The position numbers and the translations under genes are program-made. 64,000 nucleotides of DNA. It comes from Tetrahymena thermophila SB210 (lineage: Eukaryota > Ciliophora > Oligohymenophorea > Hymenostomatida > Tetrahymenidae). Every line of letters begins with the position of its first letter. Position 1 is the first letter of the stretch. The stretch spans positions 1 through 64,000 of the forward strand of contig NW_002475978.1 of NCBI RefSeq assembly GCF_000189635.1, given 5' to 3'. Of the stretch, positions 1-64,000 are shown one piece after another. Below the pieces are notes generated by a model, which searched no databases, was not told the origin of the DNA, and worked only from the letters and a program-made list of their open reading frames with translations.

Positions 1-1957
1 TTAAATTAATTTTTAATCTTCTTTTATGAGTTCATTAATATCAGGCATTTCGATATATTAGAAATCATCTGGATTTTCTACATCTTCGTTAGGATTAGCT
101 TGTGGAATACCTTTTAAATTATCATGATATAAAATTAATTTCTATCTAACTCCAGTTGTTTCATCTAAAATAAGTGATTCTGTCTGTTGTTGTTGCTTTT
201 GATTAAGTTTCTGTTGCTCTCTTTCCTTTTCAAGCATGTAAAAAAATTCCTATACTATTCCTATACACCTAAAAAATATAGACATTATAATTATTGATTA
301 GATAACCCAACTAAGTGCCATTCTTTTTGAGAAAAATATGAAATCTTCACCTAGGTAATCAAATACAACCCATGCACTCATTAAGAGCAAAAAGCCAGAT
401 AAAAAAAATTCTGATGTAACCATCCAAACGTTGTTTTTGCCGTATTCATAAGGAAGTTTGGAAGAAATCAAACCCATAAAAATGATCTAAACAACTAAAA
501 CAAATATCATCTGGAGCATTTGCTTGTTATCCAGAAAAATTATAAAAATAGCCATAATTATTTTTCTTAGCATAAAAAAGATGTTGAAATTTCTCTTCAA
601 GACAGCTTTAAGAATTAAACCTTCATATAAACTACCTTTTGTATTTAATAAAATGAATAAGTTTATTTTTAAGAAATAAAATTTCTGATTTTAGTTTTTT
701 TAAAAATACTAAAAAAGAAATCATTTTTTAATTTATTTTTTAAATTGAGAAAATTAATCATTAAATTTTAAATACAAAAAATGCAATTTATAATTTAAAT
801 TTTTTTAATTTTTAAATTAATATTTTACCATATTTATCCTTGGTTTGTTATTCTGCTAGAGGAATAGACTATCCAATATTCAATACATAAGAAAAGGCTA
901 AAATAGAACTAGTATAGAAAACTATAGTGACGATGCATGTAACAATATTTATAACACCTGTGAAGTTTTTAAAGAAAAGAAAGGCACTAATAAATATTTA
1001 GCAACAAGATATCAAAGTTCCTCTAATAAGCAGGGAGAATTAGGCAAGATTACGGAGAACTCCTTGAATCCTAAATCTGGATTAAGGACAAACTATTAAT
1101 GATGTTAGCATGAGCAAAATACCTGTTCCTACAATGAAAAGTGGAAAGAATGAGTTGAGAATGAAATAAGAGGTGTACTAATTTTGGATAAATGGGTATG
1201 GTAAATTAGTTATTGCTGAAGTAGATGGATTTTCAATAGCATGTTGCATAAAAGAAGTATTTTAGTACTTGTTTATAAAGTCTATGTACCAAAAATTTAG
1301 AATATTACATTGCTTAAGTAATTTGCTAACATTTTCAAAGTGGTTTGTATCCAAAAAGAGGAACAAATTGTATAGCTGTATTAGATCTACAAAGGCCCAA
1401 AAAAGATTAAGTCCTTCTTTGAGGTATCTAAAGGTATAAATGATAAAATAAAGCCCGCAGAAGATGCAAATGACAATAAAAAGTATTAATTTCATCACAT
1501 CAATTTCTGAGTTTTAGTAACTTTCAAAGAAGACAACTGGCCCCACGCTAACAGATATAGTGTAAGAGTCCAAGCTTAAATAGTTAGAATTTTAGTCATG
1601 AATTGCATAAGGATTGATGAAATAGAGATAGAGCTATTTTACATAGATACTAGTCTTATAATTTATCTTTATTTGAAATAAACTATTAGATACCTTAGTA
1701 ATAACTTACCAAGTAAAATCTACATTATTTACTAAATTTTTTAGCTTTATATCAATTGCATTCTACAAAATGTCGGTTGTAATTGTTGGTAAATCTGTTG
1801 AAAATTGCAAATTTAACAAAGTAGAATCTAAAACATAATTGTTTTAATTTTAATAAAAATTAACAGTGATTGTCTGCTATTTTATAGTGTCAGAAAACAC
1901 GGCTTGCAAGAAATAAGTCGCTATTATAAATAATAATTGAAGGGGAGTTTTCTTCAT
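1..1957 (-). CDS. Multi-pass membrane protein with signal peptide, 3' end off the window (ciliate code)
   Basis: Function not recognised. Two exons, 1957-776 and 708-1; the intron 709-775 has GT-AG ends. Exon 1 is 394 codons and the reading frame stays open to base 1 with no TGA, so the C-terminus lies outside. It starts MKKTPLQLLF, a typical signal peptide of about 22 residues. A lumenal domain of roughly 130 residues follows, then a clear membrane segment at about 157-176 (LILFIVICIFCGLYFIIYTF) and several more hydrophobic stretches in the C-terminal half. The visible tail is hydrophilic and Gln/Glu-rich. TAA and TAG occur throughout as Gln. The architecture (signal peptide, ectodomain, several helices, charged tail) suggests a surface or endomembrane protein; nothing narrows it further. 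Confident that it is coding, unsure of the intron ends. Confidence 0.75.
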
Positions 1958-2288
1958 TAGAAATAGTTTATTGATTTAAAAAATATTTTCGGAATTCTTT
2001 TGTTTTATTGTTGCTGCTTTAGCTTTTGTTAGCTCTTTTTTGATGCAAAAGAATGTAAAATTAAATAATTTCTTTATTAAGCTTTGAAATAAATGCAAAA
2101 ATTTATATTAAATTATATTTTTTATTAATTTTCAACTGAAAAAAGTGATGTAAACATAAACACCATACAAAAAATATTCATCTATAAATTAGAATACTTA
2201 AATAAATTAAAGTATCTCATTTAATAATTAATAAGTATATTTTTGCCTGAATTACTCTTTAATCGATGAGAATTTGAAATAAGTATTT

Positions 2289-3798
2289 TCATTAAAATGG
2301 AATTTTAAACTTTTAAAGGACCACATTAAATAAGATATTTGACTAAATTTCTAAATCAAATGCATTCAACAATTCTTAAAAACTAGATTAAAAATATTTT
2401 AAATTTTGAATTTAAAAATAATATTTACCTTTAATCATTAACTTATATTGTTTGAATATAAGGCTTATCTAATAAAATTTGTATTAGCTCATTTATTTCT
2501 TCAATTTCTGCCTCATATTAATTACTCCTGATAAATATGTTAAAGATCTACTTCAAAAAATAAAAAAATATTTGAAATAAAATTTACCTCAAATTAATCT
2601 CAAAATTAGACAAATTCTGAGTATTTTATTTAATTATTTATTTAAGAAAAGAAAATCCTTTTTAGGATATATTGTTGTTGCTATTTTTTAAATAAATTAA
2701 AAATTATTTTTACTTTTTAAAATCATTTTAAATTTTACTTAAAAACCAAATAAAGATCATTAATACAAATTGCATATTTTAAGCAGCTGATTAATTTAAT
2801 AAAATTTTCATCACTAAGTCTAACAGCACTATTTGTTATAAATAAACATTTTTAAATTAATTTCTGTTATAAAATTTTTTATTTTTTTACGCCAAGTCTA
2901 CATAAAAGCTATTAATTCTTGATAAAAATCCTAAGTCTAAGTTAATTTCATTATTTTTAAATCCATTATTACCACTTTTAAAAAATAAATTAATTTTATC
3001 AATAAATTAAAAGAAATTTATTTACGTCAAATATAAAGCTAGCTTAGAGAGATTAATCAGGTTATTACTTATACACTAGGTTATTAAAAATATACTTTCC
3101 TTTTTGATAATATTGTATGAAAAATCTAATAACAATTCCTTAAGTTAAGTTTTATTGGACAAATTGTCTACTAAATTAGTCACAAATTTATCTGAAATAT
3201 GGTTATTACCAAACAGTAATTCCAAATGCTAAATTTATTTGTTAGCCTTTATAAAATAAGGTAAAAAGCAACTATCTCCTAAGTTATTATGTCTATAAAA
3301 AATTAAGTAATATTCAAAAAAAAAAAATTACTTCAAATCTACATAAAGAAATTCTAAATTAATTAGTTCATTAATTTTCAACTAAATATCCTTCCATAAG
3401 CTTTAAATATTGTTTTGTTTTCTAAAAAATATTTGTAAATTTAAATCTTATTATTTAAAAAAGTATTTACTTCAAAGTCAGAGATATTTTTTTTAAATGA
3501 GTATTTGATATTAATTTGGTGATTAATTGCTTACAAGATTCAAAATTCTTAGATTTAAAACCTTCTTCTCTTAAAAAACAAAATAAATTTTAGTTAATTA
3601 CTTAAAAGTATACTCGAATTCAACATTAAGTTCTGTAACCTAAACAATCTCATTATCTATAAAGTTATCAACTTGTATTTCTTTTTGAAAGCAATCTACT
3701 AATCTTTTTTTTGAGGTAATAAAATAAAAATCTACATTGAAATTTAAATAATTTTAATTATTTTACTATATCCTGCACACTCCAATCAAATTTGCCAT
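2289..3798 (-). CDS. Leucine-rich-repeat-like protein, nine exons, about 370 aa
   Basis: Exons (minus): 3798-3602, 3569-3471, 3421-3332, 3292-3026, 2974-2891, 2828-2739, 2680-2588, 2527-2429, 2382-2289. All introns are short, GT-AG and phase 2, and the summed length is 371 codons with a TGA stop. Most exons encode one degenerate leucine-rich repeat and end in the same motif, such as ISLTLK, FLYVDLK, LALYLT or DLYLVFK, just before the splice. The repeats resemble ribonuclease-inhibitor-type LRRs of 28-31 residues, which usually bind proteins. No membrane segment, signal peptide or catalytic domain is seen. The gene belongs to the same family as 56374-57937 and 59759-62683. The first ATG at 3798 is the least certain part; a further upstream exon is possible. 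Confidence 0.7.
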
Positions 3799-5088
3799 TG
3801 TTTAGATTTTTTTTTTGATAATTAATTTTTAATCTTGAGTAAATAAATAAATAAATTTCCTTATTTTAGTAAATTATTTTTAAATATTGTTCATATTTTC
3901 AAAAAATAATTTATGTTTCATAAAAAACCTAATTTAACAAATTAAATTTATTTAAAATTTAAATTTTTCCAAGAGAACGAAAATTAAATTAGATCTTAAA
4001 CAAAAACATTTTTAGTTTATATTAATCATAATTTTAGTTACAAGAAGTAAAAGAGGAAGTTTATTATTACCACTATATGTAAATTTTATTTATTAAATAT
4101 TATAATTTCTCATATAAATAATTATAATCATTAATTATTTTTTAATTAATAATCAGGTATTATTATTTTTATTGTAATAGAATTTTTTAAATTGACAAAA
4201 TGTACTGGTTAAAAATATAAAAATAAAAAGTGAAAAATCATTATTTTCTACAATCATTAAAGCCTTAAAACTCCAAAAAAGTGATTTCAAAAATTCATAA
4301 TGAGAAAATTTTAATGATTTTCCTGATGAATCTTTCAAAAACCCTGTTTATAAAACAATTTCAAAGTTTTATTAAATAAATATTTAGCAAAAATAATAAT
4401 AAAATATGTGTATAATAAATAGATAATAAAACCAAATTTTAAATTGTTTACCATATAAAAAAAGTATAAAATAAAATTTTGTAAATCTTTTATTAAAAAT
4501 ATTTATTGGTGGAAATAAATAAATATCTTTGAATAATATCTGGATACTCCACAATTAATTTCTTTTATAAAATAAATAAAAAGGTACCTTGTATTATTAA
4601 TTACCAAACATTAGACTTCCTTATAAAAAATTTTCTTAGAATCATTTTTAATAAAAATTCAAATGAACATTAAAGAAGAAAGTTATGAATTGCGTTTGCT
4701 TAATTTTTAGAATCAAAGCTTATTCAAGAAATTCAAATGAAAAATCTGAAATGCTTTTTTATTTAATTGAAAAGTAAGATGTAATACAAAAATAAAGAGT
4801 CTTTTCTAATTAATTGTTTAATACATTAGTACCTGCTAATTTTAACTTGGTTATGAGCTATTAATTTATTAATTTTAATGTTAACTTCAAATTTACTCAC
4901 AATATTTTTGTTAACTATTTGTTTAATATGCTTTTTATATCAATCAAAAAAAAATTAAAAATCTTCAAAGATTTCAACATTAATTAAAAAAAAGTTTTAT
5001 CAAAAGTGTTAATAAATTACTAAATAACATCGCTTTCTACAAAATTCAATTCAAAAAAAATTCTAAATCTTGAGATTTATTTATTTTT
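3799..5088. other. AT-rich intergenic region
   Basis: No gene can be supported. A short minus-strand open frame near 4153-4338 and a Met-led frame near 4660 could be 5' exons of the LRR gene at 2289-3798, but I could not join them in frame. The rest is A/T runs. Confidence 0.5.
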
Positions 5089-6072
5089 ATGGCTATCGAT
5101 TAAACAAACGGGCTGATAGCTTTGTCAGCTGTTAGCGGTTTATCTTTCATTACAAGTTTGACAGTAATTTTGGTGTATATTTTTAACAGAAAATTTCGTT
5201 GCTTCTCCCACGATTTAGTGATAATGCTTTGCGCAAGTGATTTATTGTATTGTTTTGTAGCTTTATCTAGATCTATTTGGATGCTTAGTGATAGCAACGC
5301 TTATATTGATGGAGCTCTGTGCTACATTCAAGCCGTTTATATATAGACTTTCGATATAAGCTCATGCATATGCACTACAAGTATATCTTACTCACTATAC
5401 TTGCAGATGGTTAAAGAAGTAAAATTATACAAATAATCTGCATTCAAAATGTTTTGGAAAAGAAATTATCTGATACCATTCTTGTGCTCTTTAGTGTTCG
5501 TAGTATTTAATTTAGTAGGGCATAACGATCCTTACAAAGAAACTTACTGTACAGTGTGTAGTGATAACCCTATGATAACTTAAATATTGTAGATGATATA
5601 TTTTTACATACCACAAACAGTTGGACTTATCTTTAATATAATTATGATTTACAAAGTACTTAAAGCCTACTTTTAAAATAGATAAAAATATAGAAATATT
5701 TCATATAGCGAAATAATGAAGCTGGTGTTTTATCCTTTAATCCTTTTATTTTGCTAGATACCTCTAATTCTAATAAGAATAATCGAATATTCTGGTCAAT
5801 ACTTTGAAGATGCCACTATAGTTTTATACGTCCTAAGTCAATCAATAGGATTTTTGAACTCCCTTTTTTATGCTATAGTATCTTTAAAGATGTTTGGCTG
5901 CGAATGTGTGAGCTCATCTAAATATGAAGATGAAGATTTGAAACAGCGTTTAACCTAAAGGCAAAACAAGAATTTTAAATATATAGAATCAAATCTATCT
6001 ATTGATAACTAAAACACTAGAGCAGAAACTAAAGTACTATCATAAGAAGATAATTTGGAGTGGGATGAATGA
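5089..6072 (+). CDS. Seven-transmembrane receptor-like protein, 327 aa
   Basis: Single uninterrupted exon of 328 codons ending in TGA. The protein starts MAIDQTNGLIALSAVSG and has about seven hydrophobic helices, with short loops and a charged cytoplasmic tail of about 60 residues from residue 265 on (after FGCECVSSSKYEDEDLK). The layout of a short N-terminus, a LVIMLCASDLLYC second helix, Cys residues at extracellular loop positions and SLYLQMVKE after helix 3 resembles the slime-mould cAMP-receptor / secretin-like class of G-protein-coupled receptors, which Tetrahymena is known to carry. That is a family-level inference from topology, not from a decisive motif. In-frame TAA/TAG read as Gln. 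It is transcribed away from the LRR gene upstream and towards the minus-strand gene at 6618-8859. Coding status is very sure; the ligand is unknown. Confidence 0.8.
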
Positions 6073-6617
6073 CTGACTATTGATTAAAATGAATCAATTA
6101 AAATAATTAAATATTCTATTTAATAAAAGATTTAACAATTATTAAGAAAAAAATATTCTTTTTCTAAATCAAATTTAATAAATAAATATTTATAGATCTA
6201 AAGTAAATTTAATTGACTTAATTATTTGTTAACGCTTATAAAATCTATCATCGTAGATTATATTCTACAAAACTAAAAAGAGATGAAAATGAATTGATAA
6301 TTATTAAATATTTAAGAAATAATTAATGTATAAAATTTAATATAAACATGAAAAAACATTATTCTAAAAAACTAAGTTATTAATTAATTACTTTATATTA
6401 TATTTTAACAATTTGTATGTATTTTAATTTTTATTTGTTCATTTTATATTTTATTAATTTAAATTGTTTTTTTTAGTTACTATTTTATTTTTATAGTTGT
6501 TTGTTTGTATTATTTACAAGAAAAAGTGTTTAAAAGTGTTTTTTTTAGATATGATTTATTTGAATAATTTTTGTGATGTTACTATTTTTATAAATAAATT
6601 TATTTTAAATACTTAGC
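6073..6617. other. Intergenic between convergent genes
   Basis: AT-rich spacer between the 3' ends of the receptor-like gene and the minus-strand gene at 6618-8859. No gene or structured element seen. Confidence 0.5.
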
Positions 6618-8859
6618 TCATACTATAAGCAAGAAGTCTTAGTTTCCTACCCAATTCTTTTTTTATGTATCTCTATATTAGTGGTTTTTAGCAGTTGTTT
6701 TAGAAGGGGTTTAATTAACGTAGTTAGGAATGAAATTTGGGTCAATATTTGAATGTACTTTTGATTTTTGTATTGAAAAAACAAAACTTTTTGGGCCTAA
6801 ATTCTTTTACGATTCTTTTCTATAGTTTTCTCTATACAGCTCTTCTTGGGATTTATAAGGGTCATTATTAAGTATAGATGGTATTTTGGAGATATTTGAA
6901 GATAAGCTCTACTATGAACCTTTCCTAGAGAGCACTGAGGAAGATCTAATCTGATTGTTTAAGAGAGATTTCTCTTCTTTAATTTGCCTATGAAAATGAC
7001 CTTTAAATAGGTCGTCTTATTTAACTCTAATTGCGTGCTTTCTTTCCTTAGACTTCAAAGAGCCTGGTATCCATTTTGTAGTCTCATAGAGATATTCTTT
7101 ATTTAAAAATGGGTGAAGATACCTTCTAACTTATTCTCTAGTAATTGGTTCTTCCTCTTCTAGCAACTCCTCATCGTCACCTAGTCCTAGTTCTTGCAAG
7201 CGTGCCTAAAGCAGCTACTCAAAAGAAGGCAATCCAGATTGATCATCTTACTTTGGTTGGCTAGAATTCCCTCTAATCTTTTGATTTTCTTACTAATTTA
7301 TTTTATCTCTGTATTCTTTGAGAACTTTAGAGCCTCCTTCTTCGTGAATGCTCATGAATCTCTTTTTCAACTTTATTTGAATAAAATTATTTTCTATGGC
7401 TTTATTTTATTAAAAGATTTATTTACATTATGCAAATCTTAAGATGAACTAGCTTTCACTATTTGATTTCCAACGGCATTTTAAGAAACTATAATTCCTA
7501 TATTTTTTGATGTAGCAGCAAAGCCACTATTTCTGAATGTTCTATTTGAAGATTATTTTGCAGAAGATGTTCTTTCACCTGCGATTTTATCAAACTTTAG
7601 CGATCTTTAATTTTTAGCTTCATCTCTCAATCTTATGTCTCTCATTATATCTGCAGAAGATACAGCTGAATTAACATTTAAAATAGAAATCTTAGACTAT
7701 CTATTTTCAGATATCATAAGAAGCTTATTGTAAATGAAATTCTTTAAAGGGATAAGAGATTCAAAATATTTTGGAATGACTTCAAACTAGCACCCCATAA
7801 TGTAGTCTCCAAACTAAATAATCAAAGGACCTGAGTCAGATTCAGCTAAAGTCACAAAAGTAGTTTCAGAGTTCGTAAAAGAAAAAGGGTGAATATCCCA
7901 CTTGCTCTTCTTCTAGATTAAAAAGTGAGTACCTGGCAAATCTTAAAAAGCCCAGTGTAGAATATATTGCTTCTTAACATAGCAAATAGATTCCGTATTC
8001 TTTGAGACATATTAACTACTAGTATTAGAGCTCTCAATATTATTTTTAGGTCTATAAATAGGTGCTTTTAATATGTAAAAAATATTTTCTTAAATATCAA
8101 ATTTGACTTATAAATTTCTAAAATATAGACTTTTAATTTATTTAATCAGTTAACTATTTTTAGAACAAGTTAAAATTCTAAAAATGGAGGATTTTTTGCA
8201 TTAATTAGGTATTGTGCTTTATTAAAAATACTAGTTTATTTACCTTTGATTAGGAATTTTCCTATAGTTGAATAAGTTTGAGCAGCTAGTGTATTGTGGA
8301 AACCTGTATTTATCTTAGTAGACCATTCTTATTTGTCATTGCTAAATTAATATAAATCGCCTGTGGTGTTTTCCAAAAAAAAATCCATATTTGATAAATG
8401 CTAGAACTAACTAGAGAATTAAGGCATATCAGTGAGACGACCACCTTCATCTCCATTAATTATATTGACAGAGCGATCAAAATTAGTTGCAGACTAAAAA
8501 ACTAGAGTTTCCATTCCAAAACTACAAGCGAATAAGAATTTATGAGTTCTTAAGCACATTCTAACTAAAATTTGTACATTTTAGCATTTTTTACTCCAAG
8601 GTCGTAAGTAAGGATCACCAGTTATAAAAATCATATCAAAATTATCAAAATTTCTTCCAGATGATGTTTTAATGCTTGTGCTGGTTGATTCATATAAAAC
8701 ATCATCAAGTTCATTAATCTTTCTAATTACAAATTCCGTATCCATATCCACGATAATAGTCTACTCCATAAATATCTTTTAAACTAAATATCTAAATCCT
8801 AAGAAAGACTAGAGTCCTTCTTTTGTATCAGGATAACCATTAACTATTAATATCTTCAT
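6618..8859 (-). CDS. Class I glutamine-amidotransferase-like N-terminal domain protein, 673 aa
   Basis: Exons (minus) 8859-8244, 8088-7427 and 7361-6618, joined in frame to 674 codons with a TGA stop. The N-terminus (MKILIVNGYP...) begins like a Rossmann/flavodoxin-like fold. Residues 75-80 (DMIFITGDP) and the turn FACSFGMETL around Cys112 look like the strand-Cys elbow of class I glutamine-amidotransferase-like domains; about 200 residues fit that size. The segment at roughly 230-330 continues the domain (WDIHPFSFTNSE, GPLIIQFGDYIMGCQFE). The C-terminal half is charged, Ser/Lys-rich and probably disordered. Whether it is an active amidotransferase is unknown; no full catalytic triad was confirmed. 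The second intron (65 nt) is inferred from a frame change; its acceptor could be one of two nearby AGs. Confidence 0.6.
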
Positions 8860-9638
8860 AAAATTTAAAGTTCACCCACCAATTTAGTATGTTTGTAATA
8901 AAGCTTATTTTAACAAAATTAATGTTTTTAGATAAATCTATCTAATTGATTTCTATATCTTTTTTGTATTTTTTCAACTTTTTGCTAACAATACATATGA
9001 ATTAAAGTTATAATTTTAATTTTAAGTTAGCTAATCACTGATGTCCACTAAAATTTTTTTATCTTTCTTAACAAAAAATCATTATCCATTAAAAATAAAA
9101 GTAATAATAAATCTTTTATTATAAGTAATCAACACAACACAGCACAGCACAACATTGCTTAGATTTAAATTTCTCAATAAATTAAATTCTTTGTAAAAGT
9201 TTATAAATAAATAAATAATTTTAATTAATTTAGTTATCAATTCTTAAATAAAAAATTGTAAGTGTTTGCTTTAAGTAAAAAATATTTGAAAGTAGAAAAT
9301 TTGAGATCTAATATGATATTTCAGTGTAAATAATATTAGTAACTTCAAACATTTAGAGTTTCTTTTCTGATAATTAGAAAATATTGTACTTGAATTATTA
9401 TTATTATTATAATAATAATTGATTAAGTGTAATAGAAGACTATAATCTAAATTTAGAAATATTCGAAGTCAATTTACTTCTTTCATTTTAAATTCAAAAT
9501 AAAATTTGGAATAATAATTTTTCTTTTCCTATTTTTGTTTGTAAAAAGAAAAAAATATTTTTAAATTGATTGAAAATGTGATTAAATAAATTTGAATATT
9601 TATAATGGTTTATTTTAGCTGATAATAATTTTGAAATA
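8860..9638. other. AT-rich intergenic region
   Basis: No gene seen. Around 9130-9155 there is a short CA/GCAC-rich run (acaacacagcacagcac), unusual only because the surrounding DNA is almost pure A/T. Confidence 0.5.
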
Positions 9639-11312
9639 TCAATCATACAAATCATATAGAACTTGATGTGGATTATTGACTATGTAGAAACTTACATTAT
9701 TTTAAAAAGCAATAATTTAATGTTTGATTTTTTATAACATAGTAACATATTTATTGTATGTAATGTATTAAATATTTGAAATATTATTGCATTTCAAGGT
9801 TATTCCAAATGAGCAACCATTTTTTAATAACTAATGGAATATTTTATAATTTTAATTTTCTGACCATGATTGAATTTTAACTTCTTAGATACCATCAACA
9901 ATCTACTGCGAATGGTTTATGTATTAAAGTTATTGCAGATCCTAGAGATTAATTATTTTATTTTTACTAATACTTTACTAGATGTATGTACGTTAGTAAA
10001 GCTATCCCTTGAATATTATTTGTGCGTTTCTAAAATTGTGGAACAAGCAGTTTATAATCAAAGATATTTTAGGCTGCTAATCTCTTTAATTAAAGAAGTG
10101 AACGAATTTCACTCTTGCAAATAATTTCTTATCTCCCAAATCTTTGATCATCAGATCTTCTAATTGCTTTGGAGAATTTATTTCTAAACACAATCTATTC
10201 TTACCAAATAAAAACCTCTTTTATTATATGTAATAGCCGTACAGATACACTAAACTCATAACAGAGATAGCTATTATTATACAATTTATGAAGCAGTAGT
10301 AGAACGTTATATAACTCTACTTAAAATAAAGAAATTTCGAAATTCTGTATATGTACAAAGCAATAATTGCTATCTTTTATATTATCCAAAATTAGTGCCT
10401 TTTGTAAAATGGTATGAATCCTAATTCAAGCACTTTTGAATGAGCTATATTGGAAGCATCTAATTCAATATATATTGGTGCAAATATAAACATAGACCTA
10501 ACAGAAAAGCAGAGGTAATAAAATAAATATGCCAAACAGTAGAAAACTAAGTAACCCAGAATAGTATATAAAGACTATAATGACAATAAGATGAATGCTA
10601 ATAACAAAGCGATAAAAGACAGAATGTGCAAATTAGCAAGAGCAAACTATTTCTGACAAAGATATTCTACCAAGCTTTAGCTTTCTTGCTTGGGGTTATA
10701 GTCTTTATATCTTAGCAGTGAGAGTGAAAAAGCATAAGAAAAAACAAAGAGTAGAATATAAAAGTCAGATAATAAATAATTTTTTTGTCCTAATGATATC
10801 AAATAGCTCATATATTAAGCGTAATTAATAAATAGATTGCTTTCTATGAGATAATTTGATCTCTCATATATAATTTCTTGTGTGTACTCTGGATATTTTG
10901 TGAAGAGATAAACATAATCAATATCAAATATCATCATGATGTATAAAAAAAATATATTTTCAGATTATTTCACTCTTTGAGGAATTTTATGTCTAAATTT
11001 AGCTACTTTACAGCTTAATAAAGTCATACTTATTACAAACTATACAGTAATATTCTTTATAAGCTTAAAGTGGACATAAAAATTAATAATCGTTTGAAAA
11101 ATAGGGATTATTAGGAAGGCTATTATGATCAAATGCATAGTTCTCTCCAGAATATTATATTAATGAGCCATATCAATAAATTAGCTATATAGATTGCCCC
11201 TTCTGGAAACATTGAACATTTTACTTATTGGTTTTTAAGCAATAGGAATATCGTCATAGTTATTGTTTGATTTCAAAATTGAAGACTAATTTGCTTCACT
11301 ACTAGATATCAT
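9639..11312 (-). CDS. Multi-pass membrane protein, 557 aa, single exon
   Basis: One continuous frame of 558 codons under the ciliate code, from ATG at 11312 to TGA at 9639. Function not recognised. The N-terminal 65 residues are hydrophilic (MISSSEANQSS...). Then come about seven to nine hydrophobic helices, including segments reading LIIIAFLIIPIFQTII, FYILLFVFSYAFSLSLL, ILSFIALLLAFILLSL, GYLVFYCLAYLFYYLCF and FINCIIIAISVMSLVYLY. A C-terminal domain of about 180 residues is probably cytoplasmic (SPKQLEDLMIKDLGDKK). No transporter or channel signature was identified. Glutamine is mostly TAA/TAG. Such lineage-specific membrane proteins are common in Tetrahymena. The frame is solid; the identity is open. 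Confidence 0.75.
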
Positions 11313-13707
11313 TGTACTTGTTTGTTTGTTTGTTTATTTGTCTATATTTTATAATCTTTTAATCTTCGCTTTATTTTTTAATTTTATAATTACATTACTT
11401 TAATATAGTAGAAACAGTAAACAAAAGCAAATGTAAATCTGTAAATTTTACACTAAAATATGATAGCAATCATTAATAAATAGCTGGCAAATTTTTATCA
11501 TTCAATTTTTTCATTACATCTTCTCATTACATATAAATTTTTAAATTAATCATTCTCATATATCAAAAAAAACATAAAAAATTATTGATTTTAAACCGAT
11601 AGAATTTTAAAAACAATTTATTTTTTAATTTAAAAAAGTGTTAATAAGTATAAAATCACAATAGTCAGACTGACAAAATTTACTAACTCTTTTTAATTTA
11701 AAATGATTCATAAAACAGATAAAAAATCTTCAGCTAAAAATAAATAAATAAATAAATAAATAATAAAAAAATAAAAAAATAAATAAATAAGTAAATACAT
11801 TGAATCTTTTAAATAATGTTGAAATAATGTAAAAGCTTTTTATTAATTTATTATTATTATACTTTAGATTGAATCTTTAATTAATGTAAATTTGCAGTTT
11901 TAATATTTAAAAATTAAATAACTAAATAAATGAAATTTTATTTGAAGAAATACTAGAATCAGTGTTAGGAGTTGAGTGATAATCTTGTATTTTAAATATC
12001 CTTTTTTCTAATAAAGTTTAGTTAGCTTAGATTTTTAAATAGAGTAATTAAAATTACTTAAAATATAATTTTATATTTATTTTTTTTCAATATAAATTAA
12101 TATAGTTCGAACCCTAGAAGCATTTATGAATCTAGAAACTATTAAATTATTTAAAAACTGTGTAAATATTGTTAAAATAAAGGTTAATTTTAATAAAGTC
12201 AATTATTTATATTTAAAAACAATTTTCGAAATATTTTGATTGAAAACTATTTTAAAAGTATTTTACTATATTTTTATAAGATTTATTTTTTAAATTAAAC
12301 ATATATATTTGGATCTAATGGTGAAATTTTTTGGTTACAATTTAATCACTTGCTGATAATTATCATTAAATAGATTTAAAATAAAGTCTTATTATTTTAT
12401 GAAAATTATGAACCTTAGATATTTAATTGTAGCAATTAAAAAAACTTAAATGAAATTCTTTATTTAATAAATACATATCCCTATAAAAATGATCTAATTG
12501 ATATTATATTAATTTTTTTGATGATTAATCTATATTATATATTTTGTTTATTTGATAAAGTCTTTTCATGAATAATTAAAGTAGAGTTTGAAAAAATACT
12601 TTTGATTAGCTTTAACTGAAAAACAATAATTGTTTCCAATGTATTAATAGCTTTAATGAATTTTTTATGAAGTTTTTAAAAAATAATTAAAAGGGGTTGA
12701 TACAAAAATTAATTATTATTTATAATTTAAATAAATTCATATATCCTAATAGAATTTTTTAAAAATTTAGCAGTAGATTGTTAAATCACAAATATGTTTT
12801 ACATAAAATTATTACTTAGAGCCTAAGCTAGTAAATATTTTCTGTTTAGTTTATTGATTATTTTCAAATTGAACTAAATTTTGAATGATTTTTTAATTGC
12901 TTTCATTAAATTTATCATAAAAAATTTAACAAATTAATATAACAATAATTGTTTCCAATATATTAATAGCTTTAATGAATTTTTTATTAAGTTTTTAAAA
13001 ACTAATTAAAAGGGGTTGATACAAAAATTAATTATTATTTATAATTTAAATAAATTCATATATCCTAATAGGATTTTTTTAAAATTTAGCAGTAGATTGT
13101 TAAACCTCAAATATATTTTACATAAAATTATTACTTAAAGCCTAAGCTAGTAAACATTTTCTGTTTAGTTTTTTGATTATTTTAAAATTGAGCTAATGTT
13201 TGAATGATTTTTAATTGCTTTCATTACATTTATCATAAAATATTTAACAAAAAAATTTGCTTTATTTTAACAAAAAGTAATTATATTTACCTTTAAATTT
13301 TTTGATTGTTTTAATATTCAAAAACTTATGATGTTTTTATACAAAATAAATTATAAACAATGAATTATTTAAAAAATTTTTAAAAATAAAACATCATTTT
13401 CATAAAATTGATTTAAATATCAATTTTTCTTCTCAGATATTTAAACTCAACATCTCATCTGAGAAATTTAAATATATAAATAATAAATTTTCTGAAAAAA
13501 CAATATTTGATAAACAAAATTGCAAATAAAAAGATAACTAACTAGCTATAAGCATAAAATAATAAATGAATACCTATAAATCTATAAGTTTGTATTCAAC
13601 AAACATAGAAATATCAAATTACTCAGCGTAAATTTATTTATATATATTTTACTTATTTATTTAATCATTCATTTTAATTAGAAATAGCTAAAAGGGCAGT
13701 TTTGAAT
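11313..13707. other. 2.4 kb AT-rich intergenic region
   Basis: No gene supported. It contains aaat-type simple repeats around 11745-11790 and a direct tandem duplication (listed separately). Confidence 0.5.
12622..13252. repeat. Direct tandem duplication, unit about 319 bp, two copies
   Basis: Copy 1 starts at 12622 and copy 2 at 12941; both begin aacaataattgtttccaat and keep the same order of landmarks (aaggggttgatac, agcagtagattgttaaa, cctaagctagtaaa, tttaacaaa). They differ by scattered substitutions and a few 1-base indels. No gene overlaps it, and neither copy looks coding. Confidence 0.85.
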
Positions 13708-15060
13708 ATGTTCTATTATCCAATTCAATAGAATAAGTAAAATTAATTTATTATAAATACAAAATGTTTAATTAGATTTTTTATATAGATAGATGAATAT
13801 TCAGTCAATTTTGAATATGATACAGAAAACAATTTGAGTAGGCTAAATAATTTGAACAATAATGCAGCAGGATAAGTAAATACTTAAAATTTAGTATTTA
13901 TTATACATAAACTTACAAATAAATTTTGTTTTGAAAAAAGATGTTCAAGAGTCGCCCATATATACAAAAATCATAATTGAATTGCTTGCGAAAATAAATG
14001 AAAAGGTAACTAAAAATTACTCTATTTTTTAAAATATAAATTTTGTAGATAATTAAAATATTAGATATTTATTTTATTATTTTGCTACAAGATTTAGCAA
14101 GAATTTAATTAATTATTCCCCAATTTAATTTTAATGTTAAATACTTCTATTAGTATTTTGATAATATTTATTTTTAATCAAAAATATTAAAAAAGAAAAG
14201 ATAATCCACAATTACTAAATTCTAAAATTTTGTAGAAGTCATTTGGCCAGATCAGCTAATAATAAGAAATGCTTTCACTAAATAAAAGCCCATTATTATA
14301 AAGGTAATTGATATAACCAGGATAAGGCTAATAAAATAATCAGGTAAAATCTAAAAAACAGCACTAGAGCTATGGTATGGTTGGTAATTAAAAAATAAAT
14401 GAAATGAATAGCGAATCTATATAAAGAAATGATTCTAAAAACTTTTCAAATTTGCCTAAGATAAAAAGCAGAAGATAGGTGAAGTAGAATTCTGACTCGT
14501 AAATCTAATAATAATTAAGACTACCATATATTTAAAATAAAAATTCTTAACAAAAGAGCATAAATTAATTTAAAAGAAATTCTAAAAATAATAGTTCTAC
14601 TTCTCTAGAGTAAGAAATTAATCCAACATATCTTGAAAGAAAATAAATGAAATCAAATAAATTAACTGTAAATAATTTGAGAAGCGATAAAATATTAATA
14701 GATATTTTGCTTGCACTAAAAGATTTAAAAGTTAGTATTAATAAAGGTTTCTAAAATTTGTAAACAAGTTTACATAATGATATGGTAGATTTGAAAAAAA
14801 GTATTAAAGGAGAGCAAAAAAGTGTTGAAGAACTGAAAGAAAGTATTGAAGAAGTGAAAAAAAGTATTGAAGGAGTGAAATATGGTATTCGTTATATTGC
14901 TGATAGTTAAAACCAATACCATGATTAAAATATGAATAAACTTAATATTATTCTTAGATGCTTTAGATAATAATATCCAAAAAATCAATATCCTTTACTG
15001 GGTGAATACATCGAAGAAGGATTATACGAAAGATATAATAGACATTTAAATTAATTTTGA
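13708..15060 (+). CDS. Coiled-coil protein of unknown function, 322 aa, four exons
   Basis: Exons 13708-13736, 13826-13875, 13941-14005 and 14236-15060 join in frame to 323 codons with a TGA stop. The N-terminus reads MFYYPIQQNK then KQFEQAKQFEQQ; the middle (about residues 50-190) is Gln/Ser/Asn-rich and probably disordered. Residues around 190-260 form a helical coiled coil with a repeated heptad-like motif (LKKSIKGEQKSVEELKES, then IEEVKKSIEGVK). The last 55 residues look like a small globular tail (YPLLGEYIEEGLYERY). No known domain recognised. The two tiny 5' exons rest only on phase agreement, so the start is tentative; the long last exon is secure. Confidence 0.65.
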
Positions 15061-15693
15061 TTAAAGAATTATATATATTATTTTTGAATTAAAACCAATG
15101 AATTTATATACAAATTACCTTGTAGCAAATTATGAAAGAGAAAAATGTTTATAATTATATTATTAATTATTTTTTACTTTTATTAAGATGTATTTTACTT
15201 TTATATTTATTGGTATTTTTTTTTGATGTAATTTCTGATATTAAAATTCAACCAAAAAAATAGATTAAATAATATTCTTGTAGAATAAATTAAATAAATA
15301 AACATTTTTTATATCTCAATATTTTATCTAAAAGAAAAAAGAAATACAGAAAATTCATCTAACTAACTAACTAAAATAATAAAATATTCTTAGTTTTTTT
15401 TACAATAATTAATATAATAATATGATATTTGTATGAATTACATTTTAAGTTAAAATAAGAATTTATTAACATCATAAATAAAAGTTAGGATTTTAATATA
15501 CTTAAGTTTGATATCAACGAATTAAGATATTTCGAAGGAGAAAAACTAAATTTTGACTCCATTTTATATATTTAATGCGGGAATAATTAAAAAAGGATTT
15601 TTATATTAAAAGTGAATTAAATTCTTACTGAACTCAGTTTAATTTCAAAAATAAAAAATTAAAAATTTAATCTTTAAAGCTATTCTTAAAAAA

Positions 15694-16730
15694 ATGAATT
15701 ATATTTGTAATTAAAGCTAAGATGATTTGCAAAAGACTAAATAAATATAAACTGAGAAATTTACTAAATGCCCAACTCATCATAAATAATAACTGATTTT
15801 ATTAAAGCTATCTGATAAAGATACCAAAGATGATTAAGCTCTTAAGTGTTTAGATTGCATATACGTACAATCATAAAATAAATTTTCGATGACTCTTAAA
15901 TTTATGAAGATCTTGTTAAAATTTCAATGAAATCAATTTGTTTTTACTATGAATAAGTAAAAGTTTACTTTAAGCAACTAAAATCTCAAATAAATTACCA
16001 TTTAGAGTAAAAGCAAAATCAAATAATTTAAAATCTTAATTAGAATAAAGATTTTAAGAAATTTTAGATGAATATAATTTTATGTCATACAATAATAAAT
16101 ACTAAAGGATATTCTAATCAATTAGAATCAAGATTTTTCAAAGTAAAATTAGATGTTTAAAGATGTCCTAAAAGATAATAAATCAAATTATACAAATAAA
16201 AAACCAAAATTCTATGTTTGATCAATAAAATAAAGAAGTGTAAAACCTTACTTACTACTTATAAAGAATAGTTATAAAAATTAATAAAAATAATTCAAAA
16301 TTTTTGACCTAGAGAGAATCATCATAAAAATATGTAAACAAACAAATTAATGAAATTATTAAATTCATAAAAATATTTAATTTAATACTTTTATTTCAGC
16401 TTTGAAAAGGATCAAAATTTAAAATATGGAAGATCTCAGAAACTAATTGTTAAGATTTTTAAAATATCAAGATAGACTTTTGGTAAAGATTTAACTTTCT
16501 ATTTTTTTACAAAAATGTTTAATAAAAGCTAAATAAATTTCTTTGGGAGTGGAAGATTCTTAGGCCATCTAAAAGCTTAAAAATATTAGCTCGTTGAAAC
16601 TTAAATTAATGTAAAATCTATTTTTTACATAATAATTTTATAAACAGATTAATAATATTATGAGAATTAATTAAATTTGTTTTGCGAATAGGTAAATAAA
16701 TTTGTTTATTTGTTTGTTTGTTTGTTTGTA
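15694..16730 (+). pseudogene. Frame-broken relic of a Cys/His-rich protein gene
   Basis: Protein-like stretches appear in three different frames along one direction. The first, from ATG 15694, has a zinc-binding-looking pattern (CPTHHKQQL ... LKCLDCIY), like the B-box-like Cys/His proteins common in Tetrahymena. It then meets TGA. The next frame reads DDSQIYEDLVKISMK..., and a third reads FQEILDEYNFMSYNNKY and later QNSMFDQQNKEVQNLTYYL and FEKDQNLKYGRSQKL. I could not join these by plausible GT-AG introns, so frameshifts (decay or assembly errors in A-runs) are the simpler reading. With only one stop codon in an AT-rich genome, open frames are weak evidence, so confidence is low. Upstream 15061-15693 shows nothing. 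Confidence 0.35.
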
Positions 16731-17406
16731 TTTATCTACTTTTAACAAATGAGAAATAATTAGATAGCAAAAGAAATCCATCCATAACTTAACTCTGAAT
16801 TTTTTGAAAATTTTTTTTATTATTAAAACTAATTTGAAAATAAATTAAAATAATTAATAACTAAAAGAGCTTTAAAAACAATTTCATTGATTTTTTAATA
16901 AATTAATTTTTTTAAAAATATTATTTGTTGCAGAAAAAAAGGTAATTAATTAATTTCTTACAAAATTATTTGGAAAATTGAATTTTATTAGATATCAAAA
17001 TAGCTTTGTTCATACTTTACTTTTTTTGATCATAAACAATTATTTAATTTTAAAAGATTAAATTAATAGGTGTTTATACTGAATATTTAAAAATAGAAAA
17101 AAGAAAAATGATTTAACAAAAATAAATTAATTGTAACCTCCAATTGGTAGTTAATTAACATTTTAATCATCATTTAAATTTTCTTTTTTTTAAATAAAGT
17201 TTTTAAGCTCGAATTTAGAAACACATTTAAATATTTAAATAGATCTTTCGTAATAATATTTTAATTTGATTCAAATTATTTATTGGCTTTGATAAACTTA
17301 AAAAGAGCTAACAGAAAATAATTTCTTGCTCTTAATTATTAATAAAACTCCATAATTTTTATTTTTCTGAAATCTATTTAAGCTCATCATTTTATATTTT
17401 TTAAAG

Positions 17407-19078
17407 AGATAAAAATATACAAGATAAAGATAGATGCCTCAAAATTAGGTTTGGTTCTAGCAGATTGTACCAATTTATCTACTCTTTCTTACTCTAAACT
17501 TTTGGTAAAAAAACTAACAAACACAATTAATTTAAAAAACAAATAAATAAATATTGTTTTAATTTATTTAATGCATGAACTAACTAACTTTTTAAATAGT
17601 TTGTTAATTTTTTATCATAAAAATATTTTTTATTTTTAATAATAAATACAGTTTTAACAAAATAACTAATAATGGCTTATATGATTTGAGCTCTGCATTA
17701 AAATAATGCACTAATCTATAAAACTTATCTGGTTAAATTTACTTTATAAATATATTTCTTTTATTCAATCATTTAACAAATAAATAAATGAAAAGATATT
17801 TTTTTAATTGGCTTCTATCTTATTAAAATTTCTAGATGCAAATATTTTTAATAACCTTACTAACTCTTTTATTAACTATTCCTTATTTTTTAGAAAATTT
17901 GAATAATATGATCCAATGGGATTTAATTTAATAAATAAAACTAAAAATATATTTACTGTCACACTTAATATTTTAGGTACTGTATATTTCTTCAAGTATT
18001 TTCATTTACTTTTTAACACTTTAAAATTACAAAAAACAATTAAAAAATAATTAAAATATTTTAAATGGAAACAACATTGGTGATGTTGGGGTTTCAGAGA
18101 TAGGATGAATTTTCATTTATTAAATACATAAAACTTACAACATTAGAGCTTTATTTAAGGTAAAATAGTTCTTTAATTTTATTTACAAGTCATAATTTCT
18201 ATGCTTATTCCTAAATTAAAACAATCTAATAATATTAATAATTATTTATTTATTTATTAAAAATTATTATTATATTTATTATAAATAATTAATTAACACT
18301 AATTTTCAGTATAGCACAATTAAAATTTTATTGTTATTTATTGAAATAATTTATTGATATATCAACTAAAATATCTTTTAAAGTTAAAATAACATTGGGT
18401 AAGAAGGTGTTTCTAACTTAGGTTCTGCTTTAGTGAATTTAACTAGCCTTACATCCTTAAATCTTAATTTGAAGTAATATTTTGAAGAAATTCTAATTTT
18501 TTAATAATAATTAGCATTTTTTTTTTTTGTTTTTCAAAGAAAGACATAAAGGTAATTTTATTATTTGCAAACAGGTATAATAGAATTTAAGCTTAAGGTT
18601 TTTCTCTTTTAGGTAAAGCTTTAGCAAGGTGCTCTAATCTCTAAATTTTGAAAATTTTTCTATAGTAAAACTAATTCATTTATTTAGATAATTTTAATTA
18701 AAAAAACAAATTTAAATAAAATACTTAAATCAATTAATTTTATTTAAAAATAACAATTCTTTAAACATAGGAATATTAATAACTATATAAAATATATTTC
18801 TTAAAGGCACAACTTAATAAGAGATAGTGGAGCATCTGATTTGGTTTTTAATTTAGTTAGCTGTAGTAATATCAAATCTTAGTCTTTTACTGAGGTAAGA
18901 TATTTATTTATTTATTTATTTTATTTTTTTGTTTTTTTTTTAGTTTAAAATAAAATGACACTATTATAAATTATTAATTTTCATAAAAGTTAAAATAATA
19001 TAAGTATCTAAGATGCTAAAATGTTTGTTCAGCATTATTAAACTTTTCTAAACTATCTTATTTGGAGCTTGATCCAAT
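17407..19078 (+). pseudogene. Decaying leucine-rich-repeat gene
   Basis: At least eight LRR-like exons in order on the plus strand. Two are perfect 90-nt phase-2 exons: 18384-18473 (NNIGQEGVSNLGSALVNL..., ending LNLNLK) and 18575-18664 (GFSLLGKALARCSNLQIL). The others are damaged: 17652-17731 is 80 nt, 17894-17976 is 83 nt, 18069-18159 is 91 nt with an acceptor reading GG instead of AG, 18807-18894 is 88 nt and 18990-19078 is 89 nt. The out-of-size exons change frame inside the repeat (for example NNIGDVGVSEI then DEFSFIKYIKL). The first unit, near 17407-17514, reads LGLVLADCTNLSTLSYSKL. No start or clean end found. Same family as 59759-62683. A functional gene with unusual splice sites cannot be fully excluded. 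Confidence 0.65.
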
Positions 19079-20276
19079 GTAATTTTTTGAAATTGATTTT
19101 TTACTTTTTCATTAAAAAAAAATTACTGTAAAATATTACAGCTTTTTAATTGATAAATAACATACTTAATACTAATAATTAACCTGATTAATATCATATT
19201 ATTAAAAAAAAATGAATTGAAACTTATTAATAAAAATGAATGAAATAATAAAAATAAATACTCAAGAATTTTATTTCTAATTTTTTTTTTTCATTAAAAG
19301 AAAAATATGGATGGTATGTATCTTATTACTTACATATATTTTTTATTTTGAATCTTTAAAATTTTATTTAGATTTATTTCAACAATAAATTAATAGGTAA
19401 AATTAAATAAAATAGATTTAATAAAAAATCTAAAATAAACTTCAAAAAATAAAGAAAATGGTTATTAAATCTATAAATATTTGATTTATTTGGTGTTAAC
19501 TGGTTGATAATAATTTGAAATATAAATTTACATTAGTATTTATCCATGAATATACTTTTGTAGTGAAATTTAAATATAAATCATAAATAAATAGAATAAC
19601 TAGTTTTATCAATTTTTATTTTTATTTTTTTTTAATATTTCATCTTTTATGTACTAAATTAGTTTATACTTTAAATCCTCATATATTTTTAATCCTGAAA
19701 TTAAAATATCACTTATTTTGTAGGCTCAAACATTTTTTTTAATTTTTAAAACAAAGACCTTAAATAAAAAATTATATGAGAATCTAAAGTAATTTAAAAT
19801 TAATAATTTCTAAAATCTAAGAAATAAACAATTTCTGTTTGAACACAAACCAACTTTTATTTCACTACTAGTGTTAATAGATCAAACAGCTTTTATTAAT
19901 CAAATATAAAATAATTCAATTTTTTTTGAAAAATGTTAAAAATTGTATTTAATGATTTATAAAATATTGAGAAAATTTAATAAGATTATTGATAATAAAA
20001 TATTAACTACAAATATATTTATATATATATTTTTATAAGTATCTATGCATAACTAATAATTGCTTAACAAAAGTGAGTAAAATTTATAATTTATGTATAT
20101 AATAAAGATGAAGTCAAACTTTTTAAGAGCAGTTGACTAAGAAATTAATAATTTATATAATTGCTGATTTGGAAAATTAAATTCAAACTAAATTTGTTTG
20201 AATTTCTAGCTCATTCATATTCATATTGATTAGACAAATAAGCTTTTTTGATTTTGGATTAGAGAGAATTATTATA
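19079..20276. other. AT-rich intergenic region
   Basis: No gene or structured element recognised between the LRR relic and the 3' end of the cyclin gene. Confidence 0.5.
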
Positions 20277-22191
20277 TCAATAGTGGAATTTCTCGAGATT
20301 TCTAAGTTCAGGATACCTTTGGTTAAAAGAAAAGACAAAGTTATTAACCCTTTAAATGCATTCTTTAGCATTTTAATGTTCAGATTAGGATATAAGCTCA
20401 AACATTTTCTCCATCTATTTATATGTAAAATATAAATTTAGAAATGAGTTTTATTGAAAATAAATAAAAAATAAATACAATTTAAACTTCTTGTTAAATC
20501 AAATCGTTATAAGGAGAAATACTGTCGCCTTTTAAATTCGAAAAATAAACTTTTAGTGAAACTACTATAGCCGAGAAAGCTAGTATGTGAGATTTGTAAT
20601 CTAATAATTTGTCATCATGAACACATTACTTCAAAATATAGAGTGAAAAGTGAGTTAGCTATAAAATTGTTTGGTTTGTTTCAGAAGAGAATATTTTATA
20701 TAAATAGCGATTCAGATAAGTATGAGTTGTTGGGAAATCTATTTTCATATCAACAATTCTTAAAATTTCATATTCTGCTTCTCTTATCTTTTTCCTATTT
20801 TTTAGTTTGTTTTGAAATTATTTTAGAGCAGGATTAAAAGCAATCATACAAATTTTAAAATTATTTGGAAGGAACCAAAATGTTAGTTAGTTAAAAGAAT
20901 CAAGTAAAATATTTTAGAAAAAAGATATTAATAATAAATATTTACTCAGTAAATTTGTTGTGTCCAACTTTTTCAACAATATCATCTAGACTGATGTGAG
21001 AAATGTCTTCTTGCTTTGTGGCTAAGAACATAGCTGCAATACCAAATAAATGAACATCTGATTCAACAAGTTTTCTATTTTACAAATTAATTAATTTTAA
21101 ACAAAATTTAAAAAGGGTTAAAAAATGTTAAAATAAATTTTAATGGTTAAAAACATATTTTTGTTTGGGAAATTATTAAATTTCGTAGATAATCTTGAAG
21201 TTAAGACATTCATTTCTTTAAAGTGAATCCTAAAGATAAATTAGATTTTGGGAAGAAAGTAATTTTAAGTTTTTACTTTGTTTATTTCTTAAAAAATAAA
21301 TCAAGAAGACCAACAGCACGAAAGTAGGTTTTATCGGAAGATGTTTGCTTGTAATTACCAAAAACTTCAATCATCCAATCAACCATTTTAGATCTTAGAA
21401 TTGAAGGAATTTTATGGTTCTTGAGGCAATTAGATAAATCAACCTTTGGTTTTAAAAACATTATTAATTTTTCTAGAAAAAATCTTTTTTAAATTAAGGT
21501 ATCTTTTGAATTAATCAAAGATACAACAACAAAAAATCTGATTATTCTAATGATAAAACTATTAAATACTGAATAATCTGTTGTCTCAAAGAGCTTAATA
21601 TAATTAAACAAATACCAGCAAAACAAAAAAGAAGATAGATAGATAGATAAATAAAATGAAAAAAATGTTTACTTCTTGATTGAGGAGATTTAAATCCTCA
21701 TAATCTCCATATAGTTAATTGTACCTCCATTATCTATCACGAAGTTTATCGCTATTAAAGTGTTAGCCAATTTGTTAATTTCCTTCCTCACTATCAAAAG
21801 AATCGTCTTCGTCTTCCTCCATTATGTTTTATTGCTCTTCATAAAAGGCAATTTCTTATTTATCATCCTCCATGAAATTCTCTTTATCAATTTAGCTTTC
21901 GCAGATAATTTATCCACTAGTGAATCCAATCTTTAAGTTCTTTTTAGCCTTCTCTAGCTTTTTTTCTTTTAAGATTTCCTCTTGTTCCATTTTAGAGGTA
22001 GAAAGGAACATCAAAGCACTGTTTTGTGACTTCTTGTTGCATTATTTATTGTTTTAGAGCTTAGGTCCAATTCTAAAATTAAAAGCAGGTTAAGCAAAAG
22101 CAGTAAATAATTAAAAATCTTACTTAGGAATGTCCTTTTTGTTGGGATTTTTGTTGTTGTTGTTGTTATTGTTATTGTTCTAGTCTTCCAT
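20277..22191 (-). CDS. Cyclin (A/B-type-like, cyclin N and C domains), 405 aa
   Basis: Exons (minus): 22191-22124, 22072-21673, 21443-21277, 21074-20946, 20794-20479 and 20414-20277; all phases agree and give 406 codons with a TGA stop. Cyclins bind and activate cyclin-dependent kinases. The cyclin box is clear from about residue 157: LRSKMVDWMIEVFGNYKQTS (compare the family motif RxxLVDWLxEV), YFRAVGLLDLFF, then ESDVHLFGIAAMFLATKQED and LDDIVEKVGHNKFTE. The C-terminal cyclin fold follows (THTYLNRYLYKIF, LTHFSLYILKQCVHDDKLL, HILAFSAIVVSLKVYF). The N-terminus is Asn-rich then acidic (MEEDEDDSFDSEE). I saw no clear RxxL destruction box in the part I read. The 51-nt first intron is a multiple of three without TGA, so it could also be retained as coding. 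Confidence 0.88.
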
Positions 22192-23639
22192 TTATTTAAT
22201 CACGAAATCAATAGTATTTAGATTATTTGCAAGCAAAAGGTTTTTTTATATTATTTATTATTTTTTTTGATTTTATAATTAATTATTAAACAAATATTGA
22301 TTAGTGGTTATTATTTAAATCGTTATAAAATAATTGAAAATATAATGAAGCATTGAAACTATGAATTGAAAACGTAATTAATTAATTAAAATAATTGATT
22401 TTTATAATCATAATATTAAATCAAGTGAAACTTTAATGTATCTTTAAAGTATCTATCTCTTTTCTGATAAAAAAACAATCTAATTAAAAATCATCTCAAA
22501 AATAAATTGTAATCTCAAATTTAAAATTCTACAATCAAATAAATTTAATTTTCTATGATTTTCTTTCATTTCTTAAAATTTCTTAACAATATTTTGTGTA
22601 AACTTCTTATAAATCCTTTAAAAAGTGCATTTTTCTTATTTTTTCTATTCTTATTTTAACTTTTTCATCTGTTGATCTCTCGAAAATTTTTATTTTTCAT
22701 AGCAAATTGGGTCTTTTTGTAAAAATTATATATCTAATATCTTTAACAACTGAAAAATATGAATTAAAAGTGTGGTTAACTTTAAATTTTATTTAAAGTA
22801 ACAGTAATTTTTAGCTTTTAAAGATTTAAAGCAAACATATTGATGTATTTTCTAACTTTTTTAAATTTTGCTTTTCATAATCTTGAGTAATCAAAAAAAA
22901 AAACTATTTCTCGTTTGTTGGTAAATAATTAATACAAATCATAGATTAGAATATATATTAACAGGGAGTTATAGACATTCTTTCCAAAAATAGGAAATGT
23001 TATTTATAAAAAACCTTCATAAATCTAAATAATTTATTTTAGTATTTATTTGAATATAACAACTTCATAAACGTAATTAAAAATGATTAGTAAAATATTT
23101 TATATTTTAAATGATCAATAATTGATCTTTAATAACAAATATTTTCTTGTAGATTTCATGATATTTTGAAAATTCTTAGAAAAGAAATTAAAAAAGGAAA
23201 TTTACTCGAAAAAATTTTAATAATCTGTTCTTAATCATATCTTAAATTGAAATTATATCAAAAAAATCTTATAATAATTTAATTAAAATATAAATATTAA
23301 AAATCAAAGCATTTATTTCACAGTAAATTAAAGGTGATAAATAAATAAGTAGCTGAGTCTGTCAAATTAGACTTTATATTTATATTTCTATATTATTTTC
23401 TTTTATTTAATCTTAGATTTTTATGTATTTGTATTGTTAATTTATTTGTTTATTTGTTTAGTTTTATTTATTGTTTTAATTTTTATTTATTTATTTATTT
23501 TATTTTATTTATTTTCATTTTTATTATATTTTATGTTTTTATGTGCTATTTGTTAAGTTTTTTTTGTGCTATTTGTTTGGTTTTTTTGCTCTTTTATTTT
23601 AGTTTTTCTCTTTATTATTTATTTATTTTTTTAATTAAA
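22192..23639. other. AT-rich intergenic region
   Basis: No gene supported. The 3' part (about 23390-23640) is a T-rich low-complexity tract whose apparent open frame is only Phe/Tyr/Leu. Confidence 0.5.
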
Positions 23640-24470
23640 TCTTTTTTTTTAGAGTCTTTTGCTTCAAAATGGCCTATTTTTATATTAGTTAATATAAAAT
23701 TATTGGAAGACGGACTAGGTCAACGTCTTATTTGGGAAAAGACTAACTTTTTGAAAAACTGGGCTTTGTAAACAAGAATTTTTCTCCTCAGATTTAAAAA
23801 ACTTCGTTTGAAAGTTTGCATAGTTCATACTATCTCAAGTTCTTTGTTCCATTTTATTAGCTTCGAGATTATCTAATAATTTTTGGAACGAGATAAAAAG
23901 AAATGGATATTTTATCTACGGGCTAGATAAAAAATCCAAATTCTTATTAAAAACTTCGATAAGAACTTTATTGATTTCTGACTATGTTGAAAGCCAAGTG
24001 GTAGCCTCTGCTCGGGGAAAACGCATCACGATCCAGGCTTAAAAAACTTGTACCCGAGCTTTGGCTGCACCTGTATTTCTTATTACCAAACTTTCAATCC
24101 TTGAATTCAAGTTGACTTCTCACTCACTCTCTAACTTCTAGGAAAAACTTAGGAGCATTGTTGCTTATTTCCTCTCAGCAATTTCATTATGAAAATCCTT
24201 TTCGGAGTTACCAAGCTGAAATTGGAACTTTATCCCGAAATCGGCATCGCGTAAAATGCTCACTTTATTTGAATGTGTTCTTTTGCAAGAATCTTTAAAG
24301 TGTGTTTTCATATTACTTTTGCATCCCCGAAGAAATAAGTTAAATGCAAAATAAATTGCATTTAAATTTCCGAATGAATTAAAAAAACCTTTTAAAAACT
24401 TGGTTTATTAGAAAGCGAGGGTCTCCTGAACAAGGTTCAGCATTTACCGAAAGGAAGACGATTTAAAAAT
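23640..24470. other. GC-elevated island with hairpins, no recognised gene
   Basis: Base composition here is visibly richer in G/C than the flanks. The minus strand has one frame spanning roughly 24470-23690, broken only by two TGA codons. It gives protein-like segments (FGIKFQFQLGNSEKDFHNEI, ARVQVFQAWIVMRFPRAEA). Parts of the plus strand are open too, so coding is unproven. Two strong stem-loops are present: AGCCAA/GCTCGGG at 23992-24016 pairs with CCCGAGC/TTGGCT at 24053-24066, and CTGAAC-AAG-GTTCAG at 24426-24440 sits beside a CC-GAAA-GG tetraloop at 24447-24454. It could be an old gene or transposon relic with nonsense changes, or a structured non-coding RNA. I recognise no family. Confidence 0.4.
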
Positions 24471-25811
24471 AAATGGATTGTAAATTCTTGTCTGTTGGTG
24501 CTTAAATTAATTATTTTTATCTGCATACTTTGCTTTTTTTATGCTTTTTAACAGATTTTTGTTTTTTTAATTGATTTATTTGAAAAATCAAAAGAAAATA
24601 ATCAATCTTAATTTTTATTTCAAAATTTAAATTCATAAATTTAAGATATTGAGCGCCTTTCCTAAATTTAAATTTTTGATATATTTGGATTGGCAATTTA
24701 ATTTCTTATAATAATTTTTAATTAAAAAAATTAGAAAAAGGAAAAAAAAAATAATCAAAAAAGAGAAACAGAAAATTTAGCATCAAAGTTTTTTAATCCC
24801 CAACAGTCAGGGAAAAATCGTGCAAACAAAGTTTTTAAAGTGAAAATATAAATAAATATGGCATAAATTTTCTGTGAACTCTAATAAATCTCGATTAAGT
24901 CGAAGTGAAATATCAAAACTATTTTTAAAATACACAAATCAACAAGTCTCCTCATCTCTCTACTCTTAAAATTAGTTAATTTATAAAAATATTTTTTAAA
25001 ACTAGGCATCTAAAAAAGATATTAAGAAGAAAAAAGCATTAAAAAAGATAATAAATAAAAATAATAAAAAGAAAACAAGAATAATTAAAAAGGAAAACAA
25101 AGATAAAAACAAATAAACCCAAAATAAAAAATAAAAAAAATTAAATTAATAAGTAAAAAGAATAACTACGCAAACAATTTATTTTGCTTCTGATACAAAT
25201 TATGCTTTATTTTATTTATATTATGAAATATTTTTTTAAAAGAAATGTATTTTCAATCTAAAATTGTATCAAGGCAACTACACAGTGCTTAATTTAATAT
25301 TTCTCCATTTATTTAGTCAAAAATAATATTAATATTGATTATATAATTTGTTGAATTGTCTAGTATCCTTATGATTTTTTTAGTTTTTATTTATTGAATT
25401 CTGAAAATAGTGAAGTATCAAAAAATCAAAATAGAAGAAGGAACAATTTGCAAAAAAAGTTGAATTTCATTTCAAAATATAAAATATTATCAAAATATTA
25501 ACAATTTTGTTGTTTTTTTATTAAAGAACATATAAGAAACTTAATAATTTCTAACTAAATCTTATATTTAAAAAATATTTATTTGTTTTTTAGTAAAGAA
25601 CAGAACAGATAAGAAACTGTATAATAACTAGCTAAATCTTATATTTTTAACAATTTTTTTATAAAAAAGTTTATTTGAAATGGTTATTTCTTTTGTATTT
25701 TATTTTCTATCTAACTTGGGTAATAAATATTATTGAATTTTTATTAAATTTTTTTGAAATAAATTATTAATTTTTCTTTTACAAAATACTAAAATAAATT
25801 ATAAACAAAAA
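24471..25811. other. AT-rich intergenic region
   Basis: A minus-strand open frame near 24780-24930 (FARFFPDCWGLKNFDAKF) may be an outlying piece of the island at 23640-24470. About 24990-25140 is purine-rich (A/G runs). No gene supported. Confidence 0.4.
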
Positions 25812-28532
25812 TCATTTGGTTGAACCAGGTTTTGAAAATTAAAGTTAAAGTTTTTTTTCTTGTGCTGATGTATCTTCAGAATCTGGTATCCACCTAATTT
25901 GTTTTCCGTCTTACCATTCTCCCTTTGACTTTTATCCATTTTTTTGTATTATATGTCCTATGCCATGAGGTTAGTCATTCAACCAATATCCTTCATATGT
26001 TTTTTCGTTGTTAGGCCAATGGAATACTCCAAATCCTTCTTTTTTGTCATTAAAATAGTTTCCTTCGTAAATTCTATCATCAGGCCACTTGAACCAGCCT
26101 TTTCCATTCATCTTTCCACTAGACCATTCACCTCTATATTCTCTTCCATCTTTCCATTTATAGATGCCATAACCATGAATTTGATTTTTATAAAAATACC
26201 CATCATAGCTGCTTCCATCAGGCCATGTAAAGACCCCTTTTCCGTCTCTGTAACCTTTTTTATTTTTAATTTTGACCATTTATTTTTAAATTAATTAAAA
26301 TTTTAGTAAATATTTACCTTAACGATAGTAACCTTAGTAAACACTACCTTAATTCCATGTTTTTACACCATACCCATCATACAAATCTTCAAACCATTCT
26401 CCTTCGTATTTAGTTCCGTTTGGATACCTATAAATACCTCTTCCATGAGCTTTGCCATTCATCCAATCACCTTCATATCTATTTAAAAAAGCAAAAAATA
26501 CCAATTAATAAAAATATTTTTAATTTAATTTAAAAAAATTTTAAATAACGTTTAAATTTATTATTTACATATTGCCATTAGGATGAATAATTCTTCCATA
26601 TCCATTAGCTTAGTTATTTTTCCAGTAACCTACATAGACACTTCCATCTTTTAAAATCCCTAAACCTTTTCCATGTCTTTAGCCATCTTTCCATTATCCA
26701 CTGTAGATTTAGCCATTAGTAGTGTTTTTCATGACAGGTAGTGTAGAGTACTCAGAATCTGTATGATCAGTAGGAAGTATGTATTAAAATTCTCCTATTT
26801 ACTTATCTGCAGCTTCAGTTAAGCTTTTAATATCTGGTACTTCTTCTTCATTTATTTAAATCCACTCCTCTTTTGGCTTATTTCTTTCTTAGTTTTCTTT
26901 TTAAATATCTCTTATTTTATATACAGGTAAAGAGCCTTGTTGATTTAATTGTTAATTCTCTTTTTAATTATTTTCAGCTTTCGTTGCAGATTCTCCTTGT
27001 TACTTTTTATCAGCCTCTTACTTTTAATTATTATATGCTATTTAAGATTCTGGAGAGGTTGCTTCTTTAACATTGCTACCATTTTGTTTCTAATTGCTGT
27101 CTTAATTTTTAATTTAGCTGCCTGTATTATTTTAAGGAGGATTATCAACATACATAAGATCCTTTAGAAGTGAGAAACTTCCATTATTTTTAGAATTAGA
27201 ATCTTTAAAAGGACTAAAAGGCATATTTGATTCATGGTTATCTTAAGAAAGAAGTGAATCATTTAGGTTAGATTGGCTCAATCTCTAGTTATTACCTCTT
27301 TTTTTATTGTTATTTTCCAAATCAAGAAGAAGAATGCAGTCGTTTAGATTAAATTTAGAGCCATTATTCCCTATTTAGTTTTTATCAAACTTTACTGTTT
27401 TATAACTTTTAGTATTTCTTTGCATGACTGGGTAGTGATTATTGTTGGATTAATTCATTGAATTAAGCAAACTTCTTCCATTAAAGGAGTTATTATTAGG
27501 ATTAAGAACTTCTCTTTTTAGCATGTACTGCTTGTTAGGAGCTGATCTTTCATTTTAATAACCTGAAGGATCCGTTATCAATATTTATGATTTATTTTTA
27601 TCTGATGAGCGAGGTCTTGCATAGTTAGGAACATTTTTTTGGTTAAACCTTGTTTCTGAAGAATTACGTCCTATAGTAGGTAGTTTAGTGGTCTAACCTT
27701 AATTTTTATTTTGTTATTCCCCTAAACTTTAGGCTACAATTTCTTCCATTTTTTTAATTTATCCTCCTAAATCTCTAATTAAATTATCAGTTTCAATAGT
27801 TAACTAGCTAAAATATTAATCCAATCTATCATTTGCAAAATAAAAGAATTTGTTCCTAGATATAGATTTTGAATTAGATAAATACTCGCTATAATTCTCA
27901 TTTCTGTAAATTTTTGTTAAAATTTCAATATCCTCTTTAGAATGCAGTTTATAACTACGGTGAAGAATTTTATATAATTCATTATTAAACTCATGAATAT
28001 CATCGCAAATATCTTAATTTTCTGCTTACTCGTAGATATTTTAAGTTGATTCAATAATAGTTGATATTCTCTCCCTAGATATTTTTATAGATCTTTAAAA
28101 AGATTTCACTAATTCATTCAGCTTATCTTTCACAGTTTTTTGTAACCTTTACTAAAATATCAATTTAATGTCATTTTCTTCCACCATTTCTTCAAAACGC
28201 TTTGTCAATTTCTCAGCATCAACAACCACCTTTGACGAAAATTCCTTAAGTTTAATAACTTTCTCCTTTTAATGGCTTCCGTGATAAAGTTATTTGCAAT
28301 ACATGCAGCATAAACGACTCTCTGCTGTACAATCTTTATATGTGCAAATATAATCTATTCTTTCACGCTAATGATCCTTAATATTGCATTTAAATTCATT
28401 ATCTACTTAAAGAAGATGATTCGAATTTTGAGAATTTCCATTGTTATTTGAGTAACTTCCATTATTATTATTATTGTTCATTGTGCGATTATATGAAATA
28501 GAGTTTGATGACAATGTATTAGCTTTTCTCAT
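25812..28532 (-). CDS. Cys/His zinc-finger plus MORN-repeat protein, 855 aa
   Basis: Exons (minus) 28532-26569, 26478-26318 and 26254-25812 join in frame to 856 codons. After an Asn-rich start, residues about 49-82 hold a B-box-like Cys/His cluster ([32 protein letters not shown]). A coiled-coil region follows (about 90-260), then a long Asn/Ser/Gln-rich linker. From about residue 610 to 820 there are roughly eight to nine MORN repeats: [104 protein letters not shown] repeats commonly bind membranes or form elongated scaffolds in ciliate cortex and cilia. No kinase or PIP5K domain is attached. The 63-nt second intron is a multiple of three without TGA, but removing it restores exact repeat spacing. 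Confidence 0.88.
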
Positions 28533-29357
28533 ATTTATAAATATCTTTTAAAATGCAGTATCCTATAATAATAATCAATATTCTATGACAAATTTTAGTT
28601 TCTTTCCAGGTATTTTCTATTATCAAAAAGTATGAGGACTTTAATTCGAATAATACTAAAACTTTAAAAGCTATTTTATAATGAAAAAAAAAGATCTACT
28701 TCCTAAAAGCGAAGTTATATGTTTTGCTTTTTAGTTAATATTTTAAGCTTTGTAATATAATATTAAAATATAAAAAAGGTGAAAAACTAATTTTTGATTT
28801 TTTTTTTTTTTAATTAGCTTTCTATAAAATAGAGATTGAAATAAGTGGTAAAAACAAGTATTCTAATTTAGAAATTAAGGTTTTTAATGGATATTAGATT
28901 CTGCTATCACTTCACTTACAATCCTCTTCCACTCAATACAATTTAATATTAAAAAAATAAAAAATCTTTAAGTAGTGGTCATAATTTATTATTATAAAAA
29001 TTAAATATTTTGATTTGTCATTTCAAGATATTATTTTTAAAATCCACAAATAAATTTGTTTCAGTTTTATATCTATCAAGTAACAAAATAAAAAAAACAA
29101 TATCATAAAATGTTATCTTTGATATAAAGAAGAAAGAATATTTAATAAATAAAATTTGATATAAATAAAAACTTAGCTATTATTTATTTATTTATCTTTT
29201 ATTATCAAATTTAGGCAATAAAATTAACTTATGAATAAACAAATCGAAATAAGGAAATATTTTATAATTTATAATTGAAAGAATATTGTTGAATACATTA
29301 AAATATTAATTAAACTAATTGTATTTATTATTAATTTGTTTAAATTTTAAATAATTT
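28533..29357. other. Intergenic region
   Basis: AT-rich; would hold the promoter of the MORN gene. No gene or motif recognised. Confidence 0.5.
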
Positions 29358-32300
29358 TCAATTGATTATTTCAGAGGATTGTTAAAGCTATTTAAAATAA
29401 TCTTTAAAGTTTTTTAAAGTCATTATGTTAAACAAACCTCCTTAGAGGTCGTATAAAACATTTTTTTATATTTTTTAGATTTCCTTGTCAAGAATATAAT
29501 CTAAGTCATTTTTACTTTAATTTTATGAAGGACTTTTAAATGTCATCACATCCTTGACTAGTACTTCAATTTATTCAAAGTCAGAATCGTTTGTAATTTT
29601 CATAGATTTTCTGAGCATTTAAATTATTTCTTCAACCAATTTTCTATCCTTTTCGACTTGCTTGGATTTCTTTTTACTTTCGATTCCTTTTATTTTTGCT
29701 AGTTTCTCTAATTTTTGGCTTGTTTGGGATCTATTTAGAGCATCTGTTATAGCTTTTAGTTATTTTTTAGAGAATTCCTCACAGAGTTCTGGCATTTCTC
29801 CTATTTCATTAGCTCCATTTTCAGCCAAAAATTAAATTACTTTATCTATGTCTCCTCCAACCAATTAAACTAAATCAACTCCTGCTGCTTGTACAGCTTT
29901 AACCACTTCATCTATTTTTAAATGTTTAATTAATTTACATAAAACTTGATAATTAAATTCATTTTACCATATATTTATTAATTCAAAACTTCAGCATTGT
30001 TTTACTTCACCTAATCTATATCAGATGAATTTTTTTTAAGCTCTTAAACAAGAGATTGCATTTTAGTTTTGCTCAGACAATCTTAAATTTTATCATTTAA
30101 AAACAAAGATTCAGCTCCATCATAAATCATTTTAGGCTCAATCTGTTCTCTAAAATACTGCTCAAGATTAGGTATTTCAGATTATAAAATATATAACACG
30201 TTTGCATCTTTAGCTGCTTTACAAAAAGTTTTAAATAAATCAATTTAAGGTTCCTCAACTGGCTCTATTTCTGGTAAAACTTCTTCTTATACGACTTCTT
30301 CTTCTTCAGGCAAGCCAAGTTTTTATCTCATACGACGTTTAATCATTTCTTTCTGCATATCATTTTAATATGGATCCATTTCTAAATTATTAGCTTTACT
30401 CCTTTGTTCCATGTGAGCCCTTTGATTTGCTAAAATTTTATGTAAACCCTCTCTCTCAAAATAACCTGGTTATAGAGCTTATCTACTTTCTATTAAATCG
30501 TTTCTAAGCATGAGAAGCTCTGCTTAGCCTCCTAACTATGCACGCTCAATATCTTCTAAACGCTCTGCTAGTATTTATTACCCTTATTTATAACGCTTGT
30601 TTTAAGCTTCTTCTATACAATCTTGTAGAGCTTTAGCTCCCTTCACACGCAAGAAATTCATTTGAACTTCTTTATTGTAAACATCCTTAATCTATTTTGG
30701 GATGACTGCATTTTAACTATAAACTTAAAGATTAAGAATAGCTTATCTTTTTATTCTTTATGGCTAACTTGCAATAGTAAATGCAGTAATTTCAACAATA
30801 ACAAACGCCATCTCTGCTCCATTTTATACGAAGTTTTAATTAACAAATGCTGGTATAAATAACTCACACATATAATCTTTAGATGTTCCTAAAAGAAGAT
30901 GGTTGAGCTTTATACAGTACTCCCATCCACCATTTGTATCTTAATCAGTTAATAAATGCCACATATCTCCATAATTTCTAACTATGTTAACGTCTTTTGA
31001 TAATTCTTTAACACTCTTTACTTTTATCAAAACGTCTTATCCTATAACACTGAATAAGCCACCAAGAGCATCGACGAAAAACATATCAACTTAATCTATT
31101 TTTTCTATGTAATAAAAAGATCCCTATTTTTTACAATAATCATTAAATATTTTTAGGATTTAAAAATACAAAAGTAACAATTTAAAAAAAATGTTTACAT
31201 CTTTCAATTTACTAATTTAGTTCATCAAAATTGGATCATGGTCTCTACCAAATCCAAAGCAGTTTATAGAAAATCTTTATTTTTAATTAAAAGTAAAAAA
31301 TAAAAATCAATTTGGTTAATTTTAAAAATTATACTATTCATTAATGCTCATATTTTTCAGAGTTACTGCTACTCTATCTTATGCTTTACTATCTAATCCA
31401 TCACTAAGTAAAAACACTGATGTAACTGGGTTGCAATATTTTCTTGTCTTTATAAATTTGAATGCTTCTGTCATTCCTAAATTGATATCAGTTCCTCCTT
31501 ATGCTCTTATATCAGAAATATATTATTTCAGTTTGAGTTTATTGGTTGTATCCATAGATTTCATTGGTCTAAATGTAACCTCTGAATTAAATAATACCAA
31601 ACCTAATCTATCTTTTTCATCAAGCTAATCGATAAGGTAAAGCAATGTTTCTTTAAGCATGTTTATTTTCTCTCCGTGCATCGAGCCACTGTTATCCTAT
31701 TTTTAGTATGATATTTAAGTATATCTTGATATTTTTTTTAATCGCCATAAATTGTTATTTTAATTCAATAAATTTTTTTAAATTAATAATTTCCATTTAT
31801 TTTATGAAAAATTACAAATGACTTTTTATTAGAAATAAATTCAATTATTTTTTTTTTTAAAAAACAACAGTGTAAGTTTATTTTTAAGATTAAATTTAGA
31901 ATTACCATGACACATATCAAGTCGATAGGAGGTCTTTAGTAAGCTTTTGCATCAAAATTACCTTTAGTATTTAATGAAATCATAACAGGTATTTGCTATG
32001 ATTGTTCAAATAATTAAATATAATTTTAAGTTGACTAGATATTTATTTCGAGTTAATTTTCAAGCATTTGATGATCAGTGCTAATAAAATTAGGATTAAA
32101 CGAGCTGTTGTCTAAGATTTAAGAGTTCATAGGACTTAATACTGGACTTTGATTTAAATTTCCTTACGATTTATTAGATAATCTATTTGCTTATTATTCT
32201 TTTTAAAAATAAATAGAAATTAAATTAAAATTTAATTAATAATAAAAATTATTTCGATATACAAAACTTGTTTAATGTTGACAATGACTCAATTTAGTAA

Positions 32301-33667
32301 TATTAAAAATAAGTGATTTAATTAAATGATAGATCTCATTTTTATTTAAATAATATTCTATTTGGATTTATTAATGGGTGGAGAGCATTTAATTAAGTTT
32401 ATATGTTACTTTTATTAAGCTATTTTCTGAAAAAAAAATTGATGATAGTGCAAATAATTCTGGATTAATTTAATTTTTTCAGTAAAAATACAATTTACAA
32501 CTCAAATTAAAAATCTTTTAGATCTTTCCTTTTTTTTAATGGTAATTTATGGCTCTTTTATTAAGTCGATTATTAGAAATTTTTTCATATATAAATTGAA
32601 AAATTGAATAGAAATTATGTTCATATAGAAAATTATCTATTACAAATAGGGTCATATGTGGAAGCTTGCATCTTTTTGTGTGGACTCTGTAAGCTGCTAT
32701 TTGTAGATTTATTCAATAGCTTTAAATTCTATAACTGTTATTGATTGTTTCTATTAATTGGTGATTGTGATTATCTTACACTGCTGTGCATACTCTAATT
32801 AGCTTTGTTAGAGTTAAAGACGCTGAACGATTAATTATATTATTGTTAATACTATTGCATCGTTTATGCTACAACAACATCTCCATCTTATACTAATTTA
32901 TAGAGAGGAGTATTATCTGATGGTAGAATATTACCGTTTATATGCAAAACTATGCTTTACACTTTAACTTGCTTAAGCTATGCTATATCCATGTAAACCT
33001 AACCTAATTTTGTATTAATGTCATGCTCTGTGTCAAATTCTTATATGTTATCATCTATATTCACTCTAATTACGAACTTTATTAACCCTTAAGGAGGAGT
33101 GCTTAACTATGCTCTTTGAATGTGAGTTTAATTACTCAACTAACTAAAATTAGCCTTAAAATTCATTAAAATACTTAAAATTAATGATTCAATTTAATCT
33201 TTAAAAAGTTACAAAGTTTTAGCTAAAATTTGGGGAGTTTTCATTATCCAACTAAGAAAGCTAGTTTATATTTGTCATACTTTTAGGACTAACAAAAAAT
33301 GATTTTGATTTGTGAGAAATAGTTGCTTGAGTCCTTTTTAGCGATAATTTAAAAACTAATAAATAAATATTTATTATTTATAAAAGAAAAAGCTACGTAT
33401 TAGATGGAGAAAAGTTTCCCAGATTATCTTGAGATTCAGCTCTTTTGAATGTTTGATTATTTTTTAGCTACTCGTTGTTCTTAAATACAACTTTTATAAA
33501 TAAAAAATGTTTATTTAATGTAAGCTAAAATGTCAACAAATGATCAAATGAAGTAATATAAATTTTAGAATAAAAAAAATATCTAATCATATACTTTAAG
33601 AATCAGCATTCGATTTATCATTTATGTAGCTGAGCCTCATTTAGCTATTTTAGCTGTGATTCATCAT
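29358..33667 (-). CDS. von Willebrand factor A domain protein, 1079 aa
   Basis: Nine exons (minus): 33667-33595, 33490-33397, 33333-33213, 33154-32644, 32198-31906, 31696-31335, 31274-31199, 31123-29968 and 29911-29358; phases agree and total 1080 codons. The vWA domain begins near residue 356 with PPIDLICVMDNSGSMHGEKI, containing the MIDAS metal motif DxSxS, and continues with GLVLFNSEV, QGGTDINLGM (the Thr metal ligand) and VFLLSDG. Upstream, residues about 115-185 look like a small beta-rich domain (IKFVIRVNIDD, VLHINGNIL). Downstream is a region of roughly 450 residues with Glu/Gln-rich helices and a Glu-rich stretch (LPEEEEVVQEE). vWA domains mediate protein binding; the soluble, signal-less form points to an intracellular adaptor. 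The 440-nt intron before 32198 and the first small exons are the least certain parts. Confidence 0.82.
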
Positions 33668-34451
33668 TAGTTCAATTAAAATTCGCTTTTTCTATTTACT
33701 ATTTAAAGAAATTTTAGAATTATATTATTTGATCTATTTATTAACAATTAATTTTTAAAGTTAGATCTATTTATTTTTTAATTGAAATATCCTTAATAAT
33801 CAAGCTTATTTTCATTCATTCATTCTTTTTTGTCATCTTACTGCTTAAAATAAACAAAAAAGAAATATCAAATATTTGAAAATTTTAACACACAAATTAT
33901 AATCCAATCATTTATTTGTGTATATTTTTTATTTTGACTTTAACTTTTTTAATTTAATAAAAATCATTAAAATTGTTAATTTTTTCGACTATTACATCTA
34001 TTTATTAAATATTTTTAACTTAAGAATATATAAAATACTTCATAAGTAAAAATTCTAGCTCATATTTCAATTCTATCACTTTTCATTATAAATACCTTGT
34101 ATATTCACTTTATTAATATTTTTAAATTAGTGACATAAATAGGTATTTTTACAATTATTCATGGTTTTTTATTACAAAATTAAATTTAAATATTCAGAGA
34201 AAAGAAGAAATTACACTATTTTATATACAAAGTGATATAAGATTCTCTAAATTAAAACCTTTAAATTAAGAGTATTTATATAGTTTTCGAGTTAATTTTT
34301 GTGATAATTTTATAATAATTCAATAAATTTTTAATTAATTTTATAATTTTTTATAATTTTTAAAAATAAAAGTAAAATTAAATTTTAAAATCTGGCTGGT
34401 TTATATATATAAAAAAGAATAATAAAATGAAAAATGTTATTAATAAATTAA
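33668..34451. other. Intergenic region
   Basis: AT-rich spacer between the 5' end of the vWA gene and the 3' end of the EF-hand gene. Nothing further recognised. Confidence 0.5.
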
Positions 34452-36822
34452 TCATTAGAAGCGAGGTTTTAATTCTGCTTCAAATTCTTAAAGTCTAAAG
34501 AAACCCATATCTCTTAAATCGAAGTGCTACATAATTTATGGGATTTCCTCTCTATTGACAAATACTCCAATTTTTACAAGGAATTGGCGCAAGTTTTATT
34601 TATTTACAGAATCCTCAGGACCATCACACAAACTTGTAAATAATTAGGCACTAGTTATTTATTTTTATTCTATTTTTTTTCTAATCTACTCAAGTACTAT
34701 TTCAGAATTAAGTAAAGATTTCATTAGCTTTGCCATAAGCTCTCTAGTATCTTATCTCATATTTTTCTATACAAATTTAATTAATTATAAATAATTTAAA
34801 ACAAAAACTTACTTCACTAATATAAGGCTTTCTAACAAATATGCTTTCAATATGAGAATAGGTTTTTGGCACAACCATATTGATGAACTCTTATTAACTT
34901 TTTTTATAAAAAAAGAATAAAATTCAATAAATATACTTTATTTTATTTAGCTTACTCTATTTTATTATTTTTATCAATAGAGTAACGATTAACTAAGAGT
35001 CTAACATCGTTTTATTCTGCTTGTATTCCTAGCTTTTTAAGTCCTTACACAAATTCCTCAACAATTATGTAACCAGACTCATTAGCATCGAAGATCTCAT
35101 AAAACAATTAGACTGAATAATCTTACTATCTAACAATCTTAATTCTATTTAAATAAAATATAATTATTAAATAATGTAATATTTTATTCAAAATAAACAT
35201 TACCTGTTATTTTCTATTTCTCTTTCTAAATCAATAATTGCTTGCATGTACTCTTTTACTAGATCAGTTGGTCTTTTTTCAAACATAAAGTTTAAATCTC
35301 TCTCCTTTAAAGCTTCTTCATTAATATAAAATCTCTACGCATCCTAAGAACTCAAAGTAGAGAATCTTACATTGTTTTGATTGAAATCTCTATTTTAATT
35401 TAAAAACTAATAACTTTGTCTAATGTTAAATGAGTCAATCCTGTTTTGAGCAACTAAATTTGACTAATAAAGAGATTAATTTTAGAATCTTTTAAACCCG
35501 CTTTAATCCAAAGATCTTTATCCTATTCTATCTTATTGCAGTCTGCTTTCTATCAATTTTCTAGTTTATAAATCTGTATCTTCTTTGAATACGATTTTTT
35601 GACTTGCTAAGAATGAGTATGGGGCACTTTAATTATTTTCAAACATAGCAGTTCTTTTTGCTGGTTCATATTGATTACTATAATTTGTGTAATCAAATGC
35701 AGGAGGTGCTACTTACGAAACATTTTAAGAATATAACTGCTAATTTTTATAGTTTTATTGTCCTTCAAATTGATTCCTTTCTTCGAATCTATATGTTGAT
35801 CTTTAATTATTTTCGTTAGTTACTGATCTTTGATATGCATTGAATTGCCTTGTCTATTCATTCTATTGATTATACTGTCTATTGTATTCGAATTAATTTA
35901 ATCTAGAATCGTCTTTTGAAAATTCTTGCCATCTTTAACTTCTTTATTCATCATACTTTTTAGAATAAGGTGATTTATTGGTAAATAAAGGTTTAGTAAA
36001 ATCTTCATCGTTTGTTTAAACCCTATTGCTAGAAATAGGAGACAAAATTCTAATTTAGCTTGTTTATAGAATAGGCTTTGATTCTATTAAATAGCTTGTT
36101 TTTTAAGGCACTAAATGCACCTATGTTGTATTAGGTACACTAGTTGTAGTATAGGTTATATTAGGAGGATTTTATACAACTATATTTTGGTTTGGAACTT
36201 AAATTGGGACAGGTTAAATGTAACTTTACACAATAGGAATAGTATTAGTGGGTGTGGTTTAACTAACATAACTCATAGCAGGCTAATAAGAGTAGGTTAC
36301 TAATTATGGCTGAGTTTATTATATTATAGGTTTATTGTTTATTAATTGTTATTGGTTTGATTACTAAATTATGCTGCCTTATTAAATTGTATTTTAGTTA
36401 GCTGTTATATTTTGTTAGGTATTCTATGCTTGATTATTATTTGTAATATTAGAAGTAACATTTTTATTTAAAATGTTGTTAGATGCACTGAAATTTTAAG
36501 CTAAAGCAGCAGATGATGATTTAATGAATTAAGGTGATTGATATGATTCATTTTGCTTAGAAGCCGTCTATTGATAGACAAAATTTTTAGGTGAGTGATT
36601 GCTTAACTAGCTTTGATTTTGGTTTAACTTTTTAGTATCTTCAAAGGGAGAGGCATATTTCCCTTAGGTAACTCCGTATGAATTGCTAGGAAGTGTAGAT
36701 AGTAGCTATATAGTTTACTAACCATTTTGCTGTTGATTTAAATTATTGCTTTACAAACCCTTTGCATCAAGTTTGATTGGATTTGGGTTTTAGTAGTCGT
36801 AATTCAATGATGGCTAATACAT
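34452..36822 (-). CDS. EF-hand protein with long Asn/Gln-rich N-terminus, 735 aa
   Basis: Exons (minus) 36822-35204, 35144-34956, 34897-34813 and 34766-34452 total 736 codons with a TGA stop. The first 500 residues are low-complexity (Asn, Gln, Ser, Thr, Pro), with many Gln encoded by TAA/TAG. The C-terminal part has a canonical calcium-binding EF-hand loop at about 559-570, FDANESGYIIVEEF (D-N-S-Y-I-E positions occupied). A second follows with YSIDKNNKIDQQEF, split by an intron exactly inside the loop. A third, weaker EF-like helix-loop (FDLRDMGFFRLQEFE) lies near the end. It is probably a calcium-responsive scaffold; the partner is unknown. The start at 36822 is the first ATG in frame; an upstream non-coding or tiny exon near 36909 is possible. 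Confidence 0.82.
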
Positions 36823-37508
36823 TCAATGAAAACTATTTAATAAATTTAAAATAAAGATATATCACAAATTTTAATTAATTATATTAAAGATAATAAATTT
36901 ATTTACCATGCAAATTTTTCTATTTAAGTTTTAAAGATAAATAAAAAAAATATTATTTACTGAGTAAAATTTATTATGGGGAAACAAACTGTATTTAAAT
37001 TTCATTTTTATCTATTTTGAACGTTTTAAAGAATTTATTATATAAGCGAATTAATTTCCAAAAAAAGAATGAATGAATAAATGAATAAATAATATTTAAA
37101 ATATTATATTTTTTAATTTTAAGATAAATTAAAAAATTGAAAACTGAAATATTTAAAATACTTTTAATTTATTTTAGTAAAAATTATTCATTTATATAAA
37201 AAATTCATAAAAAAGTATTTTATCAATATAAAATATTATCAAATAAATAATAATTAAAAGTAACTAACTTGAAATAAAATTTTATTTTAATATTTAAAGC
37301 AATTAATAATAATAACACTTTAATTTTAGAAATTTTATTTATGGCTGCTAACTAATGCTAGAATTTATTTTTTTCTTTATTTTAGTAAAATATTAGAAAA
37401 AAATACATTATTATTACGAGAATTTTATAAGTTTTTGAATAAATACGAAATCTTAAAATTAAACTAGCTTTATAAAGTTAATTTTATAAACTATTTATTT
37501 CAGTTACT
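36823..37508. other. Intergenic region upstream of the tRNA
   Basis: AT-rich, no gene recognised. It separates the divergent starts of the EF-hand gene and the tRNA. Confidence 0.5.
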
Positions 37509-37580
37509 GGTTCTATAGTATAGCGGTTAGTACTGGGGACTCTAAATCCCTTGACCTGGGTTCGAATCCCAGTAGGACCT
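37509..37580 (+). tRNA. tRNA-Gln(CUA), decodes UAG as glutamine
   Basis: The 72-base cloverleaf folds cleanly. Acceptor GGTTCTA pairs with TAGGACC (one G-T pair), with discriminator T. The D arm contains AGCGGTTAGT. The anticodon stem GGGGA/TCCCT encloses loop CTCTAAA with anticodon CTA. The T arm is CCTGGGTTCGAATCCCAGT with the invariant GTTCGAATCC B box. In the standard code this anticodon would make an amber suppressor. In Tetrahymena, tRNA-Gln species reading UAG (CUA) and UAA/UAG (UUA) are established, and U at position 73 is typical of them. The surrounding genes use TAG as sense, so function and context agree. No intron. Followed directly by a run of seven T. Confidence 0.95.
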
Positions 37581-37587
37581 TTTTTTT
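37581..37587 (+). terminator. RNA polymerase III T-run terminator
   Basis: Seven T immediately after the tRNA discriminator base; the run may be longer because the assembly gap starts at 37588. Confidence 0.8.
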
Positions 37588-37687
37588 NNNNNNNNNNNNN
37601 NNNNNNNNNNNNNNNNNNNNNNNNNNNNNNNNNNNNNNNNNNNNNNNNNNNNNNNNNNNNNNNNNNNNNNNNNNNNNNNNNNNNNNN
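37588..37687. other. Assembly gap, 100 N
   Basis: Exactly 100 unknown bases, the usual placeholder for a gap of unknown size. Linkage across it is assumed, not shown. Confidence 0.99.
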
Positions 37688-37786
37688 TAAACAGATAATA
37701 TAAATTTAGTTTAGAATCTGTATGTTTAATCTATATAAAGGCATAAATAAATATATGAAAAGATAGATATATTATGATATTATTTT

Positions 37787-39808
37787 TCATTTTTTATTTT
37801 AATACTTATTATTTTTAGGTTTTGCATTATTAAATTTTTTGGTGTTATGTCTTTGTTGGAATATTAATTGCTCGTACTCTTTGACACTTAATTCTGAAGC
37901 CATTTTCTATATTTCCTTTATATCATTTTCAAGTTTTTTCTTTAAATTATCAATATCCCTAATTCATAAAATTAAAAAAATTTATTATGTATTTATTTAT
38001 TAATTATATAGATAATAGATTTACACTTGATCTTTATTGTTTTAAAGGCTGAGTTCAATGAAAATGAAATTTTGGTTTTAAATACTAGCTCTAACTCTTG
38101 AAGAATATTACTAACTTTCAAAATAATCTTAGATTTATTTTTAGAATTTCTCCATTTTTTCTTATTATTACTCTTTAATTGGATCAACAGGATCATTATG
38201 GGCAAATATATGTAAAATGTCATCAGAAATATTTCCATTCAAGATCTTATTTATATTTATTTTTATTTTCAATAAATATAATTAATTTAAATTACTTACT
38301 TGTGTTTATAAAATGTCCTCTTCCTATCCGAAACTTAAGAAGTAGCGATTGTTCATCACATTAATGTTGTTAAGAAATGTGTTTTCAAAATCTTTTTCTG
38401 TCTTTTTAAAGTTTTCGACATAAAACTATCTAAGTTGAAGGAAAATCCATCCAGTTAAATAAGAGTCAAAACCGGCTTCATGGAATTTTTACTGATTATT
38501 TGGGTCATCCCAGTTGTAATCTTAATAGGCTCCTTGACCTAACTATATCTCAGCTAACCTGTATTTTGAGAGATTGGTGTAGATAAATTCTTTTAAACTT
38601 TCAAGGGAAGTGCTTTTATTGTCATCTGTCATAAATTCTTTGAAAAATGAGACTGAAATTGCCTTTGAATCATAAAGCTTTTAAAAAGAAGAGAATATTC
38701 TTTCTTTGTAATTATTTGATTAAGTTGAAGATTCTTTGGATTCTTCGTCATTTGCTTCTTGGCTATGTTTTTATTCTTCTTCCTCCTCAACAGATAATTT
38801 TTTTGAGTAGTATTAAGGAAGAGCACCTATAAATGAATTATGCAAAAAGAGAAGATCCATGTAGCAGTTATGTCCAACAATAGGAACATTTCTTTTACCA
38901 ACTAATTCAAAGAATTTAGTAAATCCTAAAGATTAATGAATGCTATTTATTGCTTTATTTCTTTCTGCTTGACTTAAATCATTCTTTTGTTCGACTTCTT
39001 TTAATAAGTTCGCATACTGCTCTCTATCTATGTGAGTAACACCTTGTAGTAAATATTAAAGAGTCTATTAAGATTGTCATTTTTTTAAATAAATAAGAAA
39101 ATAAATTCTAAAATTTTATCCATTTTTTTAAAAAGTTTGAAATATTTTATTACTGTTCTTAATCCACTAATCGAAATCGCATCCATGCTCTGCATTGAAC
39201 TTAATTGCTCCACTTTCTAAAACTACTTCAGGCTTATAAGATGTGTTTTCTATTTTTCTTCTGATAACGTAGGCATTAAAAGGATAAGCAGTGTATTTAC
39301 TATCCTCTTTATGAAAAACAGTAAGGCCTGCTTATATTAATGCATATTTTCTAGCTACTTGTGCACACTGTTAATAATTTGAAAATAAAATGATAAAGGT
39401 ACTATTTTAAAGTATCAATTTACCTTTTCATATCTTTCAAATGGCATATCATTATAAGATTCTTTTTCTGTAGTTCTGATGCCTGTCATTTCAAAATCAT
39501 AACTAATAAATTCAGTCTACAGTTTATAAATAAATATTAACAAATGGATAGCACAAATTAATAATTTTGGAATGTTTTCATTTTTTTAAAACAAGCTCGA
39601 TTTTCATATTTTAGAATCTTAACTCCTAAAATAAATTTCCTAAAACATATAAATATTGTAAAGTTAAAATAAGCAAATGTTTTGAATTCCATTCTATTTT
39701 ACATACATGCTTTTTTAAGAAAATAAAAGTTGTATTTACCTTTGGCGAATTCACCAAATCTGAAAAAATTTAAAAGCTTTGCTCGAAGTTTTGCTTAGTT
39801 ACCTACAT
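37787..39808 (-). CDS. PARN-like poly(A)-specific 3' exoribonuclease, 503 aa
   Basis: Exons (minus) 39808-39740, 39516-39424, 39367-39154, 39042-38300, 38245-38025 and 37958-37787 sum to 504 codons. The family removes poly(A) tails from mRNA and other RNAs with two metal ions. The N-terminus MQVTKQNFEQSF matches the PARN start, and the DEDDh residues are in place: ISYDFEMTGI (Asp30, Glu32), GHNCYMDLLF (Asp188) and HEAGFDSYLTGW (His313, Asp318). The CAF1-type middle (RYEKCAQVARKYALIQAGL, YPFNAYVIRRK) is well conserved. Only about 60 residues separate the first block from GHN, too few for the R3H domain of animal PARN; an acidic insert (EEEEEQKHSQE) follows instead. The C-terminal tail is Lys/Gln-rich. 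Intron 3 was set by frame (acceptor ending TACTACAAG). Confidence 0.88.
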
Positions 39809-41463
39809 ATTTTTAGAGGAATTATATTGTGAAATAGTTTACTTTTTAATAAAAAGTATATCAGATATTTTATTAAGAAATAATATATTAAATATATATT
39901 TGCTTTAATCTATCAAAAAGAAATCATTTATTTATACATTTATTATTTATTATTAGTTACTTAATGTTTTGTTAAAATAGGCCAAGATTTTCTGATTCTA
40001 AAATAGTTTTTATCAATAATTCTGATTAGTTTTCTTTAAAAAGCATATCTTAATCCCTTATTTTTATAATTTAAAAATTGCTTTTTTAGCTCAAGTCAAT
40101 AAAAAATAAAATACTTTTCTTATAAATCATATCATTTTTAAAATATATTTTTTAAAATTTTCATTTGTTTTATTGCCCCTCAATGCTTTTTTAAATTAAT
40201 TTGCAGGACATATTTCTAATAGCAATGCCTACAAAATCAGAGCTTTTAAAATATGATTACATCAAGCAAACTCAATATTATAACTATGCAATCTATAAAT
40301 TAACTCTTTAATTTCTACAAATGAATGTATATGTTAATCTCAAATACTATTTATTTTCCTTAATATAATATTTTAGAGAATTTATTCTGCTTAAAAATGA
40401 ATTTTATTATCTCTGTTTAAAAAAATGAAAGTTTGCTGAGTTCTTTAAAACTACAAAGTATTTTAAAAATAAATTTAAAATTATAAAATTAACAAAACTA
40501 AGAAATGAATAATACAAATTTAATTTAAATCCTTAAAATTTCATTAAAATTATTGATTAACTCATATTTTATATTCATATTAATTTTTAATATAATAAAT
40601 TTATTGTTTGATATTAAATTAATTTTTCATCATTTTTAAATTTTATAATTCTTATTAGCAATTGAATTAAAATACTAAATTCTTTATAAAATAAATTCTT
40701 AATATCTCTTTTATAAATTGTTTATATTAATTTAAAAATAATATCTCTTTAATGTTATTAGATTTGATAAAATCTAATAAAAATATGTTGTTTTGTTTAA
40801 ATTTTTAGCTAATAAAAATAAATTATTTGATTTTAGAAATTTCAGCTAGAATATTAAAAAATTATGATTATAATTAAATAAGAAAATGCAATGACTTTTA
40901 TATAGTGATTTGATGTCTACATGAATATTTTTATATGGGAAGATATATAAATAAATATAAAAGTTTGTGAAGATTCTTAACAAAAAAAATTAGGCTAAAT
41001 ATTAGAATGATTATGATTATTTAGTATTATTGGCTCAGGAAATAAATCGATAGATAAATTTTAGTATGTTTGTATGTATAATGCAATAAAAATTTGCAAA
41101 CATAAAAGCAAAATAATTTATAAAATACAATACATATAGCTTAAAAATAAAATTGAAAAGCAGAGAAACAAAATAAAAAATAAAAAGGAAAGATAGATCG
41201 ATAGATAGATATATAGATTTATAGGATTTTGTTTAAATATCTTTAAAAACAAATTAAATAACTAGAAATATTAAACTGTAAAATCTAATTAATTAAAGGT
41301 TGGCTCACTTTAGCTTTATATTTATATTATTTTTTGTATATCAAAATAATAGCATATAACAAACAAAAAACTAGCCAAAAAAAGTAAAAGCAAGAAATAG
41401 ATAGGAAAACTTCAAATAATTTTTACCATTTAAATAAGAAAAAAACAAGCTTTTTAAAAATAG
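39809..41463. other. 1.65 kb AT-rich intergenic region
   Basis: Lies between divergent genes, so it should carry both promoters. Short gata repeats near 41190-41215. No gene supported. Confidence 0.5.
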
Positions 41464-42486
41464 ATGAGTAGCTTTTTAAATGCACAAACTCCAATAGCAG
41501 TTAAAAATAGATTTTCTAAAAATCTACTATCTGCTACTTCATACTAAACAAACTTGCAGTCAACAGCAGCTTCATAAAAATGGAATAATTAAAGTTTCAC
41601 TTCTACTCCTTAAGTCGGTAGAAATTTGAATGACAGTAGTATCTTTGATTCGCATGTTTAGAAGGATTTATTTAGCAATGGTATTAATGCCAGTTAACTG
41701 AAAAAAACTCTTGTGAATAGCAGTAATAATAATCCTCAGCGCTATTTCGCTGATAATCGTTTCCATGATAATGTTTAGATTCAAAATAGTTTTGGATTTG
41801 ATAATTAGTAAATTAATAATAGAGGAAATCAATTAACAAGCCATTCTCTTTATCCAAACGCTTATCAAAATTAAGGAGCAGATGATTAATATAGAACTAT
41901 AAATACTATCTTAAAAGTTAATAATAATTATCAATATGGCACAACAGCAGCTAATAATTAACAATATCCAAGATAGTAGGAAAACTTCAATTTGCAAGGG
42001 CAAAGCATATCTTAGTAAATGAATGCTTAATATTTAGCTTCAAAATCTCTTTAGAATCCTGCAAATAACATATTAAATTTAGGAATAAGCAGCTCAGCAT
42101 AAATCAATTAATAAAACTAAACAAATGAAAATAAAGTCTTAAAGCACATAAAAAACTAAGAGTTGCACTAAAATCAAAGATTAATTTCTACTATGAGAGA
42201 ATAAGGATTTTTACAAAGCTAATAAAATGATGTTTTGCTAAATGAAGGGTAGACATTTATTCTTTCTTAAAAAAATGTAATAAATATTTTAATAGCCTTG
42301 ATTACATTGGTAATAGTTTATGTAATTTACAGAATAAATTGCTTAGTTTTAAATACCTAGTTTTCTGCATTATCCTAATTGAAATATATTGGAGCTCTTT
42401 TGCTGTCAGTTGCATCCAAAAGCTTCATGTTTAAACGTATAAATTAGATTTTATTGAATTCACATGAACAAAAAATTAATAAATGA
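41464..42486 (+). CDS. Asn/Gln-rich protein with two C-terminal membrane helices, 340 aa; may be truncated by an A-run frameshift
   Basis: Single frame of 341 codons from ATG to TGA. Residues 1-265 are hydrophilic and rich in Asn, Gln and Ser. Two hydrophobic helices follow (NILIALITLVIVYVIY and YIGALLLSVASKSFMF), then a short tail ending NSHEQKINK. Directly after a run of six A at 42470-42475 the next frame continues smoothly as KLINEMIGNFVHLTLQIF, more membrane-like sequence. This suggests the true gene has five A here and continues into the membrane protein annotated at 42661-44204. As written the protein ends at 42486. Function unknown. Confidence 0.6.
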
Positions 42487-42580
42487 AATGATTGGCAATT
42501 TTGTTCATCTAACTTTGCAAATCTTTTTATTCGGGAATTTTTTGTATTTTTATTGCTTTTTTTTAATTTGAGGAACAAAT

Positions 42581-42654
42581 AAAAATTTATATAAATAAAT
42601 TTTATATAAAAATAAATAAAAATTTATATAAATAAATTTTATATAAAAATAAAT
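42581..42654. repeat. 37-bp tandem repeat, two copies
   Basis: The unit begins aaaaatttatataaataaat and repeats exactly from 42581 and from 42618. It sits between the two parts of the likely split membrane-protein gene, probably inside an intron. Confidence 0.8.
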
Positions 42655-42660
42655 AAATAG

Positions 42661-44204
42661 ATAAAGCTCAAATAAATTCTAATTTCATAATATTTACTAT
42701 AATTGGATTTTGCATAGACACACTTGCAATCCAATATTGTATAAATGAAGTAATTAATGTCTACTTTTACTAAAAGTTGCACATGGAAATCAAGTAATTT
42801 ATTATCTTTGAAAAATATTTAAAGCTAGTTAAATTTTAATGCCAAACTTATTCAAATGATTGATTATCTATCTTTAATAAAATAGGTATAACTTCAAAGA
42901 GTATTACTTAATGGCTCTAAGCACAATCTGCTCTCTTTTCTTTTACATTAATGGAAATTATATTGAAAGAAACTAAATTCAAAATGTGAATAAGCAAATT
43001 AGAACTATTGTGTGCTAAGTATTCTCTGACACATTTAATAACATAATGGATTTGATTTAAATATGCTTGCTTCCTATTTTTATTGCTTATTTGGGAATAT
43101 TTTTAAATGGAGAAAAAGTAGCTAGTCTCTTCTCTTCTAAGTATGAAAATCAAATGGGAGTAACAAAAAGTTTAGTCTTAATCTATATCCTCACCTTATC
43201 CTAAACTTTCCTCTTCAAGATATGCTCCGAGTTAATTATTAATTTGAACTCCCAATATATTTGGAATTTCCTCTCAGAAATTCACGAGACTCATTAAATC
43301 TAGCATTTCTATTTTATCTTCGCTGATCAAAAGTTAAATGATGATTATTTAGAAGTATGTTTCTTCAAACTTATTTATTTTTAAAAATATTTTATCTAAT
43401 AAAAATTTAGCTTAAGGCTTTAAAGTTCTGGCAATCTAACTATAACAACAAATAAAGAGTCAATATTTTAAGAAATATCAGCATTGAAGGATAAAAAATA
43501 TAAGTAATATTATTTTGTAATTAAATAAAATAAACTAAATAATATTAATCAAAATTATTAGATTTGGAATGTTTTTCTGAGATACAGCTAGTCACTTAAA
43601 GAGCGTTTTAGCAACTTTAAAATAAATAATTTTGGAATTTTTGAAAATAGATTACAAGTAGTACAAAACACACCCAAATAATTCATATACAAATTTGGAT
43701 ATTTATTGAGAAACTTTTAGGTTTTATATGCCTATTTATCAGCTTATTCAGAATTATTGTTTTTACTTGATATGGTTACCTATTCAATTTAGAACTTAAC
43801 TAACACTGTACTTGTCTACAACAATATTTCTGAATATTAAGAGATGTTTTAACAATCTTACTCACTTGAAATTATTTCTGATTTTATGGTAAAATTTTCA
43901 AAATAAAATGTTAAAAATAAATTAAATTTATTTTAAAACTCAAAATAGTCTGCTGTTTTCTAAGACTTAATTGAACTCTAAGGAGTTATAGAAAAAGACA
44001 AAAAATTAGCCCTTGCTTAGAAATGTAATTTATTTATTTATTATTTGTGAACTTAATTATTAATTTTCTTTTTTAATTTTTCTTAAAGAGCTTCTAAGTA
44101 GTATATCTACATTAAATGAAATCTCAAAAGATAAAAAGCTATTTGGCGTAACAATTAATCGTATACTTAAAAATTCTGAGTCATTTTATTAATCAGACAA
44201 CTGA
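42661..44204 (+). CDS. Multi-pass membrane protein, C-terminal part (5' end unresolved)
   Basis: Exons 42661-42793, 42886-43354, 43411-43503, 43562-43888, 43949-44024 and 44089-44204 keep one frame to a TGA. There is no convincing ATG at the 5' end. The first exon opens after an AG and already encodes a membrane helix (NSNFIIFTIIGFCIDTLAI). So this is probably the continuation of 41464-42486, joined through the stretch with the frame break near 42470. Further helices include LMALSTICSLFFYI, LIQICLLPIFIAYLGIFL and SLVLIYILTLSQTFLF. The C-terminal 220 residues are soluble and helical (SISTLNEISKDKKLF). No transporter signature recognised. The exons are well supported by phase; the link upstream is not. 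Confidence 0.6.
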
Positions 44205-44954
44205 AACTGATTGGCTAATTGTTGGTTGTTGGTTGTTTAGAAAACTCTAAATTATTTTATGTTTCAAGAAGAACTAATCTATTTTAACATTATTAATCTT
44301 ATTGTTTGTATTATCTATCTATTTTATTTATAAATTGTCTTATACTTTTTTATTAAAATATTCTTAATCATACTTAAAAAAATAAATAAGTTTATATATA
44401 AATCATTTAAAAACACTTCTAATTCTATTTTCTTATTCCAGAAAAATTTATTATTAAATGAGTCTACCTACAAAATATAATTAATTGTTTATTATTTTCT
44501 AGACGGATAGACGCTTCAGTTTTTATCAAAATAATATTCAGCTATTTTATAACAAATAAGTTATAGATAAACATAATAAAAGCATAAGAATAAATTATAA
44601 GAATTGGTTTTGACTTCAAATTTGTAAATTTTCTTATAACTACTAATGATGGTTGTTTTTTTTATAAAAAAGCTATTTTATAAATTGAATTAAAATATTT
44701 AATTGATTAATATTTTACATTTATTCATTTTTAATTTTTATTTAGTTTTAAATCAGTGGTAGAAAACAATTTTTTAATATGATGTAAAATCTGATCATTC
44801 ACTCCAACATTTACTTTATTTATTTATTAAATTTTGCAGAATCTTTTAAAAGTTTGTAGAATCTTTGAATAATAATAATATTAAATTTCGATCAAAACCA
44901 TAAAGTAGAAAAACCAATCAAAAAAAAAGTAAATTGAATAATCTCATATAAAAA
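44205..44954. other. Intergenic region
   Basis: AT-rich spacer between same-strand genes; nothing recognised. Confidence 0.5.
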
Positions 44955-47501
44955 ATGGCAGAAACTAACTAGGATTAATAAATGGAAACAAAGATTGAGG
45001 AATAAAAATAAAACTAAGATAAAAAGAAGACTAAATATTAGAAAAAAAATAAGAAAAATACACATCAAGAAGAATAGAAATAAAATAATTCTGAATAATA
45101 GGACGAATAAGAAGATAATAATTAAGGATTTAAAATATATCCCCATAAAGTAGATCACAAATTTATCAGTCAAGTAGATTTTGCATAATTTGACAAACTA
45201 TGTAAATTTTTTGCTGCTTTTATCATTTTTTAGATTATCATATATTGAATGCATTACTAATTAATTATTTAATGAGTAGTTAACAGCGATATAGAGAAAG
45301 ATCAACAAGAGGCAGTTCTTTATTTAAAAGCATTTGTAAAAGAAAAAAAGCCTACTCTTATTGTAAAAATATTTTAGCTTGTTAAGATTTTAAATTTAAT
45401 ATTTTTCTATCAATAAAATAAAAAATAAATAGAACTTTTTTGATATTTTCGATCACTATTTTAAGAAAGAAGAGAATAAAGGTTTGCTCGAAAAATCTGT
45501 CTTGAAAATGTTTACTATCTTAAAATGCCTTTCTTCTTTGCAAGCAAATTCCATAATATACAAGAGCTTTTTTTGTGTTATTCAACATAATTCTGTTAAA
45601 ATACCTGATTAAGATAAATAATACATGGAAGAAATAACTTAAGCCTGGAAATACGTTCATACAGACTCTTTAAGTACCTTCCTCACGATCTTTGATATAA
45701 CAAACTAAATTAAGAAAAAAGAGTAGCTTTTCTTTTAAATTAATATATTTTATTTAATTAATAAACTTACAAAATAGTGTTAGCTAAGAAGTTAAAGATT
45801 TGATTGTGTTATAAAAGTACTAAGAAGCAGTTAAAATAATATCCGTCTTTTCAAACTATACCAGCGAATTAGCTCCTCAATTAATTCACTCATTAACTAA
45901 TAACAAAGATGCAAGCAAGGCTGCTGATATGATAAAATAATTTAAATTGAATCCTAATAATTTCCCAGAAGTAGAAATTAGACTTAAAAAAATGAGCATG
46001 AGATATAATTTGAGAACTTACAGCTGGGAGTTTGTTGCCGAACTTTTTAGAGAATAAAAAGATATTTTGGCTTATGCTGTAGAAGATCTTTTGTACAATA
46101 AATAATATAACGAAGCCTACTCAATTTTAAAATCTGATGAATAAATTATAAAATATGTCCATAAAAAGGAATCATTAGAAGCATTAAATGACCCTTCAAT
46201 TAAATTTGAAGTTTTACCAAATAAACTCTACACAATGGATTACTTTAGTAATTTATTTTCTTAACATGATCTAACATTTCAGCAATTTTTTATAGATTTT
46301 TTATTATAATTTCTATTTATTTATTTTTGATTGATATAAAATTTAATCATCAATTAATAAATAGTATAAAATAATTATTTATTTTGATAAAATTTATAAT
46401 TTATATTAAATTTTATTTTGAATTACTTTAAAAGGTCCTTAGTCTGAAAACATAGGTTTGGAACCCGAAGGAACTCATTTAAATTTATCTAAAGATTTTG
46501 GCATAACAAGGGATAAAGTATTTTTTATAAATAATGTAAAAAGCTAAGATTTTGAATTTGCAAAGAAAGAATTAGAAAGTGCTAAATAAATAGGTTTAGA
46601 TGGTGAATTTAGACCTGCTGTAACAAAATTAGATAACAATTCTTAATCACTTGCATTGTTGCAGCTTGCAACTTAAAACTACTGCTTCTTGTTTGATCCT
46701 ATGGCGTTAAAAAATGAAAAAGAATATGAATTACTTTAATAAAACATTTTCTAAAATCCTAATATTTTGAAAGTAAATAAATATTTTTTCTTTACGAATA
46801 AATTTTGATAATTTTTAAATATAATTTATTAATAAAATTTTAATTATTCCTTTATTATAAAAGCATATTAAATTAAATAAATTTAAATAAAAATTAGATT
46901 GGGCATACAATATCTGGGGATATCAGCATGGTAGCATCATAATTAAATGGATAACTAGTAAAATTTTATTTAAAAAATATATGGATATTAAATGATATTA
47001 ATAATAATAATAATAATAATAATAAAGAACTTTAAAGGTAGCTTAGACTTGGCAAAGCTCCACAAAGTTAAAAACCCTGAATAAAAATAGAGCTCTCTTT
47101 CTTTTATAGCAAAATTCTAGTTAGGTATATTTTATTTCAGTTTTTTAACTTGTTGAGATAACTGCTTTCAAAATTTTTATCAAATTATTAAAATTTTAAT
47201 AGATTTGTTATTGTTAAATTTTATTTTTAAACATAAAGGAAAAGCTTTATGTAAAGGCGAACAGACTTCTAATTGGTCATAAAGACCTTTGAGAGAAGCT
47301 TAAATCCACTATGGCGCCTTAGATGCATATATATCAATAGCCTTATACAACAAATACATTGAATTATATGGCGAAAAGGTAATTTTTTAATCAAAATAAC
47401 TCAACAAAAATTAATTATTAATTTTAATTAAAAAATAAAACTGTTCTAAAATATTTGTAATTTAAAAAAAGGATTTAAATTAATTTGTTGAAAGGATTTG
47501 A
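44955..47501 (+). CDS. 3'-5' exonuclease of the Mut-7/EXD3 (RNase D/WRN-type) family, 584 aa
   Basis: Nine exons: 44955-45201, 45280-45362, 45433-45722, 45778-46247, 46435-46772, 46898-46957, 47028-47124, 47239-47378 and 47472-47501; phases agree and give 585 codons. The DEDDy nuclease signatures are complete: motif I IGLDGEF (Asp419, Glu421), motif II IGHTISGDISMV (Asp484) and motif III HYGALDAYISIALY (Tyr553, Asp557). The hallmark GKALCKGEQTSNWSQRPLRE comes just before motif III. The 360-residue helical N-terminal region plus C-terminal nuclease is the layout of Mut-7/EXD3, which trims 3' ends of small or other RNAs in animals. The N-terminus is Lys/Glu/Gln-rich. The last intron is 93 nt and stopless, so the C-terminus could be read through. 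An ATA microsatellite (47001-47025) abuts one acceptor. Confidence 0.87.
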
Positions 47502-48262
47502 GATACACAAAATTTTTTAATGATAGAATCTATATTTAAAATAAAATGTATTAATATATATATATATATAATACTGATATTTTATTTTGTCGTCTTACTT
47601 TAGAAATTTTTCAAGCTGATTAGTCAGCTTTTATTGTGCGAATTTAAGCCAAAAATTTGAATAATTCTTTTATAAATGCTGTATATTTTTACGCTCATAT
47701 ATTTATATATTTGAATTTTAATAAAATCAAAATAATTCAAGCACTAAAAATAAATTCAGGTTTAAATTATCATAAAAAATCTATATTTTTAACAGAGAGA
47801 AAAAAAACCAAAAAGAATGATGTGTTTACGAAATAGAAACATAAATATTTGATTTTAAAAATAATCATTTTAATGCAAACTTTAAGAATTTAAATTAAGA
47901 TAATAAATAAATGCTATTTGTTTTAAGTTTTATATCAAGTTTTTTTTGAAAATCTTTATATTTATTATTCTTACTCACAAAAATAGGTATTATGGCTTTC
48001 AGCTTTTGCTTTTGCTTATGCTTAAAATTATCTATTTGCTTATAATGATTCTATAGCCTTTGATTGTTTTCTCAGTTAATAATAAATAAATTGAGATTGA
48101 ACGCTATCTGTTTATTAATTTAATTCTTATTTAGAAAAAACAAACCTGACTGATACTTGCCTTAATTGAAGATATATCCAGTTATCAAAATTAACGCACT
48201 ATAATAATTAATTTTTTTTGACAAAAACAATAATTAACACAAATACGAAATTGCTAATAAGT
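47502..48262. other. Intergenic region
   Basis: AT-rich, with a (TA) run at 47552-47571. No gene recognised. Confidence 0.5.
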
Positions 48263-51200
48263 ATGCAAGACCAAAATAGTATCGTTTTAATAGATGAAAT
48301 AGGGAATATAGACAATTAGTCAGATGAGCAATAATTATAACAAAATTCTGATGATATTCATGATGAAACATAGGAAATTATTGAGGAAATACAATCGCCA
48401 TTTGAAAATGATCCATGTATGAGATCAATTTAAATCATAAAAACTCAATCGTATCAAAATAATAATGATGATTTAGCCTTTGTGGTTAATGAGTTGGAGC
48501 GGTTCGATCACATTTTATAAATCAAAGGCGAAGAAGGATATGAAGATTTATTAAAACAATGCATTTAATACCTTCATTATGAATTTGTACCTAAAGGGAA
48601 ATTCTTATTTCATTACGGAGACATTGGAGAAAAATTCTATTTTATAGCTAAAGGAAAAGTAATCTTACCTTTATTAAACTAAATAACTAAAAAGATAAAT
48701 ATTTGCTTATAAATTAACTCAAAATTATTTGGAAATATTGACAAGAGTTTTATAAAAATATGATTCATTCAGAATTAACTTCAAAATTTTATAATTTAAA
48801 CAATTATTTATCATTTTTTTTATTGATTCTCAGTTATTCTTACTATCTTTGTGAAAGAACCATACTGGGAATTGTAAGTAGATAAAATTTTGTGCTGGTT
48901 CTAAATTTAATAGAAAATTAAGAAATAACAAGAACCACAAATTTAAAAGCAAAAATACAAATTTTAATTTTTTTTTTTTCCCTCAAAATACAATTTTGCT
49001 AAGATTTAATATTTTTAAATTTATAAAATTAGGTAAGCATTCATGTACCTCGTCCGAGCAAAGAGATTTTTAAGTAGGAATAAAATTATTAATTAAGAAA
49101 ATACTGGGGAGACTAATTAGATAATCAGGCTCTCACTGCAAATGAGAGAGAGACAGCCAATTTACATTACTAAAGAGCAAGACAAAAAATCATCAAGTAT
49201 TTAGAGAAGTATGAGCATGAAAAATTCTTTAAAAAAATGTAGAGTGGCCACCCTTCCAACTAAAAAATTTTCAATAAGTACTTTCATCCTTAATATAAAA
49301 GCTTTGGCTTTTATAAATAAGTAAATGAGCTTAAGGAAGGATAAAGCTTTGGTGAAGTGGCGACTATTTCTAGAAAGCTTAGAACTGCCTCAGTTTTTGC
49401 TGAGGAAGATTTACATCTGTTCTATATGAGAGGAAGCGACTATTTGGCTATTTTCTAGCATTAGCTTTATAAGCTTAACTTCATCCTAAAGAATTTAGAA
49501 AAATATTTTGAAAATTTATCCAAAAAGCAAATTCTAGATTTAAGTTATCTTTTCGAAGCTTTTGAACACACTCTTCATCTTAATTAAATTATATTCAAAG
49601 AGGGCTCAGAGCGTTAATATATATATTTAATAAAATCAGGTTCAGTAGCATTTAAAAGTTCTAAAGGAATAAGCTTAGGCATAATAGGCGAGGGAGAATT
49701 TTTTGGCTTTGAGAATAAAAAGGGAAATTAATCTTCAATTATTAAAGAAAAACACTACTTTAGTGCTGTTTGCATAGGGAACGGGACAACTGTCTATCGA
49801 TTAAAATTGTAACTTCTAGAAGAAGAAGAATTTTAACCCGCTTTAAAAGAGTTTGGTATTAAGGGATTTTAAAAAGCTGAATATTACTCAAAGCGTGCTA
49901 TACACTGTTAAAATATATTTGATTAGAACGAAGCCAATAATCCTTTTAATTAAGAGCTTCAAATGTATAGCGAATTCGCAGCTAAATCCTAGTTCTAGAA
50001 TGAAAACCAACTGTCTAAAGCAAAGAATCTCAGGAAATTAATGAACAAACTTTAAATACAAAGAAAATTTAACTAGTATTTAGAAGAAAATTTTTTATCC
50101 AAGAAAGCACAATCCTAACCAAATTTCGAATTGAGCAAAGTAAACTAAAACAGTACGAGCCCTAACTTAAATGAATTTGAAAGCAAGAGCACCTTTACAA
50201 ATTTAAATGACTAATTGATCCTTTAAAAGAATCAATCAGTAGCTGATTCTGGTCACATCAGTAATTAAAATAATAATAACGATAACCAAATTCAATCATT
50301 GTTCAGCATAGATCAAATAGGTGTGCTTAGTTATAATTCTAAAAAACCAAATTCTGCATCTCAATAAAAATCCTACAATTAACTAAATAATAACAATAAT
50401 AATAATCAAGATATTGGTGAAATTTAACACTTTTAATTTATCTCTAAGGAGGAATTTGAGTAAACTAAGAACAATATTATAAAAGAATAGGAGAAGCTTA
50501 GAGCTAGAAAGCCATAACATTTTGTGCCGCAAGAACTAGCAGATAATCCTCTTGCTAAAAAAATATCTTTAAAATACGTAAGCTCTTCTTCATTGGTTAC
50601 ACCCTAATCCAATGCAGGAACTAATAAAACACCTCCCTAGCTATCAAGTTTTTTTAATCAACAGCAATAACCTTCATCACCTTTAAAGAGCCCTTCATCA
50701 GTATCTTCTCCTTATAAAAATCCTCCATCTCCCTATAAAAATATCTCTTCGCCTTCTAAAAATCCTTCTTCTCCATAGAAGAGCTTATCACCATAAAAAA
50801 GTTAATAGAACTAGATATTCTCATTTTTTCCTTCACAAATAACAGTTTAAAATACTAGCCCTACTGCGACTACTACTGCTAATTTAGGTAATGCTGCTGC
50901 TACTAATTTAGGTTTAACCTAATCTTAGTAAAATAACTCTATGACTAACAGTAGTAATTTTGCTCTATAAAATAATTCTGTCAACTCCCAATTGTAGAAA
51001 AAGGTTTTTAAATTACCCCTAAACAAACGAATGTCTGTAGATAGTTTAGCACATAATGCTTTATTAGCTGAGTAAGAGTAAAGAAAAAATTATCAACAGC
51101 ATAAATTGCATAGCGTCTACAATCGTAGAGAATAAAGAGGATCTATGATTATTTAATCAATCTAAATAACACCTAAACCTAGTGAGTAAAGAAATCCCTC

Positions 51201-52497
51201 ATCACAAAAACAAAGAGTAAATTCTATTGAGGAAAACCATCCTAATTTTATGACCCCAAAGTAACTCTCAGATTCAAATAAGCCATCCTCAAATACAATA
51301 TTGGGTAAAAAAATATCTGTATTCTCTGCTACTTAACCAGCACCTAGTATAAATACTTTCAGGTCTGCATCTTTTTTAAATTCTTCAGACAGAATAAACA
51401 TAAATATCTATCAATCTCCATCAACTAAAACACCTAGCAAATCTCCTCTTTAAAACATGTTATTGAAATCTAATCATACAAACTCCACTATTAATCAAGC
51501 AAGCGAATTGTATAACCCTGAGAGATCTTAAGGTAATGTAGAAATAGCATCTAGCTTAAATTACTTAATTCCATAAACATATATAAATCAACAATACTAA
51601 GAACCAGATGAAGTCCTCTAAATATTTCCATAATCAGCTCGCCCTTCTTAAAAAAGTTTTCTTAACACATCTAATGTCAACTAATAAGATCAAGCTAACT
51701 GTATGAGTGAAACACTAAAAAAATTTAATTCAACTCACAACAAGATGTTTGACAAAAAAATTATAATGAATCTTGCAATAACTGATTTGAATTTCCCTCA
51801 AAACAACAAACCATCAATATAAAGTCTAACATTAAGAAGTCTCACTGATTTTAACCAACTCAAATCTAAAAGCATTTAAAACTCTTCAACCCAAAACCAG
51901 AATAGTCCGATTTTACATCCTTAAAGTGCAAATCATCGCCGTTCTCTATCACATATCCCTAAAAATTCTCCTCATGATTAATTCTCATCTCAAAAAACAG
52001 TATGTAAAAACAAACAATATTCTTAGCTGTTTAAAAAGAACAATGAATCTAAGAGCTTAAAAAAGAAATAAAAAATAATGCCTTTACTAATGAATGAATC
52101 AGAAACCCATGATAAATTAAACTAAAACAAAACTGATTTTAATATGAATAATTTGCAAATATCTACTTCTCCAAATAATACAGGATAGTAGCTATTCATC
52201 TAATCAAGTAAAACATATGGATTAGGAGGCTTCACTCAAAGAAAAAAAGTTCCTTCTTTGTTTAGTCCAAGTTTAAATTAGCAAAATTATTAAAAAGCTG
52301 ATTAAGCCTACTTAAATAGTAAAAATCAAAATCAAAAGACAACTGCAATTAATTTGCTTTCTCCAACTGTCTCCTAATCAACAAGGTAAATTTAACAAAT
52401 GCCGTTCTGTTCCATCAAATAATTTCTTGAAGGAAACGAAAACATAAATCAATACAAATATGATATTTTATTTAACTAATAACAAAAGAATAATTGA
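48263..52497 (+). CDS. Cyclic-nucleotide-binding-domain protein with long disordered tail, 1286 aa
   Basis: Exons 48263-48658 and 49033-52497, giving 1287 codons with the frame continuous across a 374-nt intron. The first cyclic-nucleotide-binding domain starts near residue 75 (VVNELERFDHIL) and runs through FVPKGKFLFHYGDIGEKFYFIAKGKVSIHV. About 90 inserted residues (140-228) follow before the phosphate-binding cassette GQSFGEVATISRKLRTAS at 235-252, which keeps the Glu and Arg contacts. A second domain at about 290-410 (IIFKEGSERQYIYLIKSGSV, GEGEFFGFEN) has a degenerate cassette without the Arg, so it may not bind nucleotide. From about 420 on the chain is Ser/Pro/Asn/Gln-rich and probably disordered, with (SP)(Y/S)KN repeats near residues 680-720. 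There is no kinase or channel domain, so it probably acts as a cAMP/cGMP-sensing adaptor. Confidence 0.85.
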
Positions 52498-53329
52498 ACA
52501 AAAATTCACATATAAATTTAATTAAAAATTAATAAATATTTCAACAAAATTAATAAATATATTAGAAATAATAATGCAAAATTGCATATTTCATCTATCT
52601 AATCTACTTTAGTTAAAATAAACTTTCAAATTATTTTCTTAATAATAATTTTATTAATTTCATTGTTGTTAATATCTTCATTCAAATTAATTAAAAAAAT
52701 ATATCAGTTTGTGGGTGAAAAAATTTCTATTATTTAAAATTAAATTGATTATATTATGTATAATGGTCAAGAATAAAAATTATATATATGTGTTTTAAAT
52801 TAAATTAAATAAGAATATACAAATTTATTTTTCCATTTAAATTTTTTTTTGGTTTATTTTTTTAGATGTTAAAAAATTTTATCTATTTTCTAATTAACAG
52901 CTTCTAAAATAACAAAATAATTATTAAAATTAAGAGTTAAATATATGAAAAATTTATTTTTCTTTTTTGCAACTTATACAAATAATTTCTTTTTTAAAAT
53001 TAAAATAATTAATAAAATTAGTAAATTATTTTTATTACTTTTATTTTATTGCTTAAAAATATTTTGTTTTCTTAAAAGAATTTAGCAAATTAGCTAGTTA
53101 GTTAGTTGATATTTACTTTAGCTAGTAAAATAGAATTTAGATATAGGATAAATTTTATTGTAAGATACTAAAAAATAATAGATGCACAAATATAATTTTT
53201 AATTAATTTAGATTGCAAAAATTTAATTAATTCAATTCAAACTAATTTATTAAGCAAACCAATTCTGCCAAAATATTTGAACAAACTCATATTTAAAATA
53301 TGCTTTAACATAATAAAAGTGACAATAAA
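52498..53329. other. Intergenic region
   Basis: AT-rich spacer; nothing recognised. Confidence 0.5.
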
Positions 53330-54494
53330 ATGAAGAAAGATATTCCAGATCTTACTGTATATTTTTAAAAATAGTTTTCTTAAATATCAAAAGAAATCAT
53401 TTTGTTATGCATTTAGATTAATATTTAATTTTAAATACTAATTTTAGCCAGACGAGGAAATCAAGCAAATAAAAGAGTATATTTCTCAGGTTTTTTTCAA
53501 AGAAAATGAAGATAAATAGATTAAATAATAGCTTTTAATTGATATTGAAGAACTAGATAAGGATGATATGAAGTTGGATGGAGATTTTTACTTCCATCTT
53601 TACAATATTTATCAAAAAATATTTAGTAGATAATAATAGAATTTGAAGGAGTTTAAAGAATTCTCTACCAAAATTGAAGATTAAAGAAAATAAATTGAAG
53701 ATAAAGACCAATAAATAATTAAAATTTTAGATGAACATACTTCTTACAAGTTAGATGGAATCAAATCTAACTTATAGCTGATAGATTAGCAATTCATCTA
53801 ATTAGAAAAAGAGTTTAATACTACAAAAGAAGATTTAGATGAACATGTTAGCTAGATTTGCTAAACTGTAGAAAAGACTAAAGATGATTTTTATAAAAGC
53901 ATAGAAGGTGCAAATCTTTATTTAAAGACCAATAAGGATTATGTTTAGTAAATTAAAGATGAATAAGAGGCTAAAAAATAAAAAATATAAGAGTACAAAA
54001 GATAGCAAGATGAGATTAAAAAAGAAATGAATAAAACTGAAAAAATGCTTGATAATATTTGTTAATAAATGTCTGCTAAGGCTTCTGAAGAAACTTAAAA
54101 CTACTAATTAGAATAAAAAAAGAGAGAAAATTAATAACTGCAAGCATAACGTGAAAAATTGGATGAGCAGCTTTCTAGAAAAAGATTAGAATTTTAAAAT
54201 CTTATAAAAAGTGATGAAATAGTACAAAAAAGACAAGCATGGATTACATAAGAAGTGGCATATAAATTTGTCAAAGGGCGCTAAAAAGAACAACTTAAAA
54301 ATGAATATGAAAGCTTGCTTACAGAATATAATTAATTGCGTGAAAAGGTCTCAACAACTTAAAGCAATATAGCTAAAATTAACTAAGAAACTGCTTTATG
54401 TAGAAGAAAAAGAGAGTTATAGACCTATGTCAATCTATTTTTACTATTCATAATTATAATCATTTTGTTTACTTTCCTCTACAAATTTTATTGA
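53330..54494 (+). CDS. Coiled-coil protein with C-terminal membrane anchor, 357 aa
   Basis: Exons 53330-53356 and 53447-54494; the frame holds if exon 2 begins at 53448 (the acceptor ends ttttag at 53447), giving 358 codons. Nearly the whole protein is a charged helical coiled coil rich in Lys, Glu and Gln (for example KEFKEFSTKIEDQRKQIEDK, QLEQKKRENQQLQAQREKL). The last 25 residues are one hydrophobic helix, VNLFLLFIIIIILFTFLYKF, followed by Tyr-stop. This is a tail-anchor arrangement, like SNARE-, golgin- or tether-type proteins. No SNARE zero-layer or known domain was confirmed. The coiled coil would face the cytosol from an ER, Golgi or vesicle membrane (inference). The coding frame is secure. 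Confidence 0.8.
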
Positions 54495-55390
54495 AGTATT
54501 TACATATTTATTTAGGTTTTTAGTTATACGTTTAAAATAAATTTAATTAGTATTACTTAATGTTTAATTATCTCAATACTAATTTTTGATTAAAAATAGT
54601 TTTTTCAGTTTAAATAAATTAATAAATATGATTTAATTAATTTTAACATTATTTAAGCACTCAAAATTATCTTTTAAATTAATATTGAATTTATAAAAAA
54701 ATATTTCAACATAACTAAACTAATTTATTTGTTTGTTTGTATCTAACTAATTTCATAATTGCAAAGCATAAAAATTATTGATAATTTTAAGTTTTAAATA
54801 TGGTTTCAATCAATTTATTTAGTATTTATTCATTATTTTAACCAATTTTTAAAATGAAAAAAATATTTAACTTTTTATTTTTTTAGATAGATAGATAGTT
54901 AGATAGATCTTTAAATATTTCAAAAAAGTAAATAAAGCAAAATACAATTTTGATTCTTTGTTTATTTAAAATCATATTTTGAAAATTTTAAATAAATTTA
55001 AAATGCAAAGTAAATTCAATTAAATTTTTTTCATCAGTATAGCTAAAAATAAAGTATCTTAAAATATATTGAAGTTAAATGTGAGTTATAAAAAAATTTA
55101 AATGAATTTATAAAACTTAAAAGTAAGCTTTTTTATTTTTATAATAATCACATTAAAAATTAATTTATCTCCTAAAAGTTCATTTTTAATTAAGATATTC
55201 ATTATAATAAAACAGAGCGTAAATTAAATTATTTTGAATTTAGAGTAGAAAGAAAGAATAAATAATTAATTTTCTGTTTACTTATATTTATTTATTGAAA
55301 AAAAGAGTTTGTTTTTAATTAATTATCAAAATCAATAAATTGTATTACCATAAAAAACTAAATTTCCAAAAAATAAACTAAATATTAAAA
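54495..55390. other. Intergenic region
   Basis: AT-rich; gata/tatag repeats near 54885-54905. No gene recognised. Confidence 0.5.
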
Positions 55391-55963
55391 ATGAATAAAA
55401 TTATACTTAAAATACCAAGATAAGAATTAAAATAAGCAATTGATAGCGAGGTTAATCAATAATTACTTAATCAACAACAACAATAGTAAGTAACAAAATT
55501 CAACATATACCTTAATTAAAAAGATTCTACATCTAAAAAATCTGATAACTCGTCAGCTAGATAAAAAGAAGGAGAAGTAGAACTAGATGGTAATATCCTT
55601 GAAAGCTCTAATTCAGATAGTAAATGTAATTATACTAATTTAAAAAATGAAGAAGAATAATAATAAGAAGTAGATGAAGAATAAGAATAAGAATTAGAAG
55701 AGGAAGAATGGGAGGAATAAGTAAAATAAGAAAAAAATAACCAGTATAATTAGTTATTAGTAAATCAATAACAGCAGTATGTAAGAAAATGCAGGGTAAA
55801 CGTTTTTAAATCTGCAACATCTGAAAAATCTTATGAAGAGTCAGATGAGTAAGAAGAAGAACAAGAAGAAGAAGTAATAGATATTACCCTTGAAAGCTAT
55901 GAATCAGATAGTAAAATTAATTATGATAATTTTGAAGAAAAAAATAAAAAATAAAAAACTTGA
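55391..55963 (+). CDS. Acidic Glu/Gln-rich protein, 190 aa to the first TGA; frame stays coding-like beyond
   Basis: ATG at 55391, TGA at 55961-55963, one frame. The protein is extremely acidic and repetitive: it contains two related blocks (NILESSNSDSKCNYTNL and DITLESYESDSKINYDNF), each following a Glu/Gln-rich run, suggesting an internal duplication. No known domain; probably disordered. After the TGA the same frame stays open and similar in composition for about 65 codons (KIKEEESQYLQFEEEI, LSEIENPKSEEKCDEIKS). So the real protein may be longer, with TGA being a nonsense change, a sequencing error or a recoded codon. Its neighbour downstream is an LRR gene with an unresolved 5' end. Coding status is fairly sure, the end is not. 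Confidence 0.6.
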
Positions 55964-56373
55964 TCTAAAATAAAAGAAGAAGAATCATAATATCTATAAT
56001 TTGAGGAGGAAATAAGATTATCAGAAATTGAAAATCCTAAAAGTGAAGAAAAGTGTGATGAAATAAAAAGCTAAAATAGTGATTTAGGTATTAACAAAGG
56101 GTGTAAAAGTTAAAAAATAACAATCACACAAAGAGTAAATAATCGGTATAAACTAATTTAATTTTTATTTTTGAAATATTAATGGTAATCAATAAAATTC
56201 AATCTACCAGTATTATTTATTTCTGAACTCATATTTCAAAAAAATTAATAAAACAATAACTAAAATTGTTTTAACTAAGGTCCTTATTTTAGGTAAATTT
56301 TCTTTTTAATTGGCTACTTAAAAAGAGGGTAATATTTATATTTATATTTACATTTTATTGTTTATTTTTTTAG

Positions 56374-57937
56374 GTTTTATTAAGTTGTATTTTATTGAGA
56401 AATTTTTTGAAATTAAATTAACACTCTATTAAAACCTTTTAAATATAAAAACATATCTAATAACTTTACTAAAGAGATCATTTCTATCTAATTTGCTAAA
56501 AGATATCTTAATACTCAAATTTGGAAGAACTATCACTTCCGTTTAAGTAAAATTTTTCATATTAATATTTTAGTAAGAAAATTATTAAAAAATGTTAAGT
56601 ATCTTGGATCATAAAGAATTCCATAAAATAGCAAAGGTGCTTATAAAATTAAATTAACTATCTCTTCTTAATTTTAGTTATTAAGAAGATACTGTTTATA
56701 TTTTAGATAAAGTATGCTAATAACTGTTAGGACTCTTAAATTATTGCTAAAAACATATTAAATTTAGATTAGGTTTAAGGTATTTAACTATATTTTATTT
56801 TTATTACTTCAAAAATGAAAGAAAATTTTTAGAACTTTGTTAGTTTGAATTATTTCAAAAATATTTTTATTTTATTTAAATAAGTAAGATTTCAATAAAA
56901 AATATTTTTTATAAATAAATTTTTCTTTTAGCTTTTGGTGTTTTCCAAATTTTAATATGAAATCGTGTTCTCAATTAAGAGTCTTGCAAAATTTAAATTT
57001 ACTAAATATAGATGTGATGTAATTTTTCAAATAAATTATTAATTAATTCTATTTAAGCTTGCTTTTCTTTAGATTTACATCAGTAAAAAATTTAGTTTAT
57101 CTATTTTAAAATTACTAATTATGAATAAAAGGGATAAAATATTTAATAAAAAGGATTCTTTTGATTTTGATTTAAAAGAATTGCTATCTAAATGTGTCAA
57201 TCTATAGAAATTACATCTTAATTTGATGTAATCATTTTATGATTAAAATTTATTTAAACTTGAGCTTAATTAATATTGTTAATTATTTTAAATAGAGATC
57301 ATTAAGCAAGCCCATCAATATTAGGTTAAGGTTTAGAAAAATGCGAGTAACTGATATCTTTGAGAGTTTAATTCGCAAGCTTAGAGTATTGGCCAAGACC
57401 GTATAAAATATTTCATAAATTAAAATTAAAATTAAAAAATAAATTTTATTGAAAAGGATAAGTGGGGTAGATTAATTCTTTAATAGTTTAACTAATTGTA
57501 GAAATCTTAAAAATTTGCATTTGGAATTTTCGTAAAGAAAACTTTATCTTTTTATTTAACTTTTAACAATTAAATTCAATTTATTATTTACTCTTTTAAT
57601 TAAAATACAAAATAGGATAAGCTAAATTGATTTATAGGATTTGATAAAAGGATTATAAAAATAACAGTAGTTAGTCACTTTTAGGTTATTGTAATTTTTT
57701 TATTTTATTTTATAAAAGTTAAATCATTTAAAAACTTTTTAATTTGATAAAGATTTATTTAAAATGTTTAAACTATTAAATAAAAGTATTTGTTAGGAAA
57801 TATGTACAGACTTGGTCTAATCGCTTGCAAAATTAAAAAGATTAGTTTGTTTTAATTATGATAATGAATAGGAACCAATAAAAGAAACTTACAATGACAC
57901 TTAGGTTTTTGGTTATTATTTAAAATAAAAAATTTGA
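56374..57937 (+). CDS. Leucine-rich-repeat-like gene, at least eight exons, 5' end unresolved
   Basis: Exons 56374-56546, 56678-56779, 56932-57018, 57096-57227, 57296-57400, 57463-57531, 57616-57684 and 57787-57937. All inner introns are phase 2 and the frame ends in TGA. Repeat-like exons end in the family motif: SNLEELSLPFK, FRLGLR, QLRVLQNLNLLNIDVM, CVNLQKLHLNL, CEQLISLRVQF and CRNLKNLHLEFS. The repeats are less regular than in 59759-62683, with exon sizes from 69 to 132 nt. The C-terminus reads TDLVQSLAKLKRLVCFN then an acidic tail. No start codon was found in the first listed exon; another exon with GYLKRG before 56330 may precede it. Likely a protein-binding LRR solenoid; role unknown. 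Confidence 0.6.
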
Positions 57938-59758
57938 TATTGTAATTAATTAAAATTTTATTAAATAACAAAACCATTTAGTTTGTTTTTATTTGCTATA
58001 CATACAATACAAACAAAGCAATCAAAATGAATTTAATTGTTATTTATACTATCATTTTTTACTCTTTAAACATATTTATTAATAGAAATATTTTTACAAT
58101 TACAGCAATATTTAACCACTCAAAATAATCTTTAAAAAATATAACTGAATTTATGTATAAAATACTTTGATATTTTAAAATTGATTTTTATTTAGAATTT
58201 GTTTAATTTATTGATACTAATATAATATTTCAGTATATACATATATTGGACACTAATATAAAATTTTAGCTTATAAACACTTTACCATATTTCATTAATT
58301 ATATGGAAACTTTATTCATTTTAAAGTTTATGGACACTAATCTTTATTTTTAATTATTCACTCACTCACTCATTCATTATAAATAAATGAATCCTTGAAA
58401 AATATATTTCAAAATTAATTATTTCAATTTTGGAATTTTTCTGAAAGCAACAAGCATTTAGAATGAATGAATTTAAAACATCCAATTATATCATTTCTTA
58501 TTCTTCTAGATTATTATCAAACAATTTTACTAAAAATGTAAGTGCTATTCAATGTTTAATAGTAAAAAGAATGTTTTTTCTAAGATTTATTTTATATTTA
58601 TGTGAGAATAATTTTATTTTTTTTGTATCTATGAGGAAAAATTAGTTGAGGTAAATAAGAGTAATTAATTGCTCAGGTATTTTGTTATTTTTTTAGATTC
58701 TGTAGATTTTTAGCGTTCCAGTATTAGTTTATAAAAATATTGAGTTGAATAAAAAAACAAAAGTTAGCTATTAGTTTTTTTCAAAGATTAACTTTTTAAG
58801 GCAGTTAACTTAATTCTTTTATGTCTATTAAAATTAATAAATAAAGATATATATCAATAACTATTTTAATTTTTCTTTAAAAAATACTTCAAAAAAGCTC
58901 AAACAAAATTAAATTTTATGTCATTTTAACCACAATATGAAGCTGTTAATTTAATCTATGTATTAATAAAATTGAAATTGTAAAGAATATGATAGATTTA
59001 TTATATTTTTAAAAATAAATTTTAAAGAATTTAAGCTTTATGCTGCTTTTAATTAGTATACCATGCAAAAAATAGCAAAAAAGCAAAAGTTTCTTTTGTT
59101 ATTTTAAAGTGACCTAAATTATGGATATAAATTTATTAAAATTCATGCATTCTAGTTTATTTTGTGGGGATAATTTATATTACTAAATTAATTATCTTTA
59201 ATTTTTATTCATATGAGGATATTAATTTAAGGTAGGATATAAATTATATCGTTTGTTTTATGATATTAGTTCTATTTTATTTAACAGAAAGAGCTTTGAT
59301 TAGTGATATCTGATATATTCTAATTTATTATATGGGTTCAATATTTACCATCGTTTTTTTAATCAAAAAATGTGAGTCGACCAATTTATTGTTATTATTA
59401 AGTTAGAAAAAAATCAAAAAAGCAAATATATCTATCTATGTATTAAAATTAACTGATTAAATTTTAATTTTTTTAAATTAACCATACAATTTTTGTCATT
59501 TTTTAATGTTTTGAATTAAGTTAATAACTATTTTTAATATTGTACTACAAGTTAGATAGCATCCATAAATTAACTGCTTGATTTTTAATTAAAAGATAAC
59601 CTTATACTTCACTTAGTTTTACTGTGCTTACTTTAATTTCAACATTTGTTCTAGCAGATGATTGTTCAAAACTGTAAAAAAATTGAACAACTTTTATAAT
59701 TAATTTATATTTCATAAAAAATAAATTCAATCAATAATCTCTCTAAAATACAAAAAAA
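57938..59758. other. 1.8 kb AT-rich intergenic region
   Basis: No gene supported. A Met-led frame at 58463-58645 is short, has no family features and runs into a possible donor, so it is not called. A gacactaat-type motif recurs near 58249 and 58331. Confidence 0.5.
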
Positions 59759-62683
59759 ATGACAACATAGGAAACAACATTTGATCAAAGTGAAGTAAAT
59801 AAATAACTACTTTTTATTTATTAATAAGTCTATTTTTTACTAAAATAAGTTTTTGAGTTCTGATCTATCATCACACTAGAAGGTTAACATACAAATAGGG
59901 TAATTTAAATGAATAATAATATTAATGATTTGAGATTATTTTTTCAACTTCCTTGTTTAGATTTATTTTTATATTTTTTTACTACTTCTACTGATAATTA
60001 TTTATTTTCTTCTGTTTTAAGTTATTTAATGAGTATTTTGATAAACTTTTTTATTTTTTTTTGAATATTAACTTATGCTTACTAAAATAACTAGTTACCT
60101 ATACAATCTTGAAAATGGTGACATAGGCACTGCTTTGGGTAATTGTCATAATCTCGAACATTTGACTCTTAACCTTGAGTAAATTAATCTATTATAAAAT
60201 AAACACAATTTTTATTTAGTGTTTTTCTCATTTATTTAGGAATGTATGCTGTTTGTTAATTTGCTTATTTTATTATAAGAAAGAAAAAACTCTTTGATAA
60301 TTTTTTTTACTCTTTTTTTCATAAAATTAAAAAATCTTTAAAAATATAAAAAAGACATAACAAGATGGATGCTACACAAATAGAATCATTAGCATCTAAT
60401 TTAGCGAAATGCGAAAAACTTTCATATTTAGATCTAAATCTTGAGTAAATTTAGTTATATTATTTTAATTGTTAATTAATATATTTATAGCTTAATTAAG
60501 ATTTTTCTTATTTATTTATTTTCTTCAAATAATTAACATTTAATTTTAAGTTTTGATGTACTTACTTCTCTTCTTTTTTAAAAATAGGTGCACTAAAATA
60601 AATCCATAAGGAGCTTCATAATTGATTTCTGAATTAGCAAATCTCAAAAACCTTTAAACTTTAATACTCAATTTAAGGTAAAATTATTAATTTAGATATT
60701 TATTTTTTATTAGCTTTTTTAGAAGTTAAAATCATTTTAAACATTTTAGTTTTTTTTTTGTTATTTCATTAAAACTTTCATTAATAAATAGAAATAATGA
60801 ATTTGATTCAAGCAGTCTTACTGAAATAAGTTCCGCATTAAAAAAATGCACTAACCTCACTGAATTATCACTTGATTTCTAGTAAAAATAATTTACTTGT
60901 TTTTCTTAAAATGATTTCATTTATTTCAGATAAAATTAAAAAGAAAAATAAGCAAGCCACTTTATTTATTTATTTATTTATTTATTTATTTTATTTGTTT
61001 AGATTATTATTAACTTTGAATTAATTATTTGGATAAAAATTTAATTTCTTATTTAACTTAAGTAATAACAAGATAAGATAAGAGGGTGCTATATAATTGG
61101 GTTCAGCTTTAAAACACTTAACTAATATCATAAGTTTTTCGCTCAATCTTGAGTAAACATTTAAAATTTCATTTTTTTCATTTTTTAATAGAAAATATTC
61201 AGAGCTAATTAATGGAAAAAATATATTTTTCTCATTTTTAATGTTGAGTTGATTGCGACAAAAATTATTTATCTTCTATTTTTAATACTTTGACTTAAGT
61301 CATTTTCTTTTTTAAATAGAAATGATTATATTTAAATTGCTATTTTAATAGGGAAAATTATATTTATGGTGAAGGTGCTGAAGCATTAGGATAAGCTATC
61401 GAAAACTATGAAAATCTTTAAAATTTGACTCTCAATCTTGAGTATATTTCTAATAAATATTTACAAAATTAATTAAATCTATTAAAAAAAATCATTTTAC
61501 TTACTTTATATTAGTTTTAAACTAAGTTTTTATTTTTATAGATTTTTGCTTAAATTTTTCTCTGTATTAAAATTAATAATTTTTAAATCTAAATTATTAA
61601 TAGTAAAAATCAGATCTACCCAAAAGCTACAGCTGCTTTATGTACTTCAATAGCCAAGTGTAGTAAACTCACAAATTGGATATTTTCTATCTCGTAAAAA
61701 ATTTGATCTATCTTTTGAAAAATTATTTTATAACTAAAAATTTTTAATGATTAAAAGATATAATTTTATTGATGTAACTGGTGCAAAAGGTATAGGGTAT
61801 ACTTTAGAAAATTGTCCTAATATATAAAAAGCAACTATCAACATCACGTAAAAAATTAAAAATTATGTTAACTTACTACATTTATCATTAATCTCAATAA
61901 AAGTAAAAAAAAGATCCATCCCTTCTATATTTTTTTTCAACCATTTAAATTAATTTTTGTTGTATTTATTTCTGCTTCTTTGATAAATTGAACTAAAAAA
62001 TTGAATTATTATTTTAGAAATAATGGTCTTCATATAAAAGGCACAGAAGCTCTATGTTCTGGATTATAAAAAAGCACCAGTCTCACATAGCTTAGTCTCA
62101 ACATTAGGTAAAAATAAAAAATTTTATTTTTACTCTATTCCTTATGATAATGAATATTGGATAAATCAAAAATTTAATTTAAATATATTAAAAGCTCTAA
62201 CGATATTGGCTCTGGTGTAGAAAGTTTAGCTTCTGCTTTGAAGATTCTACCTAATCTCGACTATTTGTTTCTCAACCTCAAGTAAAAATAATTTATCTCT
62301 TTTTTAAACTAATAAATAATTTTTAATTTGACCATAGTTAAAATGACATTGGTTCGTATGGTGCTAAAATTTTAGCCAACAATTTGAGTGAATCCTAAAG
62401 TCTTAAAAGTTTATATGCAAGTATCTGGTAAAATAATATTATTAATGAGCGCTATTTTTTAAATAAAATAAGAAGAAAAAAATTTTTAAATTAATACGTT
62501 AATTTTTTTAAGAGTCTTTTATCTATTTTATCTTTTTGATATATATTAAACTATCTTTTTTTGTATTTATTATTCTTTTTTAATGAAATTATAAGGTATA
62601 ATAATGTTAGTGAGAGAGCAGAATTTGATATGAAGGAAACACTTTCGAAATTATCATCAGTATCTATTTCAAATTTCTAATGA
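59759..62683 (+). CDS. Leucine-rich-repeat protein, fourteen exons with one repeat per exon, 384 aa
   Basis: Exons: 59759-59794, 59850-59899, 60095-60178, 60355-60444, 60588-60677, 60792-60881, 61063-61152, 61352-61441, 61604-61693, 61758-61847, 62018-62107, 62195-62281, 62338-62427 and 62596-62683, giving 385 codons. Nine internal exons are exactly 90 nt (30 codons). All introns after the first are phase 2, and each repeat exon ends in a motif like LTLNLE, LILNLR or LSLNIR. Repeat bodies resemble ribonuclease-inhibitor/NLR-type LRRs (NN..I...GA..LGSAL..LTNL). There is no signal peptide, membrane helix or effector domain: the product is almost pure LRR solenoid plus a 25-residue N-terminus starting MTTQETTFDQSE. 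Such solenoids bind proteins. A (TTTA) microsatellite at 60961-60991 lies in one intron. Confidence 0.9.
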
Positions 62684-63325
62684 TCAATCAATTTAGTTAG
62701 ATTGATCCTAGAATTACTTTGTTCATAAATAAGATTATTTTTTAATGCTTTATAATATGAATATTAAACAAATAAATAATTAAATAAAAATATTTAGTAA
62801 GTATTCTTTTTTATGTAAGAATGAATGTTTTTTAAGTAATTTTACTAAAATTATTTTTGATTCAATAAAAATTATATACTGAGTAATACTTAAATTTATT
62901 TTTAATTTTTATTAATTAGTATTTAAATTTTAATATAAAATTTACCTAACTTTTAAATAAATTCTTCTTTGTATTATATCATTTTATACGAATTGAGAAA
63001 TTGCAGTACTTAGAGAAGAAGATTAATTATATCATGCAAGACATTTTTTATAATTAATTAAAGTAAAAAAAAATTGTTAATTTAAACTCTTAAAATGGAT
63101 GGGATTAATTTTTTTAAGTCTATTAAATTTTAGTAATTTTAATCTTTAAACGGAATTAGCAGTTCCTAAAAATAAATTCTTTTATTTGATGATTGATGAA
63201 GAAGAAAAACAAACCAATACTTTATATTAATATATTAATTTTGGTTATTTAATCGAAAGATTTTATAATAAATTATTTAGATTCACATTAAATAAATTCG
63301 TATTATTAAAAAATAGGTACTTAAA
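62684..63325. other. Intergenic region
   Basis: AT-rich; nothing recognised. The sequence aaaaaatag just before 63317 could be a splice acceptor for an upstream non-coding exon of the RidA gene. Confidence 0.5.
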
Positions 63326-63772
63326 ATGGCCAGCAGAATATAATCTCTCAACAATTAAATTAACAATAAATAAAAGCTATTAACAGCTGTTACTTCAAGC
63401 AATCTTCCTTAACCTATTGCACCTTTTTCCCATGCAGTAGCCATTAATGCTAACTCTAAATTGCTATTTGTTTCAGGATAACTCTCTCGTGATCCTAAAT
63501 CTGGAAAGTTTGTTCATGCAGATAATGTCGCTCTTTAAACTGAACAAACATTAATCAATCTAAAAGAAGTTTTAAAAGCAGGTGGTAGTGATTTACAGTA
63601 TGTAGTCAAATGCACTGTTTACCTCAACGATATGGCTCATTTTAACCAAGTTAATGAGGTATATGGTAAATTCTTTAATACTGATGTAAAGCCTGCCAGA
63701 GCATGTTTTGCTGTAAGAGAATTACCCGCTGGAGCTAAAGTAGAAATTGAATGTATTGCTGTTGTCCCATGA
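63326..63772 (+). CDS. RidA (YjgF/YER057c/UK114) family enamine/imine deaminase, 148 aa
   Basis: Single exon of 149 codons. RidA proteins are small trimeric enzymes that hydrolyse reactive enamine/imine intermediates released by PLP enzymes such as threonine dehydratase, protecting other PLP enzymes. Family features in order: PIAPFSHAVAINANSKLLFV then SGQLSRDPKSG; QTEQTLINLKEVLKAGGSDL; VVKCTVYLNDMAHFNQVNEV; and KPARACFAVRELPAGAKVEIE with the conserved catalytic-site Arg (PAR) and C-terminal Glu. The extra 25 N-terminal residues (MASRIQSLNNQINNKQK) are longer than in cytosolic members and could be a mitochondrial targeting peptide (inference). TAA is used as Gln in several places, including the conserved SGQ. 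Confidence 0.93.
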
Positions 63773-64000
63773 TTTTCAAAATTCATAAAATTAGTTATGC
63801 TCATGTAGTTAAATGTTTTATATTTATTTAGTAGTATAATTTTAGTTTTATAAATTTCATCATCAACATCAATAAGAATAGTCACAGTATTATTTGTTTT
63901 AGACTATTTATATTAATTTTGTAAATTAAGAAAAGTAAATCTTCCAAGTAATTAATTTCATCAAAAAAGATATTCATAATATAAAAAAAATCATTAAAAA
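63773..64000. other. Window end, no gene recognised
   Basis: AT-rich sequence 3' of the RidA gene; open frames on the minus strand here are shadows of that gene. Confidence 0.5.

Follow-up and report, generated by a model that had tools for sequence, protein, structure and literature searches.

A Tetrahymena thermophila leucine-rich repeat gene with nine 90-nt exons as a probable aged member of a published gene family

The gene at positions 59759–62683 (+) of the window, the 64,000-nucleotide stretch of Tetrahymena thermophila DNA analyzed here, can be assigned with high confidence to the published Tetrahymena family of leucine-rich repeat (LRR) genes with 90-bp exons, as an aged member. In T. 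thermophila and nine relatives, Xiong et al. (2019; PMC6564038) described LRR genes in which exons of exactly 90 bp form arrays, an architecture found in all 10 species studied. Their account gives tens of thousands of 90-bp LRR exons, more than 96% of them with phase-2 introns on their flanks, phase 2 for more than 98% of the introns that precede 90-bp exons, and a 90-bp exon in 1,500 of the 1,874 LRR genes of T. thermophila. The gene under study shares with these genes the 90-bp exons in arrays of at least three, the phase-2 introns, the 30-aa units and the species, and nothing in it is different in kind from the family as PMC6564038 presents it. Its architecture is already known in kind from the same species and is not peculiar to this gene. 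By title, PMC6564038 alone among the matches listed in our literature search dealt with Tetrahymena 90-bp-exon LRR genes, and a search on exon-per-LRR genes gave nothing useful among the matches listed.

As an example of exon shuffling in nature the family is striking, and it has been known since 2019 (PMC6564038). Our addition to it is modest and twofold: this gene looks like an old, static array, and intron-free relatives with 30/31-aa repeats suggest that the 90-nt length comes from the length of the repeat and not from a splicing rule.

Gene model and exon array

Splice-site enumeration combined with a check of open reading frames gave a 14-exon gene with a 384-aa product in the ciliate code. 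TAA and TAG, which are present in frame, were read as Gln and TGA as stop. The genome holds a ciliate-type telomerase RNA, and a segment of telomerase reverse transcriptase is identical at 135 of 137 aligned residues to chain 6d6v_A, which we take to be the T. thermophila enzyme; both mismatches fall on the initial two residues, at the edge of an exon. GC content is 22%. A tRNA with anticodon CTA at 37509–37580 (+) of the window, named Pyl by a program that uses the bacterial code, is in a ciliate presumably a Gln tRNA reading UAG.

The exons measure 36, 50, 84, eight times 90, 87, 90 and 88 nt, nine of the 14 being exactly 90 nt. Eight of the nine follow one another in a row (60355–62107), against the at least three consecutive 90-bp exons that define an array, and one stands apart at 62338. 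These LRR exons, each called by the splice model and an LRR score, are exon 4 (60355–60444), exon 5 (60588–60677), exon 6 (60792–60881), exon 7 (61063–61152), exon 8 (61352–61441), exon 9 (61604–61693), exon 10 (61758–61847), exon 11 (62018–62107) and exon 13 (62338–62427). Two LRR exons called in the same way are shorter, namely exon 3 (60095–60178; 84 nt, two codons short, LRR score 14.8) and exon 12 (62195–62281; 87 nt, one codon short). The C-terminal exon 14 (62596–62683; 88 nt) rests on the splice model and ends in TGA.

All 13 introns start with GTA and end in AG, are 55–199 nt long and have a GC content of 11–18%, compared with 27–38% in the exons. Intron 1 is in phase 0; the other 12 (introns 2–13) are in phase 2, among them all nine that stand ahead of 90-nt exons. 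Eleven of the 14 exons (exons 3–13) are consequently symmetric, with phase 2 on both sides, and in-frame skipping or duplication of any of them is therefore possible. The sequence-only reading had described nine 90-nt exons, phase 2 for every intron past the first and a modular architecture that is safe for the reading frame; the splice model and the scan reported below agree with the first two, and the symmetry of exons 3–13 with the third.

The region and the rest of the window were scanned for open phase-2 candidates of the form AG-exon-GTA at lengths of 60–120 nt in steps of 3. Region 60001–62700 held nine candidates of length 90 and no more than one at any other length. The rest of the plus strand (59.7 kb) held 15 of length 90 and 10–25 at each other length, and the whole minus strand of the window likewise held 15 of length 90, with candidates spread over all lengths. 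AG and GTA are frequent in AT-rich DNA of this kind, and a pattern of exons might on that account be assembled by chance; however, nine candidates at length 90 against none or one at all other lengths tried, together with 249 further distinct 90-nt LRR-scored exons at other loci of the genome (L025–L073), leave chance assembly with a practically negligible probability. A chance origin of the array was rejected on the length scan of the region against the rest of the window. The nine 90-nt exons share a mean nucleotide identity of 48%, compared with 29% when shuffled, and a mean amino acid identity of 27%.

Models of the 5′ end were enumerated from the ATG at 59759, with GTA donors, AG acceptors and one or two introns ahead of the 84-nt exon. 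Four models were open, all with three exons up to 60178, and their products are 384, 374, 373 and 371 aa long. The 384-aa model is the one with exon 1 at 59759–59794 and exon 2 at 59850–59899. Exon 1 (36 nt, MTTQETTFDQSE) has an A-rich start context and a GTAAAT donor and is followed by the phase-0 intron of 55 nt. Exon 2 (50 nt), entered in phase 0 and left in phase 2, ends on a strand-like VNIQI segment, and the GC peak within 59795–60094 falls on it, at 59851.

A second ATG lies at 60075 (+), in frame with exon 3 and within intron 2 of the 14-exon model. The 12-exon model that starts there is likewise open (362 aa) and is without exons 1 and 2; it was set aside after the enumeration of upstream exons. 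In our judgement the 14-exon model, with its two small predicted 5′ exons, is to be preferred, because the ATG at 59759 lies in a run of A whereas that at 60075 does not, and because the strand-like VNIQI ends exon 2 where the 84-nt exon would come next.

Predicted product and exon skipping

A phmmer search of the PDB (E up to 0.001) matched the 384-aa product to 20 distinct sequences, while reversed and shuffled copies of the product had no matches each. The top match (E 3.7e-11) is a chain named Tubulin alpha-3; since this chain aligns as an LRR protein, we take the name to be a probable labelling error. Ribonuclease inhibitors came next (E 1.2e-10 and weaker), followed by several chains named ‘leucine-rich repeat protein’, DRC5 and other ciliary proteins, and last by NLRC4 (9.5e-4). 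Pfam returned LRR_4 (5.4e-5) and LRR_6 (2.2e-4), both under the curated cut-offs. At E up to 0.01 the Pfam matches were LRR only, with no signalling domain among them, and the others were at chance level (E 0.03–0.77). The LRR nature that had been proposed for the product is thus borne out by the PDB search with its controls at zero, with the Pfam LRR matches below cut-off. No transmembrane stretch was evident in the product, whose maximum 19-residue hydropathy is 1.00.

The nine 90-nt exons follow the consensus xxNxIxxxGAxxLxSxLxxxxNLxxLxLNx. On the translated repeats, each 90-nt exon is shown to correspond to one predicted 30-aa LRR unit, and the introns between repeats to lie in phase 2, right after the LxLxL segment. 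Since these introns occupy the same position in the repeat, a unit could be gained or lost without a break in the frame. We infer that each exon would encode a loop, a helix and the next strand, the intron following directly after the strand.

The product resembles LRR proteins of the ribonuclease inhibitor type, as judged from sequence, and is predicted to be a soluble LRR protein similar to ribonuclease inhibitor and probably a protein-binding module. Ribonuclease inhibitor (3tsr, 1dfj, 1z7x) is among the solved LRR proteins closest to the Tetrahymena product by sequence. Its repeats are 28 and 29 aa long, whereas the units of the Tetrahymena gene are 30 aa long, and its ligand is not transferable. 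A recognition role for the product, in its soluble form included, is conceivable only; bacteria recognition was put forward as a hypothesis for the 90-bp-exon LRR genes in PMC6564038.

A comparison with vertebrate NLR proteins bears on how the exons might be used. According to PMC6642158, the LRR domain of NLRP3, modelled on ribonuclease inhibitor, has repeats of 28 and 29 aa, and one of each is encoded by every exon of 171 bp. The vertebrate NLR LRR domains, as described there for NLRP3, share with the Tetrahymena gene a strict exon modularity, the keeping of the frame and a constant position of the exon border in the repeat. The strictly modular NLRP3 exons are alternatively spliced (PMC6642158), and the frame-safe exons of gene 59759–62683 would allow exon skipping in the mRNA to yield isoforms with differing numbers of LRRs, as in human NLRP3. 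Symmetric phase is, however, expected from repeat duplication alone, and because duplication gives the same phase, the symmetry is no evidence for regulated skipping; we consider such isoforms unlikely. That regulated skipping would supply varied solenoids from one locus for the recognition of food bacteria or of self/non-self is more doubtful still and highly improbable. The terms ‘alternative splicing’ and ‘exon skipping’ are absent from the main text of PMC6564038.

Relatives in the genome and the 90-nt length

The genome searched comprises 445 contigs with a total of 101 Mb. Allowing at most one mismatch, we located the exon-end pattern CTTAACCTTGAGTAAA at 456 places, gene 59759–62683 included, compared with four for the same pattern read backwards. 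Loci were collected by exon-end pattern (L044–L073), by DNA similarity (L025–L043) and by tblastn (L003–L022). The pattern loci are a sample of 30 of the 456 places; picking them by a conserved exon end biases the sample to young arrays, and the choice of L025–L073 as a whole, by similarity or conserved exon end, carries the same bias.

An AG exactly 90 nt ahead of the donor was present in 60 of 67 cases in the pattern loci and in 29 of 36 in the similarity loci. For the tblastn loci the count was 1 of 21, and for the remainder of the window 2 of 25, one of these two being a second LRR gene. A distance of 67 nt between AG and donor was frequent as well (45 of 67 and 17 of 36), and such an AG probably lies within the conserved exon. 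With lengths of 84–96 nt tried, 249 of the 271 distinct LRR-scored exons in L025–L073 are 90 nt long, as found with a score that favours 90, since the 90-nt exons of gene 59759–62683 served to train it and other lengths are penalised. The others measure 87 nt (16), 84 nt (5) and 96 nt (1), and at least one of the 16 is in fact a 90-nt exon that was called from a second acceptor. The negative stretch used for the score itself held LRR exons, two matches above 20 in it being the second LRR gene of the window.

The best 20 tblastn loci represent 16 non-overlapping places; as tblastn takes no account of introns, they lean towards long open frames. The same LRR score, trained on this gene, places most or several repeats 30 or 31 aa apart in 19 of the 20, along with some multiples and a few odd spacings; L012 contains only two LRR matches. 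No TGA lies between LRR matches in 18 of the 20 loci, and one each lies in L012 and L022. Loci L003, L004, L006, L008, L014, L016 and others are intron-free arrays in one frame, with up to 26 matches mostly at 30/31-aa spacing. These intron-poor LRR genes of Tetrahymena, which may correspond to group I of PMC6564038, have 30/31-aa repeats that fit the same score profile, but encode many repeats per open frame instead of one per exon as in gene 59759–62683. Because intron-free paralogous arrays keep 30/31-aa repeats, the 30-aa unit is independent of introns, and the exact 90-nt exon probably reflects the length of the protein repeat combined with one intron per repeat.

Age of the array

The array would have arisen by tandem duplication of a unit of exon plus intron, as published for the family (PMC6564038); its expansion would then have halted and its repeats diverged. 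The origin proposed in PMC6564038 is exon shuffling via unequal crossing over, in which a retrotransposon may have taken part. Exon shuffling, which the sequence-only reading had named as a route to change in LRR number, is thus also the published explanation for the family.

Among the first eight 90-nt exons of the gene, the identity of neighbours is 0.46–0.58 in all seven pairs. At the other loci (L025–L073), 231 neighbouring 90-nt pairs were counted with the same LRR score, which favours 90, and 210 of them are distinct since the loci overlap; within this set, biased as it is to young arrays, identity has a median of 0.80 and the gap one of 255.5 nt. Identity is at least 0.90 in 20 of the 210 pairs and at most 0.58 in 11, and 18 gaps are no longer than 200 nt. 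Relative to these family arrays the neighbouring exons of gene 59759–62683 are strongly diverged, and recent exon duplication within it was rejected on this comparison. Elsewhere in the genome, the match with the best score is 71% identical over about 174 nt, with 40 of 53 candidates scored; among the matches listed, nucleotide identity ranged from 66 to 96% and was highest over short stretches. Direct repeats within the gene reach 54 nt, in imperfect copies. With neighbour identity so low, introns of 55–199 nt set against the median gap of 255.5 nt, and the best match elsewhere at this level, the array looks old and without recent repeat gain.

The same comparison bears on whether the gene actively generates new repeat numbers through ongoing exon duplication or loss. 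Its 11 symmetric exons would suit such a role, and neighbouring exons are up to 0.99 identical in other arrays of the genome. All seven of its own pairs, however, fall in a range to which just 11 of the 210 pairs elsewhere descend, and the best-scoring match elsewhere likewise speaks against ongoing duplication; we therefore regard this role as very unlikely, and the ‘rapid change’ of LRR number that had been suggested finds no support for this gene. Decay into a pseudogene would account for the diverged repeats and for the two shortened LRR exons, but all 14 exons are open, the phases are consistent, the splice sites are GTA..AG and the frame is maintained through the shortened exons, and a pseudogene is accordingly improbable. 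An aged array with an intact reading frame is the reading that we prefer.

Intron length was compared with the groups of PMC6564038, in which group II has introns near 56 bp (the peak) and is without intragenic nucleotide repeats, and young group III genes are those masked by one of eight consensus repeat sequences (CRS), with a main intron-length peak, not a strict rule, at about 257 bp. The median gap of 255.5 nt in L025–L073 is close to the group III peak. In gene 59759–62683 the introns measure 55, 56, 64 and 87 nt, with nine of 114–199 nt; most exceed the group II peak and none of the 13 reaches the main group III peak, and the intron lengths of the gene fall between the two groups as given in PMC6564038. 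Many places in the genome are similar in DNA sequence to the 3′ half of exon 6 and the beginning of the intron after it, and 34 of the 85 matches listed start at query positions 750–795, in exon 6 (counted by eye). This resemblance could represent CRS masking. A simple assignment to group II, with which the low identity of neighbouring exons was also compared, is weakened because many introns exceed 100 nt and because exon 6 with its intron resembles many loci.

Other LRR-like sequence occurs in the window. A second LRR gene or remnant at 17412–18894 (+) has 90-nt phase-2 exons at 18384–18473 and 18575–18664 and weaker repeats at 17412, 17653 and 18808. A weak LRR-like match lies at 57288–57374 (+; score 19.2), and a weak LRR-like candidate exon of 93 nt at about 2588–2680 (−; score 12.4). 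Downstream of the gene, an ordinary open frame of 148 aa at 63326–63772 (+) matches Ribonuc_L-PSP (RidA-type; E 1.2e-36).
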